Origin: Okeania sp. SIO3B5
GTDB taxonomy: Bacteria; Cyanobacteriota; Cyanobacteriia; Cyanobacteriales; Microcoleaceae
Assembly: GCF_010692555.1 (NCBI RefSeq)
Contig: NZ_JAAHHG010000008.1
Coordinates: 1-56,646 of the forward strand
Direction of reading: 5' to 3'
Length of the DNA: 56,646 nucleotides
Shown one piece after another: positions 1 through 56,646 of the stretch. How positions within the stretch are numbered: the first letter of the stretch is position 1; every line of letters begins with the position of its first letter. The notes beneath the pieces are model-generated. The model ran no database searches. It saw nothing but the letters and a program-made list of their open reading frames with translations, and was not told where the DNA came from. The translations under genes and the position numbers were made by a program.

Positions 1-92
1 TCTCTTTTGCTTGGCCTCATGGTAAGCGGCCAGAGGAAATGTTAACAGGATTATTACAGCCAGAACCTATAGTTTCAGGAGTTGATTGCTAG
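1..92 (+). CDS. 3' end of an unidentified gene
   Basis: An open frame enters from the left edge and stops at TAG 90-92, giving about 29 residues beginning SFAWPHGKRPEEML and ending SGVDC. The start lies outside the window. I do not recognise the family from this tail. It is supported only by an open frame with ordinary cyanobacterial codon use next to a long repeat-filled gap, so it could be a chance frame. Confidence 0.4.
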   Translation, partial: SFAWPHGKRPEEMLTGLLQPEPIVSGVDC

Positions 93-280
93 TATCAATG
101 CCATCTCTCGACCGCTTTTTATCCCCTTAAAAGGTTATGCTTTATAAAGATTTTTCTTAACATAAAAATTGACAAAATAGACAAGTTATGTTCAAGTCTT
201 TAAAAGGTTTTTGTCAGAGAAAAAGTGTATTAACAAAGTACATTTTTTTTGATAACTTAAACAGCTTTCACTAACTTTTT

Positions 281-448
281 TAGTGTAAGAAGAAAATTAT
301 AGTGGTCAATAGGAGTTAATAATTCAGTAAGTATTTATGCTTAATGTTTTCCTGAGAATTTAACTTTTGAGCAGTAATTTATACAGTATAAATATTTACC
401 AATAATAGAAACTGTATACTACTTTTAATCTTACAAATTGACGTGCGG
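281..448 (+). repeat. N-family inverted-repeat element, diverged copy
   Basis: The stretch shares blocks with the complete N element at 14768-15023: an AAGTATTTATGC block, a paired AGTATAAATA block, TATACTACTTTTAAT, and a right end resembling GTGCGGAATGTGGG (here GTGCGGTGTGAG). It also shares GAAGAAAATTATAGTGGTC with the copy at 18589. The left end is not clear. The rest of 93-550 shows no gene. Confidence 0.5.
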
Positions 449-550
449 TGTGAGTTAATGCGCTAACTTTTAAGCAAAAAATGACAGCTTTTTTTCCTTA
501 ACTGAAGTCCCTTTGAACCTTAATTATTCGGTAAAGTCTTTTAACCGCCC

Positions 551-1302
551 TAATTAGAGCTTGCTGATTAAATATTAAAGCATTGACTGATATTGGTTTC
601 AGCCTTTTTTTGTCGAAAAAAGTGCAAACTTTTCGGTCTAAAAAGTTCATGAATGCTAGTATTTTGGGACGATTATGGCAGAACAATCTTGGGACGATTC
701 TTCTGACTACTTCTTCTATAATTCCCATTTCTCCTGAATTCTGGATTCTGGATTCTGGCTCCTACCCTTACCAAAAAACTTTCCATACGCAAACCCTAAT
801 TAGAGCTTGCGGATTAAATATCAAAGTATTTACAGATAAAGGTTGTAGCATTTTTTTTGTCTCAAAAAGTATCAGCTTTTTGGCGGCAAGAGCTGCATAA
901 AGCTAGTATTTTCAGACGATTATGGCAGAAAAATCACTCTTACAATTTTTCTGATTACCTCCTCTATAATTTCCATTTCTCCTGAATTCTGAATTCTGTT
1001 TGCGGAGCATAACAAACGGAAATTATGACTCCTACCCTTACCAAAAAACTTTCCATACGCAAACCCTAATTAGGGTTTGCTGATTAAATATTAAATAATT
1101 GCCAGATAAAGGTTTTAGCCTTTTTAGGTATTGAAAAAGTATATGGTTTTCAGCTCTTAATGGTCAAAAAGTTAGCATTTTTAGCGCATAGTTGGGCAAA
1201 AAAATTCTCCCCTACTCCCCTACTCCCCTTTTCCCCTCCTGGGAGGGGTTAGGGGTGGGTACCCTACTCCTTAAAAAGACTTTTTCAGCAAACCCTAATT
1301 AT
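551..1302 (+). repeat. Three tandem A-family MITE-like elements
   Basis: Three copies (about 551-801, 797-1070 and 1067-1302) lie head to tail. Each starts with TAATTAGRGYTTGC and ends with GCAAACCCTAATTA, an inverted pair. Neighbouring copies share the boundary CCTAATTAG rather than having separate ends. Interiors share GATTAAATAT, a GTTTTAGCCTTTTTAGG-like block and, in the first two copies, GACGATTATGGCAGAA. The third carries CCCCTACT-type short repeats at 1210-1260. Short frames inside are chance readings. Confidence 0.8.
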
Positions 1303-1462
1303 TCGTGACATTCTTTTTCCACACTTGGTATTAGTAATAGAAGTTATTCAATATAACTCCACAAAAAATAATTCCACAAATAAAGAACTTAGAAATTTAT
1401 ACCTAGAAGGAACTTATTCAATCCTATTTGTTATTTATATCTATTATTATTTTCCTTTTTTT

Positions 1463-1539
1463 ATTCTCCCTTATCCCTTCTTCCTGATCCCTTATCCCTT
1501 ATCCCTTATCCCTTCTTCCTGATCCCTTCTTCCTTCTTA
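1463..1539 (+). repeat. CCCTTAT / CCCTTCTTCCTGAT short tandem repeats
   Basis: Degenerate repeats of CCCTTAT and TTCCTGATCCC, typical of cyanobacterial STRR tracts. The rest of 1303-1913 holds a fragment related to the left end of the F element (about 1305-1335), and otherwise only AT-rich sequence without a recognisable gene. Confidence 0.6.
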
Positions 1540-1913
1540 TACCAAATCCAGGTATAAAAGCAGGTTTTTCCTATCGGCCAATCCCTTATTTAGCAACAGT
1601 TGTAACTTTAGAAAACACCCTCTCACTAAGGCGGATTTGATATTACTTCTTCCTTTCTTAATCAAAGTATATATTCTAGAATAACTATGGTAACTTATTA
1701 GATAATAATGTCTCAAATTTTTATCTAAGTTAGGTGGTGTCACCCCCCAAGGATGATTTTTATTGAAGCTGCATTTCTATAATCTTGTCAATAATGCAAT
1801 GCATATCTCGATCAAGGGAATTGTTTCTGATTTTGTCATAACTACTCTGGAAGAGATATCAAAGTTTGCTACTACAATTATCATCAAACAAACTCGAAAA
1901 TTAAATAACCAAC

Positions 1914-2969
1914 ATGAAGCCAAATAATCTATATGATTCCTGCTATTTATTTCTATCAACTATAATAATATGCACATTATGTATATTAAATTTCGGTTGT
2001 AATAACCAAGTAAAAATTTCAGAAGAACCAGAATCAACTTCCTCTGAAAAACAGTTATCTTCTCCAGTTAATCAAGTATCAGACGAAATTTTTCAAACAG
2101 AAATCAAAGCTACTAAACCTTGGAAAATAGCCTACATCCTCAAAACAATTCCAGAGGAACCTTATTGGAAAGATGTCAAAGAAGGTGCTGAAAAGGCTGC
2201 ACAAAATTTCAATATAGATATAACTATAATTAATTCCGAAAAACCTCAAACATCAGAATTTGTTGAAGATCAAATTATTCTAGTAGCAAATTTAATTAAA
2301 ACAGAAGAAATAGATGGAATTATCATCGGTTCATCTGATTCAATTCGATTAGTTCCTGCGGTCGAAAAAGCTATTAATTCTGGTATACCAGTTATTGCTA
2401 TGGATACTCCACTTAATAGCGATCAAATACTAACTTTTGTTGGATTTGATAATTTTTCTGGGGGAAAATCAATGGGTGAGTGGGTGGTTAAAAATTTAGG
2501 GGGAAAAGGTACAGTAGCTATTTTAGATGGTGCGCCTAATCACGATAATGCTATTCAGCGCCGCCGGGGTTTTATGGCTGGTTTAAAAACAGGGGATATG
2601 AAAGTAATTGCTATTGAATCTGCTAATTGGGAGCAATCAAAAGCACAAGAAATTGCCACAAACTTTTTCAAAAAGTTTGAAAATATTGATGCAATTATAG
2701 CAGCAAATGATAGTATGGCTTTAGGCGCTAGTCAAGCAGTAGAAAATACTCAATATCCACCAATAATTATTACAGGATTTGATGGTCTAGAAAATGGTTT
2801 ACAAGCAATTAAACAAGGTAAAATTACAGCTACAATTAATCAAGTACCAAAACAACAAGCACGATTGGCAATTCAATTAATGATTCGCCATTTAGAAAAT
2901 GGAGAAACTTTCCCCAATGTTATCCTTCTACCAAATACTGAAGTCATAACTTCAGAAAATTTTGATTGA
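1914..2969 (+). CDS. Sugar-type periplasmic binding lipoprotein (RbsB/LacI fold)
   Basis: The 351-residue product has a lipoprotein signal (hydrophobic stretch about 11-27, lipobox ending in Cys29) and then a type I periplasmic-binding fold: IAYILKTIPEEPYWKDVKEG, IDGIIIGSSDS, IPVIAMDTP, TVAILDGAP, IDAIIAANDSMALGA and IITGFDG, all typical of ribose-binding proteins. No permease or ATPase gene is adjacent. The next gene, on the same strand, is a hybrid histidine kinase with a periplasmic sensor, so this protein may present a sugar-like ligand to the kinase instead of serving transport (inference, by analogy with LuxP/LuxQ). The stop TGA runs straight into a GAAGAAG repeat tract. Confidence 0.85.
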   Translation: MKPNNLYDSCYLFLSTIIICTLCILNFGCNNQVKISEEPESTSSEKQLSSPVNQVSDEIFQTEIKATKPWKIAYILKTIPEEPYWKDVKEGAEKAAQNFNIDITIINSEKPQTSEFVEDQIILVANLIKTEEIDGIIIGSSDSIRLVPAVEKAINSGIPVIAMDTPLNSDQILTFVGFDNFSGGKSMGEWVVKNLGGKGTVAILDGAPNHDNAIQRRRGFMAGLKTGDMKVIAIESANWEQSKAQEIATNFFKKFENIDAIIAANDSMALGASQAVENTQYPPIIITGFDGLENGLQAIKQGKITATINQVPKQQARLAIQLMIRHLENGETFPNVILLPNTEVITSENFD

Positions 2970-3019
2970 AGAAGGAAGAAGGAAGAAGGAAGAAGGAAGA
3001 AGGCAGAAGGCAGAAGGTC
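2968..3019 (+). repeat. GAAGAAG heptamer STRR
   Basis: About seven units of GAAGAAG, drifting to GCAGAAG, begin at the last base of the upstream stop codon and run to the left end of the M element. Confidence 0.8.
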
Positions 3020-3021
3020 TA

Positions 3022-3217
3022 ATACCATTTCTCAAAAACTTTTCTACATTTTGTTGAGCAGGGGAGTAGGGGAGTGGGGGAGTGGGGGAGAAACAAACAT
3101 AAGAATAATTAACATTAACGCAAGCTAAAATTAGCATGCAAAGTGATTTTGATTGTGCTGATTAGTTGATAACTGAAGTACTGCCCAAGTATAGCAATAC
3201 TTTTGGGAATTGGTATA
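3022..3217 (+). repeat. M-family inverted-repeat element, copy 1
   Basis: It starts ATACCATTTCTCAAAAACTT and ends ACTTTTGGGAATTGGTAT, an imperfect inverted pair flanked by TA. The interior carries CTACATTTTGTTGAGCAGGG, a GGGGAGT repeat and GAATAATTAACATTAACG. A second near-full copy is at 52887-53136. No transposase is present. Confidence 0.75.
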
Positions 3218-3324
3218 ATTGTATGGGGATTAAAACTCCAAACAATTTTAAGTACCCCCCTTGACGGTGGGGTATTAAACCCAAAAGAAAAAAATAATAG
3301 TCAATAAATTTAATTACCAAAGCC

Positions 3325-5745
<2,421 letters not shown>

Positions 5746-5747
5746 TA

Positions 5748-5901
5748 ATATCATGTTCGGTTGAATACTTACACTTTGGAGGAAGGAAGGCAGAAGGCAA
5801 CCCACCCCTCGCCCCTCCCCCTCCCAGGAGGGGAAGGCAGAAGGGAAGAAAGGGTTAAAAGGGATAAAGTTTTTTTATAAGTGATTATCCGAACATGATA
5901 T
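5748..5901 (+). repeat. D-family inverted-repeat element, copy 1
   Basis: Ends are ATATCATGTTCGG and CCGAACATGATAT, a perfect 13-base inverted pair. The element starts three bases after the kinase stop. The interior holds GAAGGCA and CCCACCCCTCGCCCCTCC repeat material. Confidence 0.8.
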
Positions 5902-5955
5902 AAGTGGAAGCAGGCATCTTGCCTGCCTTGAAGAAGGAGTCAGGAGTCAGGAGTC

Positions 5956-6083
5956 ATATCATGTCCGGTAGCATCGGAGCGTGTATAAAATTAAGGTGAC
6001 AATGAAAGAAAACCTTCTGCCTCCTGCCTCCTGCCTCCTGCCTTCTGTACACCAAAGTCTAATTATTCAACCGGACATGATAT
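5956..6083 (+). repeat. D-family inverted-repeat element, copy 2
   Basis: Ends are ATATCATGTCCGG and CCGGACATGATAT. The first 45 or so bases (including TAGCATCGGAGCGTGTATAA) recur at 40273, beside a TnpB fragment. The interior is rich in CTGCCTC repeats. The rest of 6084-6185 has no gene. Confidence 0.8.
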
Positions 6084-6185
6084 CAGGAGCCAGGAACGGG
6101 CAAGATGCCCATTCCACAAAACTCACAAAACTTACAAAACTATTAAAATTCCAAGCGCATTTATGCAACGCCTAATTCAAGAAAA

Positions 6186-8096
6186 TTAGCTAGCTAATTC
6201 TTTAACCTTACTCATAATACCTTCAGGATCGATCCCTTGATGAGGGAACTGTTCCCATAAACCACCACAACCTTCTTGGTGAGTAGCTAGATAACCAAAC
6301 TTAGGAGTCAAACCACGTTCCAGTAACCAAGAACCGAAACGGCTACCCAAACCTGTACGACGGTTGAACGCTTCAACAACCAATACAAAAGGAGCAGTAC
6401 CAACTTTCTGCAACATATCTTCGTCAATAACATTGAGAGTCGGTTTATTAATCAAACCAACATCTATTCCTTCCTGCTTCAGACGTTCCACTGCATCAAG
6501 GGAGCGGTACAACGCATCACCAAAACTGACAATATAACCTGCTGTACCTTCCCGGATGACTTCATCTTTGCCAGGAGTAAACTTATAACCTTCACCAAAG
6601 AACTCATTACCATTGCTATCTAACAGAATTGGTACTTTAGAGCGGGTAGAAAATATAAACCGCATTCCAGTTTGAGTAAATACTGCTTCCACACAAGCTT
6701 TCATTTGGTTAGCATCAGCAGGGAAATATAAGCGAGTTTCATAACCATCATCAAGGCCGTTATCAGCAAACATATTATTGATGCCAAAGTGACAAGTATT
6801 GTCTGCCATGTCATCTATACCAGCGTGGGAGAAGTGACACAAAACGTTCGAGTTGTTCAACCGCGCCATTGTAATTTCAGAAATACACATTTCTAAGAAA
6901 GCACTGAATGTGGCAAAAATACCTTGCTTCCCTGCTTCCATACCAAACCCCGCAGCAGCAGAAAAATTGCCGCGTTCCATGATGCCACCACTAATAAACC
7001 GCTCTGGAAAAGCATCATGAATTTGTTTGAAACCGCAAGAACCTTCTAAGTCACTGTCAACAAATAAATGATTTTTGCGTTCCTCTTCACTCATACCTTT
7101 GAGGACAGATACCACACTTTCACCAAAGACATTACGGTTGGAACCCATTTTGTCACTTACACCCATGAATGTGTAACTTTGCTTTGGTTTTTCAATATCT
7201 TTAAGATAATTAACTGCTTCAGTTCTGCCTTTTGCATCTAGATATTCGATCGCTAATTTTAGAGGAATCACATCATGTCCGTGGGTAGAACCTTCTAAAC
7301 CTTCAATACCCACACTCATTTTCCGCTTATTAATAATAGCGATCGGACCTTCGGTTGTAGCTGCTTGACATATTCGTTGATACAGACTATCTAAATCTTC
7401 CCCATCTCCTTCGAGTACTGTTAAGCCATGACCTGTCAAGGTTTTGTTGAGGTCGTAACCTTTTAAATAATCAGAAGGATGACCTGCAATAGTAACATCA
7501 TTATCATCAATTATCAATTTAACATTGAGATTTTGTGCTACTGCCATTCTTGCTGCTTCAGCATCGTTACCCTCTTGTTGGGAACCATCGGAACCTAAGC
7601 AAAAGACTAATTTCTCAGGATTTGCCATTGCCACACCGTTGATATAAGGCCACATATGACCTAATCTACCGGAACTGAATTTTACTCCAGGAGTAAATCC
7701 AAGTTCTGGGTGTCCTGGTAAATGAGAATTTGCTGCCCGATAATTTACCAGGCGTTCCACAGGAAGTTCTCCTGCGATAGCTGCCATTAAGTATTGAGTA
7801 GCTACACGGTGTCCAGCTTCATCAAAGAAAATAGGTACAAACTTTTCTGCCGCACCTCGGAAAAAGGCATCTAAAATCATAACTTCGGGTACTGTGTCAT
7901 AAGGGCCACCTGTATGACCTCCTACTCCTCTAGCAGCACCAGTGGCGGTGAAGAAGATTATTGTATCACGGCAAAGTTGAATATTTGCTTTGAGTGTTTC
8001 GCGTTGTTCGTCTGTGAGAGTTGGGTTTGTGGGGTCGAGAGAAAGTGGTTTATAGCTTCCTATGTCAATTGGAAATGGTGCTGTAGTAATTGTCAT
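6186..8096 (-). CDS. Transketolase-like thiamine diphosphate enzyme
   Basis: A 636-residue member of the transketolase family. The TPP-binding motif is GSDGSQQEGNDA followed about 25 residues later by LIIDDND. The substrate and cofactor side includes GGHTGGPYDTVPE and DEAGHRVATQY. The C-terminal half has the pyrimidine-binding domain (IMERGNFSAAAGFGMEAG) and transketolase C-terminal domain (YIVSFGDALYRSLDAVERL). It departs from the usual Calvin-cycle transketolase, which is near 670 residues, and may be a paralogue. The cytosolic two-carbon transfer role follows from family membership; the substrate is not shown. It stands alone, between repeat-filled gaps. Confidence 0.8.
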   Translation of the reverse strand: MTITTAPFPIDIGSYKPLSLDPTNPTLTDEQRETLKANIQLCRDTIIFFTATGAARGVGGHTGGPYDTVPEVMILDAFFRGAAEKFVPIFFDEAGHRVATQYLMAAIAGELPVERLVNYRAANSHLPGHPELGFTPGVKFSSGRLGHMWPYINGVAMANPEKLVFCLGSDGSQQEGNDAEAARMAVAQNLNVKLIIDDNDVTIAGHPSDYLKGYDLNKTLTGHGLTVLEGDGEDLDSLYQRICQAATTEGPIAIINKRKMSVGIEGLEGSTHGHDVIPLKLAIEYLDAKGRTEAVNYLKDIEKPKQSYTFMGVSDKMGSNRNVFGESVVSVLKGMSEEERKNHLFVDSDLEGSCGFKQIHDAFPERFISGGIMERGNFSAAAGFGMEAGKQGIFATFSAFLEMCISEITMARLNNSNVLCHFSHAGIDDMADNTCHFGINNMFADNGLDDGYETRLYFPADANQMKACVEAVFTQTGMRFIFSTRSKVPILLDSNGNEFFGEGYKFTPGKDEVIREGTAGYIVSFGDALYRSLDAVERLKQEGIDVGLINKPTLNVIDEDMLQKVGTAPFVLVVEAFNRRTGLGSRFGSWLLERGLTPKFGYLATHQEGCGGLWEQFPHQGIDPEGIMSKVKELAS

Positions 8097-8283
8097 GCTT
8101 AATAAGAGTGATAATATCTATCTATGGTTTATGTATCTGTGTCCATGATTTATTTCATACCTGTGATGAGGGATAAAATGTTTATGGGCAAAGAGTTAAA
8201 GAAAGCCTACCATAGTTGGTGAATTTTTTAATAATTATTTTATTTTTTTGACTAAGGATGCTTAAGACTTTAAAATCTACTGT

Positions 8284-8330
8284 ATAAAAAATTTAGTTTG
8301 TAGGTTGGGTTGACAAAGGAAACCCAACAA
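8284..8330 (+). repeat. GTTGGGTT hairpin repeat
   Basis: GTAGGTTGGGTTGAC, then GGAAACCCAAC, can form a small hairpin. This resembles a dispersed hairpin repeat common in cyanobacterial intergenic DNA. No gene is visible in 8097-8447. Confidence 0.45.
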
Positions 8331-8447
8331 ACGCATCTTTAATTGTTGAGTTGTGAATCGCACTTTTTCTTTTCCTTTGGAATGCTACGCAAACGAAATG
8401 CTCTGCCAACAGGTGGCGGAGCAAAACTAAACTTACGGTGCGATCGC

Positions 8448-8655
8448 TAATTAGGGCTTGCTGAAAAAGTCTTTTTTAAGGAGTAGGGGAGCGGGGGAGT
8501 AGGGGAGTAGGGGAGAATTTTTTTGCCCAACTCCTGCTAAAAGTGCGCTCATTTTTGAGCATGAAGAGCTGAAAACCATGTACTTTTTTAATACATAAAA
8601 AGGCTCAAACCTCTATCTGGTAATTCTTTGAGATTTAATCAACAAACCCTAATTA
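8448..8655 (-). repeat. A-family element, copy 4 (inverted)
   Basis: It runs from TAATTAGGGCTTGCTGAAAAAG to TTTAATCAACAAACCCTAATTA. Relative to the tandem trio it is reversed, with the GGGGAGT tract at 8481-8515 near the left end. The element abuts a GCGATCGC octamer. The rest of 8656-8876 has a short GGGAGCATCTTGCTCCC hairpin near 8776 and no gene. Confidence 0.8.
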
Positions 8656-8876
8656 CTTGAACCTGATATTGGATATTATTTTGTTTTGGGTCTTAGTCGG
8701 TATCCTAAAAATCAAGGTGGTGGTGCATTGTAATGGTGGTCTATTGTCATTATTTTGGTCAAGGACAAAATCAGTGGGAGCATCTTGCTCCCTCCAATTA
8801 TTTTGATAAATTAAGGAAATTATGACACTTCCCTACGGAGCATTTCAAAATAAGGTTTATATTTGCTGAGAATGTC

Positions 8877-9815
8877 TTAGGGTAGTGGTATATCAACCAC
8901 TTTAAATGGAACTTTCACTACTGATTCAGATGATTCAGATGTAAAAACGTACAAATTGAGTTGCGCTTTGGAAGGTAGTTTTTCCTTAAAGCCATAAACT
9001 CGAACTTCTTCCTCACTATCATTAATAGCAAAGGAACCTGCTGGTAAAATAACTTCACCACTTTCAGATTCAAATTCAATACCTTTCAGCTTTGAGTCTG
9101 CATCCCTAATCAAAATGATTACGCTCTTGTCTTGTTGGATAGAAGCAAACGTAGAAGCATATATCCCACACTGAATCTCTGAAAAAAAACTGGTCAAAGA
9201 ACTAGCAAACACAGAGTCTTCTTCTTGCTGAGTAGCCTGCTGATCGACTGGACATTGGTCTTGATTTACATCCTCTGGTTTTTGAATCAAAACCTCAATG
9301 TCTGAATACTTGAGAACTGAACTGGAAATTGGCACACCAGTCTTTTCCTGGAAATTTTTCACTGTTACCGTTGATTTTGAATTTTGATCGGGAATAAACA
9401 TTTCCAGAGTACCTGAAATCTCTTTGATTGTTGCAGCTTGCCTAGTAGGGCTTTTCAATGTTAAGTTAACTCTAGTAAAGTTGTGCCCTGGAAAAGAGAT
9501 TTCTTCAAACTCACTTTCTGATTCTTCTGATTCATTGTTAACAATACTTTTCCCAGTTTCATCTATAGCTCGATCAACATTGACGCGCATTGCCTTAGCA
9601 TCTACTAGCATATCTCCAAGAAACTTCAGGTCAATTGCTAGTCCACTATTATTATCAGTCATAGCATTATCCCTAACATCTATAATATTTTCCACCGTTA
9701 CTTCCACCTGAGCTAAGGCAGCAGGACAAAACATTAATGTGGCAACAGCAGCAGACATACAAGCAAGCTTGACTTTTACTGCAGCTTTAGCGACTATCTC
9801 AATTGGACTTTTCAT
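8877..9815 (-). CDS. Secreted protein of unknown function
   Basis: A 312-residue product whose N-terminus is a Sec-type signal peptide (hydrophobic core LACMSAAVATLMFCPAALA, likely cut after ALA-Q). The mature part is acidic and beta-rich, with a serine/glutamate-rich patch near residues 90-102 and two cysteines flanking residues 187-215 that could form a disulfide. I recognise no domain. Charge and composition suggest a periplasmic or cell-surface protein. It is not in an operon: the next gene starts on the other strand 254 bases away. Confidence 0.65.
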   Translation of the reverse strand: MKSPIEIVAKAAVKVKLACMSAAVATLMFCPAALAQVEVTVENIIDVRDNAMTDNNSGLAIDLKFLGDMLVDAKAMRVNVDRAIDETGKSIVNNESEESESEFEEISFPGHNFTRVNLTLKSPTRQAATIKEISGTLEMFIPDQNSKSTVTVKNFQEKTGVPISSSVLKYSDIEVLIQKPEDVNQDQCPVDQQATQQEEDSVFASSLTSFFSEIQCGIYASTFASIQQDKSVIILIRDADSKLKGIEFESESGEVILPAGSFAINDSEEEVRVYGFKEKLPSKAQLNLYVFTSESSESVVKVPFKVVDIPLP

Positions 9816-10069
9816 AACAACTATCTCTCTAGAAAAATCTATATTTGTTAATCAGGCATAAATACAAAATTTATGAAAAAAAGTTGAAAGTTTCAAGCTA
9901 TACTGTGACTGTAGACAAAAAAATTCTCTTAGGAAATTTACCGAAAAATTCAGGTATAAAGCCTCTCCATTCATGGAGAAAAAAAATTCTTTGATCCAAT
10001 CCTCTTATTTAATAAGAAGAGGTAATTCTAAATTCTAAATTCTAAATTCTAAATTCTTAAACCTCATCC
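9816..10069 (+). other. Divergent intergenic region
   Basis: This AT-rich gap separates two divergent genes and must hold both promoters, though I can name no boxes with confidence. It has a short hairpin near 9963 (CTCTCCATTCATGGAGAA) and an ATTCTAA heptamer tract at 10024-10058. Confidence 0.4.
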
Positions 10070-12202
10070 ATGCAGTTGCAACGTCAGTTCAGTGGACAAC
10101 TCATCACATTAGACACCCAAAACTCGATCGGTGGCGGTGGGGAAGGCCGTATCTATCCTGTACTACAAGATCCTTCGTTAGTGGCCAAGATTTACCATAA
10201 ACCCACAGATGAAGATGCTGATAAACTGACTGTGATGTTTTCTCATCCACCAGACGCACCGATGGCAGCCGGACATTCAGCGATCGCATGGCCTGTAGAT
10301 TTACTACACACTCCCAATAGTAAACAGAAAATTATCGGTTTTCTAATGCCCCGTGTTTTTGAAGCTGAACCGATACATATATTCTATAATCCTAGAAACC
10401 GTAGAGAACAAAAACCCCACTTCAACTATCGTTATCTTCACTGCACAGCTCGTAATTTAGTAACAGCAGTTCATGCTTTACACAAGAGAGATTATGCTAT
10501 AGGCGATATCAATGAGTCAAATATTTTGGTAAAAAATACTTCTATAGTGACTTTAGTGGATACAGACTCATTTCAAGTTCGCGATCCCTACACCAAAGAA
10601 GTTTATCGTTGTCCAGTAGGAAAACTAGAATTTACACCCCCAGAATTACAAGGTCAAAGTTTTCGAGAAGTCGATCGCCTACCAGAACATGATTTATTTG
10701 GGGTGGCGGTGTTAATATTTCAGATTTTGATGGAGGGAACTCATCCGTTTGCTGGAGTTTATCAAGGTAGAGGTGAACCACCCAGTCTTGAAGCTCGAAT
10801 TAAAGCAGGTCATTTTCCCTACGGTAAAAAGCGAGTTCCCTATCGCCCAACGCCACTTGCACCAGATTTTAAGATTTTGCATCCCAGCATACAAGAATTG
10901 TTTATTGATTGTTTTGAAAAAGGGCATGAACATCCTAAAAAGCGCCCAGATACTAAAATTTGGTGGCAGGCGCTACGAGAAGCAGAAAAGAACTTGATGG
11001 TTTGTAAGAAAAATCATCAGCATAGATATGGTAATCATTTAAAATCTTGCCCGTGGTGCGATCGCACAAAAAAATTAAAAGGGCGCGATCCCTTTCCCTC
11101 AGAGGAAGCAGTGCGAAATAAGAAACATCTGCAACCAGCTCAAACGAAGCAACAAAAATTATTTTCGTTGGGGCCGCAGAAAACTACTACTCCCAAAAAA
11201 TTAGCACCGCCAAAACCCATTATTATTAACAGAAAAATGGGTCAATATCAACCTTTATTAACACCTATTCTGACTAAAACTAAACCGCCATCATTACCAA
11301 TAATTCCTCTACCAGGTGGTGGAAATGGTATTACTGGTATTGCTCAAGATGCTATGTGGGGTAGCCTTTGGGGAGTATTGTGTGCAGCAGCAGTAGCAGG
11401 TATAGTGTTAGGAATAATTAAAGGTAGCCTTGCAGTTTTTGGTGGTACGATCGTGGGAATGTTATGGGGCAGTTTTTTTGCATTAGCTTGGCAATATATT
11501 ATTCCTGTGGGAATGTCTGGTGGTAGTTTAGGTTTAACTGGAGCATTTTGGGGAGGGTTTATTGCAGTTGCTATTAGTGGTAGTGTATATGGAATTGGCA
11601 ATCGTATGGAGTCATTTGGGCAAGCAGTTTTATTTGGAGGATTTTTAGGTACTATTTGGGGTGTTTTTTGGAGTGCTTTTAAACCACCTTTAACATTGCC
11701 TGGGCCTGGACGAGTTTGGGGAAGACGTGGTTTATTTTTAGGTGCGATTTGGGGTGCTTTTTTGGGAACAGTTATTGGGGCAATTTTAGCTGGTGTTTTT
11801 GTATTTCAGGAAAGTATGAATGAGAATAGTAATACTTGGCAGGAATTAGTATCAATATTTCTAAGTAGTATGATTCCAGCAATAGGTGTAGGTGCAATCT
11901 GTGGGATTATAGGTGGTGCTTTTTTAGGACCAATTTTAGGTGCGCCAACTTTACCTTTACCAAAGAAATTATCAGGGTTCAGAGGTGCTTTTTTAGGTGG
12001 AACTTGGGGATGTTTTTTGGGAGTAATTATTGGGGTAATTTTGGGTAGTATTTTACCGCAACTTTGGTCTATAGATTTAGTTAGACTTATGCGAATTGAT
12101 CAAGATTTTACTGTTATACTTTCAACAATTTTTGGGGCTGGTTTGGGTGCAATTGCTGGCTGTTTTTCTGGGGCAACTTGGGGAGGTATGGGAAAGTGGT
12201 AA
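10070..12202 (+). CDS. TerY-type Ser/Thr kinase with zinc ribbon and glycine-rich membrane tail
   Basis: A 710-residue protein. Residues about 10-300 form a divergent protein-kinase fold: glycine loop GGGGEGRIY, Lys40 in VAKIY, catalytic Asp146 in IGDINESNIL, and DTD (Asp164-Asp166) where DFG is usual. A zinc-ribbon-like CKKNHQHRYGNHLKSCPWC follows (about 310-336), then a linker. The last 270 residues are hydrophobic and glycine-rich with repeated GA[FI]WG motifs, suggesting glycine-zipper membrane helices. The kinase resembles the one in bacterial VWA/PP2C/kinase triads, but neither partner gene lies beside it. The 3' end (GGTATGGGAAAGTGGTAA) is the sequence repeated in the tandem array that follows. 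Confidence 0.8.
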   Translation: MQLQRQFSGQLITLDTQNSIGGGGEGRIYPVLQDPSLVAKIYHKPTDEDADKLTVMFSHPPDAPMAAGHSAIAWPVDLLHTPNSKQKIIGFLMPRVFEAEPIHIFYNPRNRREQKPHFNYRYLHCTARNLVTAVHALHKRDYAIGDINESNILVKNTSIVTLVDTDSFQVRDPYTKEVYRCPVGKLEFTPPELQGQSFREVDRLPEHDLFGVAVLIFQILMEGTHPFAGVYQGRGEPPSLEARIKAGHFPYGKKRVPYRPTPLAPDFKILHPSIQELFIDCFEKGHEHPKKRPDTKIWWQALREAEKNLMVCKKNHQHRYGNHLKSCPWCDRTKKLKGRDPFPSEEAVRNKKHLQPAQTKQQKLFSLGPQKTTTPKKLAPPKPIIINRKMGQYQPLLTPILTKTKPPSLPIIPLPGGGNGITGIAQDAMWGSLWGVLCAAAVAGIVLGIIKGSLAVFGGTIVGMLWGSFFALAWQYIIPVGMSGGSLGLTGAFWGGFIAVAISGSVYGIGNRMESFGQAVLFGGFLGTIWGVFWSAFKPPLTLPGPGRVWGRRGLFLGAIWGAFLGTVIGAILAGVFVFQESMNENSNTWQELVSIFLSSMIPAIGVGAICGIIGGAFLGPILGAPTLPLPKKLSGFRGAFLGGTWGCFLGVIIGVILGSILPQLWSIDLVRLMRIDQDFTVILSTIFGAGLGAIAGCFSGATWGGMGKW

Positions 12203-12657
12203 GTGGTGAAAAAATATGGGTGGTGGGGGTAGGACACGGAGACGCGGAGACGCGGGAAAGTGGTAAAAAAATATGGGTGGTGGGGGTAGGACACGGAGAC
12301 GCGGAGACACGGGGACGCGGAGATGTGGGAAAGTGGTAAAAAAATATGGGTGGTGGGGGTAGGACACGGAGACACGGAGACGCGGAGATGTGGGAAAGTG
12401 GTAAAAAAATATGGGTGGTGGGGGTAGGACACGGAGACACGGAGACGCGGAGACGCGGAGATGTGAGAAAGTGGTAAAAAAATATGGGTGGTGGGGGTAG
12501 GACACGGAGACGCGGAGACGCGGAGATGTGGGAAAGTGGTAAAAAAATATGGGTGGTGGGGGTAGGACACGGAGACACGGAGACGCGGAGACGCGGAGAT
12601 GTGAGAAAGTGGTAAAAAAATATGGGTGGTGGGGGTAGGACACGGAGACGCGGAGAT
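12187..12657 (+). repeat. Tandem array of 52-76 base units starting in the kinase stop
   Basis: Seven units each contain GGGAAAGTGGTAAAAAAATA, GGGTGGTGGGGGTAGG and a variable run of ACGGAGACGCGG 7-8-mers. The first unit's GGGAAAGTGGTAA is the coding end and stop of the upstream gene, so the array appears to have grown from that 3' end. Unit lengths differ by whole 7-8-base sub-repeats. Long frames on the minus strand are low-complexity readings of the array. 12658-12848 holds only AT-rich sequence and an A-type end near 12822. Confidence 0.85.
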
Positions 12658-12848
12658 GGGTGAACAGGCAATGATTTCGGCCATTTTATGTTAATAAATT
12701 TTCTTGAATTTCAGCAGAAAATTTCAGTAAATTGATGCCAATAAGAGCCAATAACTAGGAGATAAATTGAATATAAAAAGTTCAATAGCTTTAACTATCC
12801 TGACTTTTAGCTTTATTCAGCAAGCCCTAATTAAACGGATATGATATT

Positions 12849-13008
12849 ATATCAAATCCGCTTAATTGGACATAAAAAAATTATCCGATTATCATAACTA
12901 CGCTCATCTTGTCTTATCTTTCTTCTCCTGAATTCTGAATTCTGAATTGCAGAATTGCTGAATTCTAAAGACTTAACCATTCTATGGCTGTTTAACCGGA
13001 TTTGATAT
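12849..13008 (+). repeat. E-family inverted-repeat element
   Basis: Ends are ATATCAAATCCGCTTAA and TTAACCGGATTTGATAT, inverted with one mismatch. The interior has ATTCTGA repeats. Between this and the F element lie a TTCTGCC tract and TTCCCTA repeats (13125-13155) with no gene. Confidence 0.65.
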
Positions 13009-13175
13009 TAGACCTTCTGCCTTCTGCTTTTTTCAAGATATAATAAATAAAAATTTACTGATATAGCACTACAAGAATTGGGCGCGGACATTTTTCAATC
13101 CTAAAACCCTTTTACAGTTTGCTAGTCCCTGTTCCCTTTTCCCTATTCCCTAGCGCTACGCGCTATAATTTGTTT

Positions 13176-13371
13176 ATACCATTTTGAAAAAAGAATGTTA
13201 CGAATAATAAAAATCATAAATAAACTTTCAAATAAAGTCTATTTGACGAAAAAGATAATTTAAAACATCAAAAATGGTATTAAATATATCCCCATACGAA
13301 TTCTGGATTCTGAATTCTGGATTCTAATAAATACCCTATCTATTTGTAGCAAACATTTATCAAATTGGTAT
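13176..13371 (+). repeat. F-family inverted-repeat element abutting a start codon
   Basis: Starts ATACCATTTTGAAAAAAG and ends TTTATCAAATTGGTAT, an imperfect inverted pair. The left-end block GAATGTTACGAATAATAA recurs at 53190-53209; the right end recurs reversed at 32722. The right end lies one base before the ATG of the next gene. Confidence 0.65.
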
Positions 13372-13372
13372 T

Positions 13373-14521
13373 ATGACTATATCACCCCCACCGAAAAACT
13401 CAGAAATTATCCCAAATATAGAGCAAATTGAAAGTTATTTTTTACAAAAATTCGTAGCTCCTCTAGCTAATGAAATAGATAGCGATAAAGAAACATTAAA
13501 AACAGCTTTAATGACTCTAGGAAGACCGGGTTTATTAGCACTAAAAATTCCGCAAAAGTGGGGTGGGTTAGAATTAAATCAACAAGATTTTTTTAACTAT
13601 CAATTACTCATAGCAAGATATTCTGGTGCATTAGCTTTTCTGCAAACTCAACATCAAAGTGCAGCAGCAATGTTAGCATCAAGTCAAAACACTCAATTAC
13701 AACAACAATATCTACCTTATTTAAGTCACGGCAAAATCTTGTTAGGAATAGGCTTTTCTCAACTTAGACGTTCTGGAGAACCACCTGTAAAAGCTTTCCC
13801 GACTACAGGTGGATACAAGATAGAAGGAATTGTACCTTGGATAACTGGGTGGGATATATTTCAGGAATTTATTATTGCAGCAAAATTACCTGATGGCAGA
13901 GCAGTTTTTGGCATAGTTCCTTTGATTGAAACCACTCAATTAAATGGCAGTATTACTTTCTCAGAAATAATGCCTTTGTGCGCTATGACTTCAACCAATA
14001 CTGTTAGTGCTACAGTAAAAAATTGGTTTTTACCTGATGAGCAGGTAGTTTCTATCAAACCTGTAAATTGGATTCACAGTAACGATAGACAAAAAGTTCT
14101 ATATTTTAGTGCTTTTGCTTTAGGATGTGCTTTAGCAAGTATAGATATCATGAAAGAAGTATCAAAAACTAAACTTCTTCCTTTTATTTCAGATGCAATT
14201 TCTTCCTTGCAAATTCAGGTTGATAAATGTCGAAATTCCATAGAAGAAGCTCATAAAAATCCGGATACTGATTTTGCTGAAAAACTCCACCTCAGAGCAA
14301 CAGCTATTAACTTAGCCCAGCGTTGTACTGCTGCTGCTGTTACTGTTTCTAGTGGTGCAGCTAATCACAAAAATCATCAAGCGCAACGAGTTTATCGCGA
14401 GGCTTTAGTATACACAGTTTCAGGTCAAACTACAGATATTATGGAAGCTACTCTCAAATGTTATAGCAGGGAACACTTAACTGGGAACAGGGAACAGGGG
14501 GAAAAAAATTTCCCTGTCTGA
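13373..14521 (+). CDS. Acyl-CoA dehydrogenase-like flavoprotein
   Basis: The 382-residue product has the acyl-CoA dehydrogenase layout: N-terminal helices with GLLALKIPQKWGGLELN, a middle beta domain (IGFSQLRRSGEPPVKA, GGYKIEGIVPWITG) and a C-terminal helical FAD/dimer domain. The catalytic Glu is not obvious, so the enzyme may act on an unusual substrate or not be a dehydrogenase. The last residues (TGNREQGEKNFPV) come from GGAACAG repeats, an STRR extension like that of the kinase at 3325-5745. The ATG is directly against the F element and lacks a visible Shine-Dalgarno, so expression signals probably lie inside the element. Confidence 0.75.
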   Translation: MTISPPPKNSEIIPNIEQIESYFLQKFVAPLANEIDSDKETLKTALMTLGRPGLLALKIPQKWGGLELNQQDFFNYQLLIARYSGALAFLQTQHQSAAAMLASSQNTQLQQQYLPYLSHGKILLGIGFSQLRRSGEPPVKAFPTTGGYKIEGIVPWITGWDIFQEFIIAAKLPDGRAVFGIVPLIETTQLNGSITFSEIMPLCAMTSTNTVSATVKNWFLPDEQVVSIKPVNWIHSNDRQKVLYFSAFALGCALASIDIMKEVSKTKLLPFISDAISSLQIQVDKCRNSIEEAHKNPDTDFAEKLHLRATAINLAQRCTAAAVTVSSGAANHKNHQAQRVYREALVYTVSGQTTDIMEATLKCYSREHLTGNREQGEKNFPV

Positions 14522-14551
14522 GGTTCACCATCAGCACAAGTCCTAATGGTA

Positions 14552-15062
14552 CTTAGGGTTTGCTGAAAAAGTCTTATGAGTGAGGGTAGGAGACAGGAGA
14601 CAGGAGACAGGAGATAGGAGAAAAGGGAATTTAGAGGAGATAGTAGTAAGAATCGTCCCTAGATTTTTCTGCCCAACTCTTGAGAAAAGTCCGCTCTTTT
14701 TTGAACCATTACCACCTAAAACTTCGCACTTTTTGATACTTAAAAAGGCACTTACCTTTATCTGTAACCCACATTCCGCACCACAAAATGTAGCAACCGA
14801 AGGAGGAGTCAGGAGACAGGAGACAGGAGACAGAATTTGAGAAGAAAATCATAGCTGCCGTGATCGAGTACATGATCGAGTAAGTATTTATGCGTAAATT
14901 TTTTACTTCATTATTTGATCGACGAAAAAAGTAATTGAGATGATTTGTATAGTATAAATACCTACAAAGCTACGGATTTATATACTACTTTTAATGATAC
15001 GCTCTTGAAGTGCGGAATGTGGGCTGTAAAGACTTTTAGATTTAATCAGCAAACCCTACTTA
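14552..15062 (-). repeat. A-family element, copy 5, with nested N element
   Basis: Outer ends are TTAGGGTTTGCTGAAAAAG and TTTAATCAGCAAACCCTA. Interior order matches copy 6 at 48961: AGACAGG tract, TTTAGAGGAG, TTTTTCTGCCCAA, TTTTTGATACTTAAAAAGGC. The right arm is split by the N element at 14768-15023. Confidence 0.85.
14768..15023 (+). repeat. N-family element inserted inside an A element
   Basis: A 256-base element with perfect 14-base ends CCCACATTCCGCAC and GTGCGGAATGTGGG. It is flanked on both sides by CTGTAA. Removing the element and one CTGTAA restores the right arm of the A element as seen in copy 6, so this is a clean insertion with a 6-base target duplication. It carries an AGACAGG tract and a palindromic middle, and no protein. 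Confidence 0.85.
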
Positions 15063-15158
15063 AACATTTTTTGCTAGGAAAAACGTTTCAAAGTTACTCT
15101 AGACAGGGGAATTATTGCTTGGGTTGGCGATCGCCTGTTTCCCTAATCATACTAATCT

Positions 15159-15186
15159 GTAGGGACGTTGCATGCAACGTCCCTAC
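15159..15186 (+). repeat. Perfect 28-base palindrome, copy 1
   Basis: The half-site GTAGGGACGTTGCA is followed directly by its reverse complement. The same palindrome occurs at 22202-22229 (exact) and 52979-53006 (one change). Confidence 0.9.
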
Positions 15187-15287
15187 CTATTCCCTATTCC
15201 CTATTCCCTATTCCCTATTCCCTATTCCCTATTCCCTATTCCCTATTCCCTACTCCCTATTCCCTACTCCCTACTCCCTACTCCCTA
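15187..15287 (+). repeat. TATTCCC heptamer STRR
   Basis: About fourteen units of CTATTCC, turning to CTACTCC at the right end, stop at the 3' end of the minus-strand peptidase gene. Confidence 0.9.
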
Positions 15288-17084
15288 AATTGAATCCAAT
15301 GGCACCCCTAACCATCCTGCAAAATTTTTTAATTGTTTGAGTGTGGTACTGCTCAATGGTACTACTTGGTAATTACTAGGACTAGGAGTTGCTAAAGTTA
15401 CCTTATGAGTCAGAAGTCGATCATGATGAAAAACCGTCACTTCAATCAAATCTCCTGGTTGATAATCTTTGAGGCGATCGCTCAACTTATCAGCACTTAC
15501 CCGAAAACCATCTATTGCCAATAACTCATCCCCCGCATCCAATCCCGCCAACTGTGCTGGCCCTTGGGCTTCGACAAATTTAATTATTTCTTTGCCATTG
15601 TTAGTGACGACATTCATACCTAAATCAGGCCATTTATTCTCTTCTCTCTTAAGTCTTAATCCAAAAGGTCTTAAATACTCATCAAAAGGTAACTCATCTA
15701 TACCATCAATATACCTCTCAAAGAAATCATCCAAATTTACTTCTGCTACTTCTTCAATTACACTTTTTAATTGTTCGGGAGTAAAGCCTATTTCTGGTTT
15801 ACCAAACTGCTCCCACATTTTGCGCATTACATCATCTAGAGAGTATTGATTTTGGTGTTTTTCCCTAATTAACAAATCGAGCAGTAAAGACACCATCGCT
15901 CCTTTTAAATAATAGGAAATCTGGCAATTATTGCTATTAGCATCCCGACGATAAAGTTTAATCCAAGCATCCCAACTAGACTCACTTAGGGGTTGTACCT
16001 TTCGTCCTATTGTTTTTAGTAGAAGTGTAATTTCTTTCCCTAATCCTTGTAAGAAAGTTTGAACATCATAAACTCCAGCTCTGAAAGGAATTAATAAGTC
16101 ATAATAGCTAGTTGTACCCTCACAAAACCATAGAGAAGGAGTATAGTTTTCCTGTTCATAGTTAAATACCTCTAGAGCTTGAGGTCGAATTCGCTTAACA
16201 TTCCATAAGTGAAAAAATTCATGGGCGACTAATTGCATGAAGCGATCGCGTTTTTCCTTACTCCTAAAACTGAATCTAGGATAATTTAAAGTACAGCTAA
16301 ATTTATGCTCCAACCCACCAAACCCCTGTCCAGATAGATGCAATAAAAATAGATATTTTTCATAAGGTAAACCACCAAACAACCTAGCTTCTACATCAAT
16401 AATTTTGTTGATATCTGGAATTAACTTTTCTGGTTCCGCATTACCTGTCCCCCAAATAACTAACTGATGTGCTTTTCCTTGTACTTCAAATTGATATAAT
16501 TGATGAGTACCTATTTCAAAAGGGCTATCTACTAAAGTATCAAAATCTACTGCCTCAAATGTATTATCAGAACCTGGAATTTCTGGTAAAGAAGTCGCTA
16601 CTTTCCAATCAGGTTTAGGTGGAATAATTTTTATCCAAATCGAATTTTTCTCAGTTCCAGGAATATCAAAAAACAAAGCTGCACCATTAAAATAACCATG
16701 TGTAGAATCTAAATGATTAGTGCGTACTGTTAATTCATTTGCAAATATCCTGTACTGTACTATTACTTCAGAGCTTCCTGAAGTTTCTATTTGCCAATGA
16801 TTTTTACTGAGCTTTTGCCAATGTAAAGAACTTTCATTTTCACTATAAGCACAAAAATCTTGTAAATGTTTAGCATATTCTCTAACTAAGTAAGAACCTG
16901 GTGTCCATACTGGCATCTTTAAATCCAGTTTTTGAGTTTTTTGTAATGAAGGAGATAGTTGTTCAAGTTGAACACACAAACTAACCTCAAACAGATGAGA
17001 TTCTGGATGAGGCATAAATACTTGATATTGAATTGCTGGTTTTTTAATGGTGGGACTGAGAGATACTGTTCTAGTTTCAGTCAT
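15285..17084 (-). CDS. M61 family peptidase with PDZ domain
   Basis: A 599-residue protein of the M61 glycyl-aminopeptidase family. The N-terminal beta region (TVRTNHLDSTHGYFNG) is followed by the catalytic zinc motif HEFFH: His288, Glu289 and His292 in VAHEFFHLWNVKRIRP. A downstream EGTTSYYDLL supplies the third-ligand region. A PDZ domain (AQGPAQLAGLDAGDELLAIDG) lies about 495-570. No signal peptide is seen, so it may be cytosolic. The length fits the family. The stop codon abuts an STRR tract. The upstream region 17085-17322 shows only AT-rich DNA. Confidence 0.9.
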   Translation of the reverse strand: MTETRTVSLSPTIKKPAIQYQVFMPHPESHLFEVSLCVQLEQLSPSLQKTQKLDLKMPVWTPGSYLVREYAKHLQDFCAYSENESSLHWQKLSKNHWQIETSGSSEVIVQYRIFANELTVRTNHLDSTHGYFNGAALFFDIPGTEKNSIWIKIIPPKPDWKVATSLPEIPGSDNTFEAVDFDTLVDSPFEIGTHQLYQFEVQGKAHQLVIWGTGNAEPEKLIPDINKIIDVEARLFGGLPYEKYLFLLHLSGQGFGGLEHKFSCTLNYPRFSFRSKEKRDRFMQLVAHEFFHLWNVKRIRPQALEVFNYEQENYTPSLWFCEGTTSYYDLLIPFRAGVYDVQTFLQGLGKEITLLLKTIGRKVQPLSESSWDAWIKLYRRDANSNNCQISYYLKGAMVSLLLDLLIREKHQNQYSLDDVMRKMWEQFGKPEIGFTPEQLKSVIEEVAEVNLDDFFERYIDGIDELPFDEYLRPFGLRLKREENKWPDLGMNVVTNNGKEIIKFVEAQGPAQLAGLDAGDELLAIDGFRVSADKLSDRLKDYQPGDLIEVTVFHHDRLLTHKVTLATPSPSNYQVVPLSSTTLKQLKNFAGWLGVPLDSI

Positions 17085-17322
17085 GGTTATTTATTTTTGA
17101 TATGAACTATTTCCATGTGATTTTAGTATATACATTTCCTCTTAATTCATCCCAGATTAATTAATATTATTTTTCAGGCAAAGCTAGAGATTTTTCTTTT
17201 GCTTTTTGATTAAAGTTTGAATGCTTAAAACATTATTATTTATCTAGTCTATTGGTAAACATTCAGCTAGCTTTTAGCTGTTTTATAAATAATGAATATA
17301 CACTGCTAAGGTCAAGGTTTTT

Positions 17323-17527
17323 GTAAGCATTCAGCTATTAGCTATCAGCTCTCAGCTTTTTAATAAATGAAGCAAGTACTCGTTTAACTTTACTACGTTT
17401 TCAACATATATGGAAAGAAATGTAGATGTGGCTCGCGCTTACTGCTAAGGTTAAGTAATGGGCAATTCTATTGCTCATACTTTTAATTCTAAAGCTGATT
17501 GCTGATTGCTGACTGCTGAATGCTTAC
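17323..17527 (+). repeat. W-family inverted-repeat element, copy 1
   Basis: Ends are GTAAGCATTCAGC and GCTGAATGCTTAC, perfectly inverted. Both arms carry AGCTATC/GCTGATT 7-base repeats. A further right-end arm (AGCTGATAGCTGAATGCTGACC then GGAAATGCTTAC) at about 17729-17782 suggests a second, overlapping copy. The stretch 17528-17728 holds no recognised gene. Confidence 0.8.
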
Positions 17528-17782
17528 AGGTTTTTTTCCAATACTTTGAATTCTGCTTAAATCTCTCAATACTAAGTAGAGCAAGCTAAAAAAAGACACT
17601 TTATATTTAACAAAAAAACTCGTAAAGCCATTTGATATAAACTTTTGAGCTAATTTACAATTTGATAAATAGCGCCCAAAATTTACCATTTTCTACTTAA
17701 TTCCTGTTATAAAGCCAATGAATTATAGCTGATAGCTGAATGCTGACCGCTGTTTGCGCAGCATTCCGGAGGAAATGCTTAC

Positions 17783-18466
17783 CTATTGACTTGCTAAATG
17801 TATTAAATGTTTGAGATTAAGTAAGTTAATTATCTGATTTTCTGTATCTCTATTCATCCACCCCTTAGTCTGTAGTTTTTCCATGATTTTGCTAGTTTCT
17901 TCGATTGTTATATCTGTAACATCAGCTAAATCTTGGTCAGGAATATTAAATATTTCACAGGATTTTTCTGTAGTCTGACCGTAATTTTCTGCTAATTCAA
18001 CTAATGTATTAGCTAGTTTTATTGCAGGGGGTCTATGACGCAGTTGATAACGAATGTTTGTTTGCCTGAGACGTTTGACCATAAGTTGAAGCATTCGATG
18101 ATGTAGCTGAGGATCTTTGAAGAGAGTTTGAATAAATCTTTGAGCTGAAATACTAATCAAACGTACTGGTGATAAGGCAACAACATCATTTGAGCGTGGT
18201 GACTCATCTAGAATAGCCATTTCTCCAAAAAAATCTCCTCTCCCTAGAATAGCCAGTGTCACTGAGTTGTCAGTGGACAATCTGCGTCTAACTTTGACCC
18301 AACCGGATACCACGAAGTAAACTGCATTACCCCAAGCATCTTCCATAAGGACTACTCTATTTGAGGGGTATTCGTGTTTTACTGCAACTGAAAGTAGCCA
18401 TTCCAAGGTTTCTGGGTTTGCTCCCTTAAACAGAGGAAAAAGCTCGCTGAAAGCTTCTGTCTGCAT
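17783..18466 (-). CDS. Crp/Fnr family transcription regulator
   Basis: A 227-residue protein with an N-terminal cyclic-nucleotide-binding beta barrel and C-terminal winged helix. The phosphate-binding cassette reads GEMAILDESPRSNDVVA, which keeps the Glu and Arg-Ser of nucleotide-binding members, so it could bind a cyclic nucleotide. The helix-turn-helix lies about residues 173-200 (DQDLADVTDITIEETSKIM). No cysteine cluster like that of Fnr is present. It is a single gene between repeats; targets are unknown. A cyclase-like gene sits in the same window (31309-32485), but no link is shown. Confidence 0.88.
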   Translation of the reverse strand: MQTEAFSELFPLFKGANPETLEWLLSVAVKHEYPSNRVVLMEDAWGNAVYFVVSGWVKVRRRLSTDNSVTLAILGRGDFFGEMAILDESPRSNDVVALSPVRLISISAQRFIQTLFKDPQLHHRMLQLMVKRLRQTNIRYQLRHRPPAIKLANTLVELAENYGQTTEKSCEIFNIPDQDLADVTDITIEETSKIMEKLQTKGWMNRDTENQIINLLNLKHLIHLASQ

Positions 18467-18588
18467 GAAAGTTAGTGATCTTTATCGTATCTAGGTATTG
18501 TTAAATTCTACAGCTATAATACTGGAGTTTTTGAGTTAAGCCAAATTATGTTTTTATTCTTAATTATCTCTAGTAATTTTGATTAAAT

Positions 18589-18700
18589 CCTACATTCCGC
18601 ACGACAAAACGTAGCATAAAATACAAGTCAAAAGTCAAAAGTCAAAAGTCAAAAGTAAGAAGAAAATTATAGTGGTCAATAGGAATCAACAATTCAGTCC
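18589..18700 (+). repeat. N-family element, truncated copy
   Basis: Begins CCTACATTCCGCACGACAAA, has an AGTCAAA heptamer run (18622-18657), then GAAGAAAATTATAGTGGTCAA as in the copy near 290. It breaks off at about 18700, where a CCTCTTGGGAGGGGGAGGGG block starts. 18737-18776 is a reversed piece of an M-element left end. Confidence 0.6.
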
Positions 18701-18910
18701 CTCTTGGGAGGGGGAGGGGCGAGGGGTGGGTCCCCTGCTCAACAAAATGTAGAAAAGTTTTTGAGAAATGGTATTATATGTTGCGGAGCAAAATGTCCCT
18801 ACAAGGTTTTGGTTGTGACGATGTGGTTCAGAGATCGGCAAAAGCAGTGTAATATAGAAGTTGCAGAAAAGGACGCGGACAGTTTAAAAGCTTAAAACTC
18901 AGACAAAGCA

Positions 18911-18962
18911 ATATTTTTCCTTCTTCCTTCTTCCTTCTTCCTTCTTCCTTTTTCCTTCTTCC
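18911..18962 (+). repeat. CTTCCTT heptamer STRR
   Basis: Seven units of TTCCTTC between the truncated repeats and the ycf35 terminator. Confidence 0.8.
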
Positions 18963-18977
18963 AAAAAAAATAACTAA

Positions 18978-19011
18978 AAAAACGGGCTAACCCGGTCTTG
19001 GTTAACCCGCA
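18978..19011 (-). terminator. Intrinsic terminator of ycf35
   Basis: On the minus strand CGGGTTAACC, a short loop and GGTTAGCCCG form a 10-pair stem (one G-T pair), followed by a run of seven T, 20 or so bases after the ycf35 stop. Confidence 0.85.
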
Positions 19012-19033
19012 AACTTGGGAACGCGCAAATAAA

Positions 19034-19387
19034 TTACTTCTGCACTACCAACTTGACGTTAGCGTTTTGCAGACCGCGTTGCTTAACAGCAGCTAAAGTC
19101 TTGTTAACGGCATACTTCTGATTGATGGAGTTGATCAACTCAGTTTGATTGTGCTTTTTCGCAACACCCCAGAGGTCAGCAATGAGGTCAAAAGAACCAT
19201 CACTGTTGGAAGACCAACCTAAATCATATTCACCTTCGAGAACAGCAACGATATCTGAACGTACACGTTGGCCATTATAGCCACGAACATCAGCGTTAGT
19301 TTTAACTGTGATGCCCAAGTCACGTAGAGAAGCTTTTAAGATTTCAGAATCAGTGATCTTGGTACGCAGTGTGCTGAAGTGAGACAT
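19034..19387 (-). CDS. ycf35: Ycf35 protein (DUF1257)
   Basis: A 117-residue protein matching the Ycf35 family conserved in cyanobacteria and red-lineage plastids (MSHFSTLRTKI, DVRGYNGQ, DIVAVLEGEYDLGWSS, ADLWGVAKKHN). The biochemical role is not established. A strong Shine-Dalgarno GGAGG lies eight bases before the ATG, and an intrinsic terminator follows the gene. It is downstream of ycf46 on the same strand, with a 176-base gap. Confidence 0.93.
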   Translation of the reverse strand: MSHFSTLRTKITDSEILKASLRDLGITVKTNADVRGYNGQRVRSDIVAVLEGEYDLGWSSNSDGSFDLIADLWGVAKKHNQTELINSINQKYAVNKTLAAVKQRGLQNANVKLVVQK

Positions 19388-19505
19388 TCGAGTTTCCTCC
19401 TAATTTTAAACTGAAAACAGAAACAACAACGGTTTTTATGAAACATTACCACTGCTCAGAATCGTTAAGTTGATATCGAGTCAAGGTGGTTTTTTTTTAG
19501 GCACT

Positions 19506-19532
19506 GCTAGTAACTTTATCCAGATTACTAGC
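19506..19532 (-). other. Hairpin between ycf46 and ycf35
   Basis: GCTAGTAA and TTACTAGC form a perfect 8-pair stem with an 11-base loop. There is no T run in the ycf46 direction, so it may be an mRNA-processing or attenuating hairpin and not a clear terminator. Confidence 0.45.
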
Positions 19533-19563
19533 CTTTACTCCTGTTTGGACCAGGAGAAAGCTT

Positions 19564-21081
19564 TTAGAACTCCAGTCTTTGATACTCGGCGACTGAAGCT
19601 GCAGCAGGCCGCGCACGTTGTCTTGCCCAATCTCGTAGTGCAGTCACCTGCTCTGTCATGGTTTTCGACAACGGTAGCGTAGATTTAATCGCGGCAATAA
19701 TATCTAGCTGTGTAAATTCTCTATCTTGAGCAAATGCCTCATACATAGCAGCGATGATGGCTTGCTCTATTTCTGCACCTGAAAAGCCTTCGGAAACATT
19801 AGATAATTGATCGAGATCGAAGCGTTCTATTTCTCGACGTCTTTTTGCTAGGTGAATTCTGAAGATATCTTGACGTTCCTGTTTATTTGGTAAATCTACA
19901 AAGAAAATTTCGTCAAATCTACCTTTTCGCAAAAACTCTCCCGGTAAACGTTCTACTCGGTTGGCAGTTGCCATCACAAATACTGGGGAAGTTTTTTCTT
20001 GCATCCAAGTCAGGAATGAACCAAATATTCTACTGGAAGTACCTCCATCAGAGTCTGCTGAACCAGTACTACCAGCAAAAGCTTTATCCAACTCATCTAT
20101 AAAAAGTATAGCTGGTGATATTGACTCGGCTGTTTTCAGAGCATTTCGTAAATTCGCTTCAGAACGTCCTACCATTGAACCATCGTAGACTCGTCCCATA
20201 TCCAAGCGTAATAATGGTAAACCCCAAAGGCGAGATGTAGTCTTTGCTATTAAAGATTTCCCACATCCAGGTATTCCTAGGATTAACATTCCTTTTGGCT
20301 GAGGTAGGCCATATTCTCTTGCTCTCTCTGTGAAAGCATCAGAACGTTGCCTTAACCAGTGTTTAAGTTCCTCTAGCCCACCTACAGCATTAATAGTTTC
20401 ATCTTCTTCGATGTACTCTAATATGCCGTTACGCTTGATTAGCTGCTTTTTCTCAGACAGTACAATCTCAACCTCTTGTTCGGTTAGACGTCCTGCTGTT
20501 ACTTGAGCTTTGCGATATACCTTTTCAGCCTCGTCTTTTGTTAGACCTAAAGCTGCTTTCAGGAGCTTTTCCCTTGTCTCTGTAGAAATGTTACGTTTCC
20601 CTAAATGTTGTGACAAGACTCTATTCAACTCCTTCATATCTGGTAGTGGAAAGTCAAGTACAACTACTTCTTTTTCTAGTTCTATCGGAACATTCTGCAC
20701 TGGGGACATCAATATAATTGTTTTATTTGTGCCCTTAAAGCTAGCGATCGCATCTCTTAACCACCTAGTAACTGGCGGTGAGTCAATAAATGGATGTAGG
20801 TCTTTGAATATATATATTCCAGCATTGTTGTTAGCATCTCGCTGCCTAATTACCCACTCTATAGCTGCCTCTGGTGAGACTGTATTATGTTGAGTGGTGT
20901 TTCTGCTTTGACCGTACTCTACTATTCCGTGAGTTACTGTCCAAACAAATACTTTTTTCTGAGACTGGGGCTTAAGTTGAGCGATCGCTGCAATTGCCTG
21001 CTCTGACCGTTCTTCCTCGGATGTTATGAGGTAGATCAGAGGATATTGAGCTTGGATGAGAATGTTAATTTCTTCTTTCAT
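19564..21081 (-). CDS. ycf46: Ycf46 AAA ATPase
   Basis: A 505-residue AAA protein of the Ycf46 family. The first 220 residues are the family-specific N-terminal domain (INILIQAQYPLIYLITSEEE). The AAA module follows with Walker A GIPGCGKS (about residue 270), Walker B ILFIDELDKAF, sensor 1 MATANR and arginine finger region RKGRFDEIFF. Members are linked to carbon-uptake control in cyanobacteria, but the sequence alone does not show this. The neighbours ycf35 and the ribbon-helix-helix gene are on the same strand. Confidence 0.93.
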   Translation of the reverse strand: MKEEINILIQAQYPLIYLITSEEERSEQAIAAIAQLKPQSQKKVFVWTVTHGIVEYGQSRNTTQHNTVSPEAAIEWVIRQRDANNNAGIYIFKDLHPFIDSPPVTRWLRDAIASFKGTNKTIILMSPVQNVPIELEKEVVVLDFPLPDMKELNRVLSQHLGKRNISTETREKLLKAALGLTKDEAEKVYRKAQVTAGRLTEQEVEIVLSEKKQLIKRNGILEYIEEDETINAVGGLEELKHWLRQRSDAFTERAREYGLPQPKGMLILGIPGCGKSLIAKTTSRLWGLPLLRLDMGRVYDGSMVGRSEANLRNALKTAESISPAILFIDELDKAFAGSTGSADSDGGTSSRIFGSFLTWMQEKTSPVFVMATANRVERLPGEFLRKGRFDEIFFVDLPNKQERQDIFRIHLAKRRREIERFDLDQLSNVSEGFSGAEIEQAIIAAMYEAFAQDREFTQLDIIAAIKSTLPLSKTMTEQVTALRDWARQRARPAAASVAEYQRLEF

Positions 21082-21340
21082 AGTCCTCGATCAAATAGAA
21101 ACGGTACAATTGATTACGGCTTAATTGAGTTTATGATTGCTGCCTTTCTTAAGAAGCCTAAAATAATCTGTAAAATCTACAATTATCTGTAAAATCTACA
21201 ATTATCTGTTCTATTCCTGCTTCAACCTGGAAGTGTCGGCAGTCCCCAGTCCACAAGCTGCCACGATCAAACTGACCGCCATAGCTAGATTTAAACTAGC
21301 ATTCAAAATAGTCTTTCAGATGTAGTAGTTTCTACATTCA

Positions 21341-21691
21341 TCAGCAGGGAACTAACTCTTGTTCTCCCGGTTGAGCTTCAGATTTTTCTGTTTCCGGGGT
21401 TTCCTTTACTGGAATATTTTGCTCTGCCAATACACTTGGCTGATTTTTTAGGGAGGCCAGTTCTCCTTCTCGCATTACAACTGAACTCGTACATTCTGGA
21501 CAAGTGTATACCCGGTGGGTTTGTCCATATATTGAACTTAGTTCATCGACTACTTCTGGGTGTTCCAGATAGAAAAGGATAGCTCTTTCTGCTATTGATG
21601 ACATTGGTTCCGAGTCAACTGCTGCCCTAATTTTGAGCTTGCGATGCAGTTCTGGTTGGATGTATAATGTTACTTTTTGCTTGTCTTGCAT
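21341..21691 (-). CDS. Ribbon-helix-helix-like small protein
   Basis: A 116-residue protein. The first 45 residues resemble a ribbon-helix-helix DNA-binding fold (KVTLYIQPELHRKLKIRAAVDSEPMSSIAERAI). A CPEC motif near residue 76 could be half of a metal site, with no second CxxC. The C-terminal 40 residues are acidic and probably disordered. It lies upstream of ycf46 on the same strand with a 259-base gap, so co-regulation is possible. Function is unknown. Confidence 0.7.
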   Translation of the reverse strand: MQDKQKVTLYIQPELHRKLKIRAAVDSEPMSSIAERAILFYLEHPEVVDELSSIYGQTHRVYTCPECTSSVVMREGELASLKNQPSVLAEQNIPVKETPETEKSEAQPGEQELVPC

Positions 21692-21893
21692 ATGACAGTC
21701 AACTTGTTTACCCGGGTATGTATATTACATTAACTATTCTTTTTGGGAATGTCAAGCAGTTAAACTGTTTTAACTCCAATATTGTAACATTTGTTTACAA
21801 ATTAGCCAAAGTAATTCACCGATGAAAAAAGCTGTACTTTCCTTTCTGTAGTACTTACAGCTTTTTTTAAGCTCATAAAATTTTTTACTTTTA

Positions 21894-22041
21894 GGGAATA
21901 GGGAACAGGGAACAGGGAACAGGGAACAGGGAACAGGGAACAGGGAACAGGGAACAGGGAACAGGGAACAGGGAACAGGGAACAGGGAACAGGGAACAGG
22001 GAACAGGGAACAGGGAACAGGGAATAGGGAATAGGGAATAG
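21894..22041 (+). repeat. GGGAACA heptamer STRR, the longest here
   Basis: About 21 units of GGGAACA, with GGGAATA units at the right end. Frames running through it are three-frame low-complexity readings (repeating Leu-Phe-Pro-Val-Pro-Cys-Ser). Confidence 0.95.
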
Positions 22042-22119
22042 GTAAGAGTGAAAAAAGTATTTCCCTGAGACCAGGCAACAGGCAACAGCTCATCTAAAAA
22101 TATTTCCCTGTCTTACTGT

Positions 22120-22446
22120 TTACCGAGAAATTGTGGTCTAAAGCCTCCCCTTTTACAGCGCTTTTCAAATTGATGAACCACATCGTCATAACCAAAACCC
22201 TGTAGGGACGTTGCATGCAACGTCCCTACTGTGGTCTACTGAAATGAAAACCGCTGTAAGAGGAAAAAAGCGGTCGAGGGATGGCGTTTTGCTCCGCAAC
22301 ATATAAAGCGAAGCGGCTCTGTCAAGAGCGGGTCTCCTCGCCATATCCATAAGACCAAGAGAAGAAAAAATTTTTCCTTTGAGTCAATCCTCTTCTTTTC
22401 AAGGAGAGGTAATAATTAATTATTAATTATTAATTATTAATTATTG
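22120..22446 (-). repeat. R-family element with a nested G element
   Basis: The outer element shares TTACCGA, GGTCTAAAGCCTCCCCTTTT, AAAAAAGCGGTCGAGGGATGG, CTCGCCATATCC, AAGGAGAGGTAAT and a TAATTAT tail with the copy at 54658-54868. It is split by the G element at 22153-22259. Confidence 0.8.
22153..22259 (+). repeat. G-family element nested in an R element, TA duplication
   Basis: Ends TTACAGCGCTTTTCA and TGAAAACCGCTGTAA are inverted with one mismatch. Compared with the uninterrupted R copy (CTTTTAAGGGG at 54710), the insertion duplicated TA, as with IS630/mariner-type elements. The 28-base palindrome is at its centre (22202-22229). A left-end fragment recurs at 53282. Confidence 0.75.
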
Positions 22447-22471
22447 AAGTGGTTTTGTGTTATGGACTTAA

Positions 22472-23482
22472 CTAAAGCAATATATTTTGTAAATGACTAC
22501 GAGGGTTAAAAGTGCGATTCGCTTTAATTTTTTCGTAGCACTCTTTTTCTATAGCACTAATATTTTTTGGGATAGTAATAGTAACCCGTACTAACTGGTC
22601 AGTACGTCCCCCTGACTTTGCTTTTGGCCATCCCTTACCTCGTAACCGTAAAGACTGACCGGAACGAATACCTGCAGGAATATTAACATTAACCATACCA
22701 TCAGGAGTTGGTACTTCAATAGATGTACCTAATACAGCTTCATCAGGAGTTATTGGTACTTCACAGAGTAAGTTATCTCCGTCAAACTGGAAAAAAGAAT
22801 GAGACTGAATATCTACCTTTAGATACAAATCTCCTCTTTTTTTGGTGTATGGATCTAATTGACCTCTACCTTTAACTCGAATTTTACTTCCTGGTTTCAC
22901 CCCTGGAGGAATGGAAACTTCTCCAGTACCTACACGCTTTTGTGTTCCTCGGAAAGCTTCTGCAAAAGTAAGAGTAATCTCAGCTTCTAAATTCAAAGAA
23001 GCTGCTGACTGACGATTTTCAAAATTAGAAAAACCATCAAATCCATTATTAAATCCCTCTGGCCAACCTGTATTAGTTTTGTAGGTATAGGTTTGTCGTC
23101 CACCAGCATTACTACCTGGAGTTCCACCACGCCCTAATAAGGTATTGATAAAATCTTCAAAACTGGCATACTGACTAAAATCGAAGTTTCCAAAGTCTAC
23201 GGCATTACCACCAGTACCTCCAGGCCATCCACCACTTGTGGAACCTACTTGATTCCAGTATTGACCAAATTGGTCATACTTTTTACGTTTTTCTGGATCT
23301 GATAAAACTTCATAAGCTTCATTAACTTCTTTAAAACGAGCTTCTGCTTTCTTGTCACCCGGGTTCATATCTGGGTGGTACTTCCTCGCTAATTTACGAT
23401 AAGCTTTTTTTATTTCTTCGGCAGTAGCGCTTTTTGTTAAACCTAAGATTGAATAATAGTCTTTAAAATCAGTTGTAGCCAT
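22472..23482 (-). CDS. DnaJ-like co-chaperone without zinc fingers
   Basis: A 336-residue J-domain protein. The N-terminal J domain (about 6-70) has the HPD motif in [15 protein letters not shown] Gly-rich linker (about 80-150) follows, then two beta-barrel substrate-binding domains ([26 protein letters not shown]). It lacks the CxxCxGxG zinc fingers of type I DnaJ, so it is a CbpA/type II form that would stimulate DnaK ATPase. It ends beside an R element and has no operon partner. Confidence 0.92.
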
Positions 23483-23683
23483 TCATCTATCTCCTCATTT
23501 TAATATTTTTCAGATTAACGTGAATGTAATATATGATTACTTAGTAATTAATTATAAGAAAACTATTTTTGACTACTGTCAATTACAAAAAGCCAAAAGC
23601 AATATACAATGTAGTTTCAAGTGTTTTTTTTGATTTTTCAATAGAAATTAGTTTAAACCTAGAGATAGGTTTGCAAAATTTTT

Positions 23684-23919
23684 GTAAGCATTTCCTGCGG
23701 AATGTGCTCACATTCAGTTATTAGCAATCAGCTCTTCGGTGCGGAATGCGCTCGCATTCAGCTTTTTAATGAATGAACCAAGTATTTGCTTAACTTCTAC
23801 TACATTTTTGAACAAAGAATTGAAGCACAAGAACAACGAGCTTAAATTGCCCACTAAAGGTAATAAAGCTGATAATGCAGTTCCGACCATAGGAGGCTAG
23901 CTGACCGCTGAATGCTTAC
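23684..23919 (+). repeat. W-family inverted-repeat element, copy 2
   Basis: Begins GTAAGCATTTCCTGCGGAAT and ends GCTGAATGCTTAC. The middle resembles copy 1 (TTTTTAATGAATGAACCAAGTA). The neighbouring stretches 23483-23683 and 23920-24421 are AT-rich, with no gene recognised. Confidence 0.75.
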
Positions 23920-24421
23920 AAATTTTTTATAAAAAAACTACTGCCAAATATTAGTAACTAATCAGTCAGGCTGAATTGTAATGTTTGACTTTCTTTCAAG
24001 TTATCAAAGTTTAACATCCATTTAAGTTCGGTTTTTCCTGAAAGAGTAATAGCAATTTCCGTACTTTATTTTATAGTTTAGCTATAGGCACTCAGATATC
24101 ATCTATCAGCTTGAGTTAAAATATTACCTGCAAGTTATTGAAGTTTCATGGCTGTAAGATTTTTTTTAGTGCTATAACTCCACATTAAAAGTTAATTATG
24201 AATTATGAAAAATGTAAGAATTAAAGCTATTTTTTAGTTATAATATTGGGATTAATTTAATGAATATTATATGTAGAGAAAATCTCATTTTAGTAATTAA
24301 TAACTAACAATTCCCTTTTCTTAAAATCAGAGGATTGACTAAAAGATTTTTTTTCTTTTTTTGATGCGCAGAAGCTTTAAACCTTAATTATTCAGTAAAG
24401 TGCAAAAGAACCTCTTCTGTT

Positions 24422-24883
24422 TTATTTAGTAATTCGTTTCAATACGTCTAATCCTTCTTCACAACTTGGAGGAGCATCTGTTAACTGTCGATACATTTTC
24501 ATTATTACTTCTTCAGGAACTTGACGCTGTCGTTGTTGATTTCTTTTTAAGCATAATTCTAATGATTTGTCAAGCCACAAACCTGTTAGATGGGTAAATC
24601 CACTTTCCTTTGCTAGGTCAATTACTTGTCGTCGTTGCCGACGTTGGACATTCGTAGCGTCATATATGCCTAGAGATTTCTGGCTTACAGCTTGGTAAAA
24701 TTTTTGCTGTACTTGCTGCCATACTCGGAGCCAAGGTCCTTGAATTGCTTCGTCACCAAATAACTCAGCCCGGATAGCATCAGTAGAAATTAATTGACAC
24801 TGAGGATATCTAGTAACTATTTTCCTTGCTAGAGTAGATTTGCCACTAGCTGGAAGTCCAATAAGAATAATTAGTTTGCTCAT
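24422..24883 (-). CDS. Small P-loop kinase
   Basis: A 153-residue AAA_33/polynucleotide-kinase-like protein. Walker A is GLPASGKST near the N-terminus, and STDAIRAELFGDEAIQG and YDATNVQRRQRR match the acceptor and LID regions of this family. It probably phosphorylates a nucleic acid or small molecule; the substrate cannot be read. It sits upstream of no obvious partner; glgC is on the same strand behind it. Confidence 0.8.
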   Translation of the reverse strand: MSKLIILIGLPASGKSTLARKIVTRYPQCQLISTDAIRAELFGDEAIQGPWLRVWQQVQQKFYQAVSQKSLGIYDATNVQRRQRRQVIDLAKESGFTHLTGLWLDKSLELCLKRNQQRQRQVPEEVIMKMYRQLTDAPPSCEEGLDVLKRITK

Positions 24884-24910
24884 AAATTAGCAATTAGCGT
24901 TTAGTGGCTA

Positions 24911-24977
24911 GCATTCAACAATTAATAATTAATAATTAATAATTAATTATTACCTCTCCTTGAAAACGGATAGGATT
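24911..24977 (-). repeat. R-family end fragment
   Basis: TTAATAA repeats followed by ATTATTACCTCTCCTTGAAA and a GGATAGGATTGA tail, the arm found at 22400 and twice in 32625-32721. Confidence 0.65.
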
Positions 24978-25030
24978 GACGCGGAGCCTAAAACTCACAG
25001 AACTTACGCATAACCACTATATTTGCTAGG

Positions 25031-25052
25031 GGCGTTAACGATAGTTAACGCC
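25031..25052 (-). terminator. Hairpin after glgC
   Basis: GGCGTTAAC, loop GATA, GTTAACGCC: a perfect 9-pair stem 38 bases past the glgC stop. It lacks a T run, so termination is likely but not proved. Confidence 0.55.
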
Positions 25053-25089
25053 TCTACTAATGTACCAACGTTTTATGAATTTGGTGTTA

Positions 25090-26376
25090 CTAGATCACTG
25101 TGCCATCTGGGATAACGGCATTCTTCAGGACAACAACAATACCGCTACGAATGATAAATCCTTCATCCTCACGTTGAGCTTCCTCTATACGATCTTTATT
25201 AATAATCTGGACATTGCGACCAATGCGGGCATTCTTATCAATGATTGCCCCACGAACAGTCGTTTCAGCACCGATACCCAATGGGACACGACCCTTTTGT
25301 AGCCCAGATTTACGTTCTGCAAAAGGTTCATAGTAATCTGCACCCATCAGAAGAGAGTCCTCAATTACACAACCAGCTTCAACTCGCGATCGCAATCCTA
25401 AAACACAATGGTCAATTCGGCATTGTTTGAGAATACAACCTTCTCCGACAATTGACTCCGTAATCTGGCAATCTAAAAGTTTACTGGGTGGTAAATACCG
25501 GGAACGAGTATAGATAGGAGCTTTTTCATCATAGAAGCTAAAAGGTGGTTGAGGCTGTTGAGTCAAAGCCAAATTAGCTTCATAGAATGACCTAATAGTC
25601 CCGATATCTTCCCAATAACCTTCAAATGGGTAAGCTTGAACGTTATAATCTTTAGCCGAATTAGGTAGAATTTGCTTACCAAAATCTGGAGCTTCGGATT
25701 CTTCCAATAGTTTGACCATGACATCTTTATTAAAGACATAAATCCCCATAGAAGCAATGTAGGGTTGTTCTTTAGCGACTTCTGGACTAACTCCTAAAAC
25801 AGAGGTATCCACTGCCATAATTTTTAGATCGTCCCCTTTAGGTTTTTCGCTAAATTCAATAATCCGACCTGAGTCATTGATTTTCATTAAACCAAAATCA
25901 GATGCCCGTGCTTCATCAATGGGCAAGACAGACAGAGTAATATCTGCCTTTGTGTCAATATGACGTTGGACAAACTCCCGATAGTCCATGCGGTAGAGAT
26001 GGTCTCCGGAGAGAATTAGGTAATAATCAACATCCCACTCTTTGAATAACCAGATATATTTACGGACAGCATCTGCTGTTCCTTGGAACCACTCTGGATT
26101 ATCTTTAGTTTGTTGAGCTGCGAGAACTTCTACAAAACCTTCACTGAAACCAGGGAAGTTATAGGCACGAGTAATATGACGGTTGAGGGAAGCGGAGTTG
26201 AATTGGGTCATAACATATATTTTCTGCATTTCTGAGTTAATGCAGTTACTGATGGGAATATCTATCAACCGATATTTCCCGGCTAGGGGTACTGCTGGTT
26301 TGGCCCGCAGTTTTGTTAATGGATAGAGACGGGTACCTGCGCCACCGCCTAGAATTATACTTAGTACATTTTTCAC
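25090..26376 (-). CDS. glgC: Glucose-1-phosphate adenylyltransferase
   Basis: A 428-residue ADP-glucose pyrophosphorylase, the committed step of glycogen synthesis (glucose-1-phosphate plus ATP to ADP-glucose and PPi). The nucleotide-binding N-terminus is [45 protein letters not shown] carries the catalytic Asp, [10 protein letters not shown]-like [10 protein letters not shown] binds the sugar phosphate, and the C-terminal left-handed beta helix ends [19 protein letters not shown]. Length matches cyanobacterial enzymes, which are activated by 3-phosphoglycerate. The gene stands alone. The region upstream is a transposon graveyard. Confidence 0.96.
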
Positions 26377-26697
26377 GGTTGAACCTCACTGCCAACAATT
26401 TTCTCATTCTCAGTGTCCAACGGTAGGGGATCGTTGGCAAGAGGTCTTTATGAAGTCAAAAGTCAAAATTCAGAAGTCAAAAGTTAGAAGTTGGAAGTTA
26501 GAAGTAATCCCTGACTGAGTTTGAGCATTTATAAATGTTCGCGCCATATTTTCGTGGTGTTATTTATGTAGATATGGTTAGGTTAAATTTTGGTTATGGG
26601 TAGGCGATCGCTAATTATCTTTTCTCTTGTAGGTTTAATTAGGTAAAAGGAAGAAAACAACAAATATTTGGTGGTATAGTCAAGGGTTATTACTGAT

Positions 26698-26769
26698 AAG
26701 GACCGGGACTTGAATGCAGCACTGGTGTTATCTCAGTATGGGGAAATTAATCAAAATGCTAGGGGGTAG
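26698..26769 (+). pseudogene. TnpB C-terminal scrap
   Basis: KDRDLNAALVLSQYG then a stop at 26767: the DRDxNAA motif that holds the last RuvC aspartate of TnpB. Nothing upstream continues the frame. Confidence 0.75.
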
Positions 26770-26959
26770 GCTGTACCCGAATTTACGCTTGTGAACTGGA
26801 AGAGGGCGGCCTCCCAGGTTGAAGCAAGAAGCAAACATCACCCACCCCCATCCCCTCCTGGGAGGGGAGCTAGAGGGGTGGGTCAGGTTTTACCAAGTTT
26901 TGCCGGAATTGTATAGGTATTGTACAGCAGCTAAGTTTATATTTCTTCAAGTCATCAAA

Positions 26960-27186
26960 TGAGGCCCCGAATCTGAAAATTGTTTGGGCAGATCAAGGTT
27001 ATAGAATAAAACTAGAGAAGCCAGTGGCAATGAGCAAGTGGATGGAAATTAACTATTCAGAACTGAAAAAGGGTTTAAAGTTTTGCCCAGACGTTGGGTG
27101 GTATAAAGGACTTTTGCTTGGTTAGGCTGTAATCCTAGACTTTCTCAAGATTATGAAGAATATCCTCACTAGCGAAACAGTGTAGT
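26960..27186 (+). pseudogene. IS5-type DDE transposase remnant
   Basis: Three pieces of one decayed transposase: LKIVWADQGYR, then after a frameshift LPRRWVV, an in-frame stop, and RTFAWLGCNPRLSQDYEEYP. The WADQGYR and RRWVVERTFAW-like blocks are typical of the IS5 family C-terminus. The rest of 26377-26690 and 27187-27554 holds short repeats and no other gene. Confidence 0.7.
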
Positions 27187-27554
27187 TGAAATTTTATAGT
27201 AGGTAAGTAAAGTATAAAATCAACTGTTTTTAGGAATATTTTAGAAGGTGAAAAACTGGAAGCGATAAAACTAGATATTTTAGCGATCGCCTATAGCAAT
27301 CCTAAATTAAGTTGTAATATTTGATTGATCGTGGCGGTTTTGTTTCCAAACCCAATCTTTAATCTTAGGTGTGAATATCAAACCTCTACAGTTTTTTCTC
27401 ACAAATAATTTGGGATTAGTAGTCCAAAAACATTTTGTATGTCAATACAAAAACTGATAGCTGATAACTTATAGTTACTATCATCAATGAATGTTAAGTA
27501 ACCGTACGAAAAAAACTGTAGAAAATTGTAACAGCCTTTATCTTGATATTGGAT

Positions 27555-28750
27555 TAACCAATACTGGCGCTCTCGGCGCAGCTCACTATTCCCTCGGCAG
27601 TAAATGCCCCTGGGAATTTCTTATCTTATATTTGAAGACTGCCATTAACATCGGCATTAATAACTATACCAGTTCCACTCCGTTTGGAAACCGCGTTTGA
27701 CTCGCTTGCCTACATAGAATTCAATAGCATATTGGTTTTTCTCGCGTCAATAGCAGATGTTTTACTGGTATAACAATCTTGCTGTTTCAATTACCTTGAT
27801 TCCTGCCAGTTGACATTTATAAGTTATCTGTTCAATTAGCTTGGAGTGAGGTATTTGGGTAAATTTTTGGTTGTTGATTTTGCCAATGTTTGCACCTTGT
27901 TTCCAATTATCATTTTTTCCAATTACTACAGTACCAATATTATTAGTCACTAAATAATTGACAACTAACTTACTGGTGTTATGCAGGTAATTCTCCACAA
28001 AACGATTTCTATGATAACTCAATGCTTTAATCTTACGGCTGGTTTTTCTGTTGCCTTTGAGATGACTTTGGTACTTGGCTTTACGCTTATTATACAGTTG
28101 ATTGACGCTTTTTAGTGGCTTCCCATTAACAAGGAATGGTTTCACACCAGGCTTGGCAAGTAGCTAGAGCAACTAATCTATCAATTCCTAAGTCTATTCC
28201 GGCTACATATGTTGAGTGTATTTGTGGGTGAAGAGTTTTTTCATAGACTACTTCAATTATATAGCAGGCAGTAGCAGGTACTATCCTCACTTCGATTACA
28301 GTATCCACAACTACAGGTATGCATGATTTCACTCATTGATAAGTGACAAATACCATCTTTTAAAGGGGCTTTATAGACTGATTCCTTTGAATATATAACT
28401 ACATTCCTACCTTGAGTTTTATTCTTATACTTTGGTATTTTGGGTTTACCTAAAAACTTTTGTGGATATTTTAACCATTCTTTTATAGCTTGAAAATAGC
28501 TACGCCAAGTGGCAACCAAGCATTTTATTATTTGTTTTGATACTTTAGTTGGCAAGGCTCTATAAGCATCGCTATCTTTGGTGGCGTGGTACAGTTTAGT
28601 TAGTGAGAGACTTTTACCAGTACAGAAAAAATGCTGACGACAGTTATAGTTAGCCAAGTTATATAGGTTTTTTGACTTAAAAGCTAACTCATCACACACC
28701 TGCCAAAAGTTATGTGTTCGTCTAATTATATGTCTGTCAACAACTTTCAT
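27555..28750 (-). pseudogene. Decayed TnpB gene
   Basis: Read from 28750, the fragments in order are: N-terminus MKVVDRHIIRRTHNFWQVCDE (28750-28253), the first RuvC block AGIDLGIDRLVALAT (near 28170), KPFLVNGKPLKSVNQLYNKR (28138 down), GTVVIGKNDNWKQG and FTQIPHSKLIEQI, then after a stop GKRVKRGFQTE near 27700 and an ADVNG block near 27650. Several frameshifts and stops make it non-coding. A reading on the other strand at 27491-27700 is its shadow. Confidence 0.85.
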
Positions 28751-28954
28751 GGGTCTGTCTACTCAAATTTTGTGGCCCTCGCCCGTGATTACTATAATGC
28801 TCGAAATCATTCATTACCTAAATTTACGTTTTCTATTAACTTGTTTAATATTACAATACTTTTCTACGTTTGACAACTATTTTCTACAGTTTAAGTTTAA
28901 CAGTTAATAACCCTTAATCCTGACGTTAACTATTATTTGATCGAGGAGCAGATT

Positions 28955-30070
28955 TTGAACTATAAACCAGATCCAATAGATACTTCCAAGGTAAATCTGA
29001 CAACAGAACATTTAAAAATCACTGAATTACTGGCTAAAAATACCCATGAAATTTGGGCAAAACAGCGAATTTCTGAAGGTTGGAAATATGGAAAAAATCG
29101 AGATGATGCCCAAAAATTACATCCTGGTTTAGTGCCTTATGAAGAATTGCCAGAGTCAGAAAAAGAATATGACCGCGTTGTTTCTATGGGAGTAATTAAA
29201 ACTCTTTTAGCCATAGGTTATCGAATAGAAGGAAGCGAAACTACTACTGAAAAAACTGCTACAGTTGATGATAGTAATTTATCCTTAATTTTAGAAAGTT
29301 TAAAAAAATCATCCCAACTAAATTTAAAAAGTTTACAAACAATTCGTCGAGAAACTATTAATCTCCATTTGCGTTACCCAGAAATTTTTCGGATTTTGGG
29401 TGAATATATCCTGAAACTTGGGGAGCCATTAATGGCTTATGATATTTTATCGGAGGGGTTAAAAGAATGGCCGAATGATATCCGTTTACAACAACTTTTA
29501 GCTTTGAGTTTAGCTCGCAGTGGGGCAACTCAGCGGGCGAATAATTTATTATTGGAGTTAGTAAACTCTGGTAAAAATGATGAGGAAACTATTAGTTTGT
29601 TAGCCAGGACTCACAAAGACTTGTGGCAGCAAGCAAGCTCTCCAGAGGAAAGTGCCCAACAAATAGCATTGGCAGCTCAACGATATCAACAAGCTTATCA
29701 AATGAGTGGGGATTATTATCCGGGGATAAATGCTGCGACAATAACAATGTTGATGGGAGATGCTGAAACAGCAAAGGCGATCGCTGTTGAAGTACGGGAA
29801 AAATGTTTGGCTGAACTCCCACCAGTTTCTCAGAGGAGTGAGAATAACTACTGGTTACTAGCAACTTTGGGAGAAACTGCTTTAATTTTGGGGGAAAATT
29901 CTGAGGCAGAAGATTGGTATAGTCAAGCTGTGAAGCAAAGTAAGGGTGGATTTGGGAATTTAAGTTCGACTCGTCGTAATGCTACTTTAATCCTAGAATA
30001 TCGACAAGGAGATATTAATTGGGTTAAAAATTGTTTGCCTATTTCTAGGGTAATTAACAGCTTGACATAA
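28955..30070 (+). CDS. RyR and TRAFs-binding domain protein, 5' half of an interrupted gene
   Basis: The first 100 residues match the bacterial RyR domain (NYKPDPIDTS, THEIWAKQRISEGWKYG, RDDAQKLHPGLVPYEELP, EKEYDRVVSMGVIKTLLA). The next 250 form a TPR-like region of the TRAFs-binding type (SLLARTHKDLW, YYPGINAATITMLMGDAETA). I chose the TTG at 28955: it gives MNYKPDP, the usual RyR start, six bases after GGAG; a TTG at 28937 is possible. After RVINSL the frame enters the inserted TnpB element and stops at once. The continuation resumes in frame at 31309. The intact gene would encode about 762 residues ending in a cyclase. The half protein could still fold, but loses its predicted output. Confidence 0.8.
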   Translation: MNYKPDPIDTSKVNLTTEHLKITELLAKNTHEIWAKQRISEGWKYGKNRDDAQKLHPGLVPYEELPESEKEYDRVVSMGVIKTLLAIGYRIEGSETTTEKTATVDDSNLSLILESLKKSSQLNLKSLQTIRRETINLHLRYPEIFRILGEYILKLGEPLMAYDILSEGLKEWPNDIRLQQLLALSLARSGATQRANNLLLELVNSGKNDEETISLLARTHKDLWQQASSPEESAQQIALAAQRYQQAYQMSGDYYPGINAATITMLMGDAETAKAIAVEVREKCLAELPPVSQRSENNYWLLATLGETALILGENSEAEDWYSQAVKQSKGGFGNLSSTRRNATLILEYRQGDINWVKNCLPISRVINSLT

Positions 30071-31308
30071 TCTATGGTTATCTAGTATTATCTATGATAA
30101 TCTATCTTTGATTTTATGCTACTAGGATTCAAAACTGAGTTACATCCTAATAATCGTCAAAAAACGTTACTGGCTAAACACGCTGGTGTAGCCCGTCATG
30201 CTTATAATTGGGGACTATGGTTAACTAGGAATATTCTTAATCACAACTCTAATAATCCTGAGAGTAAACTTAAATTTCCTACTGCTATTGATTTGCATAA
30301 ACTTTTAGTAGCAATGGTTAAACCTAATAACTATTGGTATTATGAAGTATCTAAAACAGCACCCCAATATGCTTTGAGATATTTATCATCAGCTTGGAAG
30401 CGTTGCTTTAGTAAAGTGTCAGCTCAACCTAAATTCAAGAAAAAAGGTAGAGATGATAGTTTCACTTTAGATGGTTCAATATCGGTAGGTTTTAATCGTA
30501 TAAAACTGCCTCGAATTGGATGGGTAAAAACATTTGAAATCTTGCCAGATAATGTTACCCCTAAATCTGTAACTATAACTAAAAAAGCCGATGGTTGGTT
30601 CATTAGCTTCAAGATAGAAACCGAGACTCAAGTCACTGAGAAATCAGTTGATGTAGTTGGTGTAGATTTAGGTATAAAATCTCTAGCTACGTTATCTACT
30701 GGTGAGGTTTTTGTTGGTGCCAAATCTTACAAAAAGTTAGAATCTAAACTATCACGACTGCAATATCTAAACCGACATAAAGTCAAGTTTTCGTCTAATT
30801 GGAAAAAAGCGCAACTCAAGATAGCTCAACTGCATAGCAAAATAGCCAATATCAGAAAAGATACATTACATCAATTAACAACTTATTTGGCTAAAAACCA
30901 CAGCAAAATAGTAATAGAAGACTTAAATGTATCAGGCATGATGGCAAATCACAAGCTAGCTAAGGCTGTTGGCGACATGGGTTTTTACGAGTTCAGAAGA
31001 CAGCTTAAATACAAATGTGAGTTATACAGTTCTGAGCTAATCATTGTTGATAGATGGTTTCCTAGTTCTAAGACTTGCAGTAGGTGTGGAACTGTTAAAG
31101 AGTCTCTGTTTTTATCAGAGCGCGTCTTCAATTGCGAACACTGTAATTTTAGCTGTGATCGAGACTTGAATGCAGCGTTAAATTTAGCTATGGCGGTCAG
31201 TTCGACCGTGACAGCTTGTGGACTGGATAACGCCGACGTTGCCAGAATGAAGCAGGAATAGAACAGATCATCATAGATTTCTATAGATTATCGTAGGTTT
31301 CTAAGAAC
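30067..31308 (+). mobile_element. IS200/IS605-type element with tnpB only
   Basis: The bounds are inferred from the host gene: the left flank ends TTGAC (30062-30066), the right flank starts GGTAGTAGTA, and deleting 1,242 bases restores the frame. The ends have inverted blocks, CTATGATAATCTAT (left) and ATAGATTATCGTAG (right). There is no target duplication and no tnpA, as expected of IS1341-like, non-autonomous members. Confidence 0.75.
30116..31261 (+). CDS. tnpB: TnpB RNA-guided nuclease of an IS200/IS605-type element
   Basis: A 381-residue full-length TnpB, the only intact one in the window. The N-terminal helix-turn-helix region (MLLGFKTELHPNNRQK, HAGVARHAYNWGL) is followed by the split RuvC domain: Asp184 (VGVDLGIKSLATLS), Glu268 (IVIEDLNVSGMM) and Asp350 (CDRDLNAALNLA). 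A zinc ribbon with two CxxC pairs, CSRCG and CEHC, lies between the last two. All three acidic residues are present, so it should cleave DNA guided by an omega RNA from the right end. No TnpA is near, so movement would need one in trans. Confidence 0.93.
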   Translation: MLLGFKTELHPNNRQKTLLAKHAGVARHAYNWGLWLTRNILNHNSNNPESKLKFPTAIDLHKLLVAMVKPNNYWYYEVSKTAPQYALRYLSSAWKRCFSKVSAQPKFKKKGRDDSFTLDGSISVGFNRIKLPRIGWVKTFEILPDNVTPKSVTITKKADGWFISFKIETETQVTEKSVDVVGVDLGIKSLATLSTGEVFVGAKSYKKLESKLSRLQYLNRHKVKFSSNWKKAQLKIAQLHSKIANIRKDTLHQLTTYLAKNHSKIVIEDLNVSGMMANHKLAKAVGDMGFYEFRRQLKYKCELYSSELIIVDRWFPSSKTCSRCGTVKESLFLSERVFNCEHCNFSCDRDLNAALNLAMAVSSTVTACGLDNADVARMKQE

Positions 31309-31328
31309 GGTAGTAGTATTTAGTGGTC
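31140..31328 (+). ncRNA. Predicted omega RNA with guide
   Basis: In this IS family the TnpB guide RNA comes from the tnpB 3' end and right end, with the guide being the first 16-20 bases of flanking host DNA. Here that would be GGTAGTAGTATTTAGTGGTC (31309-31328), inside the split gene. The RNA fold and start are not determined. Confidence 0.4.
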
Positions 31329-32485
31329 ACATGATTGATGAGCCAGGGCGCACAATACCTAGATTTCCGCCAGAGATAGAATCACAGGTTTATGAGGCAA
31401 TTCGCGATCGCCTAATTCAGTTAGATGCTCGTTTGGGTTATGCTTCAGCAGCTTGTGGTAGTGATATTTTATTCCTTGAAGCTTTGTCTGCATTGGAGGG
31501 GGAGACTCATATTGTCTTGCCCCATGAGCGAGAAAATTTTCTGAAAGAATCTGTTGATATTATCCCTAATAGTAATTGGCGACAACGGTTTGAGCAAGTT
31601 TTGGAAAAAGCGACAGAAGTGATTATTCCAACTCATTATAATCTTGAACAAAGCAATATTGTCTATGAATACACAAATAGGATACTCTATGGGTTGGCAA
31701 AAATGCGGGCACAACAGTTAGATACAGAACTTATACCAATGGCTGTTTGGAATCAACAAATTGGTGGGATAGGTGGTACAGCAAAGGCTGTAGAATTTTG
31801 GCGACAATGGAACAATAATGTGGAAATAATTGATATTCAGCAGATTTTAGAATCTGTGATGACAAAGAAAGTAGAGATTGTAAATACAGTATCTACAATG
31901 CCAACTTTCTTGCAACTAACTTCTACCCCAGAAGACGAAAATCATTTAATTATGGCGTTGTTATTTGCAGATGTTAAGAGTTATTCTAAGTTGAAGGAAA
32001 ACCAGATTAGTCTATTTGTAGAACATTTTCTTGGTGCATTTGCCAATTTTGAAGCTAAATCTTCTTATAAACCAGTAATGAAAAATACTTGGGGAGATGC
32101 TTTATATTATGTATTTTCTCATGTCAGGGATGCGGGTTTATTTGCTTTGGAATTATGCAATCTTGTTCAGAGTACAGATTGGGAAAAAGTAGGGTTGCCG
32201 GCAAGTTTGAATTTACGGGTAGCGTTACATACAGGGGTGGTTTATAAATATACTAATCCCATCACTGGGATGACAACTTACAGTGGTACTCATGTGAGTT
32301 ATGCTGCTAGGATTGAACCTATTACGCCACCAGGAAAGGTTTATTCAAGTCAAGCGTTTGCAGCGATGGTAGCTTCAGAGGGGGTTAAGGAATTTACTTG
32401 TGATTATGTGGGGCAAACTTCTTTGGCTAAATCTTATGGTACATTTCCTACTTATCATGTGCGACGTTATGGGGGTGGTTTTTAA
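31309..32485 (+). CDS. SLOG-like domain and class III cyclase, 3' half of the interrupted gene
   Basis: The coding remnant runs in frame from the insertion junction; an isolated product would start at ATG 31331 (384 residues). The N-terminal Rossmann-like part (FPPEIESQVYEAI, GYASAACGSDILFLEAL, THIVLPHERENF) resembles SLOG domains, and its first strand VVVFSGH is encoded upstream of the ATG. The C-terminal part is a class III nucleotidyl cyclase with metal-binding Asp214 (LLFADVKSYSKL) and Asp256 (NTWGDALYYVF) and transition-state Arg327. The base-selecting Lys and Asp of adenylyl cyclases are Asn252 and Thr316 here, and the usual Asn of VNxAAR is Ser323. The product is therefore uncertain. 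No good RBS precedes 31331. Confidence 0.8.
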
Positions 32486-32721
32486 TAATTAATAATTAAC
32501 AATTAATAATTAATAATTAATAGACTTCTCCGGAAAAGAGGGAGTAGGGAGTAGGGGGAAAGAATTAATGATTTATGCACTATCATTGATTTGATTTTTA
32601 ATTATCACCAGATGTCTAATTATTACCTCTTCTTAAAACAGATAGGATTGGTTGACAATAATTAATTATTAACAATTAATAATTAATAATTACCTCTTCT
32701 TAAAACAGATAGGATTGGTTA
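32484..32721 (+). repeat. R-family fragments
   Basis: TAATTAA heptamer tracts at 32484-32520 and 32660-32690, plus two copies of ATTACCTCTTCTTAAAACAG followed by ATAGGATTGGTT (about 32625 and 32690). The right end of an F element follows, reversed, at 32722-32770. There is no gene in this convergent gap. Confidence 0.65.
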
Positions 32722-32794
32722 TACCAAATTGATAAATTTTTGCTACAAATAGCTTAGGAGAGGCTTTCAACCTTTATTTTTCGGTAAATACTTT

Positions 32795-35700
32795 TTAAAT
32801 TGTTGATTTAGGTTTGATTAAATAGAAAAATATACAAACCCAAAATGTTAAACTAGGCAAAAACAAAGGCAATAAGATTGCAGAACTAATATAAATTTGT
32901 AGACTAGCTAAACTATAAATTATATTTAATAAAAATAGTAATAACCAAATACTTTTTTGTTTGTACCCTATAGAATAATTTTCTAATATTAATACTATTC
33001 CTTTCCCTAACACAATAGCTACCCCAATTAGCCATAAATCAGGAATAGGTATAACTAATCTTTGGTTCAGGAAATGATGAACCATATAAGCATGAATTTC
33101 TCCTCCTGTAAATGCCCTACTAGGATTAGGCGGTTGCTTTTCAGAACGCCAGTAACTAACAGCAGCAGGTAAAGGAAAATGGTCTTTTCCTCGCATAAAT
33201 TGTGCATCTTTATATCCAGCAGCAATAATCACTATTGATGGAAGTTTTTCTAGTTTAGTTGTGGCTAATAATTGGTCTTTGCTACTTTCCAAAAGTTCCC
33301 AAGCTGGTAAACGAAGAAAAACTACTTCTGGAGGAATAGAAAAATCTATAATTGGATGCAGCCACATTTGCCCTAATCGATAAGAAAACTTAGTTAAAGG
33401 TTGTAAGCGAGATGAGCTAGAAAATAATTCCAAAAAATGTTTACCTGCAGTATGAACAATCTGAGGTTGCAGCCAATTCTCAGATTGTTGCGCGTTGAAC
33501 ACATGAGCAACTGCTAACAGATAAGCAAAGGGCAATGGTTTTTTAGCGGAATATTTCCTTGGTAGTAGTGTTACATGGGTAACGTAACGGCCATAACCTA
33601 GTACGCGAACATTTCCTTGTAGTCGCCAGTTAGGAGAAGCTAGCTCTGGTAATACTTCAAACCAACCACCAGAAAGATTCTGGGATGTAGCAAATACAAA
33701 CCAAGTATTTTGTTTTTCTATTGATGAGCGTAAAGTTTGGGCTAGCTTTGTATCATTTTTGGGTTGATAGCGGTCAAAAAGATAGTCAAAACCAATAATT
33801 TTGGTGTTGATAGTTATCAGTTTATCGACAATTTTAGCAATATAACTACGATCCATTGGTAGAGGATCGAATATTTTGGCTTTTTTTAGGGAATCTTCGT
33901 CAATTTCCACTAACAGCACAGGCGGTGTATTTTTCCTCTCAACTTGATTGGTAAATTGACGATACATAGCTTGCACTAATACTCGCTTTTCAATCAAAAA
34001 ACGTTGAGTTGACAATTGCCAACTAAATAAAATTAATATACTTATAGCGATCGCTTCTAAAGGTCTAAAAATAATTCTTTTTGCTTTCTTCTGTAACTTT
34101 TGTAAAGGTTCAACTTTTGGCTTACTCTTAAGAATAAATTCCTTCATATCCTTAGTTACTGGAGGCTGCTTAGATTTTGTTATTGCTAACTGTAACCACT
34201 CATAAGCTCTCGTATATTCACTTCCCCGCAGCAGTAAATCTATAGTTTTATTTCTTTGGTTCCATTCCAACGCCTTATGCAATATTTTAGTATGTTCCCG
34301 CACATATTCTCTATCTATATTTAAGGTTCGCACCAACTCAGTAAAATTAGCAGAAAAGTCTCCCCCATACTGATTAAAATCTAACCATTGCACTTTTGCT
34401 AATTCTGGATGTAATTCCGCAGGATTAACTTTTCGATGCAATACTGTCACAAATCGTTTATTTAAACTTTTGGCATATTCGACTTCATCAGCACAATAAG
34501 GAGAATTTACCGACTCTGGAGAAATAATAAATAAGAAATTATCCGACTGCTCAATTCCACGATAAATTTCTTGTTGAAAATCTGTGCCTGTAGCAATGCT
34601 TTCTTGGTCAAACCAAGTAGTTTTTCCCTGAGTTTGTAAAGCATCATTTAACTGTCGAGCAAAATCTGAATCTGCTCTGGAATAAGAAACAAAAACATCT
34701 AAAACTAAATTAGGTGGTTGTTTAGCACTTTCTGTAATAAATTCTGTTTGTAAATCTGTGGGTAAATTAGCCGTTCTATTCCCAGCTAATTCCAGCCAAC
34801 TTTGATATTGTTCGAGATTATAACCCCGTAATAAAATACTAGGGTTACGATTTTGTTCAAGCCATTTCAAAGCTTTGACTAATAAAATTTTATGTCGTTG
34901 ATAATAAACAGCTTCTGACTTTAATTCTTTCAGGAGTTTATCTATTCCTTCTGGCTCTGAGGCAGTAAAATCAATCAATTGTAAATTACTTATTTGCGGA
35001 GGAATTTTTGTTAAATCTGTGGGAGAAATTAAGATAGGAATAATTCGTTTATTCAGACTCAAAGCATAAGTTAATTCCTGTTGGCAATATTCAGATTTTA
35101 TGGCTTCAGGAGACAATAAATAAATTAGATTATCCGCTCCAGCAATTCCTTGATTAATTTCTATTTGAAAATCTTTTCCAGTTTTAATATCGGCATGAGA
35201 ACTCCAGACAGTAATTCCTGAACGCATCAAACTTTTCCTGATTTGCTCCATGATACTTTTATTTGCTTCAGCAAAAGCCAGGAAAACTTGAGTCATTAAA
35301 TTATTAGCATTTTTATCACTTTCACAGATAAATTCACAATGTAAATCTGTAGGAATACAAGGGGGTTGTTCTTCTGTAAATTTAATCTTTAACCATTTTT
35401 CTGCTTGTAGACGTTCTTTTCCAATTAAGAGATAACGAGTTTGTTTTTGATTCTTCTCCCAGTCTAAACCTTTAACTAAAATCTTAGTATGTTGTTTGAC
35501 ATAATCTTGGTGACGATTAAATAATTCGATTAAGTCAGTTAAACTTTTGTCAAAATTATCAATATTTTCTCGAAAATAAACCCAGTTAATTCTACCTATT
35601 TCAGGGTGCATATTGGGAAAGCTGGAATGTTTACCTTTTTGTTGATAAATCTCCCATTCTTCTAAAGTTCCTTGAGGATTTCGTTGTTGCCAAATTTCAT

Positions 35701-35998
35701 AAGTAATTTGTTCGACGTGAAGCAGGGGAATAATTCGTTTATTGTATTTAATAGCTAATTCTATTTCTTTGAGACAGTAGGGAGAATTAACAGAATGAGG
35801 GGCAATAATAAACAGAAAATTATCAGCTTTTATGATGCCATCATCAATTTGATTTTGAAAGTCTACTCCCAGAGGAATATCATTTTGGTCAAACCAGATT
35901 TTTAGACCATTTTCTGTGAGTTTTTCATAGAGTTTTGTGGCAAAAGATTTACTGTCAGCACGTCCGTAAGAGATGAAGGCATTGTAATATTCTAACAT
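32795..35998 (-). CDS. Triple TIR, CHASE2 membrane protein
   Basis: A 1067-residue protein. Three TIR domains lie at about 3-140 (YNAFISYGRADSKSFA), 235-355 (VFLAFAEANKSI, degenerate start) and 433-560 (VFVSYSRADSDFA). Each keeps the acidic helix SPYCLKEIE / SEYCQQELT / SPYCADEVE, where the NADase Glu lies. Each is followed by a cyanobacterial linker of the type HTKILxKALxWxxN. A transmembrane helix (about 645-670) leads to a periplasmic CHASE2 domain (VLLVEIDEDSLKKA, IIGFDYLFDRYQ), then three C-terminal helices (about 985-1060). Usually CHASE2 and its helices come before the output; here the output is N-terminal. It faces the split cyclase gene. An NADase or scaffold role is inferred. Confidence 0.87.
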   Translation of the reverse strand: MLEYYNAFISYGRADSKSFATKLYEKLTENGLKIWFDQNDIPLGVDFQNQIDDGIIKADNFLFIIAPHSVNSPYCLKEIELAIKYNKRIIPLLHVEQITYEIWQQRNPQGTLEEWEIYQQKGKHSSFPNMHPEIGRINWVYFRENIDNFDKSLTDLIELFNRHQDYVKQHTKILVKGLDWEKNQKQTRYLLIGKERLQAEKWLKIKFTEEQPPCIPTDLHCEFICESDKNANNLMTQVFLAFAEANKSIMEQIRKSLMRSGITVWSSHADIKTGKDFQIEINQGIAGADNLIYLLSPEAIKSEYCQQELTYALSLNKRIIPILISPTDLTKIPPQISNLQLIDFTASEPEGIDKLLKELKSEAVYYQRHKILLVKALKWLEQNRNPSILLRGYNLEQYQSWLELAGNRTANLPTDLQTEFITESAKQPPNLVLDVFVSYSRADSDFARQLNDALQTQGKTTWFDQESIATGTDFQQEIYRGIEQSDNFLFIISPESVNSPYCADEVEYAKSLNKRFVTVLHRKVNPAELHPELAKVQWLDFNQYGGDFSANFTELVRTLNIDREYVREHTKILHKALEWNQRNKTIDLLLRGSEYTRAYEWLQLAITKSKQPPVTKDMKEFILKSKPKVEPLQKLQKKAKRIIFRPLEAIAISILILFSWQLSTQRFLIEKRVLVQAMYRQFTNQVERKNTPPVLLVEIDEDSLKKAKIFDPLPMDRSYIAKIVDKLITINTKIIGFDYLFDRYQPKNDTKLAQTLRSSIEKQNTWFVFATSQNLSGGWFEVLPELASPNWRLQGNVRVLGYGRYVTHVTLLPRKYSAKKPLPFAYLLAVAHVFNAQQSENWLQPQIVHTAGKHFLELFSSSSRLQPLTKFSYRLGQMWLHPIIDFSIPPEVVFLRLPAWELLESSKDQLLATTKLEKLPSIVIIAAGYKDAQFMRGKDHFPLPAAVSYWRSEKQPPNPSRAFTGGEIHAYMVHHFLNQRLVIPIPDLWLIGVAIVLGKGIVLILENYSIGYKQKSIWLLLFLLNIIYSLASLQIYISSAILLPLFLPSLTFWVCIFFYLIKPKSTI

Positions 35999-36016
35999 GA
36001 TTTTATGGATTGGTAA

Positions 36017-36165
36017 TTAGATTTTTGGAATGGGAATTTTTATCCCTAATTCATTAATTAGAGCTTGCAACTCTTGCTTGAACAAGTATTGACGTGAGCT
36101 ATTGATGCCACCACTATCACAATGTAATTTTGATTTTTCTTGAAATAATTCTTTGCTAAGAGGTC
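36017..36165 (-). pseudogene. Possible decayed ORF upstream of the TIR gene
   Basis: An open frame reads KELFQEKSKLHCDSGG and QYLFKQELQALINELGI then stops 18 bases before the TIR-gene ATG. It has no start codon, and upstream frames (ILELAKATEKN, MTRQFDVEKG) are broken by stops. It may be what is left of a partner gene, or chance. The rest of 36166-36357 shows nothing. Confidence 0.3.
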
Positions 36166-36357
36166 ATCATAGTTACTAATTTTTTTCAGTTGCCTTGGCC
36201 AATTCTAGAATATTATGTATCCTTTATAAATCTAACCTTTCTCTACATCAAATTGCCTAGTCATTGTGAAAAATTTTAATATTACTTGAATTTGTGATAC
36301 TTTAAGACCAATTTCCTGTAAAAATAATATCGATTTCCTAAAAAGATAAAATTATCT

Positions 36358-37833
36358 ATGCAAATTCAAACACCAGAATGGGTAAAACACGCTGTATTTT
36401 ACCAAATATTCCCAGACCGTTTTGCCAAAAGTCAACCACCTACCCAAACTAGAAAAGGTATAGACAAAGGTTATTATCCTTCTACCCTAGAACCTTGGGA
36501 TGAACCTCCTACTCCTCAAGGTTACAAAGGTGGCAACCTCTGGGGTGTCATCGAACAACTTGACTATATTCAAGACTTGGGTGTCACTGCTATTTATTTC
36601 ACCCCTATTTTTCAATCAACTTGTAACCATCGCTATCATACTCATGACTATTACCGAGTCGATCCAATTTTAGGGGGTAATGAAGCTTTAAGGGTATTAA
36701 TAGATGCTGCTCACGATCGCAATATTAAAGTTGTTCTAGATGGAGTTTTCAACCATGCTAGTCGGGGTTTCTATTTCTTCAACGATATCTTGGAAAACGG
36801 CCCCCACTCGCCCTGGTTACATTGGTTCAAAGTTGAAGGTTGGCCTCTATCTGCTTATGATGGCAGTTTACCTGCTAATTATGTGGGGTGGGTAGGCAAC
36901 CGTGCTTTACCTGTATTTAATCACGATAACCCGGAAGTGAAAGAATATATTATGCAAGTTGGGGAATATTGGTTAGAGTTTGGCATTGATGGTTGGCGGT
37001 TGGATGTGCCGTTTGAAGTTAAGACTCCTGGGTTTTGGCAAGAATTTCGCGATCGCGTCAAAGCTATTAACCCAGAAGCTTATATTGTGGGTGAAGTCTG
37101 GAGTGACTGCGTGCAATGGTTGGATGGTACTCAGTTTGATGGGGTGATGAATTATTTGTTTACTGGCCCGACTATTGCTTTTACCGCAGGCGATCGCGTG
37201 GATATTGACCAAGTTAAAGGTTGTGACTATTCAGCTTATCCAGCTATATCTGCTGTTGAATATGGTCAAAAAATGCAGGAGTTGCTACAACTCTATCCGT
37301 GGGAAATTGAACTAACTCAACTGAATTTATTAGACAGTCACGATACAGCTAGAGTTTTGAGTATTGCTCAAGGGGATAAAGCAAGTGTTGAGTTAGCTAC
37401 TCTATTATTAATGACATTTCCTGGCGCTCCTAGTATTTATTATGGTGATGAAGTAGGTTTACCAGGGAAGTTAGATCCTGACTCTCGTCGTAGTTTTCCT
37501 CCTAGGGAAAAGTGGGATGCTCAAGTTCTGGAATATCACAAACAGTTGATTGCTATTAGAAATCAATATTCTGCTTTGCGTACTGGTAGTTATGAGGTTT
37601 TATTTGCAGAGGGAAATGTGTATGTATTTGCTCGCATTTTAGGAGATGAAGAAATTATTGTGGCTATTAATAGTGGTACAGAAGTAGCGAAGGTAAATGT
37701 TCCTGTTACTCAGTTTAATTCTCAACCTAGTAAAATTGTTTATGGTAGTTGTGAAATTTTATGGCAAGAAGAATCTACTCAATTAGAATTAAATTTATTT
37801 CCTAGAAATGGCTCAATTTTAGTTAATAATTAA
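36358..37833 (+). CDS. GH13 alpha-glycosidase (cyclomaltodextrinase/neopullulanase-like)
   Basis: A 491-residue GH13 enzyme that should hydrolyse alpha-1,4-linked glucans. The (beta/alpha)8 barrel begins at once (VFYQIFPDRF), without the N-terminal starch-binding domain common in neopullulanases. Catalytic residues: nucleophile Asp216 (GWRLDVPFE), acid/base Glu246 (IVGEVW) and Asp329 (LLDSHDTARV). VVLDGVFNHAS supplies the conserved region I. GAPSIYYGDEVGL lies before a short C-terminal beta domain. No signal peptide, so it is likely intracellular and active on maltodextrin or glycogen products. The substrate cannot be fixed. Confidence 0.9.
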   Translation: MQIQTPEWVKHAVFYQIFPDRFAKSQPPTQTRKGIDKGYYPSTLEPWDEPPTPQGYKGGNLWGVIEQLDYIQDLGVTAIYFTPIFQSTCNHRYHTHDYYRVDPILGGNEALRVLIDAAHDRNIKVVLDGVFNHASRGFYFFNDILENGPHSPWLHWFKVEGWPLSAYDGSLPANYVGWVGNRALPVFNHDNPEVKEYIMQVGEYWLEFGIDGWRLDVPFEVKTPGFWQEFRDRVKAINPEAYIVGEVWSDCVQWLDGTQFDGVMNYLFTGPTIAFTAGDRVDIDQVKGCDYSAYPAISAVEYGQKMQELLQLYPWEIELTQLNLLDSHDTARVLSIAQGDKASVELATLLLMTFPGAPSIYYGDEVGLPGKLDPDSRRSFPPREKWDAQVLEYHKQLIAIRNQYSALRTGSYEVLFAEGNVYVFARILGDEEIIVAINSGTEVAKVNVPVTQFNSQPSKIVYGSCEILWQEESTQLELNLFPRNGSILVNN

Positions 37834-37867
37834 TTGTATTATAGATTGACAAAAGTAGTTAATTATT

Positions 37868-38054
37868 GTAAGCATTTCCTGCGGAATGCTACGCAAACAG
37901 CTGTCAGCTCTCAGCAAAAAAAGAGAGTTTTAATGAGTATAGACTGTTGAGCGCCAGCTTTTATAGTAAAATTTAATTCAGACTGAATTAGTAAAGCTTT
38001 TATCTCAAACTAAAAACAATAGCTGATTGCTGATTGCTGATTGCTGACTGCTTA
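37868..38054 (+). repeat. W-family inverted-repeat element, copy 3
   Basis: Begins GTAAGCATTTCCTGCGGAAT and ends GCTGATTGCTGACTGCTTAC, with GCTGATT heptamers in the right arm. Confidence 0.75.
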
Positions 38055-38185
38055 CTAATTATTTTCTTGTTTTAAGAGGTTATTTGTCAACAAAAGAGCG
38101 AGTAGGGTGTGTGACGGTACGCTTACCATATTCTCGAATAATGGTCGGTTTGACTGTCACGCACTGCGTGCTGAATGATAAACTA

Positions 38186-38316
38186 ATATCATGTTCGGTT
38201 GAATAGTTATGATTAAGATATAGATGGAAGAGATATCTCAAACCCCTGAGATTGCTTCCTTCCACTCCGTTACAGTCGCAATGACTTTATAGTTAGTGTT
38301 TATCCGAACATGATAT
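38186..38316 (+). repeat. D-family inverted-repeat element, copy 3
   Basis: Ends are ATATCATGTTCGG and CCGAACATGATAT. The rest of the gap to 38464 has no gene. Confidence 0.8.
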
Positions 38317-38464
38317 AATAAAGTAATTGATGAACAGAAAAATTTTCATTATGACCGAAAAAAATTGGTCTCAAATTTCCCCTTTTAAGGGGAGAAAAAA
38401 AAGAGAATATTCCATATTTCAAATCTCTTGCTTAAGCTAGAAATACTGATAACTGATAACTGAA

Positions 38465-39820
38465 ATGACAATAGCACCCAATATCCCAGAAATTTTACCA
38501 GCCACTGATACCTCAGCAACTTCAGAAACAGACCAAGAATTTAATTGGAGAAACTGTTGGTATCCAGTCACATTCATTCAAGACTTACCCAAAAACCGCC
38601 CTTATAGTTTTTCTTTGTATGATGAACCTCTGGTTTTATTTAGAAATAACGATGGTAAATTAATTTGCCTGACAGACGTCTGTCCTCACCGTGCTGCTAA
38701 ACTCTCAGACGGACAAATAATTGACGGTAAAATCGAATGTTTGTACCACGGTTGGCAGTTTGGCAATGGAGGGGAATGTTTACATATTCCGCAGTTACCA
38801 GCAGATGCTAAAATTCCGGCAAAAGCTTGTGTAAAATCATTTCTTGTGACAGAAAAACAAGGTATGGTTTGGATGTGGGCAGGAGAAGCAGACATAGCAG
38901 ATGAAAATAGTATTCCCACTTTACCAGATTTAGAAAAACCAGGATTTGTTGGTTCAGAGAAGGTCTCAGAATTACCTTTTGACCAAGGTTTTTTTATTGA
39001 GCAAGTGTTAGATCCAGCTCATATTCATATCAGTCATCATGGTAGTCAAGGAAATCGTAAAAATGCTCAACCCCTAGAAATGGAAATTCTTGAAAGTTCG
39101 ATCACGGGAATAAAATCTAGATTTCGAGGCACTCGTAACCCTAATGACTTTTGGAGATATCTCACATTTTTTGCCCCTAACTTGGTACTATTGAATTTTT
39201 CCATTGGAGAAAAGGGTTGGGTGTTTGGGTTGGCGTTGTATTCGATGCCAGTGGGTAAAAACCGATGTCGGGTTTTGACGCGTAGTTATCGCAACTTTTT
39301 TGGGTGGAAAACGAAAATAACTCCCCGGTGGATGATACATTTAGGTCAAAGTAAAATTTTAGAGGAAGATTTGCCACAGGTTTTAGGACAGCAAGAATAT
39401 ATTGAAAGGACGAAAAAAAGCTTGAAGGAATTATATTTGCCTCTGAAGAGTTCCGATACTATTCTGTTGGAATACCGAAAATGGCTCGATCGCTTTGGTT
39501 CATCTCTACCTTATTATCAAGGTTATGCTACTTTTAAGACTGGGGAAAAGTGCGGTAAGATTGAGAAGGAAGATGTATCAATGGCTCGATATTATCATCA
39601 TACTCAATTCTGTAGTTCCTGTAGTCGTGCCCATAAAACAGCTATTCGGGGGAAACAGACTTTTGTGGGAGTGGCGATCGCTCTAGCAGCTTTAGCAATA
39701 ATTACAGAAGATTTTACCATTAAGTTGTTGATGGTTTCTGTTTCTCTATTAAGTGTGGGTTTAGCGGTTGTCGCTGAGAAGTTAAAAATTAGGTTTGAAC
39801 GTTCTTATAGTAGGCATTAG
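38465..39820 (+). CDS. PAO-like Rieske non-heme oxygenase
   Basis: A 451-residue oxygenase of the pheophorbide a oxygenase/Tic55/Ptc52 group. The Rieske centre is Cys73-X-His75 and Cys92-X2-His95 (CPHRAAKLSDG, CLYHGWQF). The mononuclear iron site is in FIEQVLDPAHIHISHHG. The PAO C-terminal domain contains CSSC (FCSSCSRAH), a redox pair seen in this group, and the protein ends with two hydrophobic helices for membrane attachment. The substrate in cyanobacteria is not known from sequence; chlorophyll breakdown or another tetrapyrrole or lipid are options. The stop is followed directly by GGGAACA repeats. Confidence 0.88.
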   Translation: MTIAPNIPEILPATDTSATSETDQEFNWRNCWYPVTFIQDLPKNRPYSFSLYDEPLVLFRNNDGKLICLTDVCPHRAAKLSDGQIIDGKIECLYHGWQFGNGGECLHIPQLPADAKIPAKACVKSFLVTEKQGMVWMWAGEADIADENSIPTLPDLEKPGFVGSEKVSELPFDQGFFIEQVLDPAHIHISHHGSQGNRKNAQPLEMEILESSITGIKSRFRGTRNPNDFWRYLTFFAPNLVLLNFSIGEKGWVFGLALYSMPVGKNRCRVLTRSYRNFFGWKTKITPRWMIHLGQSKILEEDLPQVLGQQEYIERTKKSLKELYLPLKSSDTILLEYRKWLDRFGSSLPYYQGYATFKTGEKCGKIEKEDVSMARYYHHTQFCSSCSRAHKTAIRGKQTFVGVAIALAALAIITEDFTIKLLMVSVSLLSVGLAVVAEKLKIRFERSYSRH

Positions 39821-39834
39821 ACATCTCCAGAAAA

Positions 39835-39884
39835 GAGGGAACAGGGAACAGGGAACAGGGAACAGGGAACAGGGAACAGGGAAC
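39835..39884 (+). repeat. GGGAACA STRR
   Basis: Seven units of GGGAACA after the oxygenase stop, then an ACCCACCCGTAACCCCTCCC block. 39885-40117 has no gene. Confidence 0.85.
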
Positions 39885-40117
39885 CCACCCGTAACCCCTC
39901 CCATGAGGGGAATAATTGATAATTTCTGGGTAAGAATTGATTTTATTTTTGATTTTTGGAGATGTCTATTAAGAAAAGAGATATTTTCAAAAGTCTAATA
40001 TCATGTTCAACAGTTCTAAATGGAATTAAGTTGGGAGTCGGAAGTCAAAAGTATAGGAAAATTTTCCTATTCCAGTAGGTTAGGTACTTTGGTATTATAG
40101 CACTACGCAAATAGGTT

Positions 40118-40330
40118 ATATCATGTCCGGATAATTAGGGATCAAAAAACTTGTTCCTACTTATATTAGTTTTCATCCTGGTGAAGTACATCAATGATCC
40201 CCTGCGCATCCCCCTTTTTAAGGGGGACTTCCAGTTCCCCCCTTTTCAAGGGGGGTTAGGGGGGATCTCCTGATATCATGTCCGGTAGCATCGGAGCGTG
40301 TATAAAATCAAGGTGACACTCTTGAGAAAA
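40118..40330 (+). repeat. D-family ends and GC-rich block
   Basis: Two same-direction D left ends (40118 and 40273, both ATATCATGTCCGG) flank a hairpin-rich CCCCCTTTTTAAGGGGG region. The second matches the start of copy 2 (5956) for about 45 bases, then joins a TnpB fragment. Confidence 0.6.
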
Positions 40331-40335
40331 CCTTC

Positions 40336-40841
40336 TGATTAAAGTAGCTAGGATACACGCCAAGATTAAAGATTCAAGAGGAGACTACACCCATAAACTG
40401 ACAACCCAACTAATTAGAGAAAACCAAACGATAGTAGTTGAGGACTTGGCAGTAAAAAACATGGTCAAAAACCACAAATTAGCTAGGGCTATCAGTGATG
40501 CTAACTGGGGAGAAATAGTCAGACAGCTAGAATACAAAGCAGAATGGTATGGAAGGGAGTTAATCAAGATTGATAGATATTTTCCGAGTTCAAAACGTTG
40601 TTCTAACTGTGGTCATGTAGTAGAAAAATTACCTCTAAAGATTAGAGAGTGGGATTGTCCTGAGTGTGGTAGTCACCATGATAGGGATATAAATGCAAGT
40701 ATAAACATTTTGGCTGCTGGGCTAGCAGTGTCAGTCTGCGGAGCGACCGTAAGATCTGAAGGGAACAAATCCCAGAGGACAGGTGCGATGAGGCAGAAAG
40801 CCCCTAACAGCAATGCTAGGGAATCCCGCGCTGTCTCGTAA
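40336..40841 (+). pseudogene. TnpB C-terminal half
   Basis: A truncated TnpB starting in the middle (ARIHAKIKDSRGDYTHKLTT) and ending normally. It has Glu in VVEDLAVKNMV, the zinc-ribbon pairs CSNCG and CPEC, and DRDINASINILA. It lacks the N-terminus and the first RuvC Asp. A typical right end follows (GAATCCCGCGCTG and CGTCGGGAGGATGTCAA, 40812-40865). The break point is at the D-element sequence. Confidence 0.88.
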
Positions 40842-40890
40842 GAGCAGCGTCGGGAGGATGTCAAGAATTTGATTTATTAATTAATTACGG

Positions 40891-41118
40891 AGAACTCAGG
40901 AGTCAGGACTCAGGACTCAGGAGGGAAGAAAGAAGCAAGAAAGAAGAGGAGGAAAAGGAGAAAGTTTTTTTGGTCGCGTAAGCGGAACGGAGTTCTATCG
41001 CGCTCTTCTCCGGACAATATATAGTGTTTTCCAGGCTAATGAAGTACACCTATCTTTATTTCTATTCTATTCTCTATTCTCTCTATACCTGTTCCCTGTT
41101 CCCTGTTCCCTGTTCCCT
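40891..41118 (+). repeat. Mixed STRR tracts
   Basis: GACTCAG/AGTCAGG units at 40895-40925 and TTCCCTG units at 41093-41118. No gene is visible in 40866-41169. Confidence 0.65.
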
Positions 41119-41169
41119 GAAACCTAGAATTTTGTACCTTACCAGTATGGGAATTGCTATATAACTGAT

Positions 41170-41907
41170 TCAAACCTCCAATATTTTGCTGTAATATTTC
41201 AAACCATCCCAGATTCCTGCTGTGCCTGGATAAGGACTGTGATAAACATTGTCCATTGTTGCGATGTGTTTTACCAGTTTCGGTTCCGCATTTCCTACTG
41301 CAACACTTTTGAGTCCGGTTTTGAACAAAGATAAGTCATTGAGAGAATCTCCTGCTGGAATTACATTGTCTGTATTCAACCCTAATAATTCAATGAATTT
41401 CATCAGTGTAGGTCCTTTAGAAACACCTTTAGGCATTACATCTAAATAAACATCAGCAGATAGAATACAATCAAATCCAGCATCAAACACTTTTTGAACC
41501 GTGCTTTCTTGGAGTTTTTCTGGTTCGTAATAGTAAGAAACACGCCGTGGGCCACTACATTCTTGAAGTTCTATTCCTGGTTCATTTGCCATCATTTCTT
41601 TAACACGATCGCTGGCATTTCCCCAAATTTCTTCAACCCATCCTTGTATTGATTCTAAAGGTTCTAGAGTTTTACCATGAACTATTGTTGTACCAACATC
41701 GCCAATAATATAGTCAGGATTAGGAAATTTTGAATCTTCACATAAGCTTTGCACAAATTCCACGTCTCGCCCAGTGACGAACACTAAGAGTAGGCGATCG
41801 CGATGTTTTTGCAGATATTCGTAAAATTCTGCTCGTTGTTCATCTGAGCCTCCTAAGAAAGTTCCATCTAGGTCTGTTGCTAGTATCAAGGGATAATCAG
41901 AACACAT
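41170..41907 (-). CDS. Sucrose-phosphate phosphatase-like HAD hydrolase
   Basis: A 245-residue HAD-IIB enzyme of the S6PP group. The nucleophile motif is LATDLDGTF (first Asp the likely nucleophile), motif II is FVTGRD, the Lys lies in PKGVSKGP, and motif IV is PAGDSLNDLSLF. The cap domain has the group's SYYYEP block. Such enzymes remove phosphate from sucrose-6-phosphate, mannosylfructose phosphate or similar osmolyte precursors; the exact substrate is not decided. No synthase gene lies beside it, so it acts with a partner encoded elsewhere. Confidence 0.82.
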   Translation of the reverse strand: MCSDYPLILATDLDGTFLGGSDEQRAEFYEYLQKHRDRLLLVFVTGRDVEFVQSLCEDSKFPNPDYIIGDVGTTIVHGKTLEPLESIQGWVEEIWGNASDRVKEMMANEPGIELQECSGPRRVSYYYEPEKLQESTVQKVFDAGFDCILSADVYLDVMPKGVSKGPTLMKFIELLGLNTDNVIPAGDSLNDLSLFKTGLKSVAVGNAEPKLVKHIATMDNVYHSPYPGTAGIWDGLKYYSKILEV

Positions 41908-42349
41908 TTTTTCTTAAAACAGTTTTCAAGGGCAGCTACAAGGTACAGCAAATATTTGTCTATATAATTAATATTTAACTGCTGTCCTAATTTTTAATAT
42001 TTCTCTAATATCTCTAACTGACCCTGACCTGACGGTACAGCGCGGGACTTATTGCTCCCCCAAACCCCAGGGCTAATTCTTTGTCATCAGAAAATATTAA
42101 CAACTCTATATTTCTATATTTTTGGTTAACTAATCCTAGCAAGATGTACGAAATTTCAAAGGATACAATTTTTCTCTAGTGATAATAAATTGACCCTATC
42201 CTCAAACCCCCTATCAAGTTAAATCAAGTTAAATATTGATAAGACCCACTAGAATTGAAAAAGAAAACATTCCCTCGGGTTTGGACAATTGCCTCGTTAG
42301 GCCATCAGAAAAAACAATACGAATAGTACAATTTTAAGAGAAAATTATA

Positions 42350-42539
42350 CTAGCGGGACTTTAGCAAAAAATGCCTTAAAAATAGTTTTAAACCCTTGCT
42401 GTGTAATGCTTTAACGTCAAAATAGCCTATTTATTGATATATCTAGATTTGAGCCATTTTTAGCCAGAGCAACGTGTTTTCCTTGCTACCGTTGAGTTTG
42501 AAGCCATTTTCAGTCTAAAAAATATCAAAGTCCCGCTAG
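42350..42539 (+). repeat. K-family inverted-repeat element
   Basis: Ends CTAGCGGGACTTT and AAAGTCCCGCTAG are perfectly inverted. It lies 37 bases before the next gene, which has its own GGAG Shine-Dalgarno at 42562, so it may supply or block a promoter. Its end resembles the left end of the TnpB element at 46692 (CTAGCGGGACGTT). 41908-42349 is AT-rich with no gene. Confidence 0.75.
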
Positions 42540-42576
42540 CAATCTCAAATATTATGATTTAAGGAGAGATAAATTA

Positions 42577-43086
42577 ATGATATATAGCCGTAAATTAGCA
42601 AAAGCTCTAGCCCCAATATTTATCTGCTTATTACTACTAACATCTGCTTGTGGCGGAGCAAAACAACCAAGCCGTTTTGACCAGGCCCAAGAACAAAGCA
42701 AAACAGAACGTCCTTCCCAAGCCGAACAAGTATCTGGCGGTAGTCTCAACAAATTCTTTCCATCATCAAGTGGCGACTATAACCTAAACTATGCTCAAGA
42801 GAAAAAAGGTTTTGCTCAAGCAAGTCTCAAAAAAGGTGGTCAAGAAGTAGCAGTCATGTCTATCAATGACATCTCCGCTTCCCCTGCTGCAGCCAACAAA
42901 TTCCAAAACAGCAGCAAGGAAATAGGAGGATATCCAGCAGTTGAACAAGGTGAAACTACCACTGCAGTATTAGTAGATAATCGTTTTCAGGTAAAAGCTC
43001 AATCAAAAGACCCCTCATTTACCCCCAGCGATCGCGAAGCATGGCTACAAAAATTTAATCTAAGTGGCCTATCAAGTCTTAAATAA
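42577..43086 (+). CDS. Small lipoprotein of unknown function
   Basis: A 169-residue protein with a lipoprotein signal (core IFICLLLLTSAC, lipid Cys25), a short polar linker and a compact C-terminal domain (KFFPSSSGDYNLNYAQEKKGFAQA). I do not recognise the family. GGAG precedes the ATG. It is 233 bases upstream of the next gene on the same strand, so it may share its transcript, but the spacing leaves that open. Confidence 0.7.
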   Translation: MIYSRKLAKALAPIFICLLLLTSACGGAKQPSRFDQAQEQSKTERPSQAEQVSGGSLNKFFPSSSGDYNLNYAQEKKGFAQASLKKGGQEVAVMSINDISASPAAANKFQNSSKEIGGYPAVEQGETTTAVLVDNRFQVKAQSKDPSFTPSDREAWLQKFNLSGLSSLK

Positions 43087-43319
43087 ACAATTCTGCCCTT
43101 AAACTTCAATAATATAATCTTCCTCTGTTATAGCAGTACACGCTGGTATATTTAGCAATTGCAGGAACTACTCAATAGCTAAAAGTCTCATAAGATTTTC
43201 TACCGAATGCTTGCGCAAAAAGTTTTTTATTCCCCCTATTGCCTGTTACTTATTGCCTGCGCAAAGCGCTATAACTTTCAAATGTTAACTTTTTACTGAA
43301 CCAAAGGAGCAACATACAA

Positions 43320-44210
43320 ATGAGTAAGCCAATTTTTGAATTAGTAGATGAACTGCCCGAGGACAATCTGACAATTAAATCCCTACGCGCCTTAGATTTT
43401 ATTGTTCCTGGAGAATGGGATAACTTGGTAGGATTTGAAAATACCATCCGCACTGTCACAGGGGAAGACGACGAAGACCTAATTCAGCAAATAGGCGATC
43501 GAGCCGTAATTCTATTCAATGACAAAGCTCAAGGATATCAACGAGCTTTGTGGCTCTACCAAACTGTTAGTGGAGCAGGTCGTGCTGTAGGTGCAGCTAC
43601 CCTAGCTAATATGGTTGGTAACAAAATTCCTCTGGTCGGAGGTTTGTTAACTAGCCTCACTCCTAAACCAGGAAAAGCCCAAACTATCGATCTATCTCTA
43701 AAAGTAGTGGCAGAATTATTAGGTTTTTGTTCTATCAATGGCATTCCCGGAGATAGTATTGGTGACTTTGTAGGAGCTTTGGGTGATTATAGTGGGGAAT
43801 CTTTGATGCGATTAGCAGCCTTAGTTTGTTTTGATGGTTTAATTCCCCTTGGGCCAGACTTTTTACAAGCAGTTTCAGAATGGATCGAACGACTCTCCCC
43901 CTCAGATCTAGAAGAAAATGAAGGTTTCAGGGAAATGGAAGATGCTATTCCTGGAGATAATAAAGACAGTAAGTTAGGCTTTATTGGGGAAGCTTTCGGC
44001 TCTGTTTCTGGCTGGATGGGAGATTTTGTCAGCGATCGGGGCATTACTCCAAATAATGTGGCCAATAGCCTGCAAAGTTTCGTAGAATTTAGCGATGATA
44101 AATTGGATTATTTGGCTGCATTCCTAGATGTGAGTACCAATTATTATGAACATACAGGAGTTCAAACCCTGGCTCGTCGTTTAGTAGAACGAGCTTATGC
44201 AGAAATTTAA
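43320..44210 (+). CDS. Conserved-looking cytosolic protein of unknown function
   Basis: A 296-residue protein, acidic, with a Gly/Leu-rich middle (GRAVGAATLANMVGNKIPLVGGLLTSL) that could pack against membrane, but no clear transmembrane helix and no signal peptide. I know no named domain. GGAG lies eight bases before the ATG. The next gene begins 13 bases after its stop, so the two form an operon. Confidence 0.7.
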   Translation: MSKPIFELVDELPEDNLTIKSLRALDFIVPGEWDNLVGFENTIRTVTGEDDEDLIQQIGDRAVILFNDKAQGYQRALWLYQTVSGAGRAVGAATLANMVGNKIPLVGGLLTSLTPKPGKAQTIDLSLKVVAELLGFCSINGIPGDSIGDFVGALGDYSGESLMRLAALVCFDGLIPLGPDFLQAVSEWIERLSPSDLEENEGFREMEDAIPGDNKDSKLGFIGEAFGSVSGWMGDFVSDRGITPNNVANSLQSFVEFSDDKLDYLAAFLDVSTNYYEHTGVQTLARRLVERAYAEI

Positions 44211-44223
44211 TTAAGGAAGCATT

Positions 44224-44673
44224 ATGGCTGAAGAAAAAGAAGCTAAAAAATCTGAAACTAAGCCTGCTGGAGGCAAGGTAAAAAAAGAAAAGCCCCCTGC
44301 TGTGGAAGATAAACCTTTTGCAGAGTTTATACAGCAAGATTATTTGCCAGCTTTGCAACAAGCTCTGACTGAGCAAGGTATTGACGATCTTGACCTGAAT
44401 CTAGTTAAACAAAAATTACCTATGGTTGGCCTCAGTTCATCTGAAGAATGTTGGCAAGTGATGGGTAAGTTTAAACAAGGCCAGCGTCAGTTCAATGTTT
44501 ATTTCCCGAAAAAGGATATTAAAGGCCCTAGAGCTTTTTCTTGTGCAGATAATGGAGCTAAACCTGCTACTCTGGAACCTTTTTTAATTGATGAGCGTAA
44601 AATTACTCTGGGTTTATTAGTGTTTGGCGTGATTCAACGTCTTAATGCTCAAAAGTGGCTCAGTTTAAATTAG
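44224..44673 (+). CDS. DUF2996 family protein
   Basis: A 149-residue protein. The first 30 residues are Lys/Glu/Pro-rich and disordered; the rest matches the cyanobacterial DUF2996 family (FAEFIQQDYLPALQQAL, CWQVMGKFKQGQRQFNVYF, AFSCADNGAKPATLEPFLIDERKITL). Its role is unknown. It is the second gene of an operon with the 296-residue protein. Confidence 0.87.
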   Translation: MAEEKEAKKSETKPAGGKVKKEKPPAVEDKPFAEFIQQDYLPALQQALTEQGIDDLDLNLVKQKLPMVGLSSSEECWQVMGKFKQGQRQFNVYFPKKDIKGPRAFSCADNGAKPATLEPFLIDERKITLGLLVFGVIQRLNAQKWLSLN

Positions 44674-44739
44674 AAAGTTAGAGCTGATTGATAAACTGAA
44701 CTGAAACTCTTATGCTATCTAGGTCTGTCTCTGCTCTAA

Positions 44740-45522
44740 CTAACTCGCTGCCCATCGATCTCGAATAATTTCGTAGAAGTCCACGTCTGTTTCTAGCAAG
44801 CAGGCGTGACCACTATTTGGCAGAATAACCATTTTAGCTTCAGGCAAATACTTGACTAAAAACTTAGCTTGTGATATAGAAGGCAAAAGTCTATCGGCTG
44901 CGCTAGCAATAACTAATACAGGTTTTTTTAACTTTTCTAGTTGATTTTTGTCTACCTGAAATGAACGCATTAACTCTAATCGCCAGATTGAGGTCTGTTG
45001 AGAAACTGACTGCATGGCCTCTAATAAGGCTTGACGTTCTGCCCTTTCTATCCGGCCAAGAGCTGCTAAAAATGGTAAAGTCCCTGTCACCGATAATTTA
45101 TATAAATGGCTTGGTAGGTATTGAGTTAGATATGAGCCATATTTGACTAAAGGTTGTTGACTGAATGAGGAGGCTGAATTGACTAAAATTAGCTTGTTGA
45201 ATAATTCAGGAGCAGTAAAAGCAACTTTTAGGGCTAGACATCCACCAAAAGACTCTCCACATAGGTAAACTGGCCTTCCTGGTATTGCCTGTCTTTCTAT
45301 TTCAATCAACTCTACTGTCTTTTCTAATAACTGCTCCCAGCTCGATAGATCGTTGGGTGGGATACTCAGACAGCGAAGGTCAAAAGCAGTTGATAATCTG
45401 GACTGTTGTGATCGCAACAATTGACCTGTTCCATCCATAGCAGGCAGGAAAATTAACAGAGGCAATTCCGGTCTAGGTGTAGTTGGCCTTAAAAAACTAA
45501 TTTGGCTATTTCCCACTTGCAT
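44740..45522 (-). CDS. Alpha/beta hydrolase, esterase/phytyl ester synthase-like
   Basis: A 260-residue hydrolase with nucleophile elbow GESFGG, an oxyanion region LPAMDGTG, a late Asp (ASAADRLLP) and catalytic His (NSGHACLLE). It resembles the N-terminal half of the esterase/acyltransferase proteins related to plant PES; a broken acyltransferase gene lies upstream. I chose ATG 45522 (MQVGNSQISFL). An upstream-extended reading to 45639 is translated from an IS right end (ALFPRASSGEC) and an A element (VIFNQQALI), and cannot be native. Confidence 0.83.
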   Translation of the reverse strand: MQVGNSQISFLRPTTPRPELPLLIFLPAMDGTGQLLRSQQSRLSTAFDLRCLSIPPNDLSSWEQLLEKTVELIEIERQAIPGRPVYLCGESFGGCLALKVAFTAPELFNKLILVNSASSFSQQPLVKYGSYLTQYLPSHLYKLSVTGTLPFLAALGRIERAERQALLEAMQSVSQQTSIWRLELMRSFQVDKNQLEKLKKPVLVIASAADRLLPSISQAKFLVKYLPEAKMVILPNSGHACLLETDVDFYEIIRDRWAAS

Positions 45523-45534
45523 GATTGAATACAA

Positions 45535-45850
45535 TTGACATTCTCCCGACGATGCTCTAGGAAACAACGCGGGATTCCTAACCATCGCTAATATTGATAA
45601 TTTAATAATTAGGGCTTGCTGATTAAATATCACGCGCATTGACTGATATTGGTTTTAGCCTTTTTAGGGCCTTTAAAAAGTGCGCCTGTTTCAGCAATTA
45701 GGTAGACAGTCACCATCTAAAAATGAAGGCATACTTGTATAACTCTCTTCTATTTCTATTATTTCTATAAACATTATTCCATATTCATAACACAACTGAG
45801 CTATTCTTTCTTTCAGTCTAGCTGTAGGTAATTTCTCATTTAGCTTTTAT
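45535..45850 (-). pseudogene. TnpB remnant with right end, split by an A fragment
   Basis: 45700-45845 reads KLPTARLKERIAQLC, YEYGIMFIE, EESYTSMPSFLDGD, the IPTAKLKERV and EESYTSKASF region of TnpB. 45535-45590 is a typical right end (GGAATCCCGCG and CGTCGGGAGAATGTCAA on the minus strand). The A fragment at 45606-45699 separates them. The element fell just upstream of the hydrolase gene. 45851-46117 is AT-rich with no gene. Confidence 0.75.
45606..45699 (+). repeat. A-family element, truncated copy
   Basis: Left arm only: TAATTAGGGCTTGCTGATTAA, GATATTGGTTTTAGCCTTTT, then it ends inside the TnpB remnant. Confidence 0.7.
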
Positions 45851-46117
45851 TCTATATATTAAATTTTTTTGTTTTTACTATCTACCTATCTATCTAATTA
45901 TTACTTAAGATTCCCCTAGTCTGACTTAACTAGCAATATAATAGTTTCGGGGGAAAAATTTTAAAATTATTTAATTATTAAATTTGTTTATAAATAAGAG
46001 CAATTTTTTATATGAGTTTATAGAATAAAATAGAGAGATAAATCAAGTAAAATCTAAAAGTTTAATCCTGAAATACAACCTTCTATCAGAAAATTAGCAA
46101 TTTCTTGGCTAACATAA

Positions 46118-46698
46118 TCAGTCAAATTGTTGACTTAACTGTTTAGCGTGCTTTCCATGATATTGCTGACGGTGGGAAGACTTAACCCAAAACGGGCGAC
46201 CAAACATAATATTAGAACGTTGATAAACTATCGCTGGATGCCATCCAGATTGATTAAATAAAGGTTCTGAAGGATCAAAAAAACTTAATAACTTCAAAGG
46301 TATTCTCGAAGAAATTAACCGCTCATCAGATGAAGCGATCGCTACTGGCAAAACTGCCAAATTTGTAACTGGCGATCGCAAGGCCAAATGAGCAAATCCT
46401 CTTTGAAAATCACTAATCAAATTAGGTGGAGTACACCTAACCATAGGTACAGTTCCTTCTGGAAAAACTCCCACCATTTCTTCAGCTTGTAATAACTTTG
46501 TTGCCTATCGGAAAAAATCTTGTTGTCTATGAATCGAATTATCTAAAGGAAAACAACCCAAAGCAGTAACCATTTCTCGTAGTACAGGTACTTTGTCCAT
46601 ATAGTGATGACAAGCAAATTTAATTTGCCGATTAACGGCCACTGTAAGTAAAAAAGGGTCCATAAAACTACGATGGTTACTTACAAAAGAACTAGCGG
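46118..46698 (-). pseudogene. Truncated LPLAT acyltransferase
   Basis: Read from 46698: SSFVSNHRSFMDPFLL, which carries the NH-X4-D acyltransferase motif, VAVNRQIKFACH, MVTALGCFPLD, a stop at about 46509, then MVGVFPEGTVP (the second conserved motif) and an intact remainder to the stop at 46118. The 5' end is cut off by the left end of a TnpB element near 46695, and no matching 5' piece was found on its far side. It probably acted with the hydrolase encoded downstream, as in fused PES-type proteins (inference). Confidence 0.8.
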
Positions 46699-46833
46699 GA
46701 CGTTAAAAGCCCCTACTCTTAAGAGAGGGGATGAAAACGAACACGGCGGGATTTATCCCGCAGTTTCCAGGCCATCTTAACATTACAAATAGAAAATCAG
46801 GAGATAATTCATAATATTAAGGAGGTGATTTAT

Positions 46834-48230
46834 TTGTATGGTTCTCAGCAAAGTCTCATCAAGCCCGATGGTGACTTAAAATCAATTCTTGAGTTTATTT
46901 GTTCCGAGTCCCACAAGCTAACCAATTGTGGTATTTATTATGGTCGTCAATTGTTTTTCAAATCCCAGAAAATAATTGGTAAGTATGACCTAGAAAAAGA
47001 GTACAAATCAAATAAACATGTGTCAGCTTTGTATTCACAGACAGCGCAGCAAATATTAAGGTCTGTTGCTGAATCTTTTAAGTCATTTAAAGAGTTAAAC
47101 AAAAAATACAACAAAGGCAATCTACACTTTTAACCAAAGATTCCTAAATACCGAAAAAAAGATGGTTTAGCAATAGTGACATATGCCAAACAAGGTTTAA
47201 AACTTATTGATGATAATATCAGAATTCCTCTGGGAAAAACCGTAAAACGATGGTTTAAATTAGAAAGCTTTTTAATACCAATGCCATCTAATCTACAGTT
47301 TTCAGATATCAAAGAACTACGGATACTACCTCGTAATAGATGTTTTTATCTAGAGTTTGTCTACAAGAAAAAAATCGTAGTTCCAGAAGAATTAAACCCT
47401 AAAAACGTCTTAGGTATAGACCCCGGAATTAATAATTGGTTAAGTTGCGTTTCTAACCTTGGTACTAGCTTGATTATTGATGAACGTAAGGTGAAAAGCC
47501 TGAATCAGTGGTATAACAAACGAGTTTCCATACTAAAAGAAGGTAAGGCCCAGGGTTATTGGGATGAGCAATTAGCCCAAATCACAGAAAAACGTAACCG
47601 TCAGATGAGAGATGCAGTTAACAAAGCTGCAAAAATAGTGATCAATCATTGTCTCAAGCATCAAATTGGTACGGTTGTGTTTGGATGGAATCAAGGACAA
47701 CGACAAGAGTTCATTAATTGATAATGGATAATTGATAATTACCTCTGGTTAAAACCGAGAGGATTGAATCTCAGGAGATATTATTTCTTTTTTTTCCCCT
47801 TAAAAGGGGAGGCTTTAAACCAGAATTATTAATAATTAATAATTAATAATTCGGTAAATTTAGGCAAACAGACCCAATCATTCGTACAAATTCCCACAGC
47901 TAAACTTAAAGAACGAGTTAAACAACTGTGTGAGGAAAGCAACATTAAATTTGTGGAAAAAGAAGAGTCATATACAAGTAAAGCTAGTTTTATAGATGGG
48001 GATTTTCTGCCTACTTTCGGTGAGAAACCCGTAGGGTGGAAAGCATCAGGGAAACGAGTTAAACGTGGGATGTACCAAACAGGTAAAGGTTTGGAGCGTT
48101 AATGCTGACTTAAATGGTGCAGCGAATATACTTCGCAAAGTAGAGACACAATTAGGTCTAAGCCTAGTCAAGGACTGTAGGCGAGTTTTGACCCTCGCGC
48201 TCCTGATTTTCTATCTGGGAAACCAAAACT
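46834..48230 (+). pseudogene. TnpB pseudogene split by an R element
   Basis: A strong GGAGG precedes TTG 46834. The frame gives LYGSQQSLIKPDGDLKS, KLTNCGIYYGRQLF, a stop at 47131, the RuvC Asp in VLGIDPGINNWLSC, and GTVVFGWNQGQRQE. At about 47707 an R element is inserted. The frame resumes at about 47853 with GKQTQSFVQIPTAKLKERV, EESYTSKASFIDGDFLP, GKRVKRGMYQTG and ADLNGAANILRKV, with one more frameshift near 48092. Confidence 0.88.
47707..47852 (+). repeat. R-family element inside the TnpB pseudogene
   Basis: TAATTGATAATGGATAATTG, ACCTCTGGTTAAAACCGAGA, TTAAAAGGGGAGGCTTTAAA and a TTAATAA tail ending TTCGGTAAA. Host sequence on both sides joins as GQRQE(x)NLGKQTQSF, so it is an insertion. Confidence 0.8.
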
Positions 48231-48320
48231 AAAAAAGCTACCAGATGTGGCTAATGCCCATATTGTAGCAACAGTTAAGAATCCCCGCGCTTTTAAGCCA
48301 GGGAGAGGTCAAAACAATTA

Positions 48321-48960
48321 TGCCTCCTTCTGAAGGAATCCTGTCTGCATGATAAAAAAAGTTCTACTGCCAATAGCAGCTAAGAACAAACGAGAAATAA
48401 GCAGTAAATTATTTGCTTGGTCTCCCATCCTGCCTCTGAATAATTAGATATATCTGTAAATTCTAGACTCTCATAAATATTTTCTCAGAATAGTAGCGTT
48501 AGGATACCAAAAGTTAAAATTTCTTTGAGAAAGTCCAGAAAAACATGATAACAGCATTACTGTTATGGTAGGGGGTTTTGTTGGCTTTTACAGCTCAATT
48601 CATTAATGATGTTGATTAGGTCAAGAAACAACCAGTTAAACAAAGTATAAATCAAATAGGTCGATACTACTAGACTTGTTATGGTTGTACCCACCTTTGA
48701 AAAACCTAGCCAACCCTAGACATTTCTAAGGTTGTCTCTCAAAGGTTGCAGATTAAGTCTTAACTGACTACGTTGGCAGGTAACGACCACCATAAGTGAA
48801 CTCCAGCTTATGTGCTGGTCGCTCTAAATTAAGGACAGCGTTAAAGTGCGTCAATCGGAAGTAGGTTTGATACCGATAGTGTTTAGAGCATGAACAAGCC
48901 TGGCCAACATAATTGAGGAAGACTTTACTGAAAAGGACTAGACACCACAATGTCTAATAC
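48321..48960 (+). other. Gap with no recognised gene
   Basis: AT-rich sequence, a small hairpin near 48553 (AACAGCATTACTGTT) and a 60-residue minus-strand frame at 48768-48950 with no family match. Its composition suggests old insertion debris, but I cannot assign it. Confidence 0.35.
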
Positions 48961-49226
<266 letters not shown>

Positions 49227-49340
49227 ACATTTTTGTCATAGACACAAACAAAAAACCATTACAACCTTGCAAACCTTCTGTGGCTGGTAGATTGCTAAAT
49301 TCTGGCAGTTCAAATCAATAGTATTTCACTCTGATTTTCC

Positions 49341-50945
49341 ATGAAAAACACATATAAAACTCAGGATACCTTTGCAATTACAACTCCCCTTTACTACGTT
49401 AACGCTCTACCGCATATAGGCAGTGCTTATACCACTATTGCCGCCGATACGGTAGCTCGTTTTCAAAGGCTACAAGGTAAATCAGTGCTGATGATTACTG
49501 GCACAGACGAGCATGGCCAAAAAATCCAAAGGACAGCTCAGAGCAAAGGAAAATCCCCCCAAGAACATTGTGATTTAGTGGTATCAGGATTTGAATCTCT
49601 CTGGCAACAACTAAATATTCAGTATGATCGTTTTAGTCGTACTACTGCATCTAACCATGAGTTAATTGTCAAAGAATTTTTCCAAAGAGTTTGGGACCGG
49701 GGTGATATCTATTTAAGTCAGCAACAAGGATGGTATTGCGTAGCTTGTGAAGAATTTAAAGAAGAACGCGAACTTTTAGAAGATAAATATTGCCCCATTC
49801 ATACTAACCAAAAAGTAGAATGGCGTGATGAGCAAAATTACTTCTTTCGTCTTTCTAAATATCAGGAAAATCTACAAACTTTTTACCAAGAACAGCCTAA
49901 TTTTATTCAACCGGAAAGTCGTCGCAATGAAGTATTAAATTTTGTTAACCAAGGATTACAAGACTTTTCAATCTCTAGAGTTAATGTAGATTGGGGTTTT
50001 CAACTACCAGTCGATCCCAGCCATACTATCTATGTTTGGTTTGATGCTCTATTAGGTTATGTAACAGCACTCCTAGATCCTGATAGTGAACCTACTCTAG
50101 AGAATGCTTTATCAAAATGGTGGCCGATTAATCTACACCTAATTGGTAAAGATATACTGCGTTTCCATGCTGTTTATTGGCCAGCAATGCTAATGTCAGC
50201 AGATTTACCAATCTCTCATCATGTTTTTGGACATGGATTTTTGACCAAAGATGGGAAGAAAATGGGTAAATCTCTCGGTAATACTTTAGATCCATTTGAA
50301 TTAGTTAAAAAGTATGGCTCTGACGCAGTTCGTTACTATTTTCTCAAAGAAATAGAATTTGGAGTCGATGGTGATTTTAGTGAAACCCGCTTTATTAATG
50401 TCCTAAACGCGGACTTAGCCAATGATTTGGGTAATCTACTAAATCGTACTCTCAAAATGGCTCATAAATATTTCAAAGGCCAAATTCCAGATATTAACGG
50501 TGAGGAAATAGAAGTCACTCATCCACTGAAGGGAATAGGTATGAGTTTGGGCGAACAAGTTATTCAAGCTTATACTGATTTAGCTTTTAGTCAAGTTTGT
50601 GAAGCCGTATTGACCTTAATTAGAACTGGCAATAAATATATAGACGAAACTGCCCCTTGGAGTCTATATAAGCAGGGTCAGTTAGGGGCCCTAGCAGAAG
50701 TGTTATATTCTGTGTTGGAATCTGTTAGACTAGCGTCTTATCTTTTATCGCCAATAATTCCTAATATTAGCAATGCTATCTATCAGCAACTAGGTTTCTC
50801 AAATGACTTTAACGATAAATCAGTAATTAATAGTTCAGAAATTTTTGTCAAACAAGCAAGCTGGGGCGATTTACCAAAAAATCAAATTCTTGGGCAACCT
50901 CAACCGATTTTTCAAAGAATAGAACTAGCAGAAACTGTTTCTTAA
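49341..50945 (+). CDS. metG: Methionyl-tRNA synthetase
   Basis: A 534-residue class I aminoacyl-tRNA synthetase that charges tRNA-Met. HIGH is HIGS (ALPHIGSAYTTIAAD); KMSKS is KKMGKS in KDGKKMGKSLGNTLDPF. Between them is the Met-specific connective peptide with zinc ligands (CVACEEF, YCPIH). WFDALLGYVTALL and the alpha-helical anticodon domain (YIDETAPWSLYK) fit. The C-terminal dimerisation domain of longer MetRS is absent, as in short cyanobacterial forms. The gene is followed by the LabA-like gene on the same strand, after 117 bases. Confidence 0.96.
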   Translation: MKNTYKTQDTFAITTPLYYVNALPHIGSAYTTIAADTVARFQRLQGKSVLMITGTDEHGQKIQRTAQSKGKSPQEHCDLVVSGFESLWQQLNIQYDRFSRTTASNHELIVKEFFQRVWDRGDIYLSQQQGWYCVACEEFKEERELLEDKYCPIHTNQKVEWRDEQNYFFRLSKYQENLQTFYQEQPNFIQPESRRNEVLNFVNQGLQDFSISRVNVDWGFQLPVDPSHTIYVWFDALLGYVTALLDPDSEPTLENALSKWWPINLHLIGKDILRFHAVYWPAMLMSADLPISHHVFGHGFLTKDGKKMGKSLGNTLDPFELVKKYGSDAVRYYFLKEIEFGVDGDFSETRFINVLNADLANDLGNLLNRTLKMAHKYFKGQIPDINGEEIEVTHPLKGIGMSLGEQVIQAYTDLAFSQVCEAVLTLIRTGNKYIDETAPWSLYKQGQLGALAEVLYSVLESVRLASYLLSPIIPNISNAIYQQLGFSNDFNDKSVINSSEIFVKQASWGDLPKNQILGQPQPIFQRIELAETVS

Positions 50946-51062
50946 AAAGCTAATTGTAGTATCGTTTTTTTTCAAATTACATCGTCTATTTTTTGTGCTG
51001 AAAATTATATCTGATTAAGAATTCAATTTCTTTATTCAATAAAAAAACTGAGGTTAAAAATT

Positions 51063-51677
51063 ATGTTGAATCATCAACAAATAGAAATTCATGAGATATT
51101 TACTCCTGAACAAGTTCTAGAAAATCGTGGCAGAGTAGCAATTTTTATTGATGGATCTAATCTATTTTATGCTGCTTTGCAATTAGGAATAGAAATTGAT
51201 TACACTAAACTTCTTTGTCGTCTTACTGGTGGTTCTCGCCTCCTACGTTCCTTTTTCTATACAGGAGTAGATCGTACTAATGAAAAACAGCAAGGATTTT
51301 TGCTGTGGATGCGTCGTAATGGTTATCGTGTCATTTCTAAAGATTTAGTACAACTACCGGATGGTTCTAAAAAAGCTAATCTTGATGTAGAAATAGCTGT
51401 TGATATGATGGCTTTAGTTGGCTCTTATGATACTGCTATATTGGTGAGTGGGGATGGAGATTTAGCTTATGCTGTAGATGCTGTTAGTTATAGGGGTGTT
51501 CGGGTTGAGGTAGTTAGTCTTAGGTCTATGACTAGCGATAGTTTAATTAATGTTTCTGACCGTTATGTAGATCTAGAAAACATTAAAGAAGACATTCAAA
51601 AAACTTCTAAGTCTGCTGGTTATACTTATCGTCCCTTATCAGCTATAGGTTTAATGGAAGAACATGATGAAAGATAA
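51063..51677 (+). CDS. LabA-like NYN domain protein
   Basis: A 204-residue NYN/PIN-like protein (DUF88). Acidic residues of the predicted metal site are in IFIDGSNLFYAA, LDVEIAVDMMAL and ILVSGDGDLAYAV. The family is predicted to be an RNase. Synechococcus LabA affects clock-controlled expression, and which paralogue this is cannot be said. It lies 117 bases behind metG. 51678-51973 shows no gene. Confidence 0.87.
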   Translation: MLNHQQIEIHEIFTPEQVLENRGRVAIFIDGSNLFYAALQLGIEIDYTKLLCRLTGGSRLLRSFFYTGVDRTNEKQQGFLLWMRRNGYRVISKDLVQLPDGSKKANLDVEIAVDMMALVGSYDTAILVSGDGDLAYAVDAVSYRGVRVEVVSLRSMTSDSLINVSDRYVDLENIKEDIQKTSKSAGYTYRPLSAIGLMEEHDER

Positions 51678-51973
51678 TACTTGTTCTAATTTAATTTAGA
51701 AAAATTACCAAACTCTAGAACAATAATAAATTTCAAAGTTTTGTTAGTTTTTGTTAATGTTAATAGATTAATAACTAGAGAATTACATACTCTAGATTTT
51801 AGCGGTAAGTTAAAGCAAAAATTGAATATTATTTACTACAAGGAAAGTTAGAAAAAAAGAGCATTATCCTAGTAAAAACAGGAAACTTTTTGCTCATAAT
51901 TAAAAAACTTTCCTTGCACTTTTTTACTGGTATAGCAATATGATTTGAGTTGTGAGAGATTGAAAATTTTTAG

Positions 51974-52068
51974 GGAATAGGGAATAGGGAACAGAGAATA
52001 GGGAATAGGGAATAGGGAACAGGGAACAGGGAACAGGGAACAGGGAACAGGGAACAGGGAACAGGGAA
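51974..52068 (+). repeat. GGGAATA/GGGAACA STRR
   Basis: About thirteen heptamer units, changing from GGGAATA to GGGAACA left to right. Confidence 0.9.
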
Positions 52069-52173
52069 GAAGAAAAAAATGTATCATCTGAATATAATAA
52101 TTGCTATATTCTATACTTTTAAGGAACATCTCAATTCTCACAACTGATTCGGTGATTGCTATATAATACAAAC

Positions 52174-52386
52174 GTAAGCATTCAGCCGTCAGCCAGCCTC
52201 CTATGGTCAGAACTGCGGACTTCAGCTATCAGCTATTGTGCTTTTAGTTTAGGAGAAAAGCTTTATAAACCGTCTTACTACAAAAGTTGCCTCCCTTGCC
52301 CTTAAAGTCCGTTGTTAATTTAAACACCGTCCTTTAAGTAGAGAGTCTTGTTGCTGATAGCTGACTGCTAATAGCTGAATGCTTAC
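52174..52386 (+). repeat. W-family inverted-repeat element, copy 4
   Basis: Ends GTAAGCATTCAGC and GCTGAATGCTTAC; contains CCTCCTATGGTCAGAACTGC as copy 2 does in reverse. Confidence 0.8.
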
Positions 52387-52540
52387 ATACAAACTTTATA
52401 GCCCTACGCGCAAGTCAAAAGTAATAAGTAATAAGTAGGTAAGCATAAATAAAGGTCAAAATAAAAAATATGAAAAATAACTTATAACCCAGTCTTCAAG
52501 AGGTTTTCACTGTTTTGAATTTTTATTGCTATTTTACTGA

Positions 52541-52873
52541 TAATTAGGGTTTGCGCTCAAAAGTCTTTTAGTAGGGGTAGGAGACAGGAGACAACCCACC
52601 CCTAGCCCCTCCCCCTCCCAACCCACCCCTAGCCCCTCCCCCTCCCAACCCACCCCTAGCCCCTCCCAGGAGGGGAGGGGAAGACAGGAGAAATAGGAAT
52701 GAGCGAGGAGGTAGTCGGAAAAATTGTCCCTTGATTTTTCTGCCCAACTATGCGCCTAAAATACTCACTTTTTGAGCATGAAGAGCTGAAAACCAGGCAC
52801 TTTTTTCAAACCCAAAAAGGCTAAAATCTTTATATGTCAATGCTTTTCGATTTAATCAGCAAGCCCTAATTAA
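52541..52873 (-). repeat. A-family element, copy 7
   Basis: TAATTAGGGTTTGCGCTCAA to AATCAGCAAGCCCTAATTA. At the position where other copies carry AGACAGG or GGGGAGT tracts it has three units of AACCCACCCCTAGCCCCTCC-type sequence of about 30 bases (52592-52680). Confidence 0.85.
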
Positions 52874-52886
52874 GCCCACCTATCTT

Positions 52887-53136
52887 ATACCATTTCTCAA
52901 AAACTTTTCTACATTTTGTTGAGCAGGGAACCCACCCCTCGCCCCTCCCCCTCCGGTGGAGGGGAAATAGGGGAGTGGGTAGGGACGTTGCATGCAACGT
53001 CCGTACAGGGAGAAGCAAACACAAGAATAATTAACATTAACGTAGCTGAAATTAACAAAAAAGTAATTTGGCTTGTGCTGATTAGTTGACAACTGAAGTA
53101 TTGCTCAAGTATAGCAATACTTTTGGGAATTGGTAT
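52887..53136 (+). repeat. M-family element, copy 2, with palindrome
   Basis: Same ends as copy 1 (ATACCATTTCTCAAAAACTT, ACTTTTGGGAATTGGTAT). It carries a CTCCGGTGGAGGGG hairpin and the 28-base palindrome (52979-53006, one change) where copy 1 has GGGGAGT repeats. 53137-53362 holds fragments of F, N and G ends and no gene. Confidence 0.8.
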
Positions 53137-53362
53137 TATCTGACTGAGTTTGAGTATTTATCAATGCCCTAATACCAAGTGTGAAAAAAAGAATGTTACG
53201 AATAATAAGTAGGGGCGATTCGCGTTTGCGGAGCATTCCGTAGGAAATTGCCCCTACTTTAAACCCACATTCCGCACTTTAAGCGCTTTTCAAATTGATG
53301 AACCACTACTGCAGAATGCTTACAATTGTTATAATAACTATTCTTGTAGATTTAGACTTTTT

Positions 53363-54526
53363 ATGCTCGAACAAAATAATTCTTTTTCTTATTTCCAGAA
53401 CTCATCAATACCTTTATTAATTTTATTAACTCTACTTCTAGGAATAACTGCTTGTAATCAACAAAATCAAGTTCAAGAAAACATATCGGAACAACCTATT
53501 CCTACTCAAACACCAGAGAGTGATTTGACTTTAAATGATGTTACTTTAGAAGAAGCATCAGAAGAAGGTCAAATGTTGTGGCGAGTAAAATCTCAACGAG
53601 CTTCATATTTGGAAAATCAAGAACTAATAAGAGTGACAAAACCTGAAGGTGAATTATTTCAAGACGGAAAAGTAACCTATAAAATTACTGCTTTAAAAGG
53701 AGAAGTCTATCAAGATGGAAACAAAATTATACTGATAGATGAAATAGAAGTATACGACATTCAAAATAAAGTAGTTATTAGAGGACAACAACTCGAATGG
53801 TTGACAGGACCAGGAATTATTATTGTCACTAATAATATTACAGGTAGTAACGAACAAGTACAAGCATCAGCTCAGAAAGCAAAAGTTATTAGTCAAGAAA
53901 AAAAAATAGAGTTTTATGGTCAAGTAGTAGCTATGATCAAAGAACCTGTGCTGAAAATACAAACAGAACAATTATTTTGGGAAATAGAGCAAAAAAAATT
54001 GGTTACTAATCAACCTATAAAAATTGAACAACTCAAAGATAAAAATGTTATTGGCAGTGCTTATGGTGACGAATCAGAATATGATTTAGGCAATAAAATA
54101 GCTACTCTTAAGAAAAATGTGCAGCTACTCCAAACTGACCCAAAAGTACAAATAAGTAGCGAATTAGTTACTTGGAATATGCCACAAAATTTAATTACTT
54201 CTCCAGGACCTATAACAGTATTAGAACAAGAAGAAAAAGTAGTCTTGAAAGCTAATCAAGGTCAAGGAAATTTTCAAAACAATACCTTTAATTTATCAGG
54301 AAACGTTATTGGTGTAGGACAAAACAATCAAGCTCAGTTAAATAGCGATCGCCTAACTTGGTACTTTGAAAATCAAACTTTTGAAGCAGAAGGAAACGTA
54401 TTTTATCGTCAAGTTGACCCACCATTTAATGTGAGAGGTCCTCGGGCAGTTGGACAACTAGAAAATGAAAAAGTTACCATTGAAGGTGGTCGTAGTAATG
54501 TAGTAACAGAAATTATTCCTCAATGA
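53363..54526 (+). CDS. lptC: LptC-like lipoprotein
   Basis: A 387-residue lipoprotein (lipobox ending at Cys31 in LGITACNQQ) of the LptC/YrbK type. It comprises repeated beta strands of the OstA jelly-roll: LTLNDVTLEEASEEGQMLWRVKSQRASY at the start, then GNKIILIDEIEVYD and ELVTWNMPQNLITSPG. Two halves look alike, as in the long cyanobacterial LptC, which is roughly twice the enterobacterial length. It should help pass lipopolysaccharide from the inner-membrane ABC transporter to the outer membrane. No lptB or lptF lies adjacent. The stop TGA runs into GAAGAAG repeats. Confidence 0.85.
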   Translation: MLEQNNSFSYFQNSSIPLLILLTLLLGITACNQQNQVQENISEQPIPTQTPESDLTLNDVTLEEASEEGQMLWRVKSQRASYLENQELIRVTKPEGELFQDGKVTYKITALKGEVYQDGNKIILIDEIEVYDIQNKVVIRGQQLEWLTGPGIIIVTNNITGSNEQVQASAQKAKVISQEKKIEFYGQVVAMIKEPVLKIQTEQLFWEIEQKKLVTNQPIKIEQLKDKNVIGSAYGDESEYDLGNKIATLKKNVQLLQTDPKVQISSELVTWNMPQNLITSPGPITVLEQEEKVVLKANQGQGNFQNNTFNLSGNVIGVGQNNQAQLNSDRLTWYFENQTFEAEGNVFYRQVDPPFNVRGPRAVGQLENEKVTIEGGRSNVVTEIIPQ

Positions 54527-54652
54527 AGGAAGAAGGAAGAAGGAAGAAGTTAAGAAGTTAAGAAGGAAGAAGTTAAGAAGTTAAGAAGTTAAGAAGGAAG
54601 AAGGAAGAAGTTAAGAAGTTAAGAAGGAAGAAGTTAAGAAGTTAAGAAGGAA
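54524..54652 (+). repeat. GAAGAAG and TTAAGAA STRR
   Basis: Alternating runs of GGAAGAA and GTTAAGA heptamers start at the lptC stop codon. Confidence 0.9.
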
Positions 54653-54657
54653 AAATC

Positions 54658-54868
54658 TTACCGAATAATTAATAATTAATAATTAAATAATTTTGGTTTA
54701 AAGCCTCCCCTTTTAAGGGGAAAAAAGCGGTTGAGGGATGGCGAGGTCCCCTCGCCATATCCAATCAACCAAGAGAAGAAATAATATTTCATTATATTCA
54801 ATCAAGAATGGTTTTAACCAGAGGTAATTATCAATTATCAATTATCAATTATCCATTATCCATTAATG
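54658..54868 (-). repeat. R-family element, uninterrupted copy
   Basis: TTACCGAATAATTAATAATT, GGTTTAAAGCCTCCCCTTTT, AAAAGCGGTTGAGGGATGG, GTTTTAACCAGAGGTAATTA and a TATCAAT/TATCCAT tail to 54868. Confidence 0.8.
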
Positions 54869-54948
54869 AAGTTGTCTGAGTTTTCAGCTTTTGATATGTC
54901 CGCGACCTTTCCTTCGACTACTATATACATAGTTGATGTTTATCAAAA

Positions 54949-55222
54949 TAATTAGGGTTTGCGCTCAAAAGTCTTTTTTTCAGAGGAGAAGCCAGAATTT
55001 CCTAGGTCATGCTCCGCAAACAGAATCGGTGAATTCAGGAGAAATGAGATTCCGAGAAGAGGCAGCTAGAAGAATCTTCCCTTGATTTTCTACCCCTCGA
55101 AATGCCCAAAATCTTAGACTTTTGAACTGGAATTACCTAAAAGCTGGTACTACCTTAGTACCTGTAAAGGCTGAAACCTTTGCCAGTAAACACTTTGACA
55201 TTTAATCAGCAAGCCCTAATTA
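54949..55222 (-). repeat. A-family element, copy 8
   Basis: TAATTAGGGTTTGCGCTCAA to AATCAGCAAGCCCTAATTA; more diverged inside, with no clear STRR tract. The remaining 55223-55428 has an ACAACCTACAACC repeat at 55341-55368 and no gene. Confidence 0.8.
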
Positions 55223-55398
55223 GGTCGCGCAACCTTGCATTAAAAAGCAAAATATTTTTGGAGGGTTGCTCATCCATCCCTGTGAAAAAAATAACTATTT
55301 AATATTTACAAAAGCCCTAAAGTTCTGAAAATATTAACCTACAACCTACAACCCACCACCTACAACCTTCTTTAGCCAAATCTCGAAAATTTTCATAA

Positions 55399-56646
<1,248 letters not shown>

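Follow-up and report, generated by a model that had tools for sequence, protein, structure and literature searches.

A gene interrupted by a TnpB element

The window analysed here, the first 56,646 nucleotides of contig NZ_JAAHHG010000008.1 (positions 1-56,646, forward strand; Okeania sp. SIO3B5, assembly GCF_010692555.1), holds two open frames, 28937 or 28955 to 30070 and 31310-32485, with a TnpB element between them and a gene with three TIR domains beside them (Table 1). Comparison with related genomes identifies the two frames as one gene for a predicted sensor-plus-cyclase protein, cut in two by the element, in agreement with a preliminary description of this DNA. That description had pointed to uninterrupted cyanobacterial homologues and an empty site in relatives as the things to seek, and both were found: in 387 further genomes of the order, matches at E ≤ 1e-40 included 12 uninterrupted homologues (open frames of 748 to 810 aa), and the exact empty site was present in 3 relatives (92 to 95% identical) of the 196 genomes searched. 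Rather than occurring as two separate genes or failing to align over the join, all 12 homologues were single frames that aligned across the site and over both halves (~55 to 94.5% identity).

Table 1. Features of the split gene, the inserted element, and the adjacent TIR gene
Feature	Coordinates	Strand	Basis
Split gene, 5' part, ending ...PISR	28955..30050	+	TTG start (picked by eye) following GAGGAG; homologues L010-L012; single genome copy
RyR domain (predicted)	28961..29230	+	Pfam PF02026 E=7.9e-34, residues 9-98; HWHD ligand residues
TPR-S and MAP3K TRAFs-binding (TPR-like helical) region (predicted)	29447..30007	+	PF20308 E=1.3e-24, PF13281 E=7.8e-11; model helices 107-361
Left GG core at insertion site, CTAGGG/TAATTAACAG (slash, junction)	30049..30050		Empty-site comparison
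IS607-type TnpB element, 1,260 bp, lacking its own recombinase gene	30051..31310	+	Empty site in three relatives; ends common to other copies
Element-encoded stop codon closing the 5' open frame	30068..30070	+	Sequence
tnpB, 381 aa, RuvC motifs GVDLG/IEDL/RDLNAA and C4 zinc ribbon	30116..31261	+	Pfam PF01385, PF07282, PF12323; motifs
Right GG core, CTAAGAACGG	31309..31310		GG 3' of right end in 21/21 copies checked
Split gene, 3' part	31311..32485	+	Open frame and homologue alignment
SLOG (YpsA-like) domain (predicted)	31310..31855	+	O. hirsuta domain model, Foldseek; coordinates carried over from that protein
Class III nucleotide cyclase domain with both metal Asp (predicted)	31943..32467	+	PF00211 E=8e-6, Foldseek; coordinates from O. 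hirsuta model
Neighbouring gene with three TIR domains, hydrophobic segments, and CHASE2	32795..35998	-	Pfam; CxxE in each TIR; hydrophobic segments

The join had first been placed at 30067/31308, which is 18 bp off. The 18 nt that precede it have no counterpart in the relatives L010, L011, and L012, whose homologues run on from the residue at which the 5' part ends, and the same 18 nt also open other copies of the element (e.g., L003, L024, and L027). The bounds 30051-31310, equivalent to 30049-31308 by the GG repeat, give an element of 1,260 rather than 1,242 bp; the divisibility of its length by 3, once offered as support, carries no weight because GG-to-GG excision restores the frame at any length, and full-length copies vary in length. 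Exact removal yields PISR-VVVFSGHMID in the reconstructed frame and a protein of 762 aa from the TTG at 28937, or of 756 aa from the TTG at 28955. The figure of 762 therefore stands for the former start, whereas from 28955, where the preliminary description began, it was made up of 756 residues and six encoded by the element. Those six had been read directly before VVVF; the restored first Rossmann-like strand itself, VVVFSGH, was correctly recognised; it directly follows the insertion (modelled strand 366-372 of the O. hirsuta homologue) and precedes the first ATG remaining in the 3' part (31331). Each half of the gene gave a single match in a search of the whole genome, and with no second copy found there, the intact protein has most likely been lost in the source strain.

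The inserted element

Judged by its ends and gene content, the insertion is a GG-bounded IS607-type TnpB element without a recombinase of its own, an assignment that replaces the kind, ends, and size originally given for it. An IS200/IS605-type insertion beside TTGAC was rejected: that sequence falls within the element, whose boundary is GG. No gene for the serine recombinase TnpA was found inside 30051-31310, where the sole gene is tnpB; its GVDLG, IEDL, and RDLNAA motifs presumably supply the RuvC D-E-D residues known for TnpB, and its C4 motif the zinc ribbon. Recombination of IS607 takes place between GG dinucleotides, and the TnpB of ISXfa1 uses a GGG motif, according to the available text of PMC10711439. 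With IS607 (ISXfa1) and with TnpB-only, IS1341-like elements, the element shares the GG-bounded insertion, the GGG before the left end, and a TnpB with RuvC and zinc ribbon; it is set apart by having no TnpA inside, with mobilisation likely in trans, and by a match far below threshold to the RAGATH-18 guide RNA, a type found in one branch of IS607. This match, at 31215-31258 (23.7 bits, cut-off 44.9), was too weak to be retained as support for IS607, and none was found in a further 13 copies of the element (E ≤ 1).

The genome contains some 40 other whole or partial matches to the element. Among 21 copies tallied for their ends, repeat fetches of L004, L036, and L037 being excluded, 17 fit a left-end pattern with GG built in; in L034 the GG lies one base further out, L002 is cut by a contig end, and L005 and L022 lack a left GG. 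In the five genomes of the genus, the top long matches to the element were 87% identical, so the element is not a fresh local duplicate.

Domains and conserved residues of the restored protein

Pfam, a structure model of the O. hirsuta homologue, and Foldseek agree on the domains originally described, and the predicted order is RyR, TPR-S (a name reportedly given in a 2020 survey) with the TPR-type TRAFs-binding region, SLOG (YpsA-like by fold), and class III cyclase. In that model, the best Foldseek match of the SLOG fold was YpsA (2nx2; E=3.5e-7, TM 0.69/0.72), the SLOG of ThsA was not among the 50 PDB matches listed, and the cyclase fold matched class III cyclases (best E=1.2e-7). No SLOG match was returned by the Pfam scan or by a sequence profile against PDB chains up to E=10, and PADLOC and NCBIfam gave weak matches only to the protein (PADLOC best E=0.0098, NCBIfam all under cut-offs). 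A literature search found no paper on a RyR/TPR-S/SLOG/cyclase protein; the Burroughs surveys of 2015 and 2020, which lay outside its coverage, may list the architecture.

The family extends across many phyla, with 77 loci obtained from the best 80 of 102 relatives, and RyR was found in 24 of these 77 members, a lower bound because frame-broken genes were cut. Residues were compared in an alignment of 64 of the 77 members, from which matches broken by frame (L085, L105, L114, L133, and L135) or by unknown bases (L086), the unusually long frame of L095, and close kin (L066, L088, L116, and L127-L129) were excluded. Three cyclase residues, D587, D629, and R700, are each kept in 63 of the 64. At what we take to be the Asn position of the catalytic NxxxR pair, Ser is found in 39 and Asn in 12 of the 64, and N625, presumably the purine-selecting site, is Asn in 59 of 64, neither the Lys nor the Glu that we assume to be usual there; cyclase activity and substrate are therefore uncertain as judged by these residues. 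The SLOG GxD motif is kept (G416 and D418, 60 of 64 each). GxD/E is given as a SLOG motif in the available portion of PMC6459960, and YpsA-like SLOG domains include cADPR sensors according to that of PMC9503650. In the RyR domain, all four ligand residues known from the phage protein RyDEP recur at the same spacing in 23 of the 24 RyR-bearing members, and the RyDEP catalytic pair, His75 and Asp117, is likewise kept, as H32 and D74, in 24 of 24. Phage RyR-domain proteins bind or cleave 2'/3'cADPR, and PF02026 domains in general share the ligand residues (preprint PMC13232231, as far as its accessible text goes); being general to PF02026, these residues do not single out the RyR/SLOG/cyclase family.

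TIR genes beside the cyclase gene

The TIR gene in the window lies 310 bp from the cyclase gene and is convergent with it, so that no operon is formed there. Across the 77 loci (from the best 80 of 102 relatives), the nearest neighbour is a TIR gene in 24, which strengthens the tie to nucleotide-based conflict systems drawn in the preliminary description. In the local profile of these loci, which are not all independent, TIR ORFs occupied 25 of 149 slots at rank 1 and 0 of 321 at ranks 5-8, a pattern that general richness in conflict genes would not give. Pfam TIR_2 was found in 11 of 52 downstream and 12 of 59 upstream nearest neighbours, and it was not among the 25 families listed for 102 distant genes, where the last family listed had 2 members. 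Out of 147 near ORFs, these scans covered the nearest ones of ≥150 aa, 52 of 57 on the downstream side and 59 of 60 on the upstream side (L063, L088, L128, L129, and L135 downstream and L128 upstream excluded), and 102 of 104 distant genes (both of L065 excluded); since the gene downstream in L088 is a TIR-WD40 gene, its exclusion lowers the TIR count. Presence of RyR was discarded as a predictor of a nearby TIR gene, there being no significant link (13 of 24 members with RyR against 19 of 53 without; p=0.14).

The sensor part of the TIR neighbour is CHASE2 in the window and WD40 in relatives, such as the TIR-WD40 partner in Nostoc (L073). In Okeania, the triple-TIR receptor of the relay considered below would have had its sensor end swapped between the two.

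A possible relay in immune signalling

The locus as a whole is best explained, with a probability of about one half, by an IS607-type insertion in the gene of a TIR-linked relay protein, the insertion being kept in place by TnpB if that is active. The intact protein may serve bacterial immune signalling as both receiver and relay of a TIR-linked system: the neighbouring TIR protein, once its sensor part (CHASE2 or WD40) is triggered, would make an ADP-ribose-derived messenger from NAD+, RyR and/or SLOG would bind it, and the change would pass to the C-terminal class III cyclase, with a cyclic mononucleotide as the second signal and the TPR-S region as a putative sensor or scaffold. In favour of this role are the TIR genes at rank 1, the three TIRs with CxxE beside the gene in the window, the RyR ligand residues, the YpsA-like SLOG fold with its GxD, and the kept cyclase residues. 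Weighing against it are the 45 of 77 loci (local profile, best 80 of 102 relatives) with no TIR ORF within ~9 kb, the RyR count of only 24 members and its missing link to TIR genes, the convergent order in the window, and the unusual residues at two cyclase positions. In its most specific form, that of a widespread two-messenger immune relay in which a TIR-made cyclic ADP-ribose isomer opens a RyR/SLOG-gated class III cyclase making a cyclic mononucleotide, we offer the proposal tentatively and with the odds against it. If true, a ryanodine-receptor-type domain in a bacterial protein would be the receptor of a TIR signal, bacterial RyR domains would have a cellular role, and NAD-derived ADP-ribose isomers and cyclic mononucleotides, two big families of bacterial immune signals, would be joined in one protein; the relay would also be a testable setting for how cADPR relates to ryanodine receptor domains.

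Such a scheme would resemble a Thoeris system whose SIR2 effector has been exchanged for a cyclase, as a Thoeris/Pycsar-like hybrid. Like Thoeris (the TIR protein ThsB with the SIR2-SLOG protein ThsA), the locus has a TIR gene, not universal in the family (24 of 77 loci, best 80 of 102 relatives), beside a partner whose SLOG would be the receiver of a proposed NAD-derived messenger. In contrast to Thoeris, the partner carries a class III cyclase instead of a SIR2 or membrane-spanning effector, RyR and TPR-S are added, and the SLOG is closest to YpsA by fold. NTP-dependent conflict systems also have cNMP cyclase, TIR, and SLOG as interchangeable signal domains; those systems are vWA-MoxR and similar ones of multicellular bacteria, and RyR is absent from the accessible part of the text describing them (PMC7159879).

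The least unlikely alternative places the signals in the order of Pycsar (PycC cyclase with PycTIR or PycTM), the cyclase protein being the phage sensor and its cyclic mononucleotide activating the TIR neighbour as an NAD-depleting effector. A class III-type cyclase beside a TIR gene is common to both, often on the same strand (19 rank-1 TIR ORFs in 18 of the 77 loci, best 80 of 102 relatives), and Pycsar pairs its cyclase with PycTIR. PycTIR, however, has a cyclic-nucleotide-binding domain (both points from the available text of PMC11224242), and Pfam found none in the TIR neighbour in the window or in the 8 of 10 scanned TIR neighbours with complete family lists, the other 2 being WD40-rich with 25 families listed each. 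The cyclase protein here also differs from PycC in carrying RyR, TPR-S, and SLOG. Reception of ADP-ribose signals is known or proposed for RyR and SLOG, in keeping with a TIR protein upstream. Lys104 of the clade D cyclase AnPycC, two before the second Asp, is replaced by Trp.

It is less probable that the protein is an ordinary cAMP/cGMP protein sensing the level of a metabolite (e.g., NAD or ADP-ribose), and that TIR genes lie close by only as part of the same large conflict-gene repertoire. The broad spread over phyla would suit such a role, as would the 45 of 77 loci (local profile, best 80 of 102 relatives) with no TIR ORF within ~9 kb, a count to be read beside the 45 of 77 loci whose sequence runs for <9 kb on one side or both; the concentration of TIR ORFs at rank 1 argues against it. 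Less probable again is a damper of TIR signalling that degrades or soaks up ADP-ribose signals, with RyR as a RyDEP-type glycosidase or sponge, SLOG as a processing enzyme, and the cyclase reporting the state. The RyDEP catalytic pair, kept in 24 of 24 members with RyR, speaks for this reading. Against it, 6 of 8 tested RyDEP homologues bound signals and homologues besides RyDEP did not cleave them (RyDEP data from the accessible text of PMC13232231), RyR was found in only 24 of the 77 members (best 80 of 102 relatives; a lower bound), and the cyclase needs input. With RyDEP the family shares the PF02026 domain and its four ligand residues at the same spacing; RyDEP is a stand-alone phage counter-defence protein, whereas RyR here opens a multidomain protein of bacteria, beside TIR in some loci.

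Fate of the insertion

Comparison with relatives shows that an IS607-type TnpB element entered the intact gene at a GG just ahead of the first SLOG strand, and that its stop codon ends the protein after the helical region. TnpB, if active, would target the empty allele, with GGG and flank as guide, and would hold the insertion in place, since IS607 work (PMC10711439, available text) suggests that a working TnpB would cut that allele. The reversible phase switch raised in the preliminary description, by which precise loss of the element in part of the population would turn the gene back on, is very improbable: GG-to-GG excision would restore the frame exactly, and the genome has 15 resolvase-family matches, one of them in an ORF of 207 aa that follows a left end resembling that of other copies, but no right end was found behind this ORF in the 5.3 kb read, the element has no recombinase and is not a fresh local duplicate, no empty allele occurs in the assembly within 3 mismatches, and TnpB would be expected to act against empty alleles.

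Between the halves in the window and the three relatives, dN/dS was 0.14-0.24, like the 0.19-0.26 of intact relatives among themselves, so the values give no sign of decay and no date for the insertion. Taken by itself, the insertion is an everyday event of the IS607 type; its value lies in marking a natural knock-out of a gene for which no second copy was found in the genome.

Splitting of one gene by an IS607-type element

The 3' part of the split gene had 13 matches at E≤1e-40 among 388 genomes of the order, the window's own counted, and the other 12 were all stop-free open frames of 748 to 810 amino acids. When the protein joined from both halves was compared with these 12 homologues, identity ranged from about 55 to 94.5%, and the alignment was nearly full length and ran across the insertion site in every case (12/12). 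At the DNA level, the closest three relatives (L010, L011, and L012) were continuous over the site except for 18 nt that the preliminary description had kept in the joined gene; their empty site reads CTATTTCTAGGG-TAGTAGTATTTAG, whereas the occupied site in the window reads CTAGGG-TAATTAACAGCTTGAC...CTAAGAACGG-TAGTAG. The two halves were evidently once a single gene, and the split by a TnpB element, as originally proposed, is real: uninterrupted cyanobacterial homologues and exact empty sites in related strains both exist. The empty-site sequence was exact in 3 of the 196 genomes searched, and none was found within three mismatches in the window's own genome (an assembly of 11.06 Mb in 789 contigs), where each half had a single match.

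Features of the window and of the intact Okeania hirsuta homologue
Feature	Position	Description
Second TnpB gene remnant, directly upstream of the split gene	27762-28750 (-)	Overlapping broken frames; OrfB_IS605 match in 27765-28145, none found in 28256-28750
5' open frame	28937 or 28955 to 30070	TTG start; RyR, TPR-S, and MAP3K TRAFs-binding by Pfam
tnpB	30116-31261	Between both halves; TnpB domains by Pfam
3' open frame	31310-32485	Guanylate cyclase domain by Pfam, score just over cut-off
Triple-TIR protein	32795-35998 (-)	CHASE2 by Pfam; hydrophobic segments besides CHASE2
RyR helices (O. hirsuta)	N-terminal part	AlphaFold2 model
Helical TPR-like region (O. hirsuta)	residues 107-361	AlphaFold2 model
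Alpha/beta domain (O. hirsuta)	residues 366-553	AlphaFold2 model
Cyclase (O. hirsuta)	residues 578-752	AlphaFold2 model
196-aa ORF adjoining the triple-TIR gene (O. hirsuta)	L065:13191-13781	Matches the end of the window's triple-TIR protein at 70% identity

The element ends had to be moved outward by 18 bp in total, as the 18 nt absent from the three empty-site relatives also open other element copies of the same genome (L003, L024, and L027). GG followed the right end in 21 of 21 copies examined. At the left end, 17 of the 21 matched a pattern with GG built in (GGG in 16 of those 17); of the remaining four, one had GG one base further out (L034), two had none (L005 and L022), and one lay at a contig end (L002). 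Since recombination between GG dinucleotides has been reported for IS607, as has a GGG target motif for the TnpB of the IS607 member ISXfa1 (PMC10711439), these ends identify the element as IS607-type; it is 1,260 bp long and has no TnpA. The insertion itself is an ordinary event.

The 5' frame is closed by a stop codon of the element after PISR-VINSLT, and the first ATG remaining in the 3' part (31331) lies within the SLOG domain, past its first strand. Loss of protein function is likely. The dN/dS of the two halves resembles that of intact relatives. By dS, the closest relative of the 5' half (28955-30050) was the O. hirsuta locus L065 (0.066) and that of the 3' half (31311-32485) another family locus, L060 (0.134), hinting at recombination inside the gene.

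Element copies and maintenance

The window's own genome held 42 whole and partial element matches, the window copy counted, with two types of left end, TAATTAACAGCTTGAC and CTTGTAACTGTTGG; the element family occurred in all five genus genomes (own and four relatives), with 43 to 60 matches each. Because the best long matches in these five genomes were 87% identical, among the matches listed, the window copy is no fresh local duplicate. There were also 15 resolvase-family matches in the own genome. One fell in an ORF of 207 aa that follows a left end of the type common to other element copies, so mobilization in trans is possible; a right end was looked for in 5.3 kb of sequence behind that ORF and not found. 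Rfam gave a single guide-RNA trace at the element, a weak match that did not recur in other copies. By analogy with IS607 work elsewhere, an active TnpB using the right flank as guide would cut the empty allele beside GGG, and the insertion would be kept.

Domain architecture and conserved residues

The AlphaFold2 model of the intact O. hirsuta homologue, built with 63 relatives, had a mean pLDDT of 90.8, and all 50 Foldseek matches listed for the whole model were cyclases. In the alignment of 64 members, both metal Asp residues and the Arg of the cyclase were each present in 63. The predicted Asn-partner site held Ser in 39 members and Asn in only 12, and the predicted purine-selecting site was Asn in 59. 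The middle domain modeled alone (pLDDT 93.4) had YpsA as its top match (E=3.5e-7, TM 0.69/0.72), followed by DprA and ShosA and, lower down, by Moco carrier proteins and LOG. Thus, the SLOG-like assignment first made from the sequence is backed by fold, while sequence profiles (Pfam, and profile against PDB chains) gave no SLOG match for this domain. Of the GxD motif described for YpsA (PMC6459960), G416 and D418 were each kept in 60 of 64 members.

TPR-S and the cyclase were each found in 62 of the 64 aligned members and RyR in 22. A profile made from the family itself placed RyR in at least 24 of 77 loci, a lower bound because frame-broken genes are cut. By record title, the family spans Cyanobacteria, Acidobacteria, Verrucomicrobia, Planctomycetes, several proteobacterial groups, and others. 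Literature searches, which did not extend to two surveys of conflict systems, returned no description of an RyR/TPR-S/SLOG/cyclase family.

Association with TIR genes

The family is widespread and TIR linked. A scan of genome contigs gave 77 loci, from the best 80 of 102 relatives. Of these loci, 24 had a TIR ORF as immediate neighbor on one or both sides (25 of 149 nearest slots), and 32 had one within about 9 kb; no TIR ORF occurred in the 321 slots at ranks 5 to 8. In 45 loci, the available sequence fell short of 9 kb on one side or both. The 19 same-strand nearest TIR ORFs, in 18 loci, were at most 145 bp off or overlapping by mechanical ORF calls. Pfam gave a consistent picture: TIR_2 was present in 11 of the 52 nearest neighbors scanned downstream and in 12 of the 59 scanned upstream, and was absent from the 25 families listed for 102 distant genes (the last listed having 2 members). 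These loci are partly nonindependent, as related Maricaulis and Nostoc species are among them.

Besides the TIR and CHASE2 partner in the window, partners combined TIR with WD40 (L067 and L073; WD40 by Pfam, TIR by local profile) or with TPR, or had no further clear Pfam domain. The triple-TIR part was 84 to 87% identical between Okeania strains and 57% in locus L062. At the C-terminal part, L061, L065, and L062 have WD40 where the window protein has CHASE2; the sensor end is exchanged. The WD40 version was seen in related Okeania and one Microcoleaceae genome.

A possible order of signaling

TIR proteins have been described to produce cADPR isomers, of which 3'cADPR is sensed by the SLOG domain of ThsA (PMC11204291), and cADPR sensors have been placed among YpsA-like SLOG domains (PMC9503650). 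Phage RyR-domain proteins are reported to bind or cleave 2'/3'cADPR via H75, W78, H100, and D117 (2026 preprint, PMC13232231). The corresponding residues (H32, W35, H57, and D74 in O. hirsuta) occurred at the same spacing in 24 of 24 RyR-bearing members, bar one Thr at the second His. This supports ligand binding, yet does not single out the family, because PF02026 domains in general are reported to keep them (PMC13232231). A nearby TIR gene was not predicted by the presence of RyR in the member (p=0.14).

The insertion, its empty site, the domain composition, and the TIR neighborhood are established. For the signaling itself, we infer that a TIR product may bind RyR, SLOG, or both, and that the cyclase would respond. 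The main rival is the reverse order, in which, as in Pycsar, the cyclase acts first and its product would trigger the TIR protein; compared with the Pycsar features described in PMC11224242, however, the TIR partners with complete family lists lack a cyclic-nucleotide-binding domain, which argues against the reverse order. Among other genes nearby, named by eye from their sequences, three verrucomicrobial loci (L091, L096, and L097) had a small stand-alone SLOG-like ORF together with a CHASE2-like one. A subtilisin-like ORF was present in seven loci (L068, L071, L091, L093, L097, L133, and L135).
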